Origin: Micromonospora sp. C28SCA-DRY-2
Lineage (GTDB): Bacteria > Actinomycetota > Actinomycetes > Mycobacteriales > Micromonosporaceae
Direction of reading: 5' to 3'
Assembly (NCBI RefSeq): GCF_030519475.1
Contig: NZ_JAUMKD010000002.1
Span: 491,501 to 555,500, forward strand
Length of the DNA stretch: 64,000 nt
The notes beneath the pieces were generated by a model, which did no database searches, was not told the origin of the DNA, and saw nothing but the letters and a program-made list of their open reading frames with translations. Below are positions 1 to 64,000 of the stretch, piece after piece (position 1 is the stretch's first letter; each line of letters begins with the position of its first letter). Position numbers and translations under genes: made by a program.

Positions 1-1395
1 GTCGTGCACCTCGGTGATGTCCTTCGGCGAGGTGCGGGACGCCAGCCAGTACATGATCCCCGTCGGGATGAAGAAGAGCTGGAACGCGGCCAGCCCGACG
101 GCGTAGTTCAGCGGCGGCGGGAACGCCCCCCGCAGCCCCTGGAAGGCCACACCCACCAGGAAGTTGCCGCCTGCCCGGCCCACCCCGTTGACCAGGTTGC
201 CGAGGCTGTAGACGGTGCCCCGGTGCTCGGGCGGGTTGACGTCGGCGATCAGCGCGAACCAGTTCGGCGAGTTGGCCGAGGTCAGGGCCAGCGCGAGCAC
301 CGCGGTGAGCAGGCTCAGCCCGACGGTCGGCTCGGTGAACACGCTGGCCAGCACCGCCCGCACCACCGCGCCGTTGGCGGCGCCGTCGGGCACCTCGATG
401 CGGATCGGCACGAAGAAGAGCACCAGGTAGAACGGCAGCGCCGCGAGGATGCCGATCGCCGCGACCAGGGCCCGGCCCCGGGGCGTACGCCGGTGCAGCG
501 CGTCGCCGGCCAGCCCGCCGACGATGGAGAACACCCCGCCGAGCTGGAACAGGGTGGCGAAGACGCTGCCCACCACCACCGCCGTCGACTCGGAGTAGCC
601 CTGCGCCTCGGCCCGTTCGGAGAAGAGCACCGGCAGCCAGACCAGCGACCCGAAGGCCGCCTGCGCGGTGAGGCCCTGCAGGACCAGCCAGCGGTTGGTC
701 CGCCGGTCCAGGATCCGGGGCAGGTCGGCCCGGCTGATCCGGTAGTCGTACTCGGCGCCGGTGGCCAGCGCGTCGGCCAGCTCCGGCTGGCTCTCGCCGC
801 GCGGGATGTCGTAGGTGAACAGGTACGCCGCGGTGGCGGCCAGCCCCACCACGGTCAGCACCAGGAACGGCCGCCGCCAGTCGGCGGCCCCGAGCAGCCC
901 GCCGACCAGCGTGCCGGCCAGCGTGCCGACGCCCTGCGACAGCCCCCAGAAGCTCATCACCAGGCCCCGGCGGCGGGGCGAGATCAGGTCGGTGACCACC
1001 GAGAAGCCGACCGAGCCGACCGCGCCGAGACCGACCGCGGCGAGCAGTTGCGCGGCCAGGAAGGCCGGGTAGTTGCCGGCGACCGCGCTGCCGCCGGTGC
1101 CCAGCGCCCAGATCAGCGTGCCGATCATGAGCAGCGGTTTGCGGTTGCCGCGGTCGCCGACGTACGCCCAGGCCACCGCGGCCACCGCGCTGGTCAGGAA
1201 GCTCGCCGCGGTGACCAGGCCGAGCAACCGCTGCGGCACCTCGAAGGCCTCGGCGATCGACCCGTACAGCGGGGGCACCAGGCCGATCGCCACGTTGTCC
1301 AGCGAGGCGAGCAGCACGAAGACCACCACGCTGTAGAACCGGTGCGCGGCCGTACCGCCCCGGGCCCGCGTCGGCCCACCGCTGGTCAAGGTCAT
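1..1395 (-). CDS. MFS transporter, spinster-like (3' truncated by window edge)
   Basis: About 465 codons of a major facilitator superfamily permease are visible; the C-terminus lies before base 1. The translation is a series of hydrophobic helices, and the loop after the second helix reads YVGDRGNRKPLL, which matches MFS motif A (GxxxDRxGRR). The start taken is the ATG at 1395 (MTLTSGG), with no clear Shine-Dalgarno. MFS carriers move small solutes across the plasma membrane by proton or solute coupling; the substrate cannot be read from this sequence. A soluble insert near residues 195-215 joins the two six-helix halves. It is followed at 1458 by an unrelated AAA ATPase on the same strand. 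The family call is firm and the substrate is unknown. Confidence 0.85.
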   Translation of the reverse strand, partial: MTLTSGGPTRARGGTAAHRFYSVVVFVLLASLDNVAIGLVPPLYGSIAEAFEVPQRLLGLVTAASFLTSAVAAVAWAYVGDRGNRKPLLMIGTLIWALGTGGSAVAGNYPAFLAAQLLAAVGLGAVGSVGFSVVTDLISPRRRGLVMSFWGLSQGVGTLAGTLVGGLLGAADWRRPFLVLTVVGLAATAAYLFTYDIPRGESQPELADALATGAEYDYRISRADLPRILDRRTNRWLVLQGLTAQAAFGSLVWLPVLFSERAEAQGYSESTAVVVGSVFATLFQLGGVFSIVGGLAGDALHRRTPRGRALVAAIGILAALPFYLVLFFVPIRIEVPDGAANGAVVRAVLASVFTEPTVGLSLLTAVLALALTSANSPNWFALIADVNPPEHRGTVYSLGNLVNGVGRAGGNFLVGVAFQGLRGAFPPPLNYAVGLAAFQLFFIPTGIMYWLASRTSPKDITEVHD

Positions 1396-1457
1396 GTGCG
1401 GCAGCCAACCAGGATCAGATCACGAGCGGGTGAAGGCGCGCGGGCGGGCGGGCCGGC

Positions 1458-2585
1458 TCACAGGTAGCCACCGACGAGCACCGGCGGCTCCGCGACCACC
1501 GGCGCGCCGGCCCGGTGCGCGTACAGCTCGGCGAGGGTGGCGCCGCCGGCCGGCGCCCCGGCCGCGTCGCCCAGCCAGTTGGTCGCCTCGGCGTACGACA
1601 GCGGGCCCACCTCGATCCGGGCCAGGCACCGGCCGGGCCGGACGACCGCGGGGTGCAGCCGGGACAGGTCCTCGTTGGTGGTGATCGCGACCAGCACGTT
1701 GCGGCCCTGGCCCAGCAACCCGTCGGTCAGGTTGAGCAGCCGGGACAACGCCTGCCCGGCGGTCTGCCGGGCCTCGCCCCGGATCAGCTCGTCGCAGTCC
1801 TCCAGGACCAGCAGCCGCCACCGCCGCTCCGGGCCGTCGTGCTCGTCCTCGTCCTCCGACTCGCCGACCGCGACCTCCGACAGGTACGCCGGGTCGGCGA
1901 ACAGCTCCTCGGGATCGAGGACGCAGTCGACCTGGCACCACGCCCGCCACTGCTGGGCCAGCGCCCGCAACGCGGTGGTCTTGCCGGTGCCGGGCGGCCC
2001 GTGGAGCAGCACCAGCCGGCCCGCCACGTCGTCCGGGGTCAGCTCCATCAGCCGGGTCAGCTCGGCCCGGGCCCCGGCGGTGTAGTTCGACCGGATGGAC
2101 GTCCAGCTCGGCGCCTTGATCCGCCGGGTGTCCCGCCGCGCGCCGCGCCGCTGGTCGGCGTGCCAGAAGCCGATCGGCACCGTGCCGGCCCCGACCGGTT
2201 CCGCGCCGCCCCGGACGATCTCGTCCAGCACGCTCGCTCCGGTCTCGGCGTCGACAGCGGTGACGGTCACCTCCGCGCCCCGCCCCCGCCAGCTCACCAC
2301 CCGCACCGTCCACCCGTCGCCGCTGGCGAGGCGCGCGACCTTGTGACGTTCGATGGCCGTCCGGATCAGGCGGGCCCGCTGCGGCACCAGTTCCGCTCCG
2401 GGGCGGAGCTTGGCCAGCCGCGCGGTGCGCGCCCAGGGGTGCCGCCCGCTGACGAAGTCGGCGAGCAGCAGAGCGTCCACCACGTCGGTGGGACTGTCGA
2501 CGTCGTCGTACTGCATCACCGGCAGCGGGGCGACGCCGGCCGGGGCTGCGGGCGGTTCGGGCGAGGCAGGCACGTCGATGATCAT
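1458..2585 (-). CDS. AAA family ATPase with N-terminal DUF5925 domain
   Basis: A 375-residue protein with an actinobacterial N-terminal domain (roughly residues 20-165, DUF5925 type) and a C-terminal AAA module. The Walker A motif GPPGTGKTT is near residue 195, a Walker B-like LLVLEDCDEL lies near residue 258, and a sensor-like AITTNED with an arginine-rich PGRCL follows. The core resembles FtsH/BCS1-type AAA ATPases, which remodel or unfold protein substrates; the target is unknown. I chose the ATG at 2585; a TTG two codons upstream also fits. The acidic stretch SEDEDEHDG sits just before Walker B. It follows the xylAB terminator but appears to be transcribed separately. Family call firm, function unknown. 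Confidence 0.85.
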   Translation of the reverse strand: MIIDVPASPEPPAAPAGVAPLPVMQYDDVDSPTDVVDALLLADFVSGRHPWARTARLAKLRPGAELVPQRARLIRTAIERHKVARLASGDGWTVRVVSWRGRGAEVTVTAVDAETGASVLDEIVRGGAEPVGAGTVPIGFWHADQRRGARRDTRRIKAPSWTSIRSNYTAGARAELTRLMELTPDDVAGRLVLLHGPPGTGKTTALRALAQQWRAWCQVDCVLDPEELFADPAYLSEVAVGESEDEDEHDGPERRWRLLVLEDCDELIRGEARQTAGQALSRLLNLTDGLLGQGRNVLVAITTNEDLSRLHPAVVRPGRCLARIEVGPLSYAEATNWLGDAAGAPAGGATLAELYAHRAGAPVVAEPPVLVGGYL

Positions 2586-2625
2586 CGCCAACCGGCGGAG
2601 CGCGCGTACAGCGGTTTACCGGCCA

Positions 2626-2658
2626 CCGGCGACCGGGAGAGGCTCCCCCGGTCGCCGG
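2626..2658 (-). terminator. Hairpin terminator after xylAB
   Basis: A perfect 12-bp stem (CCGGCGACCGGG paired with CCCGGTCGCCGG) with a 9-base loop starts 7 bases past the xylB stop. There is no U-tract, as is usual in high-GC actinobacteria. Confidence 0.6.
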
Positions 2659-2665
2659 CGACCGG

Positions 2666-4165
2666 TCAGCGCTCGACGACGTGCTCCCGGGCGGCCGCGT
2701 ACCGTTCGCGGACGGCGGGGACCGGCTCGGCCTCGTACACCTCGGTGCCCTCGACCGCCCACTCGGGCGCCACCGGGCCGCCCAGGGCGACCCAGGCCGC
2801 CTGGCGGGCCGCGCCGTCAGCCACGTACTCGCCCGGCGGGGGCACCACCACCGGGCAGCCGAAGACCTGCGGCGCGATCCGGCGCACCGCGGCCGACCGG
2901 GCACCACCGCCCACGAGGATCACCCGCCGCGGGGTGACGCCCTGCGCCACGATGGCGTCCAGGCCGTCGGCGAGGGCGCAGAGCATGCCCTCGACGGCCG
3001 CCCGGGCCAGGTGGGCCGGGGTGGAGGTGCGCAGGGTCAGCCCGTGCACCGCGCCGGTGGCCAGCGGCCGGTTCGGCGTCCGCTCACCCTCCAGGTAGGG
3101 GACCATGACCAGCCCGTCGGCGCCGGCCGGGGCGGAGAGCGCCAGTTCGGCGAGCTCGTCCAAGCCGACCCGGAGCATCGCGGCCGCGGCGTCGAGCACC
3201 CGGGCCGCGTTGAGCGTGCAGACCAGCGGCAGGTACCGGCCGGTCGCGTCGGCGAAGCCGGCGACGATTCCGGTGGCGTCGGCGGCCGGGGCGTCGGCCA
3301 CGCTGAACACCGTGCCGGAGGTGCCGATCGAGACCACCACGTCGCCGGGGCCGGCCCCGACGCCGAGCGCGGCGGCGGCGTTGTCGCCGGTGCCGGGGCC
3401 GAGCAGCGGACCGTCGCCGGTCCACGCCCGGCCGGGTCCGGGCGGCCACGGCAGCCCGGACGGCTCGCCGGACGAGATCGCCGGCGCCGCCCGGAACGCC
3501 GCCGGGTGCAGGACCCCCGCCGGCTCCGCCGGCCCGAGCACGGTCGGCACGTGCAGCCGCCGGCCGAAGGCCCGCTCCAGCAGGTCGAGCCGGTAGTCTC
3601 CGGTGGCCGGGGACCAGTAGCCGGTGCCGCTGGCGTCGCCCCGGTCGGTGCGCAGCGCGTCCAGCCCGGCGGCGCCGGCCAGCCGCCAGGTCAGCCAGTC
3701 GTGCGGCAGGCAGACCGCCGCCACCTGGGCGGCCTGCGCCGGCTCGTGCCGGGCCAGCCAGCGCAGCTTGGTGACGGTGAAGCTGGCCACCGGCACGCTG
3801 CCCACCGCGTCGGCCCAGAACCGCCGGCCCGCCTCGCCGCCGCCGGCCTCCTCGACCAGCTCGGCGGCGGCCTCGGCGGAACGGGTGTCGTTCCACAGCA
3901 GGGCCGGCCGGACCGTCCGGCCCGCCTCGTCGAGGGCGACCATGCCGTGCTGCTGGCCGCCGACCGAGACGGCCGCGACGTCGGCCAGCCCGCCGGCCGC
4001 CTCGACGGCCGCCCCGAGGGCGCGCCACCACGCCTCGGGGTCGACCTCGGTGCCGTCCGGGTGCGGCGCCCGGCCCTGCCGCAGCAGCGCGCCGGTCTCC
4101 GCGTCCCGGACGACCACCTTGCAGGACTGGGTGGAGGAGTCCACCCCGGCGACGAGGGTCACCAC
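2666..4165 (-). CDS. xylB: Xylulokinase (FGGY family)
   Basis: A 499-residue FGGY carbohydrate kinase that phosphorylates D-xylulose to xylulose-5-phosphate, feeding the pentose phosphate pathway. The N-terminal nucleotide-binding lobe opens with [13 protein letters not shown]. Other family landmarks are [22 protein letters not shown] and, near the C-terminus, ILVGGGARS followed by [10 protein letters not shown]. It starts 8 bases after the xylA stop, so the pair is an operon and presumably co-regulated. GAGG upstream favours the GTG at 4165; the next codon, GTG at 4162, is almost as good. Length is typical of bacterial xylulokinases. The open frame continues far upstream inside xylA, but that part is a shadow. 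Confidence 0.93.
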
Positions 4166-4173
4166 CGGCCGCC

Positions 4174-5361
4174 TCAGCGGGCGCCGAGCAGGTGCTCGAC
4201 GGCGAGCTGGTTGAGCCGGACGAAGCCGAAGCCCCGGGCGGCCACCGCGTCGACGTCCAGCTCCTCGAACGCGGAGCGGTCGGCGAGCAGGTCGGCGTAC
4301 GTCTCGCCGGGGGCGAGCGTGGGGGTGCTCAGCTCGCCCACCTTCGCGGCGGCCAGCGCCTCGGCCACCTCCGGGTCGGCGCGGAACGCCGCGGCCCGCT
4401 CCTTGAGCAGCAGGTAGGTGCGCATGTTGGCCTCGGCCGAGGCCCAGACGCCGGTGACGTCCTCGGTGCGCGACGGCTTGTAGTCGAAGTGCCGCGGGCC
4501 CTCGTAGGCGGGCGCGCCGCCCGGGCCGCCGTGCTCCAGCAGGTCGACCAGGGCGAACGCGTTGAGCAGGTCGCCGTGACCGAAGACCAGGTCCTGGTCG
4601 TACTTGACGCCACGCTGGCCGTTGAGGTCGATGTGGAACAGCTTGCCCTGCCAGAGCGCCTGGGCGATGCCGTGGGCGAAGTTGAGCCCGGCCATCTGCT
4701 CGTGCCCGACCTCGGGGTTGAGGCCGACCAGCTCCGGGTGGGCCAGGGTGGAGATGAAGGCGAGCGCGTGCCCGACGGTGGGCAGCAGGATGTCGCCGCG
4801 CGGCTCGTTCGGCTTGGGCTCCAGCGCGAAGCGCAGGTCGTAGCCGCGGTCGATCACGTACTGGGTGAGCAGGTCGACCGCCTCGCGGTAGCGGTCCAGC
4901 GCGGCCCGGACGTCCTTGGCCACGTCGTACTCGGAGCCCTCCCGGCCGCCCCACATGACGAACGTCTTGGCGCCCAGCTCGGCGGCGAGGTCGACGTTGC
5001 GCAGCACCTTGCGCAGCGCGTAGCGGCGCACCTCGCGGTCGTTGCTGGTGAAGCCGCCGTCCTTGAAGACGGGGTGGTTGAACAGGTTGGTGGTCACCAT
5101 CGGCACCACCAGGCCGGTCTCGTCCAGGGCCTTGCGGAACCGGGTGATGTGCTGGTCGCGGGCGGCCCCGTCGACGCCGAACGGCACCAGGTCGTCGTCG
5201 TGGAAGGTGATCCCGTACGCGCCGAGCTCGGCGAGCCGGTGCACCGCCTCGACCGGGTCGAGCGCCGGCCGGGTGGCGTCACCGAACGGGTCGCGGGCCT
5301 GCCAGCCCACCGTCCAGAGGCCGAAGGAGAACTTGTCGGCGGGGGTGGGACGGGGTGCCAT
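4174..5361 (-). CDS. xylA: Xylose isomerase
   Basis: A 395-residue class I (short) xylose/glucose isomerase, which interconverts D-xylose and D-xylulose in the cytoplasm using two divalent metals. All signature blocks are present: catalytic His in [21 protein letters not shown], the metal ligand glutamate in [21 protein letters not shown], and the metal-binding HIDLNGQRG and DLVFGHGD. Length and N-terminus ([17 protein letters not shown]) match Actinoplanes and Streptomyces enzymes. GGAGG lies 6 bases before the ATG. It is the first gene of xylAB and is divergent from a ROK regulator, with a dyad in between that should mediate xylose induction. Confidence 0.97.
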
Positions 5362-5388
5362 GGCAGACCTCCGGGGGTGTCGTCCGCT

Positions 5389-5412
5389 ATTTGTTCAGTG
5401 GTTGAATTAAAT
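5389..5412. promoter_or_regulatory. Candidate XylR (ROK) operator
   Basis: An AT-rich imperfect dyad, ATTTGTTCA - GTGG - TTGAATTAAAT, lies between xylA and the ROK gene in an otherwise very GC-rich background. ROK repressors of xylose operons bind AT-rich palindromes of this kind. Assignment is by position and symmetry only. Confidence 0.6.
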
Positions 5413-5437
5413 GCCGCACCTGTGGCAGTGTCAAGGG

Positions 5438-6676
5438 GTGCGCCGACCCGACACCACCGCCGGGGCGGTCCGGCAGGGCAGCCTGCGCGAGCTGAACCTC
5501 GCCGTGGTGCTGGGCCGGATCGCCGCCGCCGAGCGCCCACCGTCCCGGGCCGAGCTGGCCGCCGAGACCGGGCTGACCCGGGCCACCGTCTCCGCCGTGG
5601 TGGAGGATCTGGTCAACGGGCGGCTGGTCGCCGAGGCGGAGCCGACGCCGCGTACCGGGGCCGGCCGACCCGCCCGCGGCCTGGTGCTCGCCGACGACGG
5701 CCCGGCCGGGCTCGGCCTGGAGATCAACGTCGACTACCTGGCCGCCTGCGTGGTCGACCTCGCCGGCCGGGTCCGCCACCACACGGTCCGCCGGGCCGAC
5801 CTGCGGCCGGTCTCCCCCGCCGAGACCCTCGCCCGGCTGGTCGAGCTGGCCGGCCGGGCCCGGGCCGACGCGGCCGACCAGGGGCTCACCCTGGCCGGCG
5901 CGGCCCTCGCCGTGCCCGGCCTGGTCGACGACGCCGGGCTGGTCCGCCTCGCGCCCAACCTCGGCTGGCGGGACGTGCCGGTCCCGGCGCTGCTCGCCGG
6001 GCACCCGCCGCTCACCGAGCGGATCGACGGGGTGCCGCCCCTGGTCGTCGACAACGAGGCGAACCTCGCGGCGCTCGGCGAACTGCACGCCGGGCCGCCC
6101 GGGCCGGCCAGCTTCCTGCACATCTCCGGCGAGGTCGGCATCGGCGCCGGGATCGTGCTCGACGGCGACCTCTTCCGCGGCGCGCGCGGCTGGAGCGGCG
6201 AGATCGGGCACATCCCGGTCCGCCCGGAGGGCCGGCCGTGCCGGTGCGGCGGCCGCGGCTGCCTGGAGCGGTACGCCGGCCAGGAGGCCGTCCTGGCTGC
6301 GGCCGGACTGGCCGGGGCCGACCTGCCGGCGGACACCGCGGCGGCCCGGCTGGCGGAGCTTGCCTCGGCCGGGGACCCGGCCGCCCTGCGCGCCCTGCAC
6401 GACGCCGGCACCGCCCTCGGCGTGGCGGTCGCGGCCGTGGTGAACCTGCTGGACCTGGACACGGTGGTGCTCGGCGGCGGCTACGCCCCGCTGGCCCGCT
6501 GGCTGTGCCCGCCGGTGCTCGCCGAGATCTCCGGTCGGGTGCTGACCGCCGCCTGGTCACCGGTCACCGTCCGGCCGGCGACGCTCGGCCCGGCCGCCGC
6601 GGCGGTCGGGGCGGCCGGATCGGTGGTCCGCCGGATCGTCGCGCGCCCCGGTGGCTGGCTGGCCCGGGCCAGCTGA
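5438..6676 (+). CDS. xylR: ROK family transcriptional regulator, probable xylose repressor
   Basis: A 412-residue ROK protein. Residues about 15-75 form a winged helix-turn-helix (RAELAAETGLTRATVSAVVEDL). The rest is a sugar-kinase-like effector domain with GEVGIGAGIVLDGDLFRGA and the zinc-binding CRCGGRGCLE. It is divergent from xylAB, so it is very likely the xylose-responsive repressor. I take the GTG at 5438, preceded by AAGGGG. An in-frame ATG at 5411 would add nine residues but falls inside the AT-rich dyad. No active-site change suggests loss of sugar binding, and the kinase role is not expected in HTH-bearing ROK members. The gene symbol rests on context. Confidence 0.88.
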   Translation: MRRPDTTAGAVRQGSLRELNLAVVLGRIAAAERPPSRAELAAETGLTRATVSAVVEDLVNGRLVAEAEPTPRTGAGRPARGLVLADDGPAGLGLEINVDYLAACVVDLAGRVRHHTVRRADLRPVSPAETLARLVELAGRARADAADQGLTLAGAALAVPGLVDDAGLVRLAPNLGWRDVPVPALLAGHPPLTERIDGVPPLVVDNEANLAALGELHAGPPGPASFLHISGEVGIGAGIVLDGDLFRGARGWSGEIGHIPVRPEGRPCRCGGRGCLERYAGQEAVLAAAGLAGADLPADTAAARLAELASAGDPAALRALHDAGTALGVAVAAVVNLLDLDTVVLGGGYAPLARWLCPPVLAEISGRVLTAAWSPVTVRPATLGPAAAAVGAAGSVVRRIVARPGGWLARAS

Positions 6677-6763
6677 CCCCGCACCGCCGCCCCGGCGCAC
6701 CACCGGCCGCCTCGGTACGCTTGCCGCAGGCAGCGACCCCCACGCGAGGAGTGCCGGACCAGC

Positions 6764-6808
6764 ATGTCCACAGGTCGACAGGCCGCAGCGCCCGGCGACC
6801 GGCGGTGA
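6764..6808 (+). CDS. Possible 14-codon leader peptide coupled to the next gene
   Basis: ATG at 6764 has a good ribosome binding site (GAGGAG, 12 bases upstream) and encodes MSTGRQAAAPGDRR. Its TGA stop overlaps the GTG start of the phosphatase gene as GTGA. This could be a coupling leader, or the relic of a frameshifted N-terminus. Too short to judge by coding bias. Confidence 0.3.
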   Translation: MSTGRQAAAPGDRR

Positions 6809-8439
6809 CCACGACCCGACCGGACGGCGGCGCCGGGGCGGTGCCCACCGCCGCCGGGCCCCGTGGCGGGCGGCTCCCGGCCGATCCCCGGCTCGCCCGC
6901 GAGCTGCTCGACGGGCTGGCCGAGGCGGTGCTGACCACCGGTCCCGACCAGGTGGTCACCCTGGCCAACGCGCTCGCCACCGACCTGCTGCCGGAGGTCA
7001 CCCCCGGCACCGACCTGACCCGCTGCGCGGTGCCGGCACTGGCCGCGGCCACCCGGGACGGAACGGACGGCTTCGAGACCACCCACCACGGGCGGCGGCT
7101 GAGCGCTACCCGGCGGATCCTCGGCGGCGGCCGGTGCGTCTGGTACGTGCGGGACGTCACCGAGGAGCGGGCGCGCGCCGACGCGCTGCGCGCGGAACGT
7201 ACCCGGACCGCCTTCCTGGCCGAGGCCGGCGGCCGCCTCGGGCTCTCGCCGCACCGCGACCAGACGCTGCGTGCCACCGCCACCCTGCCCGTGCCCTACC
7301 TGGCCGACCTGGCCCTGGTGCTGTACCGGCCGCCGTCTCCGGCCGACCAGCGGCCGCGCTGGATCCGGTACGCCGCCGGCGACCCGTCGCCCACCGAAGG
7401 CCCGGTGCCGGCCGGGCTGCCCGGCCTGGCCGCGGCGCTGCACGGCGACGCCGTACCGGACCCGTGGCGGGACGCCGATCCGGCCGCACTGGCCGCCGTG
7501 CTCCCGCCCGCCTTCGCCGACCCCGGCCCGGCGCTGGTCTGCCCGATGCCCGGCGCGGGCCGCCCGGCCGGCGCCCTGATCCTGTTGCGCCGGCCGGGCC
7601 GGGCCGGTTTCGACCGGCGCGACGCCGAACTGGCCCGGGAGTACGCCGCCCGGGCCGGAGCCGCCGTCGGCGCCGCCGAACTCTACGGCGAGCAGGCCCA
7701 CCTGGCCCGGGTGCTGGAGCAGAGCCTGCTCCCGCCGGAACTGCCCACGGTGCCCGGCGTCACCCTCGCCGGCGGCTACCGCGCGGCCGGGGACCGGCTG
7801 CGCATCGGCGGTGACTTCTACGACGTCTCGCGTATCGGGCAGGGCGCGCTGTTCGCCCTCGGCGACGTCTGCGGCCGGGGCGTCGGCGCGGCCGTGCTCA
7901 CCGGGCGGGTCCGCCAGTCCCTGCAGACGCTGCGGCTGGTGGAGCGGCGGCCGCTGGAGCTGATCCGGCTGTTGGACCGGGCGCTGCTGGACACCCCGCA
8001 GCCCGCCCGGCGCAGCCAGTTCACCACCCTGCTGCTCGGCACCGTGGAGGGCGAGCCGGCCGGCGGCGTCCGGGTCCGGGTGGCCGGCGGCGGGCACCCC
8101 GACCCGCTGGTGGTGCGCGCCGACGGCACGGTCGGCCCGGTCCGGGTCGGCGGGATGCCGGTGGGTGTGCTGGCGGCGGCCCGGTTCGCCGAGACCGAGA
8201 TCCGGCTCGCCCCGGGCGAGCTGCTGTTCGCCTACACCGACGGGGTGACCGGGGCCCGCGGCGGGCCGGCCGGCGACGAGCTGTTCGGCGAGCGGCGGCT
8301 GCGCCGGGCGCTCGCCGACGCGGCCGGCCTGCCCCCGGCGACGCTGGTCGACCGGCTGCTCCGGCTGGTCGACGACTGGCTGGCCGGGCAGAGCCAGGAC
8401 GACATCGCCATGCTCGCCGTCACGGCGGCGGAAGGCTGA
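6805..8439 (+). CDS. SpoIIE/RsbU-type PP2C phosphatase with PAS-like and GAF-like sensor region
   Basis: About 544 residues. The N-terminal part (residues 30-135) looks like a degenerate PAS fold, followed by a GAF-like region (140-300). A C-terminal SpoIIE/PPM phosphatase domain carries all metal motifs: GGDFYD near residue 335, ALGDVCGRG near 354, YTDGVTG near 478 and DDIAML near 532. Such proteins dephosphorylate anti-anti-sigma factors in partner-switching control of stress sigma factors. The start is uncertain: GTG 6805 lacks its own ribosome binding site but overlaps the stop of a short upstream frame that has one; GTG 6751 is an alternative. A -10-like TACGCT is at 6718. No anti-sigma or anti-anti-sigma gene is adjacent. 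Confidence 0.85.
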   Translation: MTTTRPDGGAGAVPTAAGPRGGRLPADPRLARELLDGLAEAVLTTGPDQVVTLANALATDLLPEVTPGTDLTRCAVPALAAATRDGTDGFETTHHGRRLSATRRILGGGRCVWYVRDVTEERARADALRAERTRTAFLAEAGGRLGLSPHRDQTLRATATLPVPYLADLALVLYRPPSPADQRPRWIRYAAGDPSPTEGPVPAGLPGLAAALHGDAVPDPWRDADPAALAAVLPPAFADPGPALVCPMPGAGRPAGALILLRRPGRAGFDRRDAELAREYAARAGAAVGAAELYGEQAHLARVLEQSLLPPELPTVPGVTLAGGYRAAGDRLRIGGDFYDVSRIGQGALFALGDVCGRGVGAAVLTGRVRQSLQTLRLVERRPLELIRLLDRALLDTPQPARRSQFTTLLLGTVEGEPAGGVRVRVAGGGHPDPLVVRADGTVGPVRVGGMPVGVLAAARFAETEIRLAPGELLFAYTDGVTGARGGPAGDELFGERRLRRALADAAGLPPATLVDRLLRLVDDWLAGQSQDDIAMLAVTAAEG

Positions 8440-8466
8440 CCCCCCGGGGACGCGCGCCGGCCGGCG

Positions 8467-8630
8467 GGCCGGGATCGAAGCCGGTTGGCCGGTAGCGCGA
8501 GTCGGTAGGCCGGTGTCGGAGCCGGCGGCCGGTACCGCGGCGACTGGGCCGGCATCGGAGCCGGTTCACCGGTGGCGGGAGTTGTCGGAGCCGGCGGCCG
8601 GCCCCGGGAGTCAGGCGGGATCGGGGCCGG
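8467..8630. repeat. Imperfect GC-rich direct repeats between convergent genes
   Basis: Four degenerate copies built around TCGGAGCCGG followed by a CCGGT-rich segment, with anchors at 8475, 8516, 8555 and 8585 (steps of 41, 39 and 30). They fill the gap between the phosphatase (ending 8439) and the MarR gene (ending 8645). No gene is seen here. Confidence 0.5.
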
Positions 8631-8644
8631 CGGCGGTCAGTCGG

Positions 8645-9217
8645 TCAGGCCGTGCGGGCCACCGACTGGTCGCCCGGCCAATCGGGTGCCGCGCCGAGCG
8701 CGCGCTCCGCCGCGGCCGTCTCGGGCGACCAGGGGCCGACCGGTTCGACGGAGCGGACCGAGGCGTCCCGCCGGCGGGCCGCCTCGTCGAACTCCCGCAT
8801 CCCGTTCAGCAGGGCCTGCCGGCCGGCGGGGGTCATGTCGGCCAGGATCGCGGCGAGTTGCTGGCGGCGGTCGTCGCGCAGCTCGGCGAGGAGCCGGCGG
8901 GCCTCCTGGGTGAGGTGCAGCGAGATCTCCCGACGGTCGAACCGGCCGGGCTCCCGCTCCAGCAGTCCGGCGGCGACCAGCCGGTCACAGAGCCGGCTCG
9001 CCGAGGAGAGCAGCATGTCCAGGCCGGTGGCCAGCCGGCGCAGGTTGATCCCGTCCTGCTGCTCGACCACCATCACGGCGCGCAACTGGGCACCGGAGAT
9101 CCGGCTGGTGGTGCGTTCCCGCGCCGCCTCCCATACGGTCAGCAGGGCACCCGCCGCCGCGTCCAGCTCGGCAGCGATACTCGTGTCGGGTCCGGGTGGA
9201 CCGTGCAGTTCCGCCAT
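8645..9217 (-). CDS. MarR family transcriptional regulator
   Basis: A 190-residue winged-helix regulator. The helix-turn-helix is in GINLRRLATGLDMLLSSASRLCDRL, followed by the wing LLEREPGRFDRREISLHLT and a C-terminal dimerisation helix. The MarR family usually represses neighbouring genes and responds to small ligands. The start ATG at 9217 lies 57 bases from the divergent start of the second phosphatase, which makes that gene its likely target. A -10-like TAGTCT (complement of 9228-9233) would give a nearly leaderless transcript. Ligand unknown. Confidence 0.85.
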   Translation of the reverse strand: MAELHGPPGPDTSIAAELDAAAGALLTVWEAARERTTSRISGAQLRAVMVVEQQDGINLRRLATGLDMLLSSASRLCDRLVAAGLLEREPGRFDRREISLHLTQEARRLLAELRDDRRQQLAAILADMTPAGRQALLNGMREFDEAARRRDASVRSVEPVGPWSPETAAAERALGAAPDWPGDQSVARTA

Positions 9218-9274
9218 GGTGGGCCCGAGACTACTCCGCCTCAGCTGGTCTTTGTGCTTGTGATTGGAGCGACG

Positions 9275-10405
9275 ATGAGCGAACCCGTCGACCGGGCCCG
9301 GCGTGCGCTCATCGAGTCTCCCGCCGACCTGCTGGTGGACCGGGTCGCCGCGGTGCTCGCCGAGTCGTACGGCGTGACCGGCACCGAGCTGTTCCAGGTC
9401 GACTACCGGCTCTCCGCGCTGCTGCCGCTGCACGACGGCGACCCGATCACCACGCCGGGGCATCCGGCCTGGCGCTGCTTCGACCACCAGACGCCGGTCG
9501 TCGTCGACCAGGTGGGCTACCTGCCGGTCTCGATGCGCGGGGAACGGCGCGGGGTGCTCCGGATCACCCCGGTGCCCGTCCCCCCGGCAGCGCTGGACGG
9601 GCTGGCCGAGGTCGCCACCGCACTGGCCCACGAGCTGGCCGCCGTCTCGGCCGGCACGGACGTCTACCGGACCGCCCGGCGCAGCCGGCGGCTCACCCTC
9701 GCCGCCGAGATGCAGTGGGAGATGCTGCCCGGCCGCAGCCGCTCCCGTCCCGCGTTCCGGTTGGCCGGCCAGTTGGAGCCGGCGTACGCGGTGCGCGGCG
9801 ACAGCTTCGACTGGGCCGACGACGGCGACCGGCTCTGGCTCTCCACCATCAACGGCTCCGGCGAGGGTGTCGAGGCGGCCATGCTCACCACGCTCGCCAC
9901 CCACGCGCTGCGCAACGCCCGGCGGGCCGGGCTGAGCCTGGCCGACCAGGCCGCGCTGGCCGACCAGGCCGTGTACGACCTGCACCGGGGCGGCCAGCAC
10001 CTGGCCGCCCTGCTGATGCAGCTGGAGCTGCGCACCGGAGTGCTGACGGTGGTCGACGCCGGCTCACCCCGGCTGGTACTGCTCCGCGACGGCGAGGTGA
10101 GCGAGCAGCCGCTGGAGCAGCAGTTCCCGCTCGGCATGTTCGAGGCGACCGACTACCGGGAGCAGCGCCTGGAGCTGCGCCGCGGCGACCGGCTCTTCGT
10201 GGTCAGCGACGGTGTGATCGACGCCACCGGGCAGAACGTCCGGTACGGCGAGACAGCGCTGGACCGGTTCCTGCGCCGGACCGGCCGGATGGAGCCGCTG
10301 GACGCCGTCCGCTCGCTGATCGGCGACCTGCGCGCGTTCGTCGCCGGCGACCTGGTGGACGACGCCGTGGTGGTCTGCCTGGACTGGACCGGCCCGCAGC
10401 CGTGA
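9275..10405 (+). CDS. PP2C/SpoIIE-like protein with altered metal-site motifs
   Basis: A 376-residue protein with a short N-terminal sensor-like region (about 1-130) and a C-terminal SpoIIE/RsbU fold. The fold is recognisable from RGDSFDW (near 176), STINGSGEG (near 191), VSDGVID (near 311) and VDDAVVV (near 362). Compared with its neighbour at 6805, the GDFYD motif reads GDSFDW, and the aspartate of the second motif (GDVxGxG) is Asn (INGSGEG). It may be a weak or inactive phosphatase acting as a scaffold or sensor. The ATG at 9275 has GGAG 5 bases upstream. Divergent from the MarR gene; converges on the glycosyltransferase gene with a 12-base gap. Confidence 0.8.
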   Translation: MSEPVDRARRALIESPADLLVDRVAAVLAESYGVTGTELFQVDYRLSALLPLHDGDPITTPGHPAWRCFDHQTPVVVDQVGYLPVSMRGERRGVLRITPVPVPPAALDGLAEVATALAHELAAVSAGTDVYRTARRSRRLTLAAEMQWEMLPGRSRSRPAFRLAGQLEPAYAVRGDSFDWADDGDRLWLSTINGSGEGVEAAMLTTLATHALRNARRAGLSLADQAALADQAVYDLHRGGQHLAALLMQLELRTGVLTVVDAGSPRLVLLRDGEVSEQPLEQQFPLGMFEATDYREQRLELRRGDRLFVVSDGVIDATGQNVRYGETALDRFLRRTGRMEPLDAVRSLIGDLRAFVAGDLVDDAVVVCLDWTGPQP

Positions 10406-10417
10406 CCCGCCGCCGGG

Positions 10418-11902
10418 TCAGTACGCCCCCCGGCTGCGCAGCACCGCGCCGAAGGTCTTCCACAGGATGGTCAGGTCGGCCGCGAGCGACCAGTTCTCCA
10501 CGTAGTAGAGGTCCAGCCGGATGCCGTCCTCCCAGCTCAGGTCGGACCGGCCGCTGACCTGCCAGAGCCCGGTCATGCCCGGCTTCACCAGCAGCCGGCG
10601 GGCCACGTCGCCCTCGTAGCGGGCCACCTCGGCGGGCAGCGGCGGGCGGGGGCCGACCAGGCTCATCTGCCCGAGCAGGACGTTGACCAGCTGCGGCAAC
10701 TCGTCCAGGGACCACTTGCGCAGCAGCCGGCCGATCCGGGTGACCCGGGGATCGTCGCGCATCTTGAACATCAGGCCGTCGGTCTCGTTGCGGGCGGCCA
10801 GCTCGGCTCGCAGGGCGTCCGCGTTCACCACCATGGTGCGGAACTTGAACACCCCGAACTCCCGGCCGCCCTGGCCGACCCGGATCTGCCGGAACAGCGC
10901 CGGCCCACGGCTGTCCAGCCGGATGGCCAGCGCGATCAGCCCCAGCACCGGCAGCAGCAGCGCCACGGCCAGCGCGGCGGCGGACCGGTCGACGAGGCCC
11001 TTGACCAGCTTCCGGACCCCCCGGAACTCGGGCGCCTCGACGTGGATCAGCGGCAGCCCGGCCACCGGCCGGGTGTGGATGCGCGGGCCGGCCACGTCGG
11101 TCAGCGCCGGAGCGACCACCAGGTCGATCCCGGTGCCCTCCAACTGCCATCCCAGCCGGCGCAGCCGGGTCGCGGTCAGCTCGCCGGAGGCGGTGACGGC
11201 CACGGTGTCCGCGCCGATCGCGGTAGCCGCCTCGGGGATGCCCCGGAACGAGCCGACCACCGGCACGTCGCCCAGCCGCTGCGCCACCGGGGCCAGCAGC
11301 GCGTCCGGGATGCACGCGCCGACCACGTGGTAGCCGGCGTACGGCTCGCGGCGCAGCGTGTGCACCAGTTCCAGCACGTGCGCGGTGTCGCCGACCACCA
11401 GCACCTTGCGCGACCAGCCGGCGCCCCGGGAGCGGGCCCGGTGCAGCCGCTTGCGGGCGGCGAACCGGGCCACCTCGAGCCCGAGGGTGCCGACGGCGAA
11501 GGAGACGGCCAGGAAGCCCCGGGAGATGCCGACGTCGGCGACGTAGCCGGCGATGGCGACCCCGCCGGCCAGCCGCAGGCTCGCCGCGCCGACCCGGCGG
11601 TACTCGTCCGCCCCGTAGCCGAGCACCCGGTCGTCGTAGCAGCCGAGCGCCTTGAGCGAGACCAGCCAGGCGAGCACCACCCCGGGCGCCACCAGCACGT
11701 ACGGGATCCGGGAGCCGGTCGGGACGTCCTCGCCGAACCGGGCGACGTAGCCGACCAGCACGGCGACGGTCAGGATGCTGGTGTCCAGCACCACCAGGAC
11801 GCGGACGTAGGCCCGCTCGTCGGCGCGGGCCACCAGGCCGGACGGAGGGCCGTCCGGTCGCGCCGGCGTCCGTGCGGGGGTCATCAGCGTCGCCGAGGTC
11901 AC
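10418..11902 (-). CDS. Exopolysaccharide initiating polyprenyl glycosylphosphotransferase
   Basis: A 494-residue WbaP/CpsE-type enzyme that transfers sugar-1-phosphate to undecaprenyl phosphate at the membrane, starting capsule or exopolysaccharide units. The N-terminal half has several membrane helices, then a NAD-binding-like region (RKVLVVGDTAHVLELV). A single helix precedes the C-terminal bacterial sugar transferase domain, with KFRTMVVNAD, RKWSLDELPQLVNVL, MSLVGPRPPL and KPGMTGLWQVSGRS. GTG at 11902 is preceded by GGGAGG at correct spacing, which decides the start; an ATG follows at 11884. No other polysaccharide genes are present nearby, so it acts as an orphan here. Confidence 0.92.
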   Translation of the reverse strand: MTSATLMTPARTPARPDGPPSGLVARADERAYVRVLVVLDTSILTVAVLVGYVARFGEDVPTGSRIPYVLVAPGVVLAWLVSLKALGCYDDRVLGYGADEYRRVGAASLRLAGGVAIAGYVADVGISRGFLAVSFAVGTLGLEVARFAARKRLHRARSRGAGWSRKVLVVGDTAHVLELVHTLRREPYAGYHVVGACIPDALLAPVAQRLGDVPVVGSFRGIPEAATAIGADTVAVTASGELTATRLRRLGWQLEGTGIDLVVAPALTDVAGPRIHTRPVAGLPLIHVEAPEFRGVRKLVKGLVDRSAAALAVALLLPVLGLIALAIRLDSRGPALFRQIRVGQGGREFGVFKFRTMVVNADALRAELAARNETDGLMFKMRDDPRVTRIGRLLRKWSLDELPQLVNVLLGQMSLVGPRPPLPAEVARYEGDVARRLLVKPGMTGLWQVSGRSDLSWEDGIRLDLYYVENWSLAADLTILWKTFGAVLRSRGAY

Positions 11903-12062
11903 CGAACCTCCCACATCGGTCGCCGGCGGCCCCCGGGCGGCGGCCGGCCCGGATCGCGGGACCGGCGTGCGGGAGCACGAACGACATCCTGCCCCGACAA
12001 CTATGGTGGCCGATTGCTTCGGACGTATTGCCGTCACTTTTCCCGACCGGGCCGCGATCGGT

Positions 12063-12105
12063 AAAGGGCCCGCCGTACCGGATGCGGCGGTACGACGGGC
12101 CCTTT
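12063..12105. terminator. Strong bidirectional-looking terminator
   Basis: Stem AAAGGGCCCG(C)CGTACCG pairs with its complement with one mismatch and ends in AAA/TTT on both sides. It lies 17 bases beyond the stop of the VWA gene and upstream of the glycosyltransferase gene. Confidence 0.85.
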
Positions 12106-12121
12106 CAGGCTGTCCGAAGGC

Positions 12122-13888
12122 TCAGGCGGGCGCCTTGCGCAGCGCGATGGCCCGGAGGAAGATCTCGCCGATCTTGGTCGGGTCCTCGGTGACGAACGCG
12201 CCGCCGCCGGTGACCTTGGTGATCGACTCCAGCTCGGCCTTGCTGACCGCGTTGCCGATACCGATGATCACGACCTGGATCGGCCGCTCCGGGTCCTTGA
12301 TCTTGTTGAGTTCGGAGAGCAGCTTCTGCTGGGAGATGCCGTTGGCGTCCTCGTTCTTGCCGTCGGTGAAGAGCACGATCGAGTTCACCCGACCCGCCTC
12401 CCAGCCGTCCTGGACGTTCTTGTAGGCGGCGAGCATGGTGTCGTAGAGGCCGGTGTCACCACTGGAGGACCGGATGCCGCCGAGCGCCTGCTCCAGTTGC
12501 CCGCGCTTGCTGGACAGCCGGCCGATGGGCACCAGTTGCCGGTAGTCGCGGCTGCCCTCGAGGTTGGTGGAGAAGGTCCAGAGCCCGATCGACCAGGAGT
12601 CGTCGAAGAGGGTCAGACCCCGACGCGCCGCCTCGACGGTGACCTGCTGCCGGGTGGCGTTGTTGGCGCTGGGCACCTCGGCCTTCATCGAACCGGAGAC
12701 GTCGATGACGGCCAGCATCCGGCCGGACTGGGTGGCGATCGCCCAACTCGAGACCGCGCTGCCGATCGCGGCGGCGTCCAGCCCGCCGGCGGCGGTGCCG
12801 CCCGCGGTCGGGGGCGCCGGCGCGCCACCCGCCGGGCTGGGCGCACCCACCGGCGCCTCGAAGCCGTCGCCCCAGTTGCCATCCGGGGCGCGCAGCGACT
12901 GCGCCGCCAGCCGGTTACGGAAGGTGGAGGTGGTGAGCACCTCGAAGAGCACCCGGGCCGCGGACGCCTTGGCCGGCTCGATGCCGGGCAGCACCGCGTA
13001 CGGGTAGTCCAGCGGCATCGGCGCCGGCTCCAGGTAGAGCGCGGCCAGCGGGACCGGCGGCTTCTTGCTGTTGTACTCGATCACGTCCTCTTCGGAGAGG
13101 GGTGCGGCGCCGAGGCCGCTGGCGATCGTGGTGGGATCCGGCGAGGTCGGGAACCGGGCGAGCAGGTCCTGACGCAGTGCCGAGCGGCTGTTGGCCAGTG
13201 CGCGCAGCGCGCCGACGGTGTCCCGCTGCGCGTCCGCCCCGCCGGCGCTGGCGGCCGCGGCGGTCAGCGAGAGCAGCCCGGAGAGCCCGGCGGCGTCCTT
13301 GGTCGGCTCGACGATCCCGGTGTTCAGCGGCTTGTCGCTCTTCAGCTCACCGAGCAGCCTGTTCCAGGTCAGCTTCTGGTCCGGCCAGCCGAGCCGGGAG
13401 GCGATCGGCTCGGGCATCGCCACGACCACCGGGCTGCGCGCGATGGACGCCCCGTTGGCCGGGTCGAAGGCGGTCGCGCCGCCGTCCTTGAGGCGGGCCA
13501 GCCAGGTGGAGGAATCCGGGATCCAGACGTCGGGGCTGACCGCGGTGCCGCTGGCCTGGCCGACGCCGGCCAGCACGGCGCCGTGCTTGGCCGCCACCGT
13601 CGCGGCCACCTCGACCGGGTCGGAGGCCGACACCGTCACCGCGATGCAGGTGCCGCCGACCGCCGCCCCGTCCTTGACCCACTGGTCGGCCGCGCCGCTG
13701 ACGGCGGGCGCCAGCTCGGTGGCCACCGCGACGGAGAGTTCGACCTTGCCCGAACAGTCCGGCCCGGAGAGCTGCTGATAGCCGAACCACCCTCCCGCGG
13801 AGACGACGAGCACGCCGACCGCTGCTGCGGCGGCGGCGCCGTTGAGATTCGAACGCATGCGATGGCGGCCTGCTGACACGCAGACCAT
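12122..13888 (-). CDS. Membrane-anchored substrate-binding/von Willebrand factor A fusion protein
   Basis: A 588-residue protein. The N-terminal hydrophobic segment (about residues 19-40) is a signal anchor. A periplasmic-binding-protein-like domain (about 45-340) follows, with SPDVWIPDSSTWL and YPYAVLPGI as in extracellular solute-binding proteins. After a Pro/Ala/Gly linker comes a VWA domain whose MIDAS motif DVSGS is near residue 395, with TGLYDTML and LFTDGKNED later. Both halves face outside. The job is unknown; MIDAS domains bind protein ligands through a metal. The start is uncertain: ATG 13888 or ATG 13858 (MRSNLNG). Alone in its transcription unit. Confidence 0.85.
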   Translation of the reverse strand: MVCVSAGRHRMRSNLNGAAAAAAVGVLVVSAGGWFGYQQLSGPDCSGKVELSVAVATELAPAVSGAADQWVKDGAAVGGTCIAVTVSASDPVEVAATVAAKHGAVLAGVGQASGTAVSPDVWIPDSSTWLARLKDGGATAFDPANGASIARSPVVVAMPEPIASRLGWPDQKLTWNRLLGELKSDKPLNTGIVEPTKDAAGLSGLLSLTAAAASAGGADAQRDTVGALRALANSRSALRQDLLARFPTSPDPTTIASGLGAAPLSEEDVIEYNSKKPPVPLAALYLEPAPMPLDYPYAVLPGIEPAKASAARVLFEVLTTSTFRNRLAAQSLRAPDGNWGDGFEAPVGAPSPAGGAPAPPTAGGTAAGGLDAAAIGSAVSSWAIATQSGRMLAVIDVSGSMKAEVPSANNATRQQVTVEAARRGLTLFDDSWSIGLWTFSTNLEGSRDYRQLVPIGRLSSKRGQLEQALGGIRSSSGDTGLYDTMLAAYKNVQDGWEAGRVNSIVLFTDGKNEDANGISQQKLLSELNKIKDPERPIQVVIIGIGNAVSKAELESITKVTGGGAFVTEDPTKIGEIFLRAIALRKAPA

Positions 13889-14021
13889 CTTGCGTATCCG
13901 AAGGGGGGACTGCCATAACCGTTCGGACGAAAGTTACGGAGGAGATACAGTTGATCACCATTTGGCGACACTGAGTGATTGCTCAGCCTCAAGGCGTTGC
14001 CGAACAAGGCTTTCCGCCCGG

Positions 14022-15059
14022 TCAGCCCAGGACACAGGTGGGGCTGGGTAGCGGCACCGGCTCGCCCACCGGGGCCGGTACGCCGCTGCTCGGATCGACC
14101 CGGAACACCCGGACCATGTCGGCCCGCTCGTCGGCCACGTAGAGGTGCGTCCCGATCAGCGCGAAGTGCCGCGGCCACTCGCCACCGGTGTCCACCTCGG
14201 CGACCTGCTCCGGCAGCTCGCCGGCGAGGGCGAAGACGGAGACGGTGCCCACCCCGCGATTGGCCACGTACAGGAAGCGCCCGTCCGGCCCGACGGCGAT
14301 CTCCGACGGCTGCACGTGCCCGGTCCGCTCGCTGGCCTCGACCCGACCCCGCTGGTGCAGCGCCCCCTCGGCGGTCAGCTCGTACGCGGTGACCGAGGCG
14401 TCCAGCTCGCCGGCCAGGTAGCAGCGCCGGCCGTCGGGGTGCCGGGCCAGGTGCCGGGGGCCGGCCCCGGGGTGGGTCCGCACCCGGGGCGCCCGGGGCA
14501 CCAGCCGGCCGGTGGCGGCGTCCAGGTCGTACCGGTAGACCGAGTCGGTGCCCAGGTCGACCGCGAGCAGCGGCCCCCGCCCCGGGCCGGGCGAGACCAT
14601 GTGGGCGTGCGCCCGCTCCTGACGCTCCGGGTCGGGGCCGTGCCCCTCGTGCTGCACCAGGTCGGTGCGCTCGCCGGGCACCCCCTGCTGGTCGAGCGGG
14701 AGCACCGACACGCTGCCGTCGCCGTAGTTGGCCACGAACAGGTGCCGCCCGTCCGGGGCGACCGCCAGGTGGCAGGGCTCGACGCCGCCGCTGAGCTGGG
14801 AGCCGAGCGGGGTGAGCCCGCCGTCCGGCCCGACCCGCCAGGCGCTGACCTCACCGGTGGGGAGCTCGTTGACGGCGTAGAGCACCGGCAGCTCGGGGTG
14901 CCGGGCGAGGAACGACGGCGACGGGGTGACCGCGACCGTGCCCAGCGGGGTGAGCGCCCCGGAGTCCCGGTCCCGCCGGGCCGCCACGATGCCCGTGGCC
15001 CGGCCGCCGCTGTGCTCCGTGTAGCCGCCGACGTGGACGATCGCGTCCTGACCTGTCAC
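14022..15059 (-). CDS. Lactonase family seven-bladed beta-propeller (6-phosphogluconolactonase-like)
   Basis: A 345-residue protein of the YkgB/Pgl type. Repeated blades read like PSFLARHPELPVLYAVNE, EPCHLAVAPDGRHLFVANYG and QPSEIAVGPDGRFLYVANRG. It has the family's conserved acidic/histidine residues and GGEWPRHFAL near the end. Members hydrolyse 6-phosphogluconolactone or act on other lactones. No signal peptide is evident, so it is probably cytoplasmic. GTG 15059 is chosen with GGAGG 9 bases upstream; a longer start at 15095 is possible. No pentose phosphate genes adjoin, so the substrate is not proven by context. Confidence 0.85.
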   Translation of the reverse strand: MTGQDAIVHVGGYTEHSGGRATGIVAARRDRDSGALTPLGTVAVTPSPSFLARHPELPVLYAVNELPTGEVSAWRVGPDGGLTPLGSQLSGGVEPCHLAVAPDGRHLFVANYGDGSVSVLPLDQQGVPGERTDLVQHEGHGPDPERQERAHAHMVSPGPGRGPLLAVDLGTDSVYRYDLDAATGRLVPRAPRVRTHPGAGPRHLARHPDGRRCYLAGELDASVTAYELTAEGALHQRGRVEASERTGHVQPSEIAVGPDGRFLYVANRGVGTVSVFALAGELPEQVAEVDTGGEWPRHFALIGTHLYVADERADMVRVFRVDPSSGVPAPVGEPVPLPSPTCVLG

Positions 15060-15228
15060 CGGTTCCACCCTCCGCCCGCTCCTGCGTCGATCCAACCAGA
15101 GGGTTCCCGCAATGCCGGATCCTTAGCCACGATTCGCCGCCCCGATTCCGCCCGCTCGTCCGGTCTACGCCCACGCCGCCGGGTGCCGCGCCGGCCGCGC
15201 CGCCGGGTGCCGCTGGCCCGCCGCCGGG

Positions 15229-15825
15229 TCAGGCCGCCGGCACCGGCTCGCCGCGCTGCCGGGCCACGTGCTCGACCAGCTCGATCAGCACCAGCTTGCC
15301 GGACTGCCGGTCCCGGGCGTCGCAGAGCACCAGCGGCACCTCCGGGTCCAGGTCGAGGGCCTGGCGTACGGTCTCCAGGCTGAACCGGCGGGCGCCGTCG
15401 AAGCAGTTCACCCCGACCACGAACGGGATGCCGCGCTGCTCGAAGTAGTCGATCGACGGGAAGCAGTCGGCCAGTCGCCGGGTGTCGGCGAGCACCACCG
15501 CGCCGAGCGCGCCGAAGGCCAGCTCGTCCCAGAGGAACCAGAAGCGGTCCTGGCCGGGGGTGCCGAAGAGGTAGACCTGGAGATCCTCGTTGATGGTGAT
15601 CCGGCCGAAGTCCATCGCCACCGTGGTGGTCGACTTGGTCTCCACCCCGGAGAGGTCGTCGGTACCGACGCCGGCCCCGGTCAGCACCTCCTCGGTCTGC
15701 AGCGGCCGGACCTCGCTCAGCGCGCTGACCAGCGTCGTCTTGCCGGCCCCGAAGCCCCCGGCGATGAGGATCTTCAGTGCGAGCGGGATCCGGGCCCGCT
15801 CACCGTCATAACGCACGGAGTCCAC
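15229..15825 (-). CDS. Conservon GTP-binding protein (CvnD type)
   Basis: A 198-residue small GTPase of the actinobacterial conservon type. The P-loop GGFGAGKTT is near residue 22, the switch II-like motif is FGTPGQDRFWFLW, and the NKxD position is degenerate (GVNCFDG). In conservons this protein works with a sensor kinase-like membrane protein, a roadblock protein and a DUF742 protein as a membrane-associated signalling complex resembling eukaryotic G-protein systems. GTG 15825 overlaps the preceding DUF742 gene by 20 bases, indicating translational coupling. It is the last gene of the four-gene operon. Confidence 0.93.
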   Translation of the reverse strand: MDSVRYDGERARIPLALKILIAGGFGAGKTTLVSALSEVRPLQTEEVLTGAGVGTDDLSGVETKSTTTVAMDFGRITINEDLQVYLFGTPGQDRFWFLWDELAFGALGAVVLADTRRLADCFPSIDYFEQRGIPFVVGVNCFDGARRFSLETVRQALDLDPEVPLVLCDARDRQSGKLVLIELVEHVARQRGEPVPAA

Positions 15826-16195
15826 TGACCACCGCCTTGAGGATGTCGTTGTCGGGCAGGTACGCGGTGCGCGGCGGCTGGTGCACGGCGACCACGCCCC
15901 GGGCCAACAGGTCACCGAGCAGCACCCGGACCACGCCGACCGCGAGGTCGAGGTCGGCCGCCAGCTCCGCCACCGGGACCGGCCGGCCGGCCAGCTCGAC
16001 CAGTCGACGGTGCTCCGGTTGCAGCTCCGGGTGGGCGGCCAGGTCGGCGCCCGGCTCGGCCAGGACGAACGCGACCAGGTCGAAGCCGCCGACGGCCGAG
16101 CGGACCCGCCCGCCGGTGAGCGTGTACGGCCGCACGACGGGGCCGGCGTCGCCGTCCAGCCACTCGTGCTGCGGCCCGGGCGACTCAGTCCGCAT
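15806..16195 (-). CDS. DUF742 protein (conservon CvnC type)
   Basis: A 129-residue protein with the DUF742 pattern VVRPYTLTGGR near the N-terminus and a winged-helix-like C-terminal half ending PPRTAYLPDNDILKAVVSGL. DUF742 members pair with the roadblock protein and the GTPase in conservons. It overlaps the roadblock gene by 11 bases and the GTPase gene by 20, so the operon is tightly coupled. Confidence 0.93.
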   Translation of the reverse strand: MRTESPGPQHEWLDGDAGPVVRPYTLTGGRVRSAVGGFDLVAFVLAEPGADLAAHPELQPEHRRLVELAGRPVPVAELAADLDLAVGVVRVLLGDLLARGVVAVHQPPRTAYLPDNDILKAVVSGLRAL

Positions 16196-16607
16196 CGGCC
16201 GCTCCCGCCGCCGACCGGGCCGGGGCTGTCAGGTACTCGCCCACCCGGGTCACCAGCATCGCCATCTCGTACGCCACCAGGCCGATGTCGGCGTCCGCCT
16301 CGCTGACCACTGCCAGGCAGGCGCCCTGCCCGGCCGCCGTGACCAGCAGGTACGCCGACTCCATCTCCACCACGGTCTGCCGCACCGGCCCGCCCGCGAC
16401 GTGCCGGCTCGCCCCGCGGGCCAGGCTGGACAGGCCGGAGGCGAGCGCGCACAGGTGCTCCGCGTCCGCCCGGTCCAACCCGGTGGAGGCGCCGAGCAGG
16501 AGCCCGTCCGCCGACAGCACCACCGCCTCGCGGGCGGATGGCACCCGGTCCACCAACTCGTCGAGCAACCAGTCGAGATCGGCAGTCTGCCTCGTCGGCT
16601 GCAGCAT
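16185..16607 (-). CDS. Roadblock/LC7 domain protein (conservon CvnB type)
   Basis: A 140-residue roadblock/LC7 protein; the characteristic core is VLSADGLLLGASTGLDRADAE with VEMESAYLLVTAAG in the second half. Roadblock proteins dimerise and regulate small GTPases of the MglA/Rab type, here presumably the GTPase encoded at 15229-15825. Its ATG shares one base with the stop of the sensor kinase gene (TGATG). Confidence 0.94.
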   Translation of the reverse strand: MLQPTRQTADLDWLLDELVDRVPSAREAVVLSADGLLLGASTGLDRADAEHLCALASGLSSLARGASRHVAGGPVRQTVVEMESAYLLVTAAGQGACLAVVSEADADIGLVAYEMAMLVTRVGEYLTAPARSAAGAADAD

Positions 16608-19378
16608 CAGGCGTCCCTCTCAGTCGCGGTCAGGGATTCGGTGGCCGCCGGCAGGACGACCGTGGCGTCGTCGTCCACCGGCCGCCCGCCCGCGGCTCCG
16701 GCGCCGTCGGTCGGGTCCGCGGTGCCCGGGGCGACCGCCGACGGGTCGCCGCCGGCGGGTTGGACGGGAGCACCCGCTGGCGCGGAGCCGTTGGCGGCGT
16801 CAGCGGTGCCCGGGGCGACCACCGGCGCGTCAGCGCCGCCCCGCCCACCGGGAGCGACGGCCGGTCCGGCCGGAGCGCCGGCCGCGTCGGCGGGAACGGC
16901 CGGTTCGGCCGAACCGGCGGGTCCGGCGGGTCCGGCGGCCGGTGCGGGGGCGGTCTGATCCGCGTCGCGGCTCGCCGCGGTGCCCTCGGCCGCCCGGCGG
17001 CCCCGAGCGGTGCCGGCCTGCAACGCCGACATGAACCGGCGCGCCTCCTCCGGGGTCCGCGACCGCGGCACCTCGGCCACCGGTTGCGGCAGGCTCGGAC
17101 CGTCCCCGGCCGGCTGCCGCACGGGCCGGGCGTCCACCGCGGGCCGGCCCCCGGGCGCCGCCGGGCTCACCGCCTCCGCCGCCCGGGCGCTCGCCGCCGA
17201 CTCCGTCGCCGGGCGGGCGGCGTCCCCGGCCCGCGGGCGGGCGGCCGGCCGCCGGCGCACCCGCCGGGGCAGCCCGTCGATCTCGCCGGCCGGCGCGGCG
17301 GGCGCCGGGCCGCCACCGGGGCGGGACGGCTCGGCCGCCCCGTCGGGCACCGTCGGGGCGGGCCGCGGCCGGGTCGTCCGGCCGGTCCGGGGCCGGGGCA
17401 GGCCGGCCAGCCGGTCGGCCCGGTCCAGCTGGCGCCGCCCGGGCGTCGCACCGACCCGCGCCGGCTCGGCGTCGACCGGGCCGGGCAGCGGGGACGGCTC
17501 GGCGGTGACCAGGTCGGCCGGCAGCAGCACCACGGCGGTCAGCCCGGTGGGGTCGGCCGGGCGCAACCGCACCCGGACCCCGTGCCGGGCGGCGAGCCGG
17601 GCCACCACGAACAGGCCGAGGCGGGCGGTCTCGCTGGGCTCGAACTCGGGCGAACGGGCCAGCCGCCGGTTCGCGTCCTCGATCGCCGCGGCCGACATGC
17701 CCAGCCCCCGGTCGGTGATCTCGATGGCGTAGCCCTTGGCCACCCGCTCCCCGGCGACCTCCACCCGGCTGTCCGGCGGGGAGAAGGCGGTGGCGTTCTC
17801 GATCAGCTCGGCGAGCAGGTGGATCACGTCACCCACCGCCCGTCCGAGGGTGCCGGCGGGCTGCACGGTGGTGATGTCGACCCGGTCGTAGGACTCGACC
17901 TCGGAGATCGCGCCGCGGATCAGGTCGACCATGGCGACCGGGTTGCGCCAACCCCGGCCCGGCGCCGCGCCGGCCAGGATGACCAGGTCCTCGGCGTGCC
18001 GGCGCAGCCGGGTGGCGAGATGGTCGACCCGGAACAGCTCGGCCAGCTCGTCCGGGTCCTCGGTGTGCCGCTCCATCCGGTCGAGCAGGGCGAGCTGCCG
18101 GTGCACCAGCCCCTGGCTGCGTCGGGCGATGTTCAGGAAGACCTCGTTCAGCCCGCGGCGCAGGGTCACCTCGTCGACCGCGGCCCGCACCGCCGTCCGC
18201 TGCACCTCGTTGAAGGCCCGCCCGACCTGGCCGATCTCGTCCGCGCCGTACTCCAGCGGGGGCGCCTCCCGGGCCACGTCGACCTGCTCGCCCCGGCGCA
18301 GCCGGGCCACCACGTCCGGCAGCCGGCGCTCGGCCATCTCCAGCGCGGCAGTGCGTACGCCGGTCAGCCGTTGCGCGAGGGAACGGCCGACCCGCAGCGC
18401 CACCACCACCGCGACCACGACGGCGGTCAGGCCCAGCAGGCCGGCGGCGGCGAGCCGGACCAGGACCCGCACCGCCAGCGGCACCGACCGTTCGGCCAGG
18501 CCGTCGGCCTGGGCCAGCTCGAAGTCCCGCAGCGCCTGCTGGACGGCCTCGTAGTTGGCCTGCCACGCCGGCCCGTCGACCGGTGGGCGGGCGGACCGGT
18601 CGGCCGCCAGCAGCGTGTCCTGCAGGGCCCGCAGCCGGCCGAACGCCGGCCGCTCGGTGAGCCGCTGGTAGCCGGCGCGGTCGGCGTCGGGCAGGTCCGC
18701 CACCGCCGTCTCGGCCAGGAACCGCTGGTTGCCGATGGTCTGCACCAGCTGGGCGTGCTCCCCCTCGGCGAACCGCCCGGCGGCCAGCGCCCCGGCCAGC
18801 AGCGCGTCGGTCTGGCCGAGCAGCTCACGGGAGCGACCGAGCGCGGTGACGGCCAGCGCCTGCCGGTTGAGCTCCTGGTCGGGCAGGGTCGCCATGGCGG
18901 CGAAGGTCTGGAAGGCCGACGAGATCATCCCGCTGTAGAGGTTGAGCGCGCCGACCCGGTCCACCTCCCGCCGGTCGATGAACCCGCGGCCGGCCGGCAG
19001 CCCCTCCAGTGCGGTGACCAGCTGGTCCAGCCGGGCGTCGAGGTGGTCGTCGGTGGCGTCGCGGAGGTCTTCGCCGCCGATCCGGCGGCGCAGCTCGGTC
19101 AATGCCCGGTCGGTACGCGCCCGCTGCTCGGCCAGCGCCGGCAGCGACTCGGACCCGGCGAGCTGGATCACCGAGAGGCGGCGTTCCCGCTGCAACTCGG
19201 CCACCACCGCCTCGCCGGGGCGACCCAGGTCGTAGAGGAGGGTGCGGGCGGAGAGCAGGTCGAGGGCGGGGCCGAAGGTGAGCGTGGTGGCGAAGATCCA
19301 GAGCGCCAGCAGCGCGGTGACCGGGACGACGACCAGCGCGGTCAGCTTGGACCGGATCGGCCAGTCGCGGGTGTTCAA
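16607..19378 (-). CDS. Sensor histidine kinase-like protein with nitrate/sulfite-sensing-type domain (conservon CvnA type)
   Basis: A 923-residue membrane protein. Helix 1 (about 12-30) and helix 2 (about 318-340) flank a large extracellular all-helical sensor region of the NIT type. A HAMP segment follows, then the ATPase module with ELIENATAFSPPDSR near residue 525 and DRGLGMS. A long Pro/Ala/Arg-rich tail (about 640-923) is probably disordered. The presumed phosphoacceptor region (RRSQGLVHRQLALLDRMERH) has a histidine in a form usual for conservon kinases. The start is a TTG at 19378 with GAGG 6 bases upstream. First gene of the four-gene conservon. Confidence 0.92.
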   Translation of the reverse strand: MNTRDWPIRSKLTALVVVPVTALLALWIFATTLTFGPALDLLSARTLLYDLGRPGEAVVAELQRERRLSVIQLAGSESLPALAEQRARTDRALTELRRRIGGEDLRDATDDHLDARLDQLVTALEGLPAGRGFIDRREVDRVGALNLYSGMISSAFQTFAAMATLPDQELNRQALAVTALGRSRELLGQTDALLAGALAAGRFAEGEHAQLVQTIGNQRFLAETAVADLPDADRAGYQRLTERPAFGRLRALQDTLLAADRSARPPVDGPAWQANYEAVQQALRDFELAQADGLAERSVPLAVRVLVRLAAAGLLGLTAVVVAVVVALRVGRSLAQRLTGVRTAALEMAERRLPDVVARLRRGEQVDVAREAPPLEYGADEIGQVGRAFNEVQRTAVRAAVDEVTLRRGLNEVFLNIARRSQGLVHRQLALLDRMERHTEDPDELAELFRVDHLATRLRRHAEDLVILAGAAPGRGWRNPVAMVDLIRGAISEVESYDRVDITTVQPAGTLGRAVGDVIHLLAELIENATAFSPPDSRVEVAGERVAKGYAIEITDRGLGMSAAAIEDANRRLARSPEFEPSETARLGLFVVARLAARHGVRVRLRPADPTGLTAVVLLPADLVTAEPSPLPGPVDAEPARVGATPGRRQLDRADRLAGLPRPRTGRTTRPRPAPTVPDGAAEPSRPGGGPAPAAPAGEIDGLPRRVRRRPAARPRAGDAARPATESAASARAAEAVSPAAPGGRPAVDARPVRQPAGDGPSLPQPVAEVPRSRTPEEARRFMSALQAGTARGRRAAEGTAASRDADQTAPAPAAGPAGPAGSAEPAVPADAAGAPAGPAVAPGGRGGADAPVVAPGTADAANGSAPAGAPVQPAGGDPSAVAPGTADPTDGAGAAGGRPVDDDATVVLPAATESLTATERDA

Positions 19379-19549
19379 TCAGACCTCGCCCGGAAGGATG
19401 GCGGCAGGGGCAACCGACGCCGACCGGGTGGCTTCCGGCCGGCCGGGGCCCGGCCGCGGCGCCGGCAGGGCGCCCTCGGCAGGATACGTAATCCGCGCCC
19501 GAAGCACTACCGTCCGTCGCGCCCTCCACCGTGGACCCGGACGGACGAC

Positions 19550-19581
19550 GAGCGCCCCGCCGGTCGGCCGGCGGGGCGCTC
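19550..19581 (-). terminator. Catalase terminator
   Basis: A perfect 14-bp GC stem (GAGCGCCCCGCCGG and complement) with a TCGG tetraloop sits 17 bases past the catalase stop. Confidence 0.75.
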
Positions 19582-19597
19582 GGGAAGCGGACGGGGA

Positions 19598-21088
19598 TCA
19601 GACGTTGGCGGCGAGGCCGAGCCCCTCGGCGACCCGGCGACCGTAGTCCTCGTCGCACTGGCTGAAGTGCCAGACCATCTTCTCCTGGATGTGCTTGTCG
19701 CACTGGGCCAGGTTGGTGACCAGGTTGTGGATCAGGTCGTCCCGCTCCCAGTCGGCCATCTCGCGGTAGCGGCGACCGGCCTGCGAGTAGTTGTTCTGCC
19801 GCTCGATCGGGGCCTTCATGATCTGGCCGGAGACGAACGGTCGGTACTCGCGGTAGGACTCGTCGGCCTCCTGGAGCCCGGCGACCGAGGACGGCTCGAA
19901 GTTGACGTGCGGGTTGGCGCCGCGGTTGTCCACCCCGTACGACATCGCGCCGCCGGTCTGGTTGGTGCTGACCACCACGTCCTCGCGCGGCCGGTTGATC
20001 GGCAGCTGGAGGTAGTTCGGGCCGACCCGGTAGCGCTGGGTGTCCGAGTAGGAGAAGGTCCGCCCGACCAGCATCTTGTCGTCGGAGAAGTCGATCCCGT
20101 CGACCAGCACGCCGGTGCCGAAGGCGATTTGCTCGTTCTCGTTGTGGTGGTCGGTGATGTTGCGGTTGAGCGTCATCATGCCGACCGGCAGGTAGGGGAA
20201 GTCCTCCTCGGGCCAGATCTTGGTGTCGTCGAGCGGGTCGAAGTCCAGCTCCGGGTGCTCGTCGTCGCTCATGATCTGCACGTTGAGCTCCCACCGCGGG
20301 TACTCGCCGCGCTCGATCGCCTCGTACAGGTCCTTGGACGCGTGGCCCAGGTCGGTGGCCTGGATCGCGTCCGCCTCGGCCTGGGTCAGGTTGTGCTCGC
20401 CCTGCTGGGACAGCCAGTGGAACTTGACCAGCACGCCCTCGCCCTCGGCGTTGACGAAGCGGTAGGTGTTCACCCCGGAGCCGCGCATCGTCCGGTAGTT
20501 CCGCGGGATGCCGTACGGGGAGAAGAGCCAGGTCAGCATGTGCATCGACTCGGGCGTGTTGGACATGAAGTCGAAGATCCGGTTCGGCTCCTGCCGGAAG
20601 GTCACCGGGTCCGGCTTCAGCGCGTGGATCACGTCCGGGAACTTGATCGCGTCGCGGATGAAGAAGATCTGGAGGTTGTTGCCCACCATGTCCCAGTTGC
20701 CGTCCTCGGTGCGGAACTTCACCGCGAAGCCGCGCGGGTCGCGGGCCGCCTCGGAGGAGTCCCGGCCGCCGATGACGGTGGAGAACCGGATGGTGACGGG
20801 GGTCTTCTTGCCCTTGGTCTGGAACAGCTTGGCCCGGGTGTACGTCGACGCCGGCTGGTCACCGATGGTCCCGTACGCCTCGAACTCGCCGTGCGCGACG
20901 AAGCCGCGGGCGTGCACCACCCGCTCCGGGATCCGCTCCCGGTCGAAGTGGCTGATCTTCTCCAGGAAGTGGTAGTTCTCCAGCGTCGCCGGGCCGCGGG
21001 AACCGACCGTCCGCTGCTGCTGGTTGTTGTGCACCGGGTGGCCCTGACGGGTGGTGAGGATCGGCTTGCTGGCCTGCGGGTCGCTCAT
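19598..21088 (-). CDS. katA: Catalase, small-subunit heme type
   Basis: A 496-residue monofunctional heme catalase that dismutates hydrogen peroxide. The family start [18 protein letters not shown] leads to the catalytic histidine region [14 protein letters not shown], then [20 protein letters not shown] and [12 protein letters not shown]. The proximal heme tyrosine block is [21 protein letters not shown]. Length fits the small clade (about 480-500). ATG 21088 has AGGAGGAG at correct spacing. The upstream promoter resembles Fur-family (CatR/FurA) controlled catalase promoters, suggesting peroxide induction. No fur-type gene is adjacent. The symbol is generic for this class. Confidence 0.96.
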
Positions 21089-21208
21089 CGCTCTCCTCCT
21101 GATCGGTGTTGCGGCGTGCCCCCGGACGCGTCGGCGGCGGTCGGGGCGGGACTGCTGGCAGTCGGGGGGCGGCGGGGCGCTCGGGGTCGGATCCGACCGA
21201 CCGCACCC

Positions 21209-21237
21209 AGCCAATCGCGTTTTCTGGAATGAGTCAA
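21209..21237 (-). promoter_or_regulatory. Catalase promoter with Fur-like AT-rich element
   Basis: On the minus strand TTGACT (-35, 21232-21237) is followed after 17 bases by TTGGCT (-10, 21209-21214). The spacer CATTCCAGAAAACGCGA makes an AT-rich island. From memory, TTGACT-CATTCCAGAAAA resembles FurA/CatR-controlled promoters of actinobacteria. The remaining bases between 21089 and 21389 hold no gene. Confidence 0.5.
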
Positions 21238-21389
21238 GTTTTGGCCGGCCATCACTCTGTGTGACTCGTCATGTCCGCGCGCCGGCGTGCCGACCCGCCG
21301 GGATCCCGCCGGATCGGTCAGGAAAGTGCCGCGCAACGGGATTGGCGATCAGTGAGCCGAGGGAATACCACCGGGCGAAGGAGGAGGCC

Positions 21390-21983
21390 ATGTCGCCCAC
21401 GCAGGTAATCGTCACAGTCCTCGTCATCCTGGTGATCGCGGCGCTGGTCGCGGTCGCCCTGGTGGCCGGCCGGCGCCGGGCGCTGCGGCGCCGCTTCGGG
21501 CCGGAGTACGACCGGGTGGTCGCCGAACGGGACAGCCGCACCGCCGCCGAGCGGGAGCTGCGGGACCGGGAGCGCCGGCACGCCGAACTCACCCTGACCC
21601 CGCTCTCCGCCGAGTCCCGGGCCCGGTACGCGGCCGCCTGGGAGGAACTCCAGGTCCGTTTCGTCGACTCGCCGGGCGAGACGGTGGGCGACGCGGACGA
21701 ACTTCTCACCCGGCTCATCGCCGAACGCGGCTACCCCACCGGCGACTTCTCCGACCAGATCGCCCACCTCTCCGTCGAGCACGCCCGGACGCTCACCCGG
21801 TACCGGGACGCACACGAGATCCACCTGCGCAACTCCCGCGGGGAGGCCAGCACCGAGGAGCTGCGCCAGGCCGTGGTGCACTACCGGGCCCTCTTCGCCG
21901 AACTGCTCGGCGAGGAGCCGGTCACGCCCCGGCCGCCCGAGCAGCGCCACCCGGACACCCCGCACGACGTCACGAACCGCTGA
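21390..21983 (+). CDS. Membrane-anchored protein of unknown function with shared C-terminal module
   Basis: A 197-residue protein: an N-terminal membrane helix (about 5-27), a basic cytoplasmic boundary (GRRRALRRRFG), an arginine/glutamate-rich helix, then a conserved helical module from about residue 85 (AAWEELQVRFVDSPGE). The same module recurs at the end of the next gene product. ATG 21390 follows AAGGAGGAGG. I do not recognise a biochemical function. The gene lies 11 bases from the next start, so they form an operon. Similar single-helix proteins are common in Micromonospora and Streptomyces as hypothetical proteins. Confidence 0.85.
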   Translation: MSPTQVIVTVLVILVIAALVAVALVAGRRRALRRRFGPEYDRVVAERDSRTAAERELRDRERRHAELTLTPLSAESRARYAAAWEELQVRFVDSPGETVGDADELLTRLIAERGYPTGDFSDQIAHLSVEHARTLTRYRDAHEIHLRNSRGEASTEELRQAVVHYRALFAELLGEEPVTPRPPEQRHPDTPHDVTNR

Positions 21984-21993
21984 GGAGACCACC

Positions 21994-22926
21994 ATGCGCC
22001 AGGAAGAGCAGCGGGCGAGCAACGAGCACCCCGAGGCCGTCCGGTCCACCCCGGTGCCGGTTCCGCCGGCCGAGGACCGGGCCGACCGGGCCGACGTACC
22101 GGAGGACGTGATCTCCGACCGCGGCACCTTCGACGACCCGACGGTCGCCGGCGAGCGCCGTACCGCCGACCGGCCGGACGGCGCCGACGCGGCCGACGAC
22201 CGGACCGAGTTCCACGAGCCGGGTCCGGTGCCCACCGCGTTCGGCGCCACCAGCGTGGGTGGCGCGGTCGCCGCGTCCGCCCTGGCCAGCCCGCGCCCCG
22301 AGGACGAGCCGGACCCGCGGACGGAGTGGACCGCGCGGCCCGGCGACGGTGCCGCCGACGGCCCGCGCGAGGGGCGGCGGGCCGACCCGACGGCCGAGCT
22401 GCACGGGCCGCGCGGCACCGCGGAACAGCGGCCCGGCGGCGACCCCGAGGAACCCTCCGGCGCCCCGGTCGGGCGGCCGGACACGGCCGGGGGCGACCCG
22501 GGCCGGCGGGCGAACCTGATCGACCGGGGCGGCGACCCGGACGCGACCGGGGCGGCCGGCTACGGCAGCGCCACGCCGGTCATGGTCGACCCGGACACCG
22601 CCAGCCCGGAGGCGGGGGCCGCGATCGGCGGGCAACCCGCCACCACGGTGCCCGCCGAGCCGGCCACCCTCTTCGAGGCGGACGTCGCGCAGCGGTTCCG
22701 GGACCGCTGGCGCGACGTCCAGCTGCGCTTCGTGGACGATCCCAGGGCGGCCGCCGGCGAGGCGCAGGCCCTGGTGGACGAGGCCATCCAGGCCCTCGCC
22801 TCGGCGCTGTCGGCGCAGAAGAGCCGGCTCGGCGCGTGGCAGGACGCCGGCTCGGCGGACACCGAGCAGCTGCGGATGGCGGTCCGCCAGTACCGCGACT
22901 TCCTGGACCGGGTCCTCGGCCGCTGA
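21994..22926 (+). CDS. Low-complexity protein ending in the same module as its neighbour
   Basis: A 310-residue protein. Residues 1-215 are acidic, Pro/Gly/Ala/Asp-rich and probably disordered. Residues about 225-310 form a helical module (DRWRDVQLRFVDDPR, then EAQALVDEAIQAL and TEQLRMAVRQYRDFLDRVLG). That module aligns with residues 85-180 of the preceding protein (WEELQVRFVDSPGE, then ADELLTRLIAE and TEELRQAVVHYRALFAELLG). No membrane segment is clear. Function unknown. Co-transcribed with the anchored partner and followed by a strong terminator. Confidence 0.82.
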   Translation: MRQEEQRASNEHPEAVRSTPVPVPPAEDRADRADVPEDVISDRGTFDDPTVAGERRTADRPDGADAADDRTEFHEPGPVPTAFGATSVGGAVAASALASPRPEDEPDPRTEWTARPGDGAADGPREGRRADPTAELHGPRGTAEQRPGGDPEEPSGAPVGRPDTAGGDPGRRANLIDRGGDPDATGAAGYGSATPVMVDPDTASPEAGAAIGGQPATTVPAEPATLFEADVAQRFRDRWRDVQLRFVDDPRAAAGEAQALVDEAIQALASALSAQKSRLGAWQDAGSADTEQLRMAVRQYRDFLDRVLGR

Positions 22927-22936
22927 CCGACCCCAC

Positions 22937-22969
22937 GGGCGCCCCCGGCCGGACCGGCCGGGGGCGCCC
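22937..22969 (+). terminator. Terminator after the two-gene module operon
   Basis: A 16-bp perfect GC stem (GGGCGCCCCCGGCCGG and complement) around a single central base begins 11 bases after the stop. Confidence 0.75.
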
Positions 22970-23073
22970 CGCGTGCCGGCCCCATCGGGAGGGCCAGGCG
23001 TGAAACTTCGCACCTGGGGTAAATGGGGGCGCGCGTGCGACCGGCGCGCAACGGCGGACGAAGGGTGACGGGG

Positions 23074-24732
23074 ATGGACGGCGGCGGCCTCCGGCTGAAC
23101 ATGAACGTCCTGGACTACGGCATCCTGGCGCTCTACTTCGTCACCGTGCTCGGGGTCGGCTTCGCGGCCCGACGGGCGATCCGGACCAGTGTCGACTTCT
23201 TCCTCTCCGGTCGCTCGCTGCCCGCCTGGGTGACCGGCCTCGCCTTCGTCTCGGCCAACCTCGGGGCGTTGGAGATCATCGGGATGGCCGCCAACGGCGC
23301 CCAGTACGGCGCGATGACGCTGCACTACTACTGGATCGGCGCCGTCCCGGCGATGGTCTTCCTCGGCATCGTGATGATGCCCTTCTACTACGGCTCCAAG
23401 GTCCGCAGCGTCCCCGAGTACCTGCGGCTGCGCTTCAACCGCCCGACCCACCTGCTGAACGCGCTCAGCTTCGCGGTGGCCCAGGTGCTGATCGCGGGGG
23501 TGAACCTCTACGCGCTGGCGCTGATCATGCAGGCGCTGCTCGGCTGGCCGCTCTGGGTGGCCATCGTGGTCGGCGCGCTGATCGTGCTGGCGTACATCAC
23601 CGTGGGCGGGCTCTCCGGGGCGATCTACAACGAGGTGCTCCAGTTCTTCGTGATCGTCGCCGGCCTGCTGCCGATCACCATCCTCGGCCTGGTGAAGGTG
23701 GGCGGGGTCGCCGGGCTGATGGACGCGGTGCGCGACTCCAAGCTCGGCGAGGCCGGCCTGCACACCTGGCAGGACACCGGCACCACCGCCAACCCGCTGG
23801 GCGCGCACTGGATCGGCATCGTCTTCGGCCTCGGCTTCGTGCTCTCCTTCGGCTACTGGACGACGAACTTCGCCGAGGTGCAGCGCGCCCTGTCGGCCAA
23901 GAACATGAGCGCCGCCCGGCGCACGCCGATCATCGCCGCGTACCCGAAGCTGCTCATCCCGGTGGTCACCGTGATCCCCGGCCTGGTCGCCCTGGTCACC
24001 GTGCAGGGGCTGGGCGCGGAGAGCGGCGACCTGGTCTACAACAACGCCATCCCGCTGCTGATGCGCGACCTGCTCCCCAACGGCGTGCTCGGCGTCGCGG
24101 TGACCGGCCTGGTCGCCTCGTTCATGGCCGGCATGGCGGCCAACGTCAGCGGCTTCAACACCGTCTTCACCTACGACATCTGGCAGTCGTACATCCGCCG
24201 GGACCGGCCCGACGAGTACTACATCCGGATCGGCCGCTGGGCCACCGTCGCCGGCGTGCTGATCGGCATCGGCACCGCCTTCATCGCGGCCGGGTTCAGC
24301 AACATCATGAACTACATCCAGGCGCTCTTCTCGCTGTTCAACGCGCCGCTGTTCGCCACCTTCATCATCGGCATGTTCTGGAAGCGGATGACCGCCGCGG
24401 CCGGCTTCCTCTCCCTGCTCCTGGGCACCCTGGCCGCCCTGGCCACCTACCTGCTCTACAAGGGCGGGGTGGTGCACTTCAACTCCGACCTGGAGGAGAG
24501 CTTCTGGGGCGCCGGCATCGCGTTCGTGACGGTGGCGGTGGTCGCCGCGATCGTCACCCCGTTCACCAGGCCGCGGCGGGACGAGGAGCTGCGCGGCCTG
24601 GTGTACGGCACGGGCGGGATCGACCTGAAGGGCGACGTGCTCACCGGGGACGCCGTCTGGTGGCGCTCCCCCGTCGTGCTCGGCGTGATCGTGCTGACCC
24701 TCTCGCTCCTCCTCTACGTGCCGTTCTTCTAG
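23074..24732 (+). CDS. Sodium:solute symporter (SSS family)
   Basis: A 552-residue integral membrane transporter with about 14 helices. SSS features include FFLSGRSLPAWVTGLAFVSANLG in the first helices, GGLSGAIYNEVLQFFVI (the family's GG-xxAV-xTD-like region) and SFMAGMAANVSGFNTVFTYDI. It should couple sodium entry to uptake of a sugar, polyol or organic acid; the similarity is to the SGLT-like branch. The solute is not identifiable. ATG 23074 has AAGGG 8 bases before; GTG 23065 is an alternative. Followed 15 bases later by a small two-helix protein, probably an accessory subunit. Confidence 0.9.
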   Translation: MDGGGLRLNMNVLDYGILALYFVTVLGVGFAARRAIRTSVDFFLSGRSLPAWVTGLAFVSANLGALEIIGMAANGAQYGAMTLHYYWIGAVPAMVFLGIVMMPFYYGSKVRSVPEYLRLRFNRPTHLLNALSFAVAQVLIAGVNLYALALIMQALLGWPLWVAIVVGALIVLAYITVGGLSGAIYNEVLQFFVIVAGLLPITILGLVKVGGVAGLMDAVRDSKLGEAGLHTWQDTGTTANPLGAHWIGIVFGLGFVLSFGYWTTNFAEVQRALSAKNMSAARRTPIIAAYPKLLIPVVTVIPGLVALVTVQGLGAESGDLVYNNAIPLLMRDLLPNGVLGVAVTGLVASFMAGMAANVSGFNTVFTYDIWQSYIRRDRPDEYYIRIGRWATVAGVLIGIGTAFIAAGFSNIMNYIQALFSLFNAPLFATFIIGMFWKRMTAAAGFLSLLLGTLAALATYLLYKGGVVHFNSDLEESFWGAGIAFVTVAVVAAIVTPFTRPRRDEELRGLVYGTGGIDLKGDVLTGDAVWWRSPVVLGVIVLTLSLLLYVPFF

Positions 24733-24747
24733 GAAGGGTGCTCGGCC

Positions 24748-25059
24748 ATGGCCATGGACAACCTCGACCCGCACGGGCACGACCACATGGTGGCGGCCAC
24801 CGAAGAGGCCCGGCGCCGGTCCGCCGCCGCCCGGCTGTTCGACATCCGCCGGGTGATCGGTGGGCTGTTCACGGCGTACGGGGCGATCGTCACGCTGGTC
24901 GGGATCTTCGACGGCGCCGCCGCGGTGGAGAAGGCCGAGGGCGTACGGATCAACCTCTGGGCCGGCCTCGGCATGCTGGTGTTCGGCGTGCTGATGCTGC
25001 TCTGGCAGTGGCGCAACCCGGCCGAGCCCCCCGAGTCCCAGGAGCACGAGCGGTCCTGA
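24748..25059 (+). CDS. Small two-helix membrane protein, symporter companion
   Basis: A 103-residue protein with a soluble His-containing N-terminus (DPHGHDHM), two membrane helices (about 35-55 and 70-88) and an acidic tail. AGGAAGG precedes the start and overlaps the symporter stop region, so the two are co-transcribed. Such small proteins commonly follow SSS symporters in actinobacteria, which suggests an accessory role; no known catalytic motif is present. Confidence 0.8.
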   Translation: MAMDNLDPHGHDHMVAATEEARRRSAAARLFDIRRVIGGLFTAYGAIVTLVGIFDGAAAVEKAEGVRINLWAGLGMLVFGVLMLLWQWRNPAEPPESQEHERS

Positions 25060-25072
25060 CGAACCGGACGTA

Positions 25073-25094
25073 CCGCCCGGCGCGGGCCGGGCGG
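25073..25094 (+). terminator. Short hairpin after symporter pair
   Basis: CCGCCCGGC and its complement form a 9-bp stem with a GCGG loop, 14 bases past the stop. Confidence 0.4.
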
Positions 25095-25175
25095 ACGACC
25101 CGGCGGGCATGCCCTCCGCCTCCCGGGGTAGGCCAGGGGGATCAGGGAACGCGCCTGGGACAGGAGGGCAGCGAC

Positions 25176-25556
25176 ATGACGGACCGTGACCGTGACCGCC
25201 CGCTGGAGGAGAGCCCGGAAGTGGCCGCGGCGGTGGAGGACGACACCGGCGTCCCGCAGCTGATGACCGGGGGCGGCGCCGACCGGGACAATCCGACCTT
25301 TGTGGGGCCCGGTGACCGCGGCGAGCGGAGCGCCGGCGAGAACCTGATCGGTGACCCGTACGCAGCCGGCACCGGCGCGACCGGGACCGGCACCGGCGCC
25401 GCCCCGGACAACATCCGCACCGGTGGTGAGCAGCCGTGGGACCCGGAGGACCTGGTGATGGCCCGGGGCCAGGACATGACCCCGGAGAACCTCGAACGGG
25501 CCCGCCGCGACCTCGCCGAACTGGGCCGGGCCGCGATCGAGAAGACAGTGCCCTGA
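25176..25556 (+). CDS. Small acidic hydrophilic protein of unknown function
   Basis: A 126-residue soluble, Gly/Asp/Glu-rich protein. AGGAGG lies 8 bases before the ATG at 25176, which argues that it is a real gene. The middle (GTGATGTGTGAAPDN) is low complexity. The C-terminal PWDPEDLVMARGQDMTPENLERARRDLAELGR is predicted helical. I do not recognise it. It is the last gene before a strong bidirectional terminator. Confidence 0.75.
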   Translation: MTDRDRDRPLEESPEVAAAVEDDTGVPQLMTGGGADRDNPTFVGPGDRGERSAGENLIGDPYAAGTGATGTGTGAAPDNIRTGGEQPWDPEDLVMARGQDMTPENLERARRDLAELGRAAIEKTVP

Positions 25557-25617
25557 CCCCACACCCCGCACTCCCCCGGGCCCGCGCGCTCGGGGACGCG
25601 GGCTCCGGCACGGACAG

Positions 25618-25657
25618 GGAAAGAGTGGCCTCCGGGCGTCGGGAGGCCACTCTTTCC
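25618..25657. terminator. Bidirectional terminator
   Basis: A perfect 16-bp stem (GGAAAGAGTGGCCTCC and complement) with an 8-base loop, flanked by A-rich and T-rich ends. It separates the convergent small acidic protein gene and the cellulase gene. Confidence 0.85.
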
Positions 25658-25792
25658 GGGAAAGTGCGGGGATGTCGAGCGGGTGGGAGCGCGCGAGGGG
25701 GCCCCCGGCCGACCGGTGGCGGTCGGGCCGGGGGCCCGGGGAACCTGCCGCTGGAGCACCTCACCTACTGCCAGCGGCCGGTGGGCGTCGGC

Positions 25793-27556
25793 TCAGGAGA
25801 GCGGCGGGTAGGCGTTCTGCATGAGCTGCGCGAACTGTGCGGGGAACCAGGCGCCGGAGATCGGGGCGTCCGGCAGGGCCCCGGTGGGGTTGTTGCCGTT
25901 GCGCGCGTTGCCGGTGTACGTCGGGTCGCACATCCGGTCGAAGCCCTTGCCCTCGTTGTTCGGGATCTCCCGGCTGGAGCCGTCCGACTCACCCGGCGGC
26001 TTGACCCAGACGTACGCGTCGATGCCCGGCTCCGGCGCGGCCTTCGGGCGCTCGCCCAGACCGGCCCCGGACTGGTTGCACCAGTTGCCGGGGTGGATCC
26101 GCCGGTCCACCCGGCCACCGTTGACGTAGTCGTTGACGTTGGTCATCGGACCCGGGCCGGTGGGCCGGGCGGAGCCGCCCCAGCCGTTGCGGGAGGTGTC
26201 GATCAGCATGCCGATCCCGCTGTCGAAGCCGACCTGGACCAGCTTGTTGCGGAAGGCCTGGGCGAAGGACAGCTCGTCGACGTACTGGTTCCAGTCGATC
26301 CAGGTGGACTGCCGCACGGTCTGGCCGTTCACCGTGTCGGTCACCTTGACGTACGGCTCGCGCAGGGCCGAGTAGTTGGCCGTGTTCACGATGAAGCCGT
26401 GCACGTTCGCCACCGTGCTGCCGGAGGCGACCGCGGCGCTCTTCAGCATGTCGGCGGTCGGGCCGAAGTTGCTGTCCCAGCCGATCCAGCCGTGGTGCGC
26501 GGCGTCGATGTAGTTGTAGACGTTGCCGATCGCGCCGAGCTTGGCCAGCGCGTAGCCGACCCCGTTGACGTACGCGCCGTTGGCCTTCACGGTGTCGCAC
26601 ATCGTGGTGCCGCCGGGCTGGCCGGAGGTGTTGGTCACCAGGTTCGGCAGTGAGTCGATCTCGATGATGTTGATGATCCGCAGGTTGGCGTACTTCGGGT
26701 CGCCCTGGATCGCGGCGATCGGGTCGATGTACTCGGCCTTGTACTTCGGCAGCTCGTCCGGGCCGAGCTCACCGTTGGAGGCGAGCGCCGCGCAGTCCCG
26801 ACCGGGCAGGTTGTAGATGACGAACTGGATGTAGTTGGCGCCCTGGCGCAGCGCCTCGTCCAGGTGGTCCCGTACTCCCATGGCGCCGTTGGAGCTGCTG
26901 TCCGGCGTGCCGTTGATGGCGGCGATCCGGTCCAGCCAGACCGCTGTGGGGTTGTTGGAGACCCGGTTGCCGCCGGCGACCGACTCGGCCTTGGCCTTCC
27001 ACTCCGGGTTCACGTAGCCCCGGGCGTTCAGGTACGGGTTGTCCACCCGGTTGCCGGGCGGCGGGGTCGTGGGGGGCGGGGTGGTCGGCGGCGGCGTGGT
27101 GGTGGGCGGCGGGGTGGTCGGGTTCGTGCCGCCGTTGCAGGTCACCCCGTTCAGGGTGAACGAGGTCGGCTTCGGGTTGCTACCGCTCCAGGCCCCGTTG
27201 AAGCCGATGCTGATGGTGGCCCCGCTGGCCAGCGAGCCGTTGTACGACTCGTTCTGCGCGGTGACGTTCTGGCCGGACTGCGCCCACCGGGCCGACCAGC
27301 CCTGCTGCACGCGCTGGCCGCCGTCCGGGAACGTGAAGCCGAGCGTCCACCCGTTGAGCGCGTCGCCGATGTTCCTGATGTTGACGGTGGCGGTGAAGCC
27401 GCCTGGCCAGTCGTTGGTCGTGTACGTCACCGCACACTGGGTCGCGGCGTGGGCGACGGTGACCGGAAGGGTCACCAGCCCGCCCGCGACCAGGGTGCCC
27501 GCGCCGGCGAGCGCGAGGGCCCGGCGTGGGCCGGACATCCTTCTCCACACGTTCAT
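25793..27556 (-). CDS. Secreted GH6 cellulase (cellobiohydrolase type) with CBM2
   Basis: A 587-residue secreted enzyme. A signal peptide (about 1-38, ending AHA) is followed by a family 2 cellulose-binding module (about 40-138, CAVTYTTNDWPGGFTATVNI to NGVTC) and a Pro/Thr linker (about 142-165). The catalytic glycoside hydrolase family 6 domain follows. GH6 signatures are YNLPGRDCAALASNGE (catalytic acid) and IINIIEIDSLPNLV. The EIDSLPN form and the long loops match exo-acting cellobiohydrolases such as Cel6B. It hydrolyses beta-1,4-glucan from the non-reducing end with inversion. ATG 27556 has AAGGAG at correct spacing. A CebR-like operator lies about 250 bases upstream, implying cello-oligosaccharide induction. 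Confidence 0.95.
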   Translation of the reverse strand: MNVWRRMSGPRRALALAGAGTLVAGGLVTLPVTVAHAATQCAVTYTTNDWPGGFTATVNIRNIGDALNGWTLGFTFPDGGQRVQQGWSARWAQSGQNVTAQNESYNGSLASGATISIGFNGAWSGSNPKPTSFTLNGVTCNGGTNPTTPPPTTTPPPTTPPPTTPPPGNRVDNPYLNARGYVNPEWKAKAESVAGGNRVSNNPTAVWLDRIAAINGTPDSSSNGAMGVRDHLDEALRQGANYIQFVIYNLPGRDCAALASNGELGPDELPKYKAEYIDPIAAIQGDPKYANLRIINIIEIDSLPNLVTNTSGQPGGTTMCDTVKANGAYVNGVGYALAKLGAIGNVYNYIDAAHHGWIGWDSNFGPTADMLKSAAVASGSTVANVHGFIVNTANYSALREPYVKVTDTVNGQTVRQSTWIDWNQYVDELSFAQAFRNKLVQVGFDSGIGMLIDTSRNGWGGSARPTGPGPMTNVNDYVNGGRVDRRIHPGNWCNQSGAGLGERPKAAPEPGIDAYVWVKPPGESDGSSREIPNNEGKGFDRMCDPTYTGNARNGNNPTGALPDAPISGAWFPAQFAQLMQNAYPPLS

Positions 27557-28178
27557 GCCACTGATCTCCTTGGGCGAGACCGGACCCGCGAACGGCCCGG
27601 CACGGTGGTCCGATGGGCGTCCTGCGCGGACGACCGCCGGCGCCAACGGGATTCCTTCGGGGGGCGCCCGACCCGGACGGGCGGTGGTGGTGGTGCGATG
27701 ACCGGCGACCGCCGGCCCGGGCGGGACGTCGTCCGGCGGACCGGTGCCCTCGACTCCTGCCTGCTGCGCGGTGTGGCTCCCCGAACCGCGTGCCGCCGAT
27801 TCTTGCATGGGAGCGCTTCCATGGCAATGCCTCTATGTCTCCCGCTCGACCGCCCGCCGGGTCCGGCGCCCCGAGCCCCGCCGGGTCGGACAATGGCGGC
27901 GGCCACCCCGGCGATGGTCCGGTTCCGCACTCCCCCGAACCCGGACGATCCCGTCGAGTCACCCCGGCGAGCGCCGGACGGACCCCTAGCGCGCCAGGGG
28001 TCGGGAACCCCGCGACCCCCACCAGTCGGCGGCACATGCGATGAAAGCCGCTTACCACCCCTATAGCCCTCATCCCCGTCAAACTCTTAAACACGAATCT
28101 TTCCTCTCATAGGTCGTGAAACGGTCTAACGTCGGTCCTAGCTCGGATGTGGCCGAGCCGAGGACAACAGGGGATGGA
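27557..28178. other. 622-base intergenic region between divergent genes
   Basis: Contains the CebR-like operator at 27808-27821. Towards the right side there is an AT-richer stretch (about 28041-28140) with a -10-like TAACGT at 28127-28132 for the repeat protein gene. No coding frame here has convincing features. Confidence 0.6.
27808..27821. promoter_or_regulatory. CebR-like operator of the cellulase gene
   Basis: TGGGAGCGCTTCCA matches the published 14-bp CebR/CelR palindrome TGGGAGCGCTCCCA with one change. It sits inside a longer symmetric CATGG...CCATG. CebR is a LacI-type repressor relieved by cellobiose. Confidence 0.8.
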
Positions 28179-29228
28179 GTGACGCAGGTCATGGGTAAGA
28201 AGATGCTCGGAAAGGTCGTCGCGGGCGCCGCCCTCGGCGGTGCCTCGCTGCTGGTGTTCTCGCCGGCGGTCGCGTACGCCGACGGTCACCACGACGACAA
28301 GGACGGCAAGGTCTTCGCCAAGCCGCACGTGGTCAAGCCCGGCGACGAGGTCAAGCTCCTCGAGGTCTGCGAAGAGCCGCAGAAGCACGCGTACGTGTGG
28401 TCCAAGGTCACCGGCAAGGTCAAGCTCAAGCCGGTCGACGGGCGCGAGGACCACCGTGACTGGCGTGGCGGGGAGGAGGACCGTCGCGACGAGCACGGCA
28501 AGGACCACGAGGACAAGGGCAAGGACCACGACAAGGGCAAGGACCACGAGGACAAGGGCAAGGACCACGACAAGGGCAAGGACCACGAGGACAAGGGCAA
28601 GGACCACGACGGCCGCGGTGACGAGACCGGCAAGCCGCAGCCGAACGGCCAGGGCGGCGGCGCCGCGGACTCCGGCCGCGAGGAGGACCGCAAGGACTGG
28701 AAGGGCGACGAGCACGGCCAGGACGCCGAGCACGGCAGCGACTGGAAGGACCGCGAGGAGTCCGGCCGCGACGGCGACAAGAAGGACCACGAGAACAACG
28801 ACCACGGCGACTACGGCGACTACGGCGACGAGTCCGACCGGGGCGACCACGGCTCGGACTGGAAGGGCCACGACGAGAACGGCAAGGACCACGAGGACGG
28901 CAAGGACCACGAGAACGGCTGGTCCGACGAGGAGTCCGGGGACTACGGCAAGGACGAGGACCGCTGGGAGCACAAGCGTGACTTCGTCTACTACGGCGAG
29001 GCCAAGGTGGACCGGCACGCCAAGCCGGGCCGCTACAAGCTCGAGGGCTCCTGCGGCAAGGGCGAGCTGGTCGTCCTGCCGCGTGGCGGGGTCGACGGTG
29101 GTGACGGTGGCGCCGGCGCCGGCACCGACCGCGAGCTGGCCGCCGCGGGCGCGAGCCTGATCGGCGCCTCCGCGCTGGGCGGCATCGTGCTGCTGCGTCG
29201 TCGTCGGACCGATGCGTCCTACGCGTGA
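28179..29228 (+). CDS. Secreted His/Asp/Lys-rich repetitive surface protein
   Basis: A 349-residue protein. A signal peptide (MGKKMLGKVVAGAALGG to VAYA) precedes a short conserved domain (VVKPGDEVKLLEVCEEP). A long hydrophilic region (about residues 90-265) follows, built from GKDHEDKGKDHDK repeats (39-bp DNA units near 28497-28610) and related Asp/Glu/Lys/His/Trp segments. A second conserved piece (DFVYYGEAKVDRHAKPGRYKL, then SCGKGELVVLP) contains the partner cysteine. A membrane helix and RRRR tail end the protein. The sequence before the helix, ELAAAGAS, resembles a weak LAxTG sorting signal. It overlaps the class F sortase gene. Start GTG 28179 (AGGGGA upstream) or ATG 28191. Metal binding is only an inference. 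Confidence 0.85.
   Translation: MTQVMGKKMLGKVVAGAALGGASLLVFSPAVAYADGHHDDKDGKVFAKPHVVKPGDEVKLLEVCEEPQKHAYVWSKVTGKVKLKPVDGREDHRDWRGGEEDRRDEHGKDHEDKGKDHDKGKDHEDKGKDHDKGKDHEDKGKDHDGRGDETGKPQPNGQGGGAADSGREEDRKDWKGDEHGQDAEHGSDWKDREESGRDGDKKDHENNDHGDYGDYGDESDRGDHGSDWKGHDENGKDHEDGKDHENGWSDEESGDYGKDEDRWEHKRDFVYYGEAKVDRHAKPGRYKLEGSCGKGELVVLPRGGVDGGDGGAGAGTDRELAAAGASLIGASALGGIVLLRRRRTDASYA
28497..28610 (+). repeat. In-frame 39-bp tandem repeats
   Basis: About three consecutive copies of a 39-base unit encoding GKDHEDKGKDHDK, within the surface protein gene. Copies are nearly identical at DNA level, so they are recently expanded or homogenised. Confidence 0.8.
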
Positions 29229-29907
29229 CGTGACGGCGACCCGGGCCGGCGGCCGCCACGGGATTCCGTGGCGCGCCGCCGGCGCGGCCGTCGTCGTCCT
29301 GCTCGCCATGGTGGGCGCCGGCCTGGTCGGCGCGTCGCTCAAGGGCACGCCCGCTCCCCGCCCGCCCCAACCCCTGGCCCAGGCGGCGGCCACGCCGAGC
29401 GCCACGCCGTCGTTCGACACGTACGACGAGGCGCCGGCCGCCGCCGGGCTGCCCCGCTCCACCCCCACCACGATCACGATCCCCCGGATCGGGGTCGACG
29501 CGAGCATCATCTCGTTGGGCACCAACCCGGACGGCACCGTCCAGGTCCCGCCGCTGGAGCGGGCCGAGCTGGCCGGCTGGTACCAGCCGGGACCGAGCCC
29601 GGGCGAGGTCGGCAACGCGGTGATCGTGGGGCACGTCGACTCGGCCAAGATCGGGCCGGCGGTCTTCTTCTCGCTCGGCGCCCTGCAACCCGGGGACACC
29701 ATCACCGTCGCCCGCGAGGACGGCCGGCCGGCTACCTTCACCGTCGAGTCGGTCCAGCGGCACCCGAAGGACGCGTTCCCCACCGAGCTGGTCTACGGCC
29801 CCAGCGACAAGCCCAGCCTGCGGGTGGTGACCTGCGGCGGGGTCTTCGACCAGGCCGCCGGCAGCTACCCCGACAACGTGATCGTCCTGGCCACCATGGC
29901 GGAATGA
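29212..29907 (+). CDS. Class F sortase
   Basis: A 231-residue sortase. An N-terminal membrane anchor (about 20-40) and Pro/Ala linker precede the catalytic fold TITIPRIGVDASI, NAVIVGHVD (catalytic His) and LRVVTCGG (catalytic Cys). Sortases transpeptidate surface proteins onto the cell wall; class F is the common actinobacterial type. No arginine occurs after the catalytic Cys (CGGVFDQAAGSYPDNVIV), although sortases normally have one there. The gene overlaps the repeat surface protein gene by 17 bases, pointing to that protein as its substrate. ATG 29212 is chosen; GTG 29230 is possible. Confidence 0.9.
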   Translation: MRPTRDVTATRAGGRHGIPWRAAGAAVVVLLAMVGAGLVGASLKGTPAPRPPQPLAQAAATPSATPSFDTYDEAPAAAGLPRSTPTTITIPRIGVDASIISLGTNPDGTVQVPPLERAELAGWYQPGPSPGEVGNAVIVGHVDSAKIGPAVFFSLGALQPGDTITVAREDGRPATFTVESVQRHPKDAFPTELVYGPSDKPSLRVVTCGGVFDQAAGSYPDNVIVLATMAE

Positions 29908-29922
29908 CCAGGCAGAGCAGAA

Positions 29923-29963
29923 AGCGGTCCGGCCGGTCGGTTTCACAGACCGGCCGGACCGCT
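29923..29963. terminator. Bidirectional terminator
   Basis: A perfect 16-bp stem (AGCGGTCCGGCCGGTC and complement) with a 9-base loop lies between the convergent sortase and glutamate dehydrogenase genes. Confidence 0.85.
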
Positions 29964-29974
29964 GGGTGGTTCGC

Positions 29975-32900
29975 TCAGGCCGCGGCCGAGGTCCGCACCA
30001 GCGTGCGGATCTGGCGCAGCAGCACCGACAGGGCGGCCAGGTCCGCCCGGGACTCGTCGAACTCGCCCATCGCCCGCTCGGCCCGGTGGATCGAGGTGGC
30101 GTTGGACTGCTCCCACTGCAACACCCGCTCGTGCGGGGGCAGGCTGTCCGGCGTGGAGTCGAGCACCTCCGCGGTGAGCGCGGCCAGCGCGGCGTACAGG
30201 TCGTACCGCAGCGCCATCCGGGCCAGCGTCTGCCAGCGGTCCTCGCGCGGCAGCAGGGAGATCTTCGACAGCAGCGAGTCCACCCGGAACCGGTCGGAGA
30301 GCACGAAGTAGACCGAGGCGACCTCGCCCACGTCGCGCCCGCTGCTGGCCGCCGTCTCGACCACGTCGAGCAGGCCGAAGCTGTACATCAGCCGGGTCGC
30401 CTGCTCGGCCAGGTCACGCGGCAGCCCCCGCTCGGTCATCGAGTCGATGTGCGCCGCGATCGCCTCCCGCTCGCTGCCGTAGAAGAGGTTCTCCAGCCCC
30501 GGCAGCAGCCGGGCCACCCCGTCCCGCAGCCGGGCGATCTCCGCCGGCACGTCGATCGGCGAGCGGCGATTGGTCACCAACCACCGCACCGCGCGGTCGA
30601 GCAGCCGGCGGGTGTCCAGGTAGACGCTGGTCTGCAGCTCCGGGGCGACCTTGTTGTCCAGCGCCTCCACCGCGTCCCAGAGCGCGCCGAGGCCGAACAC
30701 CTCGCGGACCACCACGTACGCCCGGATCACGTCGGCCGCGCTGGCCGCGGTCTCCTCGACCACCCGGAAGACGAACGAGATGCCGCCCCGGTTGATCGCC
30801 TCGTTGACCAGCACCGTGGTGACGATGTCCCGGCGCAGCCGGTGCCGGCCCATCCGGTCGGCGAACCGCTCGCGCATCGGGGTCGGGAAGTAGTTGACCA
30901 GAACCTCGGTGGTCCAGTCCTCGTCCGCCAGCCCCTCGTTCAGGATCTCCTTCTCCAGGACGATCTTGACGTACGCGAGCAGCACGGCGAACTCCGGCGC
31001 GGTGAGCCCGGACTCGCTGCGCACCGCCAGCTCCTCGTCCGGCGGCAGCGCCTCCAGGGCCCGGTCCAGCGCGCCGGAGCGCTCCAGCTCGGTGATCATC
31101 CGGCGGTGCACCGGGAGCAGCGAGGCGGCCTGCGCCTGGGCGTTGTTGATCGCCCGGGCCTGGTCGTAGTTGTCCCGCAGCACCAGCTCGGCGACCTCTT
31201 CGGTCATCTCGGCGAGCAGTTCGTCCCGCTCCGGCACGGTCAGCTCGCCGTCGGCGACCGCCGTGTTGAGCAGGATCTTGATGTTCACCTCGTGGTCGGA
31301 GCAGTCCACCCCGGCCGCGTTGTCGATGAAGTCGGTGTAGATCCGACCGCCGGTCAGCGCGTACTCGATCCGGCCGAGCTGGGTCCAGCCCAGGTTGCCG
31401 CCCTCGCCGGCGACCCGGCAGCGCAGGTTCTTGCCGTCCACCCGGATCGCGTCGTTGGACTTGTCGCCCACCTCGGCGTTGGTCTGGCTGGACGCCTTGA
31501 CGTAGGTGCCGATGCCACCGTTCCAGAACAGGTCGACCGGCGCGGTGAGGATCGCCTTCATCAGCTCCTGCGGGGACAGCTGCGCCACGTCGTCGTCCAG
31601 GCCGAGCCGCTCGCGGACCTGCGGCGAGATCGGCACCGACTTGGCGGTACGCGGGTAGACGCCACCACCAGTCGAGATCAACTCCGGGTTGTAGTCCTCC
31701 CAGGACGACCGGGGCAGCTCGAACAACCGCTTCCGCTCGGCGTACGAGGTGGCGGCGTCCGGGTCCGGGTCGAGGAAGATGTGCCGGTGGTCGAAGGCGG
31801 CCACCAGCCGGATGTGCTCCGACAGCAGCATCCCGTTGCCGAACACGTCGCCGGACATGTCACCGACGCCGACCACCGTGAAGTCCTGGGTCTGGGTGTC
31901 GTGGCCCAGCTCGCGGAAGTGCCGCTTGACCGACTCCCAGGCGCCCCGGGCGGTGATGCCCATCTTCTTGTGGTCGTAGCCGGCGGAGCCGCCGGAGGCG
32001 AACGCGTCGCCGAGCCAGAAGTTGTGCGCCGCGGAGATCTCGTTGGCGATGTCGGAGAACGTGGCGGTGCCCTTGTCCGCCGCCACGACCATGTACGGGT
32101 CGTCGCCGTCGTGCCGGACCACGTCCTCCGGCGGCACGATCTCCCCGCTGAGGATGTTGTCGGTGACGTCCAGCAGCGCCGAGACGAACTCCTTGTAGCA
32201 GGCCACCGCCTCGTCCCGGTCGCCCGGCTTCTGCTTCAGCACGAAGCCGCCCTTGGCGCCCACCGGCACGATCACGGCGTTCTTCACCATCTGCGCCTTG
32301 ACCAGGCCGAGCACCTCGGTGCGGAAGTCCTCCCGCCGGTCCGACCAGCGCAGCCCGCCCCGGGCCACCGGCCCGAACCGCAGGTGCACGCCCTCGAACC
32401 GGGGCGAGTAGACGAAGATCTCGAACTTCGGCCGGGGTGCCGGCAGGTCCGGGATCGCCTGCGGGTCCAGCTTGAAGGCCACGTACGCCTTCGGCCGCCC
32501 GTCCGAGCGCTTCTGGTAGAAGCTGGTACGCAGGGTGGCCTGGATCAGCGTCAGGTACGAGCGCAGGATGCGGTCCTGGTCGAGGCTGGCCACGTCGTCC
32601 AGCGCGGCCCGGATCTCGGTGACCAGCTCGCCGCTGCGCTGCTGCCGCTGCCCGGCGTCCATCGCGCCCGGCACGAACCGGACCTCGAAGAGCTCGACCA
32701 GCAGCCGCGCGATCCGCGGGTAGGCGATGAAGGTCGACTCCATGTAGTCCTGGGAGAAGACCGTGCCCGCCTGCCGCAGGTACTTCGCGTACGCCCGCAG
32801 CACGACCACCTGGCGCCAGGTGAGGCCGGCGCGCAGCACCAGCTCGTTGAAGCCGTCGACCTCGGCCTCGCCCCGCCACGCCGCCGCGAAGGCGTTCTCC

Positions 32901-35032
32901 ACGTGCGGGCGCACCTCGGCCAGTTCCTGGTGCCCCTCGGGTAGCTGGAGCCCGAAGTCGTACAGCCAGATCCGGCCGTCGACCCGCTCCACCTCGTACG
33001 GGTGCTCGTCGACCACCCGGACGCCGAGCGAGTGCAGCACCGGCAGCACGGCGGAGAGCATCATCGGCTCGCCGTAGCGGTAGACCTTGAACCGCACGTC
33101 CATCGGCTCGGCCTGCTCGGCCTCCGCCGGGCGGGCCCCGGGGCGGGGCGCCAGCTGCTTGCGGAACAGGTGCATCTCCAGCTGGCCGGGCTCCTCCAGC
33201 AGCTCCAGCTTGGCCAGGTCCTTCATCGCCTCGTACGGCGTGTGCCCGTCCTTGTAGCCCTCCGGGAAGGCGTCGGCGTACCGGCTGAACAGGTGCTTGG
33301 CCTGCTCGTCGCCGAGCTTGCGCTCCAGCACCAGCCGGTAGTCGTCGTCCCAGAGCCGGGTGGCGTCGGCCAGCTCCTCGGCGAGCAGGTCGGCGTCGAT
33401 GTCACCGGGCGGGCGGTTCGGGTCGGTCCGGACGATGAAGTGCACCCGGGCCAGCATCGACTCGGTCACCCGGGTGGTGTAGTCGACACCCACGCCGTTC
33501 AGCTCGCGCAGCAGGATGTCCTGCATGCGCAGCCGGTTCTGGGTGGTGAACCGGTCCCGGGGCAGGTAGATCAGGCAGGAGATGAACCGCCCGTACGCGT
33601 CCCGGCGCAGGAAGACCCGCAGCTGCCGACGGCCGGCCATGCGCAGCACGCCGATCACCGCGTGGTAGAGGTCGTCGGTCTTGATCTGGAACAGCTCGTC
33701 GCGCGGGTAGGTCTCCAGGATCTGGAGCAGGTCCTTGCCGGAGTGGCTGCGCTGGCTCAGACCGGAGCGGTCGAGCACCTCGGCCACCTTGCGCCGGACC
33801 ACCGGCAGCTCCCGCACGCTGGTGCGGTACGCGGCGGTGGAGAACAGGCCCAGGAAGCGCCGCTCCCCCACCACCTCGCCCGCCTCGTCGAACACCTTGA
33901 ACCCGATGTAGTCGAGGTAGGCCGAGCGGTGCACGGTGGCCCGCGAGTTCGCCTTGGTGATGATCAGCAGGCGCTTCTCGGTGACCCGCTCGTGCGCCTC
34001 GGGCGTCATCGACGACAGCGACCGGGCCTCCGGCGAGTCCTGGCGCAGGATGCCCAGCCCGGTGCCGAGCACCGCCTCCAGCGCCTGGCCGCCGTCCGCA
34101 GCCCGGGTGAGCCGGTACTCGCGGTAGCCGAGGAACGTGAAGTGGTCGTGCGCCAGCCAGCGCAGCAGCTCGACCGAGTCGGTGATGTCCTTCTCCGGCA
34201 CCGGCGGCCGGTTGTCGCTCGTCCGGGCGGCGGCCAGCTCGTCGGCGAGGGAGAGCGCCCGCTGGCGCATCTTCGGCCAGTCCTCGACGGCCTCCCGCAC
34301 GTCGGTGAGCACCCGCTGCAACTCCCGGCGCAGGGTGTCCCGCTCGGCCGCGTCGCGGACCGGGTCGATCTCGATGTGCATCCAGCTCTCGACCAGGTCG
34401 CCGGCGATCGCGTCGTCCGGCTCCACGTCCGCGCAGACCTCGGTCAGCCGGCCGAGCGGCTCGCGCCGGACCACCACCAGCGGGTGGACCAGCAGGTGCA
34501 CGTCGAGGTGGTGCGAGTTGAGCAGGGCGGTCACCGAGTCGACCAGGAACGGCATGTCGTCGGTGACGATCTCGATGACGGTGTGGTGCTGGTCGGCGTC
34601 GGGTTCGTGGATCCGTAGCTTCAGCTCACCCGGGACGCGCTGCCGGGCCAGGTCGCGGTGGGCCTGGGCCGCGGCGAGCATCTCCTCGGCGGTGAAGCCG
34701 ATCAGCTCCTCGTCCGGGGCGAACCGCCAGAAGCGGCTGACCAGGGTCGCCGCGTCGTGGTCGTCCCCGGCGAGCGCGACCGCCTGGGCCACCAGGCGCT
34801 CCGCGTTCGGTACCGGTTCGTCGAGCTCGGTGTCCTCCACGTCCCCCGCCAGCGAATCCGGCGACAGGCCCAGGTCGTAGATGGTGTCGATGCTCGAACC
34901 GGTCATCCCGGTCACTCCTGTGTCGAGTCGGCCGAAACCGTCCCCGTCGGTCGCCGAATCGAAGCTGTCGTCCCGGCTGGTGTCATCCTGCCGGAGGTCG
35001 GGTCCCGGTTTGATCGCCGGACGCCGGTCCAT
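29975..35032 (-). CDS. gdhB: NAD-specific glutamate dehydrogenase, large (about 180 kDa) type
   Basis: A 1685-residue enzyme of the large bacterial NAD-GDH class, which oxidatively deaminates L-glutamate to 2-oxoglutarate in amino acid catabolism. A long N-terminal regulatory region (about 1-750, ACT-like parts) precedes the catalytic core. The core has RFGPVARGGLRWSDRREDF, the substrate lysines in VKNAVIVPVGAKGGFVLK and the NAD-binding VVGVGDMSGDVFGNGM. A long C-terminal helical region follows. Length matches Streptomyces clavuligerus and Mycobacterium homologues. ATG 35032 is preferred because GGGGAG is 8-9 bases upstream; GTG 35041 would add three residues. Monocistronic. Confidence 0.95.
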   Translation of the reverse strand: MDRRPAIKPGPDLRQDDTSRDDSFDSATDGDGFGRLDTGVTGMTGSSIDTIYDLGLSPDSLAGDVEDTELDEPVPNAERLVAQAVALAGDDHDAATLVSRFWRFAPDEELIGFTAEEMLAAAQAHRDLARQRVPGELKLRIHEPDADQHHTVIEIVTDDMPFLVDSVTALLNSHHLDVHLLVHPLVVVRREPLGRLTEVCADVEPDDAIAGDLVESWMHIEIDPVRDAAERDTLRRELQRVLTDVREAVEDWPKMRQRALSLADELAAARTSDNRPPVPEKDITDSVELLRWLAHDHFTFLGYREYRLTRAADGGQALEAVLGTGLGILRQDSPEARSLSSMTPEAHERVTEKRLLIITKANSRATVHRSAYLDYIGFKVFDEAGEVVGERRFLGLFSTAAYRTSVRELPVVRRKVAEVLDRSGLSQRSHSGKDLLQILETYPRDELFQIKTDDLYHAVIGVLRMAGRRQLRVFLRRDAYGRFISCLIYLPRDRFTTQNRLRMQDILLRELNGVGVDYTTRVTESMLARVHFIVRTDPNRPPGDIDADLLAEELADATRLWDDDYRLVLERKLGDEQAKHLFSRYADAFPEGYKDGHTPYEAMKDLAKLELLEEPGQLEMHLFRKQLAPRPGARPAEAEQAEPMDVRFKVYRYGEPMMLSAVLPVLHSLGVRVVDEHPYEVERVDGRIWLYDFGLQLPEGHQELAEVRPHVENAFAAAWRGEAEVDGFNELVLRAGLTWRQVVVLRAYAKYLRQAGTVFSQDYMESTFIAYPRIARLLVELFEVRFVPGAMDAGQRQQRSGELVTEIRAALDDVASLDQDRILRSYLTLIQATLRTSFYQKRSDGRPKAYVAFKLDPQAIPDLPAPRPKFEIFVYSPRFEGVHLRFGPVARGGLRWSDRREDFRTEVLGLVKAQMVKNAVIVPVGAKGGFVLKQKPGDRDEAVACYKEFVSALLDVTDNILSGEIVPPEDVVRHDGDDPYMVVAADKGTATFSDIANEISAAHNFWLGDAFASGGSAGYDHKKMGITARGAWESVKRHFRELGHDTQTQDFTVVGVGDMSGDVFGNGMLLSEHIRLVAAFDHRHIFLDPDPDAATSYAERKRLFELPRSSWEDYNPELISTGGGVYPRTAKSVPISPQVRERLGLDDDVAQLSPQELMKAILTAPVDLFWNGGIGTYVKASSQTNAEVGDKSNDAIRVDGKNLRCRVAGEGGNLGWTQLGRIEYALTGGRIYTDFIDNAAGVDCSDHEVNIKILLNTAVADGELTVPERDELLAEMTEEVAELVLRDNYDQARAINNAQAQAASLLPVHRRMITELERSGALDRALEALPPDEELAVRSESGLTAPEFAVLLAYVKIVLEKEILNEGLADEDWTTEVLVNYFPTPMRERFADRMGRHRLRRDIVTTVLVNEAINRGGISFVFRVVEETAASAADVIRAYVVVREVFGLGALWDAVEALDNKVAPELQTSVYLDTRRLLDRAVRWLVTNRRSPIDVPAEIARLRDGVARLLPGLENLFYGSEREAIAAHIDSMTERGLPRDLAEQATRLMYSFGLLDVVETAASSGRDVGEVASVYFVLSDRFRVDSLLSKISLLPREDRWQTLARMALRYDLYAALAALTAEVLDSTPDSLPPHERVLQWEQSNATSIHRAERAMGEFDESRADLAALSVLLRQIRTLVRTSAAA

Positions 35033-35320
35033 CGGTGCCACTCCCCTCGACCCACCGCGTTGTGGGTCACTCTCCCGCCCAGCCTAGGCCCTCCCGCTTT
35101 GGCGCTTCCGCGGCGGACCTCCGGCCGGACGTCCGGATCGGGACTCTGTCCTTTCACCCGTTGCGGGTACGAGGTTGGCCGGCTCAGGAGTACCCCGCCG
35201 CGCGATGTTCATCACACCGTCACGGGTCCGTCTTCCCGCCCGTCCGCCCCCAACCGGGGACGATGCGGACGGCGGGCGCGTACTAACGTGCAGGCAGTGG
35301 AAGATCCAAGGAGCTGCGCC

Positions 35321-37270
35321 ATGCGTCCGTCGTACCCCCGTCGTCACGGCCGGTCACTCGCCGCGCTGGCCGCGATCGTGCTCGCGGCCGGCGGCCTCAC
35401 CGCCTGCTCCGACAGCGACGGGCCGGAACGAAGCGTGGACGCCTTCCTCGCCGGCTGGCGCTCCGGCGACCTGCAGGCGGTCGGGTTCGTCGACCCGACC
35501 GGCGCGAAGGTGCCGGCGGCCGACGTCGCCCGGGAGATCAAGGAACTCTCCGGCGAGCTGGCGGCCACCCCGCCGGCGCTGAGCCGCCGGGGCGAACCGA
35601 AGATCACCGCGGACACCGCCACCGCGGTCGTCAAGGTCGAGTGGACCCTGCCGGGCGACACCCGCTGGGCGTACGACCGGTCGATCCGGCTGACCCGCGG
35701 CGGCGACGACCAGTGGCAGGTGATCTGGGAGCCGAAGGTGGTGCAGGAGCAGCTCAGCCGGGGCGACCGGCTCGGGCTGCGCCGGCAGACCGGACCGCGG
35801 GCCGCGGTGCTCGACGACGCCGGCCAGCCGATCGTGGCGCCCCGACCGGTGGTCCGGGTGGGGGTGCAGCCGAGCGAGGCGACCGACGTCCCGGGCCTGG
35901 TCCGCAAGCTGGACGCCGCGTTCCGGGCGATCCGGCCGGCGATCACCCCGCCGGTCGACCTCTCCGGCCTGCCCAAGCGCCTCGCCGACGCCGACCCGGG
36001 CGCCTTCGTCGAGGTGGTGACCCTGCGGGAGGACGCCTACCGGCAGATCAAGTCGCGGATCTACGACCTGCCCGGCACCAAGTTCCGCTCCGACCGGCTG
36101 GATCTCGCCCCCACCCGCGAGTTCGCCCGGGCGGTGCTCGGCTCGGTCGACCCGGCGCAGGCCGACGACCTGGCCCGGCACCCCGACCGGTACGCCGCCG
36201 GCGACCTGGTCGGCCACGGCGGTCTGCAGGGGCGCTACGACGAGCGGCTGCGCGGCACGCCGGGGCTGAGCGTGATCATCGAGCGGCCCGGGCCGGACGG
36301 CACCATGACGCCGACCGACACCGAGGTGTTCCGCCGGGACCCACAACCCGGCAAGCCGCTGAAGACCACCCTCGACGTGGCGACCCAGAACGCGGCCGAC
36401 GCGGCGCTGCGCGGCGAGCGGCGGCGCGCGGCGCTGGTGGCGCTGCGGATCAGCGACGGGGCGGTGCTCGCCGCGGCGAACGGCCCGGGCGCGGCCGGCG
36501 AGAACCTCGCCTTCACCGCCCAGGTACCGCCGGGATCGACCTTCAAGATGGTCAGCGCGCTCGGGCTGCTGGACCGCGGCGCGGTCACCCTGGACGGGCG
36601 GGTCGACTGCCCGAAGACGTTCACCGTCGACGGCCGGGCGTTCAAGAACTCCGACAACTTCGTGCTCGGCTCGGTGCCGTTCCGCACCGACTTCGCGAAG
36701 TCCTGCAACACCGCGTTCACCGCGCTGGCCCCGAAGCTGGGTGCGGACGGGCTCGCGGTGGCCGGCCGGTCGCTGGGCCTGGAGGGGCAGTGGGACGTCG
36801 GCCTGGACGCCTTCACCGGCAAGGTCTCCGCCAACGGCGGCGCCACCGAGCAGGCCGCCGCCGCGATCGGCCAGGGCACCACCGTGGTCAGCCCGCTGGC
36901 CATGGCGTCGGCCACCGCCGCCGTCGCCCGGGGCCGCTTCGAGCAGCCGAAGCTGGTGCTGGACCCGGCCCCGGCCCAGCCGGCCGCCCCCGGCCAGCCG
37001 CTCAGGGCCGAGTCGGTCGAGGCGGTGAAGACGATGATGCGGGAGGTGGTCACCGCCGGCACCGGCACCGCCCTGAAGGACGTGCCGGGCGACCCGGTGC
37101 ACGGCAAGACCGGCACCGCCGAGTACGACAACAACCCGGCGCACACCCACGCCTGGTTCGTCGGCTGGCAGGGCGACGTCGCGTTCGCGGTCTTCGTCGA
37201 GCAGGGCGGCGCGAGCACCGCGAGCGCCGTCCCGATCGCCGAACGCTTCCTCCGCGCCCTCCCCCGCTGA
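35321..37270 (+). CDS. Lipoprotein penicillin-binding protein with MecA-N domain
   Basis: A 649-residue class B-like transpeptidase. The signal ends in the lipobox LTAC (Cys28). A MecA N-terminal NTF2-like domain (about 33-145) and a PBP dimerisation region (150-320) follow. The transpeptidase domain has SxxK at Ser406 (STFK), SxN at 461 (SCN) and KTG at 596. It would cross-link peptidoglycan at the outer face of the membrane; MecA-N proteins can have low beta-lactam affinity, but nothing here shows resistance. AAGGAG precedes the ATG at 35321. Divergent from the glutamate dehydrogenase gene. Confidence 0.94.
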   Translation: MRPSYPRRHGRSLAALAAIVLAAGGLTACSDSDGPERSVDAFLAGWRSGDLQAVGFVDPTGAKVPAADVAREIKELSGELAATPPALSRRGEPKITADTATAVVKVEWTLPGDTRWAYDRSIRLTRGGDDQWQVIWEPKVVQEQLSRGDRLGLRRQTGPRAAVLDDAGQPIVAPRPVVRVGVQPSEATDVPGLVRKLDAAFRAIRPAITPPVDLSGLPKRLADADPGAFVEVVTLREDAYRQIKSRIYDLPGTKFRSDRLDLAPTREFARAVLGSVDPAQADDLARHPDRYAAGDLVGHGGLQGRYDERLRGTPGLSVIIERPGPDGTMTPTDTEVFRRDPQPGKPLKTTLDVATQNAADAALRGERRRAALVALRISDGAVLAAANGPGAAGENLAFTAQVPPGSTFKMVSALGLLDRGAVTLDGRVDCPKTFTVDGRAFKNSDNFVLGSVPFRTDFAKSCNTAFTALAPKLGADGLAVAGRSLGLEGQWDVGLDAFTGKVSANGGATEQAAAAIGQGTTVVSPLAMASATAAVARGRFEQPKLVLDPAPAQPAAPGQPLRAESVEAVKTMMREVVTAGTGTALKDVPGDPVHGKTGTAEYDNNPAHTHAWFVGWQGDVAFAVFVEQGGASTASAVPIAERFLRALPR

Positions 37271-37294
37271 CCCCCCCACGGGGCCCCGCAGCGT

Positions 37295-37349
37295 TGATCA
37301 AGCGGTTTGCGTCAACCACCGACCGGGTTCTGACACAACCCCTTGATCA
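37295..37349. repeat. Inverted repeat TGATCAAG...CTTGATCA
   Basis: TGATCAAGCGGTT and AACCCCTTGATCA are 13-base arms with one mismatch, separated by 29 bases, just after the penicillin-binding protein gene. It could act as a terminator or be a copy of a dispersed element. Confidence 0.5.
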
Positions 37350-37471
37350 TTTTCCCGAAGCAGGGGGCGGGCCGAAACGAGGGCGGATGAGGCCCTGTGG
37401 CGGCGAGGTGGGTGCGCGAGTGCCGGCCCCGCTTCGTCGCCGCGCTGGTCCTCCGCGTGCGCGACCTGCCC

Positions 37472-37654
37472 ACGTCGCCCTCGTGGTCGGCACGTCGCCG
37501 TCCTGGTCGGCACGTCGCCGTCCTGGTCGGCATGGTCGCCCTCGTGGTCGGCACGTCGCCGTCCTGGTCGGCACGTCGCCGTCCTGGTCGGCACGGTCGC
37601 CGTCCTGGTCGGCACGGTCGCCCTCGTGGTCGGCGCGTCGCCCTCGGGGTCGGT
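37472..37654. repeat. Tandem array of nine 20-21-base units
   Basis: Units follow ACGTCGCC(G/C)TC(C/G)TGGTCGGC. Two sequence variants alternate in an irregular order (GTCCTGG in five units, CTCGTGG in three, one diverged). Three units have one extra G. No spacer is present, so it is not a CRISPR array. Confidence 0.85.
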
Positions 37655-37815
37655 CCTCCCGGAAGCCGACACGGTGGGAGCCCTGTCGAGCTGCCCCGTC
37701 GATGGGACCACCGGCTGGCGATGACCCGCGTTCGCGCTCGCGCTCCACGCGGATGCCCCGGTAGACGGGGCAGCTCTGAAGCGTCCGCGGGAGTGTGGGG
37801 CCGCCGTGCGGAGCG

Positions 37816-39273
37816 TCAGGCGATCCCGGCGCTGGGATGGGCGGTGTCGTCCTCCGGTGCCGACAGGTCGTCGTCGGGGTCGGACTGGGCGGGCGGTTCG
37901 GTGACCAGCGGGTTCCGGCGCAGCAGCCCAGGACCGGCGGCGGCGGGCGGCCCGACCGGTTCCAGCCCGACGGAGGTCGGCCCGACGGAGGACGGCCCGA
38001 CGGAGGACGGCCCGACGGAGGACGGCCCGACGGAGGACGGCCCGACGGAGGACGGCCCGACGGGCTCCAGCCCGGCCCTGCCGGCGGCCGCGGGTGGCAC
38101 CACCGGTTCCAGGCCGGCCGCGACGGCCGCCCCGGACGCACGGACCGGCTCGCCACGGCCGGCCGCAGCGGTCGCCCCGGTCAGACCGACCGGCTCCCGG
38201 CCGGCCGGAGGAGCCGCGGCGTCCGGGCCCGGCTCGGTCGGCTGGTCGGCCTCCACGGCGCCGCGCGGCGGGACGACCCGGGCACCGGAGCGCCCGTTGC
38301 CCGGGCGGGCGGCGCGGGTGCTCGACGGGCCGGGCAGCAGCCGGGGCGGCACCGCCTCGGGCGCGCTGACCGGGGCGAGCCCGGCCACCACCGTGTTGAC
38401 GATCTCGGCGGCGTACGCGCCGTCCGGGTCGTAGTCGGGGTCGAAGACGGTCAGCTCGACGCCGAGGCAGTGCGGGGTGTCGACCAGCCCGGCCAGCAGG
38501 ATCTCCAGCTCGGCGAAGGCGATCCCGCCCGGGTCGGGCGCGTCGACCGCCGGCATCACGGCCGGGTCCAGCACGTCCACGTCGATGTGCACCCAGTAAC
38601 CGGCGCAGTCGGCGAGCTGCTCGTGCGCCCACTGCGCGGTACGGGCCGCGCCCTCGGCGCGCAGCGCCGGCACCGGCCGGGTGATGATCCCGGCGGCCTG
38701 GAGGTCGAGCCGGTACTCGTCCTGGGCCCGGATGCCGAGCACCACCACGTCGATGTCGCGGAAGTAGGGGCGGCGCCCCTCGATGGCCGCCAGGTCGGCC
38801 TGCCCCCGGCCGGTGACCAGGGCGAGATCCTCACCCGCCGCGGCGCCCACGTAGGAGGCGTTGCCGGGGTGCCGGAAGTCGGAGTGGCCGTCGACGAAGA
38901 CCAGCCCGATCCGGCCGCCGACCGCCTCGCCGAGCCGGTGCATGGCCAGCGCCGAGCCGAGCAGGATCGAGCAGTCCCCGCCGAGCACCAGCGGGAACTC
39001 CCCCCGGTCGATGATCGAGCCGATCCGGTCGGCGAGCGCCACCGAGTAGTCGGAGATCTCCCGCGCGTGGCACACGCCGTCGCCCGGCCGCCAGTCGCCC
39101 GGGTCGTACCGCGGCGGGGTCAGGCAGCCGGCGTCGCGGGCCCGCAGCCGGGCGAGCAGCTCGTGGTCGCGCAGCGCGCCGGGCGCCTTGGCGCAGCCCG
39201 GCACCGAGGTGGCCGTGGGCGGGCGCAGGCCCAGGTTGGACGGCGCGTCGAGGACGGCGATCCGGCGCATCAT
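37816..39273 (-). CDS. Arginase/agmatinase-family protein with long repetitive C-terminal tail
   Basis: A 485-residue protein. Residues 1-315 form a ureohydrolase domain with metal-site motifs GGDCS (residues 98-102), VFVDGHSDF (Asp128, His130, Asp132) and HIDVDVLDP. Family members hydrolyse arginine, agmatine or related guanidino compounds with two manganese ions. The usual GGDHS histidine is Cys101 here, which could alter metal binding or substrate. Residues 320-485 are Pro/Ala/Gly-rich with six GPSSV-type repeats (GPSSVGPSSV...), probably disordered. Start ATG 39273 or 39270, with GGGAG close upstream. Monocistronic after a hairpin that ends the thioredoxin gene. Confidence 0.87.
   Translation of the reverse strand: MMRRIAVLDAPSNLGLRPPTATSVPGCAKAPGALRDHELLARLRARDAGCLTPPRYDPGDWRPGDGVCHAREISDYSVALADRIGSIIDRGEFPLVLGGDCSILLGSALAMHRLGEAVGGRIGLVFVDGHSDFRHPGNASYVGAAAGEDLALVTGRGQADLAAIEGRRPYFRDIDVVVLGIRAQDEYRLDLQAAGIITRPVPALRAEGAARTAQWAHEQLADCAGYWVHIDVDVLDPAVMPAVDAPDPGGIAFAELEILLAGLVDTPHCLGVELTVFDPDYDPDGAYAAEIVNTVVAGLAPVSAPEAVPPRLLPGPSSTRAARPGNGRSGARVVPPRGAVEADQPTEPGPDAAAPPAGREPVGLTGATAAAGRGEPVRASGAAVAAGLEPVVPPAAAGRAGLEPVGPSSVGPSSVGPSSVGPSSVGPSSVGPTSVGLEPVGPPAAAGPGLLRRNPLVTEPPAQSDPDDDLSAPEDDTAHPSAGIA
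37965..38064 (-). repeat. In-frame 15-bp tandem repeats in the arginase-family gene
   Basis: About six copies of CCCGACGGAGGACGG on the plus strand encode GPSSV units in the tail of the protein. DNA identity between copies is nearly complete, so copy number probably varies between strains. Confidence 0.85.
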
Positions 39274-39296
39274 GGGCTCCCGTCCTCGGTGGTCGG

Positions 39297-39322
39297 GCGG
39301 GCCGGCCGGGACGCCGGCCCGC
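39297..39322 (-). terminator. Hairpin after the thioredoxin-like gene
   Basis: A 10-bp perfect stem GCGGGCCGGC with a 6-base loop, 17 bases past the stop and before the arginase-family start. Confidence 0.5.
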
Positions 39323-39339
39323 GCTGGCGTGCTACGTGC

Positions 39340-40248
39340 TCAGAACAGGGCGCTGGCCAGGGCCCGGCGGGCCGAGGCCACCGCGGGGTCCTCCGGACCG
39401 GCGATGGTGAACAGTCCGACGAGGTGCTGGCGTACCTTCTCCCGGTCGTCGCCGGCGGTGCGCCGGACCACGCCGACCAGCCGCCGGTAGGCCTGCTCGG
39501 CCATGCCGCTGAGCACCTCGATGTCGGCGGCCAGCAGCTGCGCGTCCACGTCGTCGGGGTCGGCCTCGGCGGCGGCAAGCGCCGCCTGCGGGTCGGCGCC
39601 GGCCACCCGGCGGGCCAGGCCGACCTGGGCCAGGCCGGCCTCGGCCGCGGCGTCGGCCGGCGAGTCGGCCAGGATCTTGCGGTACGCCCGCTCGGCGGCG
39701 TCCAGGTCGCCGCTCATCAGGGCGTCGTCGGCCTCGTCCAGGCGGGGGTCGGTCGGCTCCGCCACGCTCACGCCGCCGGCCTTGAGCACCGCCTGGATCC
39801 ACTGCCGCAGCTGCGCCTCCGGCACCACCCCGGAGAAGGCGTCGATCGGCTGGCCGCCGACCACCGCGTAGACCATCGGGATGCCCTGCACCCGGAACAT
39901 CTGGGCGATGCGCGGGTTGGCGTCCACGTCGATCTTGGCGAGCACCCAGGCGCCGCCGCCCTCGACGGCCAGCCGCTCCAGCACCGGGGAGAGCTGCTTG
40001 CACGGCTCGCACCACTCGGCCCAGAAGTCCACCACGACCGGTGTGTTCAGCGAGCGTTCGAGGACCTCGGACTGGAAGGTCGCCTCGGTCACGTCGATGA
40101 CGGTGACGCCGCCGCCGACGGCGCCGCCGGGGGCACCGGCGGGCGGACCGGCCTGGGCCGGGGTCGGGCTCGGGGCAGGGGTGCGCAGCGCGCTGAGGTC
40201 GACCGCGCCGCGGGTGAAGATCGACGAGGTGATCCGTGGGTCGCTCAT
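39340..40248 (-). CDS. Thioredoxin-fold co-chaperone (YbbN/CnoX-like)
   Basis: A 302-residue protein. A disordered Pro/Ala N-terminus (about 20-48) is followed by a thioredoxin domain with [16 protein letters not shown] (active site WCEPC near residue 78) and cis-proline in [10 protein letters not shown]-terminal TPR-like domain (about 175-302) has alanine-rich helices such as [18 protein letters not shown]. This architecture matches YbbN/CnoX proteins that combine redox and holdase activity. ATG 40248 (MSDPRI). No disulfide reductase gene is nearby. Confidence 0.9.
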
Positions 40249-40350
40249 GGTTATCTAGTCTCGCACGCGCGCGCCCCAACGCCGATCAACCGCGACGGCG
40301 ACAGTTGCAGTTCTCACCCTGCTCACCGCCCCTGCCCACCCCCACCCCGG

Positions 40351-42039
40351 TCAGAAGCGGGCGGGTTCGCGGTAGGTGCCCCATTCGGTGCGGAGGGCGT
40401 CGCAGATCTCGCCGAGGGTGGCTTCGGCGCGGACGGCGTCGAGCATGGCCGGGATCATGTTCTCGCCGGTGCGGCTGACCTCGACCATGCGGGCCACGGC
40501 CGCCTTGACCGCCGCGTCGTCGCGGGTCGCCTTGCGCTCGGCCAGCACCCGGCGCTGCTCCAGCTCCACCTCGTGCGAGATGCGCAGGATCTCCAGGTCC
40601 TTGGCGACCGTGTTGGTGTGGCAGTTGACCCCGACGATCTTCTTCTCGCCCTTCTCCAGCGCCTGCTGGTAGGCGAACGCCGACTCGGCGATGTGGCCGG
40701 TGAACCAGCCGTCCTCGATGCCGCGCAGGATGCCGGAGGTCATCGGGCCGATCTGGTGCGGGCCCTCGCCGCCGAGCTGCCGGATCCGGGCGAAGATCTC
40801 CTCCGCCTCGGCCTCGATCTTGTCGGTGAGCGCCTCGACGTACCACGACCCGCCCAGCGGGTCGGCCACGTTGGTCACCCCGGTCTCCTCCATCAGCACC
40901 TGCTGGGTACGCAGGGCGATCTCGGCGGACTCGTCGGTGGGCAGCGCGAGCGTCTCGTCCAGGGCGTTGGTGTGCAGCGAGTTGGTGCCGCCGAGCACCG
41001 CCGCGAGCGCCTCGACGGCGGTCCGCACCACGTTGTTCACCGGCTGCTGGGCGGTCAGCGAGACCCCCGCGGTCTGCGTGTGGAACCGCAGCCAGAGAGC
41101 CTTCTCGCTGGTGGCGCCGTAGACGTCGCGCAGCCACCGGGCCCAGATCCGGCGGGCGGCCCGGAACTTGGCGATCTCCTCGAAGAAGTCGACGTGCGAG
41201 TCGAAGAAGAAGCTCAGGCCGGGCGCGAAGACGTTCACGTCCAGGCCGCGGGAGAGGCCGAGCTCGACGTAGCCGAACCCGTCGGCGAGGGTGTACGCCA
41301 GCTCCTGCGCGGCGGTCGAGCCGGCCTCGCGGATGTGGTAGCCGGAGACCGAGAGCGGCTTGTAGCGGGGGATCTCCCGGGCGCAGTACTCCATCAGGTC
41401 GCCGATCAGGCGCAGGTGCGGCTCCGGGTCGAAGAGCCACTCCTTCTGCGCGATGTACTCCTTGAAGATGTCCGTCTGGAGGGTGCCGTCCAGGCTGGAC
41501 AGGTCGGCGCCCTGCCGCTCGGCGGCCACCAGGTACATGCAGAACACCGGCACGGCCGGGCCGGAGATGGTCATCGAGGTGGTCACCCCGGCCAGGTCGA
41601 TGCCGTCGAAGAGCACCTCCATGTCGGCGGCGCTGTCCACCGCGACCCCGCAGTGCCCGACCTCGCCGAGCGCCTGCGGGTCGTCCGAGTCCCGCCCCAT
41701 CAGGGTGGGCATGTCGAAGGCGACCGAGAGGCCGCCGCCGCCGGCGCCCAGGATCATCTTGTAGCGCTCGTTGGTCTGCCGGGCGTTGCCGAAGCCGGCG
41801 AACTGCCGGATGGTCCAGGTCCGCCCCCGGTAGCCGGTCGGGTAGAGGCCCCGGGTGTACGGGAACTCGCCCGGCCAGCCGATCCGCTCGAAGCCCGGGT
41901 AGGCGACGCCCTCCGGCGGCCCGTAGACCGGGTCGACGGTCATCCCGGAGAGCGTGGTGAAGTCGGCGTCCCGCTTGCGCGCGGCGTCGTAGCGGGCCTG
42001 CCAGCGTGCCCGTCCGGCTGCGATCTCGTCGGCGTTCAT
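40351..42039 (-). CDS. icmA: Acyl-CoA mutase large subunit, isobutyryl-CoA mutase type
   Basis: A 562-residue B12-dependent mutase large subunit (TIM barrel only, without the C-terminal cobalamin-binding domain), as in IcmA. Substrate residues that distinguish isobutyryl-CoA from methylmalonyl-CoA mutase are Phe80 and Gln198 in IcmA, versus Tyr89 and Arg207 in methylmalonyl-CoA mutase. Here Phe80 is in [11 protein letters not shown] and Gln198 in [11 protein letters not shown], at exactly those numbers. It should interconvert n-butyryl- and isobutyryl-CoA with a separate IcmB subunit that is not in this window. GAGGAGGAG precedes the ATG. The promoter has TACACT and a dyad shared with two other acyl-CoA genes. 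Confidence 0.93.
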
Positions 42040-42076
42040 CCGCGGGGCTCCTCCTCGAGCTCTCGACTGCACGTCG

Positions 42077-42082
42077 AGTGTA
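42077..42082 (-). promoter_or_regulatory. -10 element of the mutase promoter
   Basis: TACACT on the minus strand, 38 bases before the ATG. The -35 position at 17-base spacing (42100-42105) falls in the dyad at 42092-42109. Confidence 0.5.
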
Positions 42083-42091
42083 GGCCGGGAG

Positions 42092-42109
42092 CCTGAACGA
42101 TCGCTAAGG
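42092..42109 (-). promoter_or_regulatory. Shared dyad motif, copy 1 (mutase promoter)
   Basis: Minus strand CCTTAGCGATCGTTCAGG, an imperfect dyad (CTTAGCG-AT-CGTTCAG). Related copies lie in the thiolase/epimerase and hydroxyacyl-CoA dehydrogenase promoters. Position over the -35 suggests repression. Confidence 0.5.
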
Positions 42110-42147
42110 GAAGTCGTACCGGCTGGTAACCAGAGCGCGCCGGACGC

Positions 42148-42561
42148 TCAGGCGGTCGGCGCGGCGGGCTCGCCCAGGGCCACGTCGTCGACCCGGATGT
42201 TGACCTGGTCGACCCGCAGCCCGTACGCCTCGACCGCCTCGGTCACCTTCGCCCGCACCGCCTCGGTCACCTCGGGCACCGTCCGGCCCGCCTCGATCAC
42301 GATGACCAGGTTGACCACCGCGGCGCCGTTCTTCACCTGCGCCGAGGCGCCGCGCGTCGCGTCGCCCACGCTGTCCAGGCCGACCCGGTCGAGCACCGAG
42401 TTGAAGAACCGGGCCACGTCGCCGCCCAGCTCGGTCACGCCGGGCACCGAGCGCGCGGCGGCGACCGCGATCTTCTCCACCACCTCGTCGGAGACGGAGG
42501 TGGTGCCGCCCGCCACCGCGTCCGGCGTCACCGACAGGTCCCGCGTCGCCTCGTCGCTCAT
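42148..42561 (-). CDS. Asp23/Gls24 family envelope stress response protein
   Basis: A 137-residue protein with the Asp23 pattern: VSDEVVEKIAVAAARSVPGV near the N-terminus, then AAVVNLVIVIEAGRTVPEV and VNIRVDDVALGE. Members associate with the inner face of the membrane and are tied to cell-envelope stress in Gram-positive bacteria. ATG 42561 is chosen, with GGGAG just upstream; a longer in-frame start is possible at 42582. It lies between the mutase and MeaB genes on the same strand without obvious functional link. Confidence 0.88.
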   Translation of the reverse strand: MSDEATRDLSVTPDAVAGGTTSVSDEVVEKIAVAAARSVPGVTELGGDVARFFNSVLDRVGLDSVGDATRGASAQVKNGAAVVNLVIVIEAGRTVPEVTEAVRAKVTEAVEAYGLRVDQVNIRVDDVALGEPAAPTA

Positions 42562-42693
42562 GCTCTCCCACTCCGCCCGCACATCACCGCCCCACGCCGA
42601 CCGTGGAGCGGTGCGAGCGTACTAGTTCCGGACGGTCCGGGGTGGACACGGCACCGGCCGGTCCGGGCCGGCGGGACGGAACCGGCGCGACGC

Positions 42694-43713
42694 TCAGGAG
42701 CCGAGTTGCGCGAGCAGCTCGTCCGCCGCCGCGTACGGGTCCAGCGCCCCCTCGGCCACCTTCGCGGCGAGCGCCGGCAGCTCCGTACCGTCGCGCAGCG
42801 AGCCGATCCGGTCGCGCAGCGTGCCGAGCGCTATCGCCTCGATCTCGGCGGCGGCCCGTGCCTCCTGCCGGCGGCGCAGCTCGCCGTGCTCGACCAGCCA
42901 GCCGCGGTGCTTGTCGATCGCGGCCGCGATGTCGTCGATCCCCTCGCCGCGGGCGGCGACGGAGCGCACCACCTGCGGGCGCCACTGGCCCGGCCCGCGC
43001 TCGCCCAGCGCGATCATCCCCTGGATGTCGCGCACCGTGGCGTCGGCGCCGTCCCGGTCGGCCTTGTTGACCACGAAGACGTCGGCGATCTCCAGGATGC
43101 CGGCCTTGACCGCCTGGATCGCGTCGCCCATCCCGGGGGCGAGCAGCACCAGCGTGGTGTCGGCCAGCGAGGCGACCTCCACCTCCGCCTGCCCGACGCC
43201 GACGGTCTCGACCAGCACCACGTCGCAGCCGGCGCCCTCCAGCACCCGGACCGCCTGCGGGGTGGCCGCGGAGAGCCCGCCGAGGTGACCCCGGCTGGAC
43301 ATGGACCGGATGTAGACGCCGGGGTCGGTGGCGTGGTCCTGCATCCGCACCCGGTCACCGAGGATCGCCCCGCCGGTGAACGGGCTGGACGGGTCGATGG
43401 CCAGCACACCCACCCGGTGCCCGCGGGCGCGCAGCGCCCGGACCAGCTCGTTGGTGGTGGTGGACTTGCCCACGCCCGGGGAACCGGTCAGCCCGACCAC
43501 CTGGGCCTGGCCGGCGTACGGGGCCAGCGCCTCGGCGATCCGCGGCAGCGTCTCGTCGCCGGACTCGACCAGGGTGATCAGCCGGGCCACCGCGCGGGGG
43601 TCACCCGCGCGGGCCCGCTCGACCAGCATCGGCACGTCCCGGCTGCGGCGCACCGATCCGGTGCCCGCCGCCGGGACGCTGTCGACGGTCTCGCTCACTG
43701 TCGGTTCGCTCAC
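42694..43713 (-). CDS. meaB: Methylmalonyl-CoA mutase-associated GTPase MeaB
   Basis: A 339-residue G3E-family GTPase chaperone that protects and loads B12-dependent acyl-CoA mutases. The P-loop is GSPGVGKST, with [37 protein letters not shown] (switch region) and the NKxD motif VNKAD. GTG 43713 overlaps the thiolase stop in a GTGA junction, so the two are translationally coupled. Its likely client is the mutase encoded just downstream at 40351-42039, or another B12 mutase elsewhere. Confidence 0.95.
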
Positions 43714-44909
43714 TGACCGCTCTCGCCGACGGCCGGCACGTGGATGATCAGCGCGTCGCCCTGGCCACCGCCGCCGCAGAGGGCGGCCGCGCCGGTGCCG
43801 CCGCCCCGGCGCTTGAGCTCCAGCGCCAGGGTGAGCACCAGCCGGGCGCCGGACATGCCGATCGGGTGGCCCAGCGCGATCGCCCCGCCGTTGACGTTGA
43901 CCTTCTCCGGGCCCACCCCGAGGTCACGCATGGACTGGATGCCGACCTGGGCGAACGCCTCGTTGATCTCGATGAGGTCCAGGTCGTCGACGCTCAGCCC
44001 GCCCTTGCGCAGCGCGTGCTGGATGGCGTTGGACGGCTGCGAGTGCAGGGAGTTGTCCGGGCCGGCGACGTTGCCGTGCGCGCCGATCTCGGCCAGCCAG
44101 GTCAACCCCAGCTCCTTCGCCTTGGCCTTGCTCATCACGACCACCGCGGCGGCGCCGTCGGAGATCGGCGAGGAGCTGCCGGCGGTGATGGTGCCGTCCT
44201 TGGTGAACGCCGGGCGCAGCTTGGCCAGCGTCTCGGCGGTGGTGTCCGGCCGCACGCCCTCGTCCTCGCTGATCACCAGCGGGTCGCCCTTGCGCTGCGG
44301 GATGACCACCGGGGCGATCTCCTCGGCGAAGTGCCCGTTCTTCTGCGCGGCGGCGGCCCGCTGGTGGCTGGCCGCGGCGAACTCGTCCTGCTCGGCGCGG
44401 CTGATGCCGTGCTTGGCGCCGAGCCGCTCGGTCGACTCGCCCATCGAGCAGCAGTCCCAGGCGTCGGTGAGGCCGTCCAGCGCCATGTGGTCCTTGACCA
44501 CCACGTCGCCGTACTTGTAGCCGCCGCGCTGGCCGAGCAGCAGGTGCGGGGCGTTGGTCATCGACTCCATGCCGCCGGCCACCACGATGTCGAACTCGCC
44601 GGCCCGGATCAGCTGGTCGGCCAGGGCGATCGCGTCCAGGCCGGAGAGGCAGACCTTGTTGATGGTCAGGGCCGGTACGGACATCGGGATGCCCGCCTCG
44701 ACCGCCGCCTGCCGGGCCGGGATCTGCCCGGCGCCGGCCTGGAGCACCTGGCCCATGATCACGTACTGCACCTGGTCGGGGGCGACGCCGGCGCGCTCCA
44801 GCGCCGCCTTGATCGCCACGCCGCCGAGCTTGGTCGCCGGGAGGTCCTTGAGGTTGCCCAGCAGGCGCCCCATCGGGGTCCGCGCGCCGCTGACGATCAC
44901 CGAAGCCAT
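43710..44909 (-). CDS. atoB: Acetyl-CoA C-acetyltransferase (thiolase)
   Basis: A 399-residue thiolase. The nucleophilic cysteine is in [11 protein letters not shown], the histidine block in EINEAFAQ and [16 protein letters not shown], and the second catalytic cysteine in [13 protein letters not shown]. It condenses two acetyl-CoA to acetoacetyl-CoA, or the reverse, and so supplies the C4 entry of the ethylmalonyl-CoA or butyryl-CoA route. GGAGG precedes the ATG. It is divergent from the methylmalonyl-CoA epimerase, with a shared dyad in the 62-base gap, and coupled to meaB. Confidence 0.95.
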
Positions 44910-44941
44910 ACCTGCCTCCGAGGGGGGTGCCGACCTGTACG

Positions 44942-44958
44942 CCTTAACGATTGTTCGG
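44942..44958 (+). promoter_or_regulatory. Shared dyad motif, copy 2 (thiolase/epimerase gap)
   Basis: Plus strand CCTTAACGATTGTTCGG, matching copy 1 at 14 of 17 positions. A -10-like CAGACT (44960-44965) follows and would give a leaderless epimerase transcript. Confidence 0.5.
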
Positions 44959-44971
44959 CCAGACTAGCGCC

Positions 44972-45442
44972 ATGGCTGAGAACTCCCCCGTCGAGACCGC
45001 TGCCGACTATGTCACAGACATCGGGCTGCGGCGCATCGACCACGTCGGGATCGCCGTGGCCGACCTGGACGCCGCGATCGACTTCTACCAGCGGACGTTC
45101 GGGATGCGCTGCGTGCACACCGAGACCAACACCGAGCAGGGCGTCCGCGAGGCGATGCTGGCCGTCGGGCCGACCACCGAGGGCGGCTGCGTGCAACTGC
45201 TCGCGCCGCTGACGCCGGAGTCGACCATCGCCAAGTTCCTGGACCGCAACGGCCCCGGGGTGCAGCAGGTGGCGTACACCGTGACGGACATCGACGCGGC
45301 CTGCGCGGCGCTGCGCGAGCGCGGCGTACGGCTGCTCTACGAGACGCCGAAGCGCGGCACCGCCGACTCCCGGATCAACTTCGTGCACCCGAAGGACGCC
45401 GGGGGCGTGCTGGTCGAGCTGGTCGAGCCGGCCGCGCACTAG
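44972..45442 (+). CDS. mce: Methylmalonyl-CoA epimerase
   Basis: A 156-residue glyoxalase-fold epimerase that interconverts (2R)- and (2S)-methylmalonyl-CoA, and in the same pathway ethylmalonyl-CoA. Metal ligands are the His in RIDHVGIAVADLDAA, Gln in GCVQLLAPL, His in NFVHPKDAGGVLVELVE and the terminal Glu. ATG 44972 has no Shine-Dalgarno, and a -10-like CAGACT sits 7 bases upstream, so it is probably leaderless. Divergent from thiolase and next to the ccrA gene, a usual C4/C5 acyl-CoA cluster. Confidence 0.95.
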   Translation: MAENSPVETAADYVTDIGLRRIDHVGIAVADLDAAIDFYQRTFGMRCVHTETNTEQGVREAMLAVGPTTEGGCVQLLAPLTPESTIAKFLDRNGPGVQQVAYTVTDIDAACAALRERGVRLLYETPKRGTADSRINFVHPKDAGGVLVELVEPAAH

Positions 45443-45450
45443 CCCACGGG

Positions 45451-45482
45451 CCGCCCCGCCGCGCGCCCCGGCGGCGGGGCGG
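45451..45482 (+). terminator. Epimerase terminator
   Basis: CCGCCCCGCCG pairs with CGGCGGGGCGG over a 10-base loop, 9 bases past the mce stop. It is followed by further GGCGGGGC repeats. Confidence 0.5.
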
Positions 45483-45687
45483 CGGGGCGGCGGGGCGGCA
45501 CAGCCTCGCCCGGCACCCCCGAGGCGCGCCGCGCGGACCCACCCGGCGCCGCCGGCGGGACGCGCGCGCACCGCCGCCCGAGGCCCCGCGCACCGCCGCG
45601 GAGCACGGCACTGCGCGGTTCAACGTTCACCCGGGCACCTTCACGCATCGGTCGATGCGGTTTTTCACACAGGACTTCCGGCCCTAG

Positions 45688-45701
45688 CTACCGTTCAGTA
45701 A
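45688..45701. promoter_or_regulatory. TetR-type operator candidate before ccrA
   Basis: CTACCGTTCAGTAA is a 14-base dyad of the TTAC-CG-NN-CG-GTAA type bound by many TetR regulators of acyl-CoA genes. Assigned by pattern only. Confidence 0.4.
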
Positions 45702-45830
45702 CGTCCGCCCCATCGGAACGCGGTCGGTCCCGGATGTGTCGGACGTCGACATGGTGGACGGCCCGCACCGGCGCCGACGATGGCAGCACCCAGGCCCGTG
45801 CGCGCGGGTGCGGACGAACCGGAGGTCACC

Positions 45831-47186
45831 GTGCAGGACATCCTCGAAGCGATCATGTCGGCGGAAGGCTCCGCGCAACCGGAGCGGGAACTCGCCGGTC
45901 TCGCCGGGCTGCCCGTACCCGAGTCCTACCGCGGCGTGGTGGTGCGCGCGGACGAGACCCGGATGTTCGACGGCATGGCCACCCGGGACAAGGACCCGCG
46001 CAAGGCGCTGCACGTGCAGGAGGTGCCGACGCCGGAGCTCGGCCCGGGTGAGGCGCTGATCGCGGTGATGGCCAGCGCGATCAACTACAACACCGTCTGG
46101 ACCAGCATCTTCGAGCCGCTGTCCACCTTCAAGTTCCTCCAGCGCTACGGCCGGCTCTCCGAGCTGACCCGGCGGCACGACCTGCCGTACCACGTGGTCG
46201 GGTCGGACGCCGCCGGCGTGGTGCTGCGGACCGGGCCGGGGGTGACCCGGTGGTCCGCCGGCGACGAGGTGGTCGCGCACTGCCTCTCGGTGGAGCTGGA
46301 GGACGCGGCCGGGCACGACGACACCATGCTCGACCCGCAGCAGCGGATCTGGGGCTTCGAGACCAACTTCGGCGGCCTCGCCGAGCTGGCGGTGGTGAAG
46401 GCCAACCAGCTGATGCCCAAGCCGCGGCACCTGAGCTGGGAGGAGGCGGCCAGCCCCGGGCTGGTGAACTCCACCGCGTACCGGCAGCTGGTCTCGCACC
46501 ACGGGGCGAACATGAAGCAGGGCGACGTGGTGCTGATCTGGGGCGCCTCCGGCGGGCTGGGCAGCTACGCCACCCAGATGGCGCTCAACGGCGGCGCCAT
46601 CCCGGTCTGCGTGGTGTCCAGTCCGGACAAGGCCGAGCTGTGCCGCAGGATGGGCGCCGAGCTGGTCATCGACCGGGCCGCCGAGGGCTTTCGGTTCTGG
46701 AAGGACGAGCAGACCCAGGACCAGGACGAGTGGCGGCGCTTCGGCGAGCGGATCCGGGAACTGACCGGCGGGGAGGACCCGGACATCGTCTTCGAGCACC
46801 CGGGCCGGGAGACCTTCGGCGCGAGCGTCTACGTGACCAAGCGCGGCGGCACCATCGTCACCTGCGCCTCCACCAGCGGCTTCCAGCACCAGTACGACAA
46901 CCGCTACCTCTGGATGCACCTCAAGCGGATCGTCGGCAGCCACTTCGCCAACTACCGCGAGGCGTGGGAGGCCAACCGGCTGGTGGCGCTCGGGAAGATC
47001 CACCCGACGGTGTCGAGGACCTACCCGCTGGAGCAGACCGGCCAGGCCGCGTACGAGGTGCACCGCAACGCGCACCAGGGCAAGGTCGGCGTCCGCTGCC
47101 TCGCCCCGACCGACGGGCTCGGCGTCCGCGACCCGGAGCTGCGGTCCCGGCACGAGGACGCGATCAACCGGTTCCGCGGCCACTGA
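45831..47186 (+). CDS. ccrA: Crotonyl-CoA carboxylase/reductase
   Basis: A 451-residue medium-chain dehydrogenase that reductively carboxylates crotonyl-CoA to ethylmalonyl-CoA with NADPH and CO2. The four CO2-pocket residues described for the family are present: Asn85 (AINYNTVW), Phe176 and Glu177 (GFETNFGG) and His363 (LWMHLKR). The NADPH motif is IWGASGGLGSYATQMAL. GGAGG five bases before the GTG at 45831 decides the start, although an ATG at 45780 is in frame. With thiolase, epimerase and mutase genes nearby it supports an ethylmalonyl-CoA or butyryl-CoA supply route. Confidence 0.96.
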   Translation: MQDILEAIMSAEGSAQPERELAGLAGLPVPESYRGVVVRADETRMFDGMATRDKDPRKALHVQEVPTPELGPGEALIAVMASAINYNTVWTSIFEPLSTFKFLQRYGRLSELTRRHDLPYHVVGSDAAGVVLRTGPGVTRWSAGDEVVAHCLSVELEDAAGHDDTMLDPQQRIWGFETNFGGLAELAVVKANQLMPKPRHLSWEEAASPGLVNSTAYRQLVSHHGANMKQGDVVLIWGASGGLGSYATQMALNGGAIPVCVVSSPDKAELCRRMGAELVIDRAAEGFRFWKDEQTQDQDEWRRFGERIRELTGGEDPDIVFEHPGRETFGASVYVTKRGGTIVTCASTSGFQHQYDNRYLWMHLKRIVGSHFANYREAWEANRLVALGKIHPTVSRTYPLEQTGQAAYEVHRNAHQGKVGVRCLAPTDGLGVRDPELRSRHEDAINRFRGH

Positions 47187-47240
47187 CCCGACAGCGGCCG
47201 CCGGCGACGATTGCCGCAACGGTCGATCGCCATTCCGCAC

Positions 47241-47274
47241 CGCTCGCGGGCACCCATTCGAGTGCCCGCGAGCG
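47241..47274 (+). terminator. First hairpin after ccrA
   Basis: Perfect 13-bp stem CGCTCGCGGGCAC with an 8-base loop, 54 bases past the stop. Confidence 0.5.
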
Positions 47275-47283
47275 GGCGGCGAC

Positions 47284-47316
47284 AAAGGGCCGCGGGCGCT
47301 CGCCCCGCGGCCCTTT
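47284..47316 (+). terminator. Second hairpin after ccrA, with T-tail
   Basis: AAAGGGCCGCGGG pairs with CCCGCGGCCCTTT over a 7-base loop and ends in TTTT, a classical intrinsic terminator. Confidence 0.85.
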
Positions 47317-47474
47317 TCCGCGTTCCGGCCCGGGCCGTCCGACCCGCCCGGGAGCTGCCAAGATCGCCGATTGGTCCGGTGTCCGGCGACCGCCGAAGTT
47401 GACCATGTAAACAGGACACCAAAGCTCGGCACCGCTCTTGCGAAGGACCCTGGGGCGTCTGCGAGTATGTCCCA

Positions 47475-48737
47475 ATGCCCCAGCAGCAGTCCTCCCCTCT
47501 CGCGTTCTTCGATAACGCGAACTCGCAGCCAGATTTCACCGTTGGCCTGCGCGGATACAACACTCACCAGGTCGATGACTTCATCGGCCGGATGACCGCC
47601 GCGCTGACCCAGTCCGAGCAGGCCCGCGCCGAGGCCGAGCAGCGGATGAACGACGCGCAGCGTCGGCTCCGCCAGGCCGAGCAGCGCATGGCCGCGCTGG
47701 AGCAGAAGCTCGCGGACACCAACAAGCAGCTCGAGGAGAACAGCCGGCCGACCCTCTCCGGCCTCGGCACCCGCGTCGAGCAGATCCTCCGCCTCGCCGA
47801 GGAGCAGGCCAACGACCACCGCAACGAGGCCAAGCGCGAGTCGGAGGGCATCCTCTCCGCCGCCCGCCTCGAAGCGCGGGAGATCACCGACAAGGCCCGC
47901 GCCGAGGCGGCCGCGATGAAGGCCACCGCGGAGCGGGAGGCGGGCAACGTCCGTACCGCCGCCGAGCGGGAGGCCGCCGAGGTCCGGGTGCAGGCCCGCC
48001 GCGAGGCCGACACCCTGCGCGCCGACGCCGACCGCGAGACCAAGCAGCTGCGCACGGTCACCGCGCACGAGGTGGCCGAGCTGAAGTCCACCGTCGAGCG
48101 GGAGGTCGCCACGCTGCGCGCCACCGCCGAGCGGGAGATCACCCAGCAGCGGGCCAAGGCCGCCCGCGAGGCCGAGGAGAAGCGCGCCGAGGCGACCAAG
48201 CTGCTCACCGACGCCCGCGACAAGCGCGACAAGGACCTCCAGGCCCTGGAGCTGCAGCTCGCCGAGCGCCGGGAGAAGGCCGAGCGCGAGGAGTCCGAGC
48301 GGCACGCCGCCCAGGTGGCGCAGACCCAGAAGCTGGTCAGCGAGGCCGAGCAGCGCGCCCGGGCGGCCCAGGAGCGGGCCAAGGAGATCGAGCAGCGCGC
48401 CGAGGCCCGCCGGGTCGAGTCCGAGCGCACCGCGAACGAGACGGTGGAGAAGGCCAAGGCGCTGGCCGAGAAGACGCTCAACGAGGCGCGGGCCGAGTCG
48501 CAGCGACTGCTCAGCGAGGCGCGCACCGAGGCCGAGCTGACCACCCAGGCCGCCCGCCGCGAGGTGGAGGACCTCACCCGCCAGAAGGACGCGGTCACCG
48601 CGCAGCTGGGCCAGATGCTCTCCGGCCTCGCCGGCATCGTGCCGGGCGTGCCCGGGGCGGCCGCGCCCGCGCAGACCGACGCGAAGAAGGCCGCCGACGG
48701 CAGCGGTGACAAGGTGGCCGCGGAGGCCGCCAGCTGA
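47475..48737 (+). CDS. DivIVA-domain coiled-coil protein (FilP-like cytoskeletal)
   Basis: A 420-residue protein. A DivIVA-like N-terminal motif (FTVGLRGYNTHQVDDFIGRM, residues 21-40) is followed by an almost continuous coiled coil to about residue 390, rich in Ala, Glu, Arg and Lys, and a short Gly/Pro/Ala tail. Such proteins polymerise and act in polar growth. Position next to a second, larger coiled-coil protein and near the epimerase and thiolase genes recalls the filP-scy region of Streptomyces (from memory). No Shine-Dalgarno; TTGCGA and GAGTAT upstream could drive a leaderless or nearly leaderless transcript. Confidence 0.85.
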   Translation: MPQQQSSPLAFFDNANSQPDFTVGLRGYNTHQVDDFIGRMTAALTQSEQARAEAEQRMNDAQRRLRQAEQRMAALEQKLADTNKQLEENSRPTLSGLGTRVEQILRLAEEQANDHRNEAKRESEGILSAARLEAREITDKARAEAAAMKATAEREAGNVRTAAEREAAEVRVQARREADTLRADADRETKQLRTVTAHEVAELKSTVEREVATLRATAEREITQQRAKAAREAEEKRAEATKLLTDARDKRDKDLQALELQLAERREKAEREESERHAAQVAQTQKLVSEAEQRARAAQERAKEIEQRAEARRVESERTANETVEKAKALAEKTLNEARAESQRLLSEARTEAELTTQAARREVEDLTRQKDAVTAQLGQMLSGLAGIVPGVPGAAAPAQTDAKKAADGSGDKVAAEAAS

Positions 48738-48910
48738 CCCGCCCGGCCGGGGCATGAGACGGCGCGGGGTGACACCGGGTGACCGGTGCCTCCCCGCGCC
48801 GTGTGCGTTTCCCGGCCAGTGGGAGCCGAGCGCCGCAACGCGGTGAAACAGGTCCCAACAGGGGCGTCCGTATCGCCCCAGGAGGGCCCGATGCGTGTGA
48901 GGATGGGGGC

Positions 48911-51187
48911 ATGTCGCACGGCGAGGAACTGTTCGCTCTCGGCGGGGACGTGACCACGGAGCCCAGCTTCGAGTCCGCTCTGCGGGGGTACGAGAAACGA
49001 CAGGTCGACCGGTACGTCGCGCGTGCGGAGCACGAGATCGCGACCCTCGCGGCTGAGCGGGAGCAGGCCTACACACAGATCCACAAGCTGGCCGGCCAGG
49101 TCGAGGTGCTCCAGCGGGATCTCGCCCAGGTGCGCAAGCAGGTCGGGGTGGTCGACCGCGCCTCGTTCCGGCACCTCGGCCCCCGGGTCGAACAGATCCT
49201 CACCCTCGCCGAGGAGCAGGCCGAGGCGATCCTGCGGGAGGCCAACGAGGAGATCGAGGCCCGCCGCGCCGCCGCCGAGCACATCATCGAGGAGGCCCGC
49301 GCCGAGGCCGCCAAGGCGCTCAAGGACTTCGAGATCGCGCTGGCCGCGCGCCGGGCCGAGGAGGAGCGGCACACCGCCGCCCGCAAGGCCGAGGCGGACG
49401 CCGCCGTCAAGGCCGCCAAGGCGGAGGCCGAGCGGCTCCGCAAGGCCGCCCAGGAGGCGCTGAACAAGGCCCAGCAGGAGGCCACCCAGCTGCGCGACGC
49501 GGCGAAGGAGATCCACACCCGGGCCCAGCAGGAGGCGACCAAGCTGCGCGAGGCCGCCAAGGAGGCGCACGCCAAGGCCCAGCAGGAGGCGACCGAGCTG
49601 CGCGAGGCCGCCAAGGAGGTGCACGCCAAGGCCCAGCAGGAGGCCCGCCGCCTGGTCGAGCAGGCCACCGAGGCCGGCCGGGCCACCCACGCCAAGGCCC
49701 AGCGCGAGGCCAAGCAGATCATCGACGACGCCAGCACCGCCGGCCGGGCCACCCGGGAGAAGGCCCGCCAGGAGGCGGAGCGGCTGACCACGCAGGCGGC
49801 CGAGTCCGCCCGGCGCAGCCGGGCCGAGACCGAGGCGTACGTGCAGCGGATGCGCAGCGAGACCGAGGCGTACGTGCAGCACGCCCGGGCGCAGACGCAG
49901 CAGGAGCTGGGCGCCTGGCGGGCCGGTGTGGAGAAGGAGGTGAACGGCCGGCGCGAGGCGGCCGACCGGGAGCTGGCCCAGCGGCGGGCCGCCGCCGAGC
50001 AGGAGTTCACCAGCCGCCGCACCGAGCTGGAGAAGCAGTACAAGACCCGCAACGCCGAGCTGGAGAAGCAGCACAAGACGCGGCAGGACGAGCTGGAGTC
50101 GACGTACACCAAGCGACGCACCCAGCTGGAGACCGAGTACCGCACCCGGAAGAACGAGATCGAGCAGGGCGCCGCCGCGATCCGCGAGGCCGCCGAGCGG
50201 GACGCGCTCACCATGCGCCAGCAGGCCGAGGAGGAGGCCGCGACGCTGCTCAGCCGGGCCGAGTCGGAGGCGGCCGAGAAGCGGCGCACGGCCGACGAGT
50301 ACGTGGCGACCTCCCGCCGGCAGTTCGAGGAGTACGCCGCCACCACCCAGCAGCACCTGGCCACCACCCAGCAGCACCTCGCCGCCACCCAGCAGGAGGC
50401 GGCCGCCAGCCGGCAGCAGCTCGCCCAGGTGATGCTGGAGATCGCCCAGGCCCAGCAGCAGCTCGCCGACCTGCGCCAGGAGACCTGGCAGTCCCGGCAG
50501 GAGTCCGACGAGCTCCAGCGGCAGGTGGCCGAGCTGCGGCTGCAACTGGCCACGTCCGGTGGCCGCCCGACGGGCACCGACGGCGCCACCGTGGCCGCGC
50601 CGGCGACCGGCCCGAAGGCCGGGACGGCGAAGCGGGCCGACGCCCCGGCGAAGCCGGCCGGCGCCGGTGGGAAGCCGGGGGCCGACGCCAAGCCGGCGTC
50701 CGGGATCCCGGCGGGCGCCGCGGCGCGACCGGCCACCGCGGCCGAGGCGAGCGCGAAGCCGACCAGCGCGCCGAACCCCAACCAGAAGCAGACAGTGGAC
50801 GCCGGCGGCCCGAAGCAGACGGTGGACGCGGGTCGGAAGCAGACGGTGGACACCGGCGGCGCGAAGCCGACCGGCGCCGCCGCGGCGGCCGTCTCCGGGG
50901 CGAAGCCGGAGGGTAAGCCGGCCGGCGCCGCGCCGGGCGGCAAGCCGGCCGAGGCGGGCCAGGCCGAGGCGCGCCCGGTCGCCGAGCCGGTGACCACGGC
51001 GGACGGCAGCGCCGCCGCGGCCGGTGTGGACGGCGAACCGACGGTGGCCGCGGTGCCCGGTGCCGGCGGTCGGGGGGCCACCCCGACGAAGATCACCAGC
51101 ACCGGCGAGAACGGCAAGCGGCCCACCAAGCCGACCACCGACGAGCGCAGCGCCAAGCCCAGCACGGTCAGCGCCGAGAAGGACTGA
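48911..51187 (+). CDS. Large DivIVA-type coiled-coil protein (Scy-like)
   Basis: A 758-residue protein. The DivIVA-like start is SFESALRGYEKRQVDRYVARA (about residues 20-40). It is followed by a coiled coil to about 545 that contains tandem 18-residue repeats (AQQEATxLREAAKExHAK, about residues 190-250) instead of plain heptads. The last 210 residues are Ala/Pro/Gly/Lys-rich and carry three KQTVDxG repeats. It probably organises polar growth together with the shorter coiled-coil protein upstream. ATG 48911 is preceded by GAGG at 8-9 bases. Separate promoter likely, as a 173-base gap separates the two genes. Confidence 0.85.
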   Translation: MSHGEELFALGGDVTTEPSFESALRGYEKRQVDRYVARAEHEIATLAAEREQAYTQIHKLAGQVEVLQRDLAQVRKQVGVVDRASFRHLGPRVEQILTLAEEQAEAILREANEEIEARRAAAEHIIEEARAEAAKALKDFEIALAARRAEEERHTAARKAEADAAVKAAKAEAERLRKAAQEALNKAQQEATQLRDAAKEIHTRAQQEATKLREAAKEAHAKAQQEATELREAAKEVHAKAQQEARRLVEQATEAGRATHAKAQREAKQIIDDASTAGRATREKARQEAERLTTQAAESARRSRAETEAYVQRMRSETEAYVQHARAQTQQELGAWRAGVEKEVNGRREAADRELAQRRAAAEQEFTSRRTELEKQYKTRNAELEKQHKTRQDELESTYTKRRTQLETEYRTRKNEIEQGAAAIREAAERDALTMRQQAEEEAATLLSRAESEAAEKRRTADEYVATSRRQFEEYAATTQQHLATTQQHLAATQQEAAASRQQLAQVMLEIAQAQQQLADLRQETWQSRQESDELQRQVAELRLQLATSGGRPTGTDGATVAAPATGPKAGTAKRADAPAKPAGAGGKPGADAKPASGIPAGAAARPATAAEASAKPTSAPNPNQKQTVDAGGPKQTVDAGRKQTVDTGGAKPTGAAAAAVSGAKPEGKPAGAAPGGKPAEAGQAEARPVAEPVTTADGSAAAAGVDGEPTVAAVPGAGGRGATPTKITSTGENGKRPTKPTTDERSAKPSTVSAEKD

Positions 51188-51570
51188 CCCGGCCGCCCCG
51201 CCCACCCGGCCACCGGGAGCCCCGCGGCCAGTCAGTGGCGGCCGCGCCGGCGGGGAGAGCCCGCGGACGGCGCTCTCCCCGCCGCGGCGACCGTCCACGC
51301 GCACCCGGGCCGCCCGGAACTCCGCGCCACCTGCGGGCGACCCCGCCGATGGCGTGCCCCCGGTGAGCACCTGGGCCCGTGCGTCCACGCCCGTCGGCCG
51401 GCCCGGCACGCCCGCCGGTCGGCGCGCGGCGTGGCTCGCCGGCGCAGCCCGAGCACCCGCCGGGTCGCCGTACCGTCCGCTGCGCCCGCTACGCTCCTGG
51501 CGGGAACCCGCTCGCGCGGGTCGGCAGCGGTGTCCGGCGGATCCGCCGGAGGTGACCGGAGGAGGTCCTG
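51188..51570. other. 383-base intergenic region
   Basis: Holds the terminator at 51248-51284 and an otherwise featureless GC-rich stretch up to the AI-2E transporter start. Frames here lack ribosome binding sites and family features. Confidence 0.6.
51248..51284 (+). terminator. Terminator of the large coiled-coil gene
   Basis: CGGCGGGGAGAGC pairs perfectly with GCTCTCCCCGCCG over an 11-base loop, 60 bases after the stop. Confidence 0.6.
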
Positions 51571-52833
51571 GTGGCGCAGGGCGAGCCGACGACGCACGGA
51601 CCGGACCCGGAGCGGCCGGACGCGCCCCGCCCCGGCGAGGAACCGGACCGGCCTCCGGCGACGGCACCGGCCGGCGCGCCGGCACGGGGACCGGGCGGGC
51701 GGCCGGACGCGGCGGACGAGGACGGCCCGCCAGCCGGATCCGCCGACGCGCCCGACGACGACGATCCGCCGGTCTTCACCGTGTCCGGGCGGTTCGGCCG
51801 GCCGGGGCGGCCGCTGCGCCGCAACAGCTTCCTGGTCGGGTTCACCGGCGGGCTCGGCGTGCTGCTCGCGTACACCGTCTACCTGGGGCTGCGCAACGCG
51901 GCCGGGATCCTGGTCCTGGTGGTCATCGCGCTCTTCCTGGCGGTCGGCCTGAACCCGGCGGTGCTCCGGCTACGACGGTTCGGATTGCCCCGCGGCCTGG
52001 CCGTGGCGGTGGTCGCGCTGACCGTGCTACTGCTGCTCTGCGGCGGCGTGCTGGCGCTGGTGCCGCCGATCGTCACCCAGTCCGGCCAGTTCGTCGAGCA
52101 GCTGCCGAGCTACGTCGAGGCGCTGCGCCGCAACGAGGCCGTCAACGACCTGGTCGAGCGGTACGACCTGATGGAGCGGGTGCAGAGCGCGGCCAACGCG
52201 GAGACCGTGGGCCGGGCGCTCGGTGGCGTGCTCGGCGGCGCCCAGCTCATCTTCGGCACCATCTTCCGGGCCCTCACCGTGCTCGTGCTGACCATCTACT
52301 TCCTGGTCTACTTCGACAAGCTCCGGGCGCTCGGCTACGCGGTGGTGCCGGCCTCCCGGCGGGAGCGGGTGCGGCTGATCGGCGACGAGATCCTCACCAA
52401 GGTGGGCGCGTACATGGTCGGCGCGCTCACCATCGCGGTGCTGGCCGGGGTGAGCACCTTCGTCTTCGCGCTGATCGCCGGGCTGCCGTACCCGTTCGCC
52501 CTGGCCGTGGTGGTCGCGGTGGCCGACCTGATCCCGCAGATCGGCGCCACCCTCGGCGCGGTCATCGTGAGCCTGGTCGGCTTCGCCACCGACCTGCCGG
52601 TCGGCATCGCCTGCGTGGTGTTCTTCGTGATCTACCAGCAGGTGGAGAACTACCTCATCTACCCGAAGATCATGCGACGGTCGGTGGAGGTCAACGAGGT
52701 CGCCGCGCTGGTCGCCGCGCTGCTCGGGGTGGCGCTGATGGGCGTGGTGGGCGCGCTGCTGGCCATCCCGCTGGTCGCGGCGGTCCAGCTGATCCTGCGC
52801 GAGGTGGTGCTCCCCCGGCAGGAGTCCCGCTGA
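51571..52833 (+). CDS. AI-2E family transporter
   Basis: A 420-residue membrane protein. A Pro/Asp-rich cytoplasmic N-terminus (1-75) precedes about eight helices typical of the AI-2E (PerM/TqsA) family. Characteristic parts are LVVIALFLAVGLNPAVLRLRR, IYFLVYFDKLRALGYAVVP and the C-terminal block EVNEVAALVAALLGVALMGVVGALLAIPL. Members export autoinducer-2 or act in sodium/proton antiport; which applies here is unknown. GTG 51571 follows GGAGGAGGT. Convergent with an alpha/beta hydrolase gene. Confidence 0.9.
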   Translation: MAQGEPTTHGPDPERPDAPRPGEEPDRPPATAPAGAPARGPGGRPDAADEDGPPAGSADAPDDDDPPVFTVSGRFGRPGRPLRRNSFLVGFTGGLGVLLAYTVYLGLRNAAGILVLVVIALFLAVGLNPAVLRLRRFGLPRGLAVAVVALTVLLLLCGGVLALVPPIVTQSGQFVEQLPSYVEALRRNEAVNDLVERYDLMERVQSAANAETVGRALGGVLGGAQLIFGTIFRALTVLVLTIYFLVYFDKLRALGYAVVPASRRERVRLIGDEILTKVGAYMVGALTIAVLAGVSTFVFALIAGLPYPFALAVVVAVADLIPQIGATLGAVIVSLVGFATDLPVGIACVVFFVIYQQVENYLIYPKIMRRSVEVNEVAALVAALLGVALMGVVGALLAIPLVAAVQLILREVVLPRQESR

Positions 52834-52870
52834 CCCGCCCGGCCTGCCCCGGCCCGACCGGCCGGCCCGC

Positions 52871-53680
52871 TCAGTCGGCCTGACCGGCGGGCGGTCCGGG
52901 CACCGGACGGTCGGCGAACGAGGCCATCGTCCGGTCGGCGTACGCGCTCACGTCGCCGGATTCCATCGGGCCGTCCCAGGTGGTCGGCAGCGGCACCGTG
53001 ACGGCGGGGTTGACCCGGCGGACCACCTCGTCCAGTGCGGTCTCGGCGTCACCGACCCAGAGGTGCTTGGCCCCCGGCACGCCGACCACCTCGGCCTGCG
53101 GCACCGCCGCGAAGCGCTCCCGGGCCTCGTCCGGGCGCAGGTAGTCGTCGAACTCGGGGACGAGCGCGACCAACGGCTTGCCGGCGTCGGCCCACTGGGC
53201 CAGGTCGGCCGGGGTGGAGAAGCGCAGCGGCGGGGAGAGCAGGATGGCCCCGGTCACCGCCGGGTCGCAGCCGTACTTGAGGGTCAGGTCGGTGCCGAAC
53301 GACCAGCCGAGCAGCCAGATGTCGGGCAGCTCGTGGAACTCGGCGTACTCGATGGCGGCGGCGACGTCGAAGCGCTCGCCGACCGCGTTGTCGAACGCGC
53401 CCTCGCTGGTGCCCCGCAGGCTGCTGGTGCCCCGGGTGTTGAACCGCAGGACGGCCAGGTCGGCCAGGGCGGGCAGCCGCCAGGCCGCCTTGCGGAACAC
53501 GTGGCTGTCCATCATCCCGCCGTGGGTGGGCAGCGGGTGCAGGCAGACCAGGGTGGCCACCGGCTCCCGGTCCAGCGGGCGGGCCAGCTCACCGACCAGG
53601 CGTAGCCCGTCGGCGGTGTGCAGCTCGATGTCCTCCCGGCGGCCGGGCAGGATCGACGACGCGCGGATCGGTGTGCTCAC
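52871..53680 (-). CDS. Alpha/beta hydrolase
   Basis: A 269-residue hydrolase. An oxyanion block CLHPLPTHGGMMDSHVF precedes the nucleophile elbow GWSFGT (catalytic Ser), the probable acid in PEFDDYLRP and the catalytic His in AKHLWVG. It resembles the dienelactone-hydrolase/KANL3-like group of small esterases. No signal peptide. GTG 53680 start (MSTPIRA). Substrate unknown. The HPLPTHGG form is typical of actinobacterial members. Confidence 0.88.
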   Translation of the reverse strand: MSTPIRASSILPGRREDIELHTADGLRLVGELARPLDREPVATLVCLHPLPTHGGMMDSHVFRKAAWRLPALADLAVLRFNTRGTSSLRGTSEGAFDNAVGERFDVAAAIEYAEFHELPDIWLLGWSFGTDLTLKYGCDPAVTGAILLSPPLRFSTPADLAQWADAGKPLVALVPEFDDYLRPDEARERFAAVPQAEVVGVPGAKHLWVGDAETALDEVVRRVNPAVTVPLPTTWDGPMESGDVSAYADRTMASFADRPVPGPPAGQAD

Positions 53681-53746
53681 CGTCCCAGTCTCGCGCGCCG
53701 CCGGGTTCGCCGCCGGGCGGGGCGGGAACCGGGTGATCCAGATCGC

Positions 53747-54073
53747 TCAGCCGTACCGGGGGGCGCCGCGGCCGCGCTGGAGGTTGGGGCCGCGCCGGTC
53801 CCGGGCCCGCCAGCAGCCGCTGTGCCAGTGCCGGCGGTCGGTCAGGTCGCCCCGGCCGTCGGCCGGCCAGGCCACCACGTGCGCCACGCCCGGAGGGATC
53901 TCCTGGTCACAGCCGGGACAACGGTACGTCTTGACGGACGCACCGCCGGAGATCCCGCGTACCTGCCAGTCGCCGTCCCGCCACTGCTGCACGGTCGGCA
54001 CGCCGTGTCGGGCGCGCTCGGCGTCCAGGCCGGGGCTCTCGTCCCGGCGGGGGCGGTTGCGACGGGGGCTCAC
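53747..54073 (-). CDS. Small zinc-ribbon-like protein, conserved in actinobacteria
   Basis: A 108-residue basic protein. A CPGCDQEI knuckle, then HVVAW and a HWHSGCW pair, suggest a zinc site (Cys-Cys-His-Cys). Flanks are arginine-rich (SPRRNRPRR, RARDRRGP). Homologues, sometimes called ATP/GTP-binding protein without support, are widespread in actinobacteria. Start GTG 54073 or 54079; TACGCT (complement of 54083-54088) would make the transcript nearly leaderless. Function unknown. Confidence 0.75.
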   Translation of the reverse strand: MSPRRNRPRRDESPGLDAERARHGVPTVQQWRDGDWQVRGISGGASVKTYRCPGCDQEIPPGVAHVVAWPADGRGDLTDRRHWHSGCWRARDRRGPNLQRGRGAPRYG

Positions 54074-54141
54074 GGTCACCAAGCGTACGGGCCGGCGGCC
54101 GGAGCGGCCCACGTCGGGCGGCTCCGGCCGGCGGCCGTCGG

Positions 54142-54656
54142 TCAGGGCCAGGTCTGCGGTCGGGTCGGGTCCTCCGCCAGCCGCGCCCCGGCCAGCAGGA
54201 TCGCCGCGTCCTGCTCGGTGAAGGCGCCGCGTGGGTGCGGACGGTGACCGGGGAGCAGTCCAGGATCTGGGCGATCGTGACGTCGTCCAGGTCCTCGTAG
54301 TAGCGCAGCACCAGCACGGCGCGCTGGCGGTCGGGCAGGGCGCGGATCAGCCGCCACATCTCGTCCCGGTCGGCCGCCTCGCCACCGAGGTCGCCGTGCT
54401 GGGGGCGTTCGGTGAAGCTGGCCACCGCCACCTCGCGGCTGGACCGCCGCCGCCACCAGGACGTGTTCGCGTTCACCAGCATCCGGCGCACGTACACGTC
54501 GGGCCGGTCGGTGCGGGCGATCCGGCGCCAGTGCACGTACGCCCGGGCCAGCACGTCCTGGGTGAGGTCCTCGGCCCGGTGCGCGTCGCCGGTCAGCAGC
54601 CGGGCCAGCCGGATCAGGGCCGGGCCGCGGCTGCCGACGTACTCCTCGAAGGTCAC
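54142..54656 (-). pseudogene. SigE-family (ECF) sigma factor with disrupted reading frame
   Basis: Regions 2 and 4 of an ECF sigma factor are clear: LLTGDAHRAEDLTQDVLARAYVHW, VYVRRMLVN and LPDRQRAVLVLRYYEDLDDVTIAQIL, then CSPVTVRTHA. After that (near 54225-54230) the frame gives Arg/Pro-rich nonsense running 240 bases further into the next gene. The alternative frame supplies a plausible end (AFTEQDAAILLAGARLAEDP...) with stop at 54142. Joined, the protein would be about 171 residues, the usual SigE-family size, although the helix normally found here (SRALxKLR) is missing. Either a real frameshift with small deletion or a sequence error; if intact, the frame runs 53907-54656 (249 residues). 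Confidence 0.6.
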
Positions 54657-54696
54657 ATCCTCCAGACGCCGCCGGCACCGGCGGGCGTTGACCGGC

Positions 54697-56487
54697 TCAG
54701 CGGTTGGTGTGGTCGCGGAACCCGCGACCGCTCTTGCGGCCCAGGTAGCCGGCGGTGACCAGGTGCTCCAGCAGCGGCGCGGGCGCGAAGCCGGGCTCGC
54801 GCAGTTCCAGGTAGAGCTCGCGCTGGATGGCCAGCGAGACGTCCAGGCCGACCACGTCGAGCAGTTCGAACGGGCCCATCGGGTAACCGCAGCCGAGCTT
54901 CATGGCGTGGTCGATGTCGTCGGCGGTGGAGTAGCTCGCCTCCAGCATCTTCACCGCGTCGTTCAGGTACGGGAAGAGCAGCGCGTTGACGATGAAGCCG
55001 GACCGGTCGCCGCAGACCACGCCGGTCTTGCCCAGCGCGGCGCAGACCGCGCGGGCGGTGGCGGTGGTCTCCGCCGAGGTGCGGATGGTCTGCACGATCT
55101 CCACCAGCGGCATGATCGGGGCCGGGTTGAAGAAGTGCAGCCCGACCACGTCGGCCGGCCGCTGGGTGGCCATCGCGACGTCGATCACCGGCAGCGACGA
55201 CGTGGTGGTGGCGAGCACCACGCCCGGCTTGCAGATCTCGTCGAGGCTGGCGAAGAGGGCCTTCTTGACGCTCAGTTCCTCGACCACCGCCTCGACCACC
55301 AGGTCGACGTCGGCGAGGTGGTCCAGCACGGCGGACCAGGTGACCCGGCCCAGCGCCGCGTCCCGGTCGGCCTCGCTGAGCTTGCCCCGCACCACGCCCT
55401 TGTTCAGCGAGGTCTTGACCGTCTCGCAGACCTTGGCCGACTTCTCCGCGCCCCGGGTCACCGAGACGACCTCGTAGCCGGCCTTGGCGAAGACCTCGAT
55501 GATGCCGGTCGCCATCGTCCCGGAGCCGACCACGCCGACCTTGGCGATGGCCCGGGCGCCGTCGGCGAGCGCCGCCCCCGTCGCCACCGGCGTCTGCTCG
55601 TCCGGTACGACCGCCGGCGAGCCCGGCCGCTCGTAGGTGTAGAAGCCGCGGCCGGACTTGCGGCCGAGCAGCCCCGCGGTGACCATCTGCTTGATCAGCG
55701 GCACCGGGGCGTGCCGGCGGTCCCGGCCGCCGCGCCGGTACATGGTGTCCAGGATCTCGTACGCGGTGTCCAGGCCGATCAGGTCCATCAGGGCGAGCGG
55801 GCCCATGGGCAGGCCACAGCCGAGCTTCATCGCCGCGTCGATGTCCTCGCGGCTGGCGTAGCGGGCCTCGAACATGCCGACCGCGTGGTTGAGGTAGCCG
55901 AAGAGCAGCGCGTTGGCGATGAAACCGGCCCGGTCGTTGATGGTGACGTCGACCTTGCCCAGCCGCTTGCAGAGCGCCTCCACGTCGGCGACCACGTCGG
56001 CCGAGGTGACCACCGTCCGGACCACCTCGACCAGCTTCATGACCGGCGCCGGGTTGAAGAAGTGGATGCCGATGACCTGGTTGGGCCGGGTGGTGGCGAC
56101 CGAGATCTCGGTGACGCTCAGCGACGAGGTGTTGGTGGCGAGGATCGCCTCGGGCTTGCAGACCCGGTCCAGCTCGGCGAAGATCCGCTGCTTCAGGTCG
56201 AGGTGCTCGGGCACCGCCTCGATGACCAGGTCGACCGAGTGCAGCGCGTCCAGCCCCACCTGCCAGTCGACGCGGGCCAGCAGGGCGTCCCGGTCGGCCT
56301 CGGCGAGCTTGCCCTTGGCCACCGCGCGGTCGGTGGAGCCGGTCAGGGTGGCCCGGCCGCGCTCCAGCGCGGCGTCGGAGATCTCGACCGCGACCACGTC
56401 GATGCCGTTGCGGGCGAAGACCTCGACGATCCCGGCACCCATGGTGCCCAGTCCCACCACGCCCACGCTGCTGAACTCGCGCGCCAC
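54697..56487 (-). CDS. 3-hydroxyacyl-CoA dehydrogenase, fused tandem duplicate
   Basis: A 596-residue protein made of two full 3-hydroxybutyryl-CoA dehydrogenase units. Unit 1 (about 1-290) has VGVVGLGTMGAG, IEAVPEHL, NTSSLSVTEI, IHFFNPAPVMKLVEVV and a C-terminal AMKLGCGLPMGPLALMD. Unit 2 (about 315-596) repeats this as VGVVGSGTMATG, VEAVVEEL, LHFFNPAPIMPLVEIV and AMKLGCGYPMGPFELLD. The enzyme oxidises or reduces 3-hydroxyacyl-CoA with NAD(P), here probably acetoacetyl/3-hydroxybutyryl-CoA. GTG 56487 has GGGGAGG 7 bases upstream. A dyad shared with the mutase and thiolase promoters lies about 35 bases upstream. Confidence 0.94.
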   Translation of the reverse strand: MAREFSSVGVVGLGTMGAGIVEVFARNGIDVVAVEISDAALERGRATLTGSTDRAVAKGKLAEADRDALLARVDWQVGLDALHSVDLVIEAVPEHLDLKQRIFAELDRVCKPEAILATNTSSLSVTEISVATTRPNQVIGIHFFNPAPVMKLVEVVRTVVTSADVVADVEALCKRLGKVDVTINDRAGFIANALLFGYLNHAVGMFEARYASREDIDAAMKLGCGLPMGPLALMDLIGLDTAYEILDTMYRRGGRDRRHAPVPLIKQMVTAGLLGRKSGRGFYTYERPGSPAVVPDEQTPVATGAALADGARAIAKVGVVGSGTMATGIIEVFAKAGYEVVSVTRGAEKSAKVCETVKTSLNKGVVRGKLSEADRDAALGRVTWSAVLDHLADVDLVVEAVVEELSVKKALFASLDEICKPGVVLATTTSSLPVIDVAMATQRPADVVGLHFFNPAPIMPLVEIVQTIRTSAETTATARAVCAALGKTGVVCGDRSGFIVNALLFPYLNDAVKMLEASYSTADDIDHAMKLGCGYPMGPFELLDVVGLDVSLAIQRELYLELREPGFAPAPLLEHLVTAGYLGRKSGRGFRDHTNR

Positions 56488-56518
56488 GACCGGCCTCCCC
56501 AATGCTCCGCACGGCCGC

Positions 56519-56535
56519 GTGAACGGCCACTAAGG
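56519..56535 (-). promoter_or_regulatory. Shared dyad motif, copy 3 (hydroxyacyl-CoA dehydrogenase promoter)
   Basis: Minus strand CCTTAGTGGCCGTTCAC, aligning with copy 1 (CCTTAGCGATCGTTCAG) at 13 of 17 positions and directly after a CATAAC -10-like hexamer. Confidence 0.45.
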
Positions 56536-56649
56536 TTATGCGCGCGAGTCTGCCACGTGACCGTCGGTTGTCGAGACGCCGTGGGATATTTCACCACCGT
56601 CCGCGCTCACGTCGGTCGATGTCCGCTCCGGGCGGTGCCGACGGGCGGC

Positions 56650-57720
56650 TCAGGCGGTCGGGCCGCCGGTCAGGGCGAGCAGTTCGGCGACGAACTCGGC
56701 TGGCCGCTCCAGGTGCGGGCTGTGCCCGCAGCCGGGGAGCAGCACCTCGCGGTAGCGGCCGCCGGCGGCCGCGTACCGGTCGAGCACCGCCCGGGTCTGG
56801 CCGACCATCGGCTGCGGCGGGCAGTCCACCTCGCCGGGCCAGCCGGGCACCGCGCCCAGTGATCCGAGGTACGCCAGGTCCATCAGCGCGGTGTCCGAGA
56901 CGATCACGTCCGCGTCTCCGTGCACCCAGGTGACCGGCGGCTTGTCGGCGACCGCGACGAGGTCGTCGGCGATCCGGAAGTGCGCCGGGGAGAGCGCGTT
57001 GAGCACGCCCCGGCGGCCGGGCGCGGTGCCCGGCCAGTGCGCCGAGGCGACCGCCGTGCCCGGGTAGTTGTCGTCGCCGGTGGCCGTGGAGAGCACGCTG
57101 TCCAGCAGCAGTTCCTCGTCCTCGCCGAGGGCCGCCGGGTCGGCCACGTAGGTGGCCCGCAGCACGTTGCGCGGGCTGGTCGGGACGTCCGCGCCGCGGT
57201 CGCCGGCGGCCAGCCGCTTGACGAAGTCCTGGTTGGCGGTGCCCCCGCCGGTGCCGGCGAAGTCGGCGGTGGTGGGCGTCCCGGCCAGGTCGCGGGTGCC
57301 CCCGTAACCGTAGGGTGAGACGGGCGCGGAGAGCAGCAGCGCGGCCACCCGGTCGGGGTGGTCGACCAGCACCTGCATGGCCACTCCCCCGCCGAGCGAG
57401 TGGCCGGCCAGCACCGCCCGGGCGCCGGTCGGGAAGAGCGACTCCTCGTCCAGCAGGGCGGCCACGTCGTCGGCGAAGTCGCGCAGCCCCCGGGTGGCGT
57501 CCACCGGGGCGGTGTCCGTCTCGCCGTAGCCGCGCAGGTCGGGTGCGACCACCCGGAGCGTGGCCGGCAGCCGGCGCACCAGCGGCTCCCAGAACAGGGC
57601 CGACGAGCAGTTGCCGTGGATCAGCAGCACCGGTACGCCGTCCGGCGGCCCGGCCACCCGTACCGCCTGGGTGATCCCGTTCGCCGTGACGACCTGCCGC
57701 ACGCTCTCCATCCGCGGCAT
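56650..57720 (-). CDS. Alpha/beta hydrolase
   Basis: A 356-residue hydrolase. The oxyanion motif is LLIHGNCSSALFW, the nucleophile elbow GHSLGGG, the acid probably in WVHGDADVIVSD and the histidine in LPGCGHSPHLERP. Domain order is that of epoxide-hydrolase/haloperoxidase-like enzymes with a large lid. No signal peptide. Start ATG 57720 or ATG 57711. Substrate not identifiable; genes around it do not form an operon with clear theme. Confidence 0.88.
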   Translation of the reverse strand: MPRMESVRQVVTANGITQAVRVAGPPDGVPVLLIHGNCSSALFWEPLVRRLPATLRVVAPDLRGYGETDTAPVDATRGLRDFADDVAALLDEESLFPTGARAVLAGHSLGGGVAMQVLVDHPDRVAALLLSAPVSPYGYGGTRDLAGTPTTADFAGTGGGTANQDFVKRLAAGDRGADVPTSPRNVLRATYVADPAALGEDEELLLDSVLSTATGDDNYPGTAVASAHWPGTAPGRRGVLNALSPAHFRIADDLVAVADKPPVTWVHGDADVIVSDTALMDLAYLGSLGAVPGWPGEVDCPPQPMVGQTRAVLDRYAAAGGRYREVLLPGCGHSPHLERPAEFVAELLALTGGPTA

Positions 57721-57808
57721 GCTGCCAGCCGGCCGCCGGGGCGTCCATGTGTCCGGCCGCCATGACCGGGCGCGGAGAGGTGGCGGTCCGCCCGGCCGTC
57801 GCGCGGAC

Positions 57809-58336
57809 CTACGGCGCGCTCGGCACCGCGGGCGCGGGCGGGACCGCCGGTTCGGCCGGCCCGCCCGGCACCGCCGGGCCGTCCCCGACGACAGGTGCGG
57901 CCGGCACGGTGCGTTCCGCCGGCAGGGCGACGGCGGGCGGGGCCGCCACCGGCAGCGGCAGGGTCGGCCGGTGGTCCCGCCGCGGCGCGCCGAACAGCAG
58001 CCCCACCGGGTCGGTGACGGCCACCCCCGGGTCGAAGAACCGCAGTTCGGTACGGCCGAGCCGGAGCACGTCCCCGTCGCTGAGCCGCTCCACGCCGGTG
58101 ATCCGCCGGTCGTTTAGCCAGGTGCCGTTCGTCGAGCCCAGGTCCGCCAGCGACACCCCCTCCGGGGTGAGCCACACCTGGGCGTGCCGCCGGCTCAGGT
58201 GCAGGTCGTTCAGCACCACGTCGACGGTCGGCGCGCGGCCGATCACCAGCGGCGTCCGGCGCACCCGGAAACTCGCCCCGCGCATCGCCCCACCGGCCAC
58301 GGTCAACAACGGCAAGAGGTTCGGATGTTCCTCCAT
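57809..58336 (-). CDS. FHA-domain protein
   Basis: A 175-residue protein. An FHA domain (about residues 20-105) has VIGRAPTVDVVLND, LSRRHAQVWL and LADLGSTNGTWLN, the phosphothreonine-binding Gly-Arg, Ser-Arg-Arg-His and Ser-Thr-Asn-Gly motifs. The tail (110-175) is Pro/Ala-rich. It should read Ser/Thr kinase phosphorylation; no kinase gene is present in the window. Confidence 0.92.
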   Translation of the reverse strand: MEEHPNLLPLLTVAGGAMRGASFRVRRTPLVIGRAPTVDVVLNDLHLSRRHAQVWLTPEGVSLADLGSTNGTWLNDRRITGVERLSDGDVLRLGRTELRFFDPGVAVTDPVGLLFGAPRRDHRPTLPLPVAAPPAVALPAERTVPAAPVVGDGPAVPGGPAEPAVPPAPAVPSAP

Positions 58337-58781
58337 GGACAGTCAGCCCTCCACCCGCACGGTCACCCCGCGCGTCAGCCTGCCATCAGAAAGTAGTTGT
58401 CTCCACCGCCCACGCGGTCAACTCCGCGCCCCCGGGCGGTCATCCGTGCGTCCCCGGAACGGCAAGGGCCTCCCGCGGGCCGGACGGCCCCCTCCGCCCG
58501 TTCAACGAACCCGGCGGCCCGTCCGGTTCAGCGACGCCCGGCCAACTCCGGCCGAGCGGTGGACGTGCCGGCGTCTGCCGGACGATGTGCGCGCCAGCCC
58601 GGCAGGCCCGGGGCCGTACGAGAGTGCGGCACCGCGGAGGTGGACGCGCTGGCGCGTGGCAGTGCCGGCAGCGGCCGGGCGGACGGGCCGGCACCGGCGG
58701 GCCGCCGGCATGGCCGCGGTGCTGGACCGGGAGGCGACGCGACCCCTACCGGCGAGTAATCCTCGGGTCTAGACTTCCGCC
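58337..58781. other. 445-base intergenic region
   Basis: Lies between divergent FHA and aldehyde dehydrogenase genes. Apart from the leaderless promoter at its right end I see no dyad, repeat or plausible gene. Confidence 0.6.
58770..58775 (+). promoter_or_regulatory. -10 element, leaderless aldehyde dehydrogenase transcript
   Basis: TAGACT ends 7 bases before the ATG at 58782, placing the transcription start at or next to the start codon. No Shine-Dalgarno is present. Confidence 0.5.
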
Positions 58782-60278
58782 ATGACGGCAGTGCAGGTCC
58801 CGGGCGCCCCCCGCATCGAGGACGGTCTCCTGGTCTCGACCAGCCCCGCGACCGGCGTCGAGGCCGGGCGCTACCCGATCGCCACCGCGGCCGAGGTGAC
58901 CGGAGCGGTCGAACGGGCCCGGGCGGCCGGCGAGTGGTGGGCCGGGCTCGGCTTCGCCGGGCGGCGGCAGCGGCTGCTGCGCTGGCGGGCCCTGCTCGCC
59001 CAGCGGATCGAGCAGCTCGCCGAGCTGATCCACGCCGAGGGCGGCAAGCCGGTCGCCGACGCCGTCGTCGAGATCGTCACCGCCGTCGAGCACGTCGACT
59101 GGGCGGCCCGCAACGCCCGCCGGGTACTCGGCCCGCGCCGGGTCCGTTCGCGGCTCGTGCTCGCCGAGTTCTCCGCCCACCTCGAATACCAGCCGTACGG
59201 GGTGATCGGCGTGATCGGCCCGTGGAACTACCCCGTCTTCACCCCGATCGGGTCCACCGCGTACGCGCTGGCCGCCGGCAACGCGGTGGTCTTCAAGCCC
59301 AGCGAGTACACCCCCGCCGTCGGGCAGTGGCTGGTCGACAGCTTCGCCGAGGTGGTGCCGGAGCACCCGGTGCTCACCGCGGTGCACGGCCTCGGCGACG
59401 TCGGCGCGGCGCTCTGCCGGGCCGGGGTCGACAAGATCGCGTTCACCGGTTCCACGGCCACGGCGAGGAAGGTGATGACCGCCTGCGCCGAGTCGCTGAC
59501 CCCGGTGCTGCTGGAGGCCGGCGGCAAGGACGCCATGATCGTGGACGCGGACGCCGACCTGGACGCCGCCGCCGAGGCGTGCGTCTGGGGCGGGCTGACC
59601 AACGCCGGCCAGACCTGCATCGGCATCGAGCGGGTGTACGCCGTCGAGCCGGTCTTCGACGCCTTCGTCGGCAAGGTGGTGGAGCGGGCCGGCCGGCTGA
59701 CCGTCGGCGCGGACGGTGCCGACATCGGGCCGATCACCATGCCGAGCCAGCTCGACGTGATCCGCCGGCACATCGACGACGCGCTGGCCCGGGGCGGGCG
59801 CGCGGTGCTCGGCGGCGCGGACGCGGTGCAGCCGCCGTACGTGCGGCCGACCGTGCTGGTCGACGTGCCCGAGGACTCGGCCGCCGTACGCGAGGAGACG
59901 TTCGGCCCGACGCTGACCATCAACCGGGTGCGCGACGCCGACGAGGCGGTCAGCCGCGCCAACGCCCTGCCGTACGGCCTGGGGGGTTCGGTCTTCGGGC
60001 GACGGCGCGCGGTGGCGATCGCCCGCCGGCTGCGCTCGGGCATGGCCTCGGTCAACTCCACGCTGACCTTCGCCGGGATGTCCACCCTGCCGTTCGGCGG
60101 GGTGGGCGAGTCGGGCTTCGGCCGGATCCACGGCGAGGACGGGTTGCGCGAGTTCGGCCGGGCCAAGGCGATCACCCGCCGCCGGGCCCGCTCGCTGCTC
60201 GCGTCGACCACCTTCGAGCGGACGCCCGCCGACGTCGCCCGCCTGGTCAAGGCCATCAAGGTGATGTACGGCCGCTGA
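58782..60278 (+). CDS. Aldehyde dehydrogenase family protein
   Basis: A 498-residue NAD(P)-dependent aldehyde dehydrogenase. Landmarks are GVIGPWNYPVFTPIGS, VVFKPSEYTP, the cofactor loop FTGSTATARKV, the general base Glu in LEAGGKDAM and the catalytic Cys in NAGQTCIGIE; LPFGGVGESGFG follows. The active-site group resembles enzymes acting on medium or long aliphatic aldehydes, but this is inference. The C-terminus (residues 460-498) carries a basic helix without a membrane segment. Probably leaderless. Confidence 0.93.
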   Translation: MTAVQVPGAPRIEDGLLVSTSPATGVEAGRYPIATAAEVTGAVERARAAGEWWAGLGFAGRRQRLLRWRALLAQRIEQLAELIHAEGGKPVADAVVEIVTAVEHVDWAARNARRVLGPRRVRSRLVLAEFSAHLEYQPYGVIGVIGPWNYPVFTPIGSTAYALAAGNAVVFKPSEYTPAVGQWLVDSFAEVVPEHPVLTAVHGLGDVGAALCRAGVDKIAFTGSTATARKVMTACAESLTPVLLEAGGKDAMIVDADADLDAAAEACVWGGLTNAGQTCIGIERVYAVEPVFDAFVGKVVERAGRLTVGADGADIGPITMPSQLDVIRRHIDDALARGGRAVLGGADAVQPPYVRPTVLVDVPEDSAAVREETFGPTLTINRVRDADEAVSRANALPYGLGGSVFGRRRAVAIARRLRSGMASVNSTLTFAGMSTLPFGGVGESGFGRIHGEDGLREFGRAKAITRRRARSLLASTTFERTPADVARLVKAIKVMYGR

Positions 60279-60337
60279 CCGGCGAGCTTCGCCGGGCCGC
60301 CGCGCGCGGGTGGCCGCCGCGGGTCGCCCGCTGGCGG

Positions 60338-60997
60338 TCAGAACAGGGTCAGCTCGTCCCGCTCGATGCCGCGCAGCTTGTCGTAGTCCACCACCACGCA
60401 GCGGATCCCCCGGTCGGTGGCGAGCACCCGGGCCTGCGGCTTGATCTCCTGCGCCGCGAAGACCCCGGTCACCGGGGTCAGCAGCGGGTCGCGGTTGAGC
60501 AGTTCCAGGTAGCGGGTGAGCTGCTCGACGCCGTCGATCTCGCCCCGGCGCTTCACCTCGACGGCGACCGTGGCGTTCTGCCCGTCCCGGCAGAGCAGGT
60601 CGACCGGGCCGATAGCGGTCATGTACTCCCGCCGGATCAGCGTGAACCCCTCGCCCAGCGCCGTCGGGTTGGCCGCCAGCAACTCCTGCAGGTGCGCCTC
60701 CACGCCGTCCTTGCGCAGGCCCGGATCGACACCCAGGTCGTACGAGGTGTCCTGGAAGATCTCCTCCAGGGTGATCCGCAGCTCCTCGCCGGCCTTGTTG
60801 ACCACCCGCCAGACGCCCGGTGCCTCCTCCAGCCGGCACGGCGGGCTCATCCAGTTGAGCGGCTTGTACGCCCGGTCGTCGGCGTGGATGGACACCGACC
60901 CGTCCGCCTTCACCATGAGCAACCGGGTGGCCGGCGGCAGGTGGGCCGAGAGCCGTCCGACGTAGTCCACCGAGCACTTCGCAATCACCAACCGCAC
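60338..60997 (-). CDS. nucS: Endonuclease NucS (mismatch-specific)
   Basis: A 219-residue NucS/EndoMS, which cuts both strands at mismatches and replaces MutS/MutL repair in actinobacteria. The N-terminal domain has [16 protein letters not shown] and [10 protein letters not shown]. The nuclease domain has the PD-(D/E)xK residues in [10 protein letters not shown] and [17 protein letters not shown]. The C-terminal DELTLF is a beta-clamp binding tail. GTG 60997 sits at the transcription start predicted from TACCCT (complement of 61004-61009), so it is leaderless. The longer frame upstream is not needed. Confidence 0.95.
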
Positions 60998-61003
60998 CCG
61001 ACG

Positions 61004-61009
61004 AGGGTA
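61004..61009 (-). promoter_or_regulatory. -10 element, leaderless nucS transcript
   Basis: TACCCT on the minus strand, 6 bases before the GTG start. Confidence 0.5.
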
Positions 61010-61062
61010 GCGGAGACCCCGGCCGGCGCCACCGAGCGGCACTGGCGCGCCGGTGCGATGCT

Positions 61063-61686
61063 GTGACGGTGTTCGAAGTCCTCACCGGCACCGGCCTCGC
61101 CGCCTCGGCGGGTCTGAACGCCTACATCCCCCTGCTCACCATGGGGCTGCTGGCCCGCTACACCGACCTCATCGACCTGCCCAGCGGCTGGCAGTGGCTC
61201 GGCAACGGTTGGGTGGTCCTCATCCTCGCCGTGCTGCTCGCCGTCGAGGTGGTGGCCGACAAGGTGCCGGTGGTCGACCACGTCAACGACGTGGTGCAGA
61301 CAGTGGTCCGACCGACGGCCGGCGGCCTGGCGTTCGGCGCCGGGTCGAGTTCGGAGACCGTCACGGTGAGCGATCCGGGAAGCTTCTTCGCCTCCAACGA
61401 CTGGGTCCCCGTGATGACCGGGGTGCTGATCGCGCTCGGCGTACACCTGCTCAAGTCCGCCGCCCGCCCGGTCATCAACGCGACCACCGCCGGGGTGGGC
61501 GCGCCGGTGGCGAGCACCGCCGAGGACGCCACCAGCGTGGTGATGTCCGTGGTGGCGATCATCCTGCCGGTGCTGGTGCTGGCGTTCCTGGCCGGGCTGG
61601 TGCTCTTCCTGTTCTGGTTCCTGCGCCGCCGGTCCGACCGCCGTCGGGAACGCCGCGCCGCCCGCGCCGCCGGGTACCGCGTCTGA
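61063..61686 (+). CDS. DUF4126 membrane protein
   Basis: A 207-residue protein. The family start [22 protein letters not shown] is followed by about four more hydrophobic segments, the last (about 165-190) next to a very basic tail ([16 protein letters not shown]). DUF4126 members are of unknown function; the motif [11 protein letters not shown] is diagnostic. Start GTG 61063. Divergent from nucS with a 65-base gap. Confidence 0.9.
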
Positions 61687-61819
61687 CCCTCCGCACCTCC
61701 GCGCCTCAGGGTTCTGCCCGGGCGCCGGTGGCAGAGTGCCGGTGGCCTGGGCCTGTCGGGTGCTGCGTCGCTCTTCGGCGGCTGTCGGGGGCGCGGTGAC
61801 AGCGCCACCGCCGGCTTTT

Positions 61820-61892
61820 GGGGTGTGGCCCGCCGTGACGGCTCCAAGCGGTCAGGCTTGATCCCTGCGCCGGTCACGGCGGGCCACACCCC
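61820..61892. repeat. 20-bp perfect inverted repeat around a small inner stem
   Basis: GGGGTGTGGCCCGCCGTGAC and its exact complement enclose 33 bases with an inner CAAGC...GCTTG stem. Possibly a bidirectional terminator or the remnant of a small non-autonomous element. Confidence 0.7.
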
Positions 61893-62096
61893 GGACCGGG
61901 TTGAGCCGCCGACGCCTGGTCGCGGTCGCCGGCGGGGGCCTGGCCGTGTGCGCGTTGCCGTGCGCGGTCCGTCGGGGTTCGGATCTCGGACAGGTGCCGT
62001 TCGTGGCTGACGGTAACTGTCCAAGATCTCTCGGGCCGGTTCCGACGCCTTCTCCTCCGCCCGGGTGGCCGACGTCGAGCGGCCCGTGCAGATATG

Positions 62097-62136
62097 CCGC
62101 AGGGCCGGCACCCGGTGGTGGGTGTCGGCCCTGCGG
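62097..62136 (-). terminator. Hairpin downstream of the lysozyme-like gene (distal)
   Basis: 17-bp stem CCGCAGGGCCGGCACCC with one G-T pair and a 6-base loop. Confidence 0.5.
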
Positions 62137-62147
62137 TGGTGGATGTG

Positions 62148-62183
62148 CTGCTGGCCGGCACCCATGTGGGTGCCGGCCAGCAG
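62148..62183 (-). terminator. Hairpin downstream of the lysozyme-like gene (proximal)
   Basis: 16-bp perfect stem CTGCTGGCCGGCACCC with an ATGT loop, 42 bases past the stop. Confidence 0.7.
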
Positions 62184-62225
62184 TCCCCCTAGCGAGGAAA
62201 GTCAGTCCGTGTGCGTGTTCGGTTG

Positions 62226-62813
62226 TCAGTTGTTCCAGTGCTCGGCGACGAGGTCGGCGGCCTGCTGTTCCCACTGGGCGTAGTGGTCGGGGTAGGCCGA
62301 CACCTGCACCGTCTGCGCGGCGACGGTCAGGGGCATGTCCTGCCAGCCGTCGACCTGCTTGAGGCCCTTGAGGAACGCCATGGTGGAGTACTCGGGGTCG
62401 GTGATCTGCTCGACCGTGCCCCAACCCGAGGACGGGCGCTGCTGGAACAGGCCCTGCGAGTCGTGGTCGTTGCGCTCACCCAGGTGACCCAGGTTCTCCA
62501 GCTTCGACTCCTGGAGGCTGGTGGCGATGGCCACCACGGCGGCCCGCTCGTCCATGCCGGACTTCTTCGTCGCCGCGATGATCGCCTTCACATTCGCGGT
62601 CTGCTCATCGTTCAGCTCGATGCGCGACTGCTCGCCCTGCACACCATGCGGGATCAGCTTCGCCTTGTCCGGCTTGTCGGCCTGCACGGTCACGGCGACC
62701 GGCTTGACCGCCTCAACCGGAGCAGCGTCGGCGGTGGCGGGGCCGGCGACGACGCCACCGGCGAACGCCAGACCAGCGATACCCAGAACGCTCTTACGCA
62801 TGATCGTGTTCAT
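62226..62813 (-). CDS. Secreted lysozyme-like (transglycosylase-fold) protein
   Basis: A 195-residue exported protein. A signal peptide (about 1-30, ending TADA) precedes a linker and a lysozyme-superfamily domain (about 75-195). That domain has AAVVAIATSLQESKLENLGH (candidate catalytic Glu), SQGLFQQRPSSGWGT and YPDHYAQWEQQAADLV. Such proteins are thought to cleave peptidoglycan glycan strands. ATG 62813 with AAGGAG 8-9 bases upstream decides the start over longer frames. The upstream 1 kb is repeat-rich and non-coding. Confidence 0.87.
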   Translation of the reverse strand: MNTIMRKSVLGIAGLAFAGGVVAGPATADAAPVEAVKPVAVTVQADKPDKAKLIPHGVQGEQSRIELNDEQTANVKAIIAATKKSGMDERAAVVAIATSLQESKLENLGHLGERNDHDSQGLFQQRPSSGWGTVEQITDPEYSTMAFLKGLKQVDGWQDMPLTVAAQTVQVSAYPDHYAQWEQQAADLVAEHWNN

Positions 62814-62993
62814 CACAAAAGCTCCTTCGGGGGTCAACGCCACCAAGCCCACAGGGGGAACGGGCACAGGGGCGCAAGCACCATCAGGGCGCTCAGAAAG
62901 ACTTCGGGGGATCCGGCATGCGGGCGGAGGATGCCCTGGTACCGGGATGCCCGGCCAGAGCCGCGAGACGTGTCCTTCGCGGTGCCGGACTGT

Positions 62994-63264
62994 GTGTAAC
63001 GACCACCGGGCCACCATCATTCCGGGGCCCTCAACCCTCACCGGCGTGTGCCAGTGGGGACCGGTGCGGCGATCGTTCGGGGGGATGCAACGACCACCGG
63101 GCCGCCGTCATTCCGGGGCCACGATCCTCAACCGGCGGGTGCCGGCGGGACCGGTCCTGCGATCGTCAGGGAGATGCAACGACCGGCCGCCCGCCATCAT
63201 TCCGCCAGGCCCGGGGTCTCACGCCGGCAATGCCAGCGCCGGAACCCCTTGCTCGATCGTCCGC
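62994..63264. repeat. Three degenerate copies of an about 90-base repeat
   Basis: Copies begin near 62994, 63085 and 63174 with TGCAACGACC or close variants. They share a middle part reading CATTCCGGGGCC and an end with GCGATCG. Copy 3 is the most diverged. Confidence 0.75.
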
Positions 63265-63429
63265 ACGATATAACGCCCCCGACCCGGGCCCGATTCCACC
63301 ACCCGGATGCCACCGATCACACCCACGAACCCGACAAACACCCCACACCGGCACGGCGGCGGCCCATGTGCCGGCCGCAGCCGACGCATGATCGACTCCA
63401 TACCGCCGATATGGGGCCATCCCGACCCG

Positions 63430-63500
63430 GCTGACACCGCCACATCGCCGACACGGCGCAGGCCCCAGGCGGATACCGCCACATTGGCGAACAGCGCAGC
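63430..63500. repeat. 39-base imperfect tandem repeat
   Basis: GCTGACACCGCCACATCGCC and GCGGATACCGCCACATTGGC begin two 31-32-base copies offset by 39 bases. Confidence 0.5.
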
Positions 63501-63650
63501 CCTCACACACCCAGCCGACTCACTGCGCGAGACGCCCGGATGACCCGGCCGTCCGGGTTCCGCGAACGGGGTGAACTCGGTTGGCGCTCGTCGATCAGCC
63601 CACCGGGGCACGGAGTGCCGTCGGGTCCCGCGGCGGGACGGGTCCCGGCG

Positions 63651-63703
63651 GAACGAGCGCGCGGGACGCCCCGGCCCTGTGAGGAACGAGCGCGCGGGAC
63701 GCC
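63651..63703. repeat. 20-base direct repeat
   Basis: GAACGAGCGCGCGGGACGCC occurs identically at 63651-63670 and 63684-63703. Confidence 0.7.
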
Positions 63704-63872
63704 CGGCCCCTGCGCGGCGACCGGGATGCGCGCACGCCGCCGACGTGCGGCCACCACGCAGCACCCCTGATACCTCAGCGGCATATTGGTGACTCAGAGG
63801 CATCACCCTCACGGGACGCACCAGCCGGACAGCGGTCCACATGAGCCGAGGCCGCGCTGCGATCATCTTGCG

Positions 63873-64000
63873 GTGCCCGTGAAGATCTCCCGCGTTTCAC
63901 TCGTCGCGCTCCTCGGCGCCGCCGCCGCGGCGGCCGCCCTGCTGACCGCCCCCAGCCCGCTCCGTACGCCGGCCAGCGCCGGCATTGTCCGGATACCGGC
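63873..64000 (+). CDS. N-terminus of an exported protein (3' cut by window edge)
   Basis: Forty-two codons from GTG 63873 (MPVKISRVSLVALLGAA). A positively charged start, an alanine/leucine hydrophobic core and a TPASAG cleavage-like site make a signal peptide. The mature part is outside the window, so no function can be given. GTG 63879 is an alternative start. Confidence 0.6.
   Translation, partial: MPVKISRVSLVALLGAAAAAAALLTAPSPLRTPASAGIVRIP

Follow-up and report, generated by a model that had tools for sequence, protein, structure and literature searches.

The neighboring genes P0001 and P0002, located in the 64,000-nucleotide stretch of Micromonospora DNA analyzed here (hereafter the window), probably form a dedicated sortase-substrate module, in which a class F sortase would anchor P0001 and a disordered acidic loop of P0001 would act as a surface brush. 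The proposal draws on the adjacency of the two genes, a split domain, predicted disorder, a conserved motif, a link between motif type and sortase clade, and a composition that persists under free sequence turnover, all of which were obtained by computation. The two genes are as follows:

28191..29228, + strand, substrate gene P0001 (345 aa), with the ATG at 28191 used as the start
29212..29907, + strand, class F sortase gene P0002 (231 aa)

P0002 scored 206.2 bits against the NCBIfam model of class F sortases (NF033748, cut-off 166) and 81.7 bits against Pfam PF04203 (cut-off 26.6), confirming the class F assignment made in an earlier note on this DNA. The catalytic positions His141, Cys208, and Asn222 were located in the sequence, and a Y..N pattern was present in all Gly-type sortase rows (62/62). 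The residue Asn222 agrees with the replacement of the catalytic Arg by Asn that the cited section of PMC6998099 describes for actinobacterial class F sortases. Comparison of P0002 with the sequences of solved structures gave no match at an E value of 0.001. Judged by profile and catalytic residues, P0002 is a class F sortase with predicted transpeptidase activity. According to the cited section of PMC10924467, Streptomyces usually code for one or more sortases of each of the classes E and F. The genome from which the window was taken encodes five sortases of class F, each with a motif-bearing neighbor of its own, and a single one of class E that exceeds its cut-off.

P0001 had matches in each of the 61 genomes of the genus that were searched, its own among them, and the 60 relatives in the genus yielded 59 loci (L036–L095 minus the paralogue locus L087; G052, whose gene is split over two contigs, was excluded). 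The sortase gene adjoined the substrate gene in 56 of these 59 loci, and the remaining three substrates lay at contig ends, indicating that the two-gene unit claimed earlier is real and conserved, with its members side by side rather than separated in the relatives. The genes overlap by 17 nt if the ATG at 29212 is the sortase start, in agreement with the overlap claimed before, and in 85 of 86 family genes the sortase frame contained an ATG, GTG, or TTG before the substrate gene ended. Position 28179, from which the earlier note had counted, is an in-frame GTG four codons upstream of the ATG at 28191; the frame stands, and the ATG was used as the start in its place. A large downstream gene, presumably encoding an NAD-glutamate dehydrogenase, was seen in 54 of the 59 loci and was convergent in all 54, and an upstream neighbor, which we take to be a GH6 cellulase gene, was seen in 50. 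Because these flanking genes are kept across the genus loci, we infer that the pair has been inherited vertically.

Two further elements were located upstream of the substrate gene:

28095..28133, + strand, hyperconserved promoter-like block GAATCTTTCC...TGAAACGGTCTAACGTC, located by conservation upstream of the gene
28140..28159, + strand, weakly supported candidate 5ʹUTR hairpin with a 7-bp stem, just upstream of the ribosome-binding site

The CTAACGT sequence was found in all 86 family upstream regions, in forms A and B alike, and the promoter-like pattern was the sole match in the whole genome with up to three mismatches. For the hairpin, the 26 distinct UTRs that were typed, out of 86 seen, had 90.1% of their cells paired, compared to 5.5–46.7% when the position was slid. 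Of 500 column shuffles, 7 reached the paired percentage, 66 the covariation score, and 302 the number of double-change pairs. A 5ʹUTR hairpin is thus possible, being favored by the slid controls and given little covariation support by the column shuffles. The Rfam search of 27800–28300 returned no match.

The substrate was predicted to be a secreted protein with a small domain that is interrupted by a charged segment, and the following elements were delimited:

28191..28280, + strand, signal peptide (about residues 1–30, with AYA/D cleavage by rule, read by eye)
28305..28439, + strand, first half of the Ig-like domain (residues 39–83, holding Cys60; AlphaFold2 and hhalign)
28440..28973, + strand, disordered acidic His-containing insert with tandem repeats (about residues 84–261)
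28497..28610, + strand, perfect 39-bp tandem repeat GKDHEDKGKDHDK (2.9 copies, 100% matches)
28980..29081, + strand, second half of the Ig-like domain (residues 264–297, holding Cys288; AlphaFold2)

Residues 5–16, within the signal peptide, were invariant in alignments A1 and A2. The AlphaFold2 model, built from 30 aligned sequences and having a whole-model mean pLDDT of 54.9 and a pTM of 0.37, contained seven strands, four in residues 39–81 (39–44, 53–60, 67–71, and 75–81) and three in residues 265–295 (265–272, 280–286, and 289–295). The ten-residue pLDDT means were 94–97 over residues 41–80 and 83–97 over residues 261–300, and the pLDDT was below 50 over residues 86–138, 140–148, and 152–261 of the insert. 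Structure comparison with VIA-align spanned residues 35–298 as a single Ig-like unit; Z reached 8.1 over 84 residues, a range that may mean a common arrangement only. When the insert columns were removed, the family aligned with 25 GPxTG-type class F partners over 122 columns in hhalign (E 4.7e-15, score 91), and 30 column-shuffled controls of that alignment scored at most 19.2; when the insert was left in, the alignment covered only the C-terminal 80 columns (E 4.1e-8). Two paralogues encoded in the same genome have just a few residues in the loop that bears the insert in P0001. Based on the model, the hhalign result, and these short loops, the charged region is best read as an insertion in a loop of a small domain. 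Comparison supports well that residues 39–83 and 264–297 would form a single beta-sandwich, and the label Ig-like remains tentative because the Z range is ambiguous and Foldseek found no match for the whole P0001 model at E 0.001 or better. A free-standing repeat protein was accordingly rejected on the split-domain model and the hhalign alignment. The earlier description of a secreted protein with charged repeats stood as regards the signal peptide and the repeats, which, rather than making up the whole architecture, sit inside a split folded domain.

After one X-containing protein had been skipped and three had failed to parse, 83 of 87 distinct proteins remained (74 of form A and nine of form B). 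Two Cys residues were present in 82 of them and three in the other one, and Cys60 and Cys288 would presumably form a disulfide. In the nine form B proteins, the Ig-like halves were not found, and the signal peptide, two Cys, charged repeats, and tail were kept. Alignment A2 gave one weak match among the sequences of solved structures, a beta-agarase at E 0.18. Very long versions of the repeat protein were seen at L199 (Salinispora) and L078, with 702 and 615 aa, respectively.

The C terminus of P0001 carries two elements in the order motif, helix, and basic tail, as in LPXTG substrates:

29088..29102, + strand, predicted sorting pentapeptide GVDGG, followed by DGG (residues 300–304; family conservation)
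29139..29207, + strand, membrane helix (residues 317–335) and RRRR tail (residues 336–339)

The C-terminal membrane helix claimed before was thus present, and the RRRR was invariant in alignments A1 and A2. The family tail reads xV[DEKHNA][GA]G[DA]GG in 85 proteins, the window's included, with GDGG in 84 of them; the fourth motif residue was Gly in 82 and Ala in three, and the Thr of the LPXTG pentapeptide was absent. The sets of 85 and 86 include the window; entries that were truncated or contained X were dropped, identical proteins were counted once, and genus loci and named loci overlap in organisms. The LAAAG that the earlier note had taken for a weak sorting-like motif occurred in only three of the 85 proteins, P0001 among them, at the helix edge, and was rejected; the conserved motif GVDGGDGG starts 16 residues before it. 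Against NF058571 (GVDTG_CTERM, cut-off 29), P0001 scored 20.4 bits by hmmscan and 25.2 bits in the genome search, below the cut-off, and the orthologues from G012 and G026 exceeded it with 30 and 29.4 bits, respectively. All 30 members of A2 matched this model at E up to 1. The two GPATG partners from the same genome gave no match and 14.2 bits. Considering that the motif of P0001 occupies the place of GVDTG in NF058571, GVDGG-DGG is, by sequence, a GVDTG sorting tail variant in which Gly, or in rare cases Ala, replaces Thr. A tail of the GlyGly-CTERM or rhombosortase type was rejected, as no such model was among the P0001 matches at E up to 1; GG_III-CTERM gave one weak match among 30 relatives (E 0.19).

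The pairing extended beyond the genus. The family sample gave 69 sortase hits, including a few partial or repeated ones from loci scanned twice; 63 of these were preceded on the same strand by a partner gene whose product ends in a helix and a basic tail. Among the six without a filtered partner, L217, L244, and L252 have one just outside the filter, L229 has a partly readable one, L239 lies at a contig end, and L228 has none in the locus. Class-wide, 77 of 197 genomes had an NF058571 match at E 0.001, 49 of them over the cut-off, compared to none of 14 control genomes. A sortase matching our profile was held by 29 of the 30 best-scoring GVDTG-tail loci, the miss being at a contig end, and by all 20 loci of a second set chosen by the tail alignment A3, three of which were from Micromonospora; in several of the latter set, the sortase was nearer to a second tail-bearing gene. 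The profile is by itself no test of class, because it was built from BLAST hits to P0002 (class F hits). Tails close to A3 (E 1e-12) were present in 40 of 150 family genomes and 10 of 44 genera. The earlier note had suggested a search for the same gene pair in other actinobacteria. Judged by these matches, the window pair is not isolated, but forms a single branch of a sortase-substrate family that spans the class and is covered in part by NCBIfam. Two such tails occurred in all seven genomes of genus g121, and locus L263 had two whole substrate-sortase pairs in tandem, with a charged insert in one substrate and a Pro-rich insert in the other.

To relate the signal to the enzyme, we used a tree of 107 sortases. 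From the genus, it took in every fourth row together with those of form B and of the Ala types; rows with unparsed motifs and L107 (partner tail GVDTG) were left out. The fourth motif residue changed nine times on this tree, compared to a mean of 44.0 upon shuffling, and none of 200 shuffles was as low. The window sortase fell into a group of 33 rows, with 28 Gly and five Ala. The motif type follows the sortase clade in these sequences, a pattern that co-inheritance of neighboring genes is also expected to give. In the 83 pairs outside L036–L095 and the window, the fourth residue was Thr in 56, Ala in 17, Gly in nine, and Ser in one. The shift to Gly or Ala is not unique to the window clade, because either residue recurs in loci of genus g22, presumably Streptomyces. 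The class F partner at L285, from another family (g22), has a charged repeat-like segment (EKDDREKDDR...) that seems to occupy another loop of a similar domain and is perhaps a case of parallel evolution. Adjacency in the genus, the co-duplication of pairs in another genus, and the agreement of signal type with sortase clade support the earlier view of a dedicated surface-display pair at the level of sequence.

On the proposed route, P0001 would be secreted, presumably via Sec, and its C-terminal helix would then retain it in the membrane. The co-encoded class F sortase would cleave it at GVDG/GDGG and join it to a wall precursor, giving covalent anchoring. The displayed part would consist of a small Ig-like domain and, looping out between two of its strands, a segment that is disordered, strongly hydrophilic, and net acidic. 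Judging from its composition, this segment may work as a surface brush by bulk physics (hydration, charge, and reach) and not by specific sequence.

The properties of the insert bear on this last step. The homogenized 39-bp repeats reported earlier were recovered as the array at 28497–28610. Every full-length family gene (86/86) had a tandem array with a TRF score of at least 60, and in all 86 the period of the best array was a multiple of 3, which exceeds what chance would give; the unit varied between species. Elsewhere in the window, tandem repeats with periods of 33, 54, and 108 were seen at 49384–49674, by eye in a gene for a coiled-coil-like protein, and a 91-bp repeat with 2.3 copies at 62998–63204. 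The insert was 125–542 aa long in the 74 form A proteins, with a mean composition of 0.31 D+E, 0.16 K+R, 0.05 His, and 0.20 Gly; the window insert (184 residues) had 0.36 D+E, 0.20 K+R, and 0.09 H. The net charge was acidic in all 75 inserts. Since all family genes have arrays and the units differ from species to species, the repeats appear to turn over while the composition stays. The short elements GGGAAD and WKGDEHGQDAE (28653–28730) were conserved within the otherwise fast-changing insert.

The earlier note had suggested a metal-binding or adhesive function. According to the first possibility, the His/Asp-rich insert would act as a wall-located buffer that binds Zn, Ni, Cu, or Ca. The window insert does contain 17 His and about 66 Asp/Glu among its 184 residues, Asp-His neighbors were mildly enriched across 75 inserts (D.H/H.D 415 versus 339.5 expected; DH/HD 388 versus 343.1), and the cited section of PMC12445094 describes zinc-binding wall proteins with HxD/HxH motifs in Corynebacterium diphtheriae, including ZnuG with a sortase signal. 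However, His-pair motifs were depleted relative to composition shuffles of the same inserts (HxH 1 versus 58, HH 2 versus 59, HxxxH 9 versus 58, and HxxH 23 versus 59), to which repeats with one His per unit contribute. HxD and HxH together numbered 118 versus 229 expected, with six in the window insert and none in 25 of the 75. In addition, the His content fell to 1.9% (three residues) in two orthologues, and relatives of the same sortase clade from other genera had charged, Pro/Ala/Glu-rich, or Pro/Gln/Gly-rich segments at the same insertion place. Because of this depletion, the His-poor orthologues, and the Pro-/Ala-rich related inserts, classical metal chelation is disfavored, and we regard a metal buffer as distinctly improbable. 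On balance, the turnover of the insert, its kept composition, and the His-pair depletion favor a hydrophilic physical spacer over a specific chelator.

An adhesin or matrix binder, in which the Ig-like domain or a mid-insert motif would bind polysaccharide, spore matrix, or a surface protein and the charged segment would be the spacer, seems unlikely. Ig-like folds are common binding modules, although the Z of up to 8.1 is not specific, and GGGAAD and WKGDEHGQDAE recur in the insert, with GGG in 64 of 75 inserts, a hint of something more specific than a brush. Yet the nine form B members keep the charged repeats and tail without the Ig-like halves, and P0001 matched no Pfam family, with two weak single hits among 30 members. 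A shade less likely again is that the sortase serves other substrates and P0001 stays tethered to the membrane or owes its anchoring to the one class E sortase of the genome. P0001 has no canonical LPXTG, and Gly at the scissile position, in place of the Thr of LPXTG signals, counts against the cleavage proposal; the authors of PMC13251363, in the section cited, likewise found no recognized pentapeptide in the proteins beside srtF1 and srtF4 of Actinoplanes missouriensis. These points are set against the adjacency in 56 of 59 loci, the GDGG in 84 of 85 proteins, the co-duplicated pairs, and the five class F sortases of the genome that each lie beside their own motif-bearing neighbor, and anchoring of P0001 by its co-encoded sortase remains our preferred reading.

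More broadly, we tentatively propose, as a generalization that may well be wrong, that the class F sortases of the Micromonosporaceae act largely one-to-one with operon-linked substrates, many of which would share an insertion-tolerant Ig-like domain. One clade would have shifted its signal from x-T/G to x-G/G, its sortase cutting between two glycines, and the domain would serve as a clip presenting at the wall an acidic loop that is closed, disordered, and variable in length, selected on composition and not on sequence. Filamentous actinobacteria commonly have class F sortases, yet the cited sections of PMC13251363 and PMC6998099 assign these enzymes no function and name no confirmed substrate. 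The GxxTG-xGG motif, its Gly/Ala variants, and adjacency provide a candidate substrate for most class F sortases sampled (63/69 hits). If the proposal holds, a sortase cutting between two glycines would widen the range of specificities usable in protein ligation.

Actinoplanes belongs to the same bacterial family as Micromonospora. The closest parallel to the window pair, likened to it by description and not by sequence comparison, is given by srtF1 and srtF4 of A. missouriensis, which adjoin AMIS_11010 and AMIS_36440, both encoding secreted proteins with a C-terminal helix and a basic tail (PMC13251363). In the section cited, the authors call these proteins possible SrtF1/SrtF4 substrates and set them aside for want of a pentapeptide; the GxxTG-xGG motif may explain why a search for known pentapeptides passed over them. 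Deletion of all four class F sortases of this species caused no phenotypic change according to the same section, so any class F function may be subtle or conditional. Apart from this remark, no description of the substrate family was found among the matches listed in a full-text literature search, mostly without subscription journals, and the term GVDTG gave no paper on sortases by title. The Cutibacterium acnes sortase is of class F like P0002, but is said to recognize LPXTG like sortase A (PMC13257024, section cited). SspA of A. missouriensis resembles P0001 in being a sortase-dependent wall protein predicted to be disordered (PMC13293333); unlike P0001 as proposed here, it depends on the class E sortase SrtE and carries LPVTG (PMC13251363), and its whole mature part is predicted to be disordered with no other conserved domain in the cited section of PMC13293333. 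The GVDTG_CTERM proteins of NF058571 differ from P0001 in the Thr of the model name, where P0001 has Gly, as reflected in the score of 20.4 bits against a cut-off of 29, and share with it the same tail layout and the same place of the motif.
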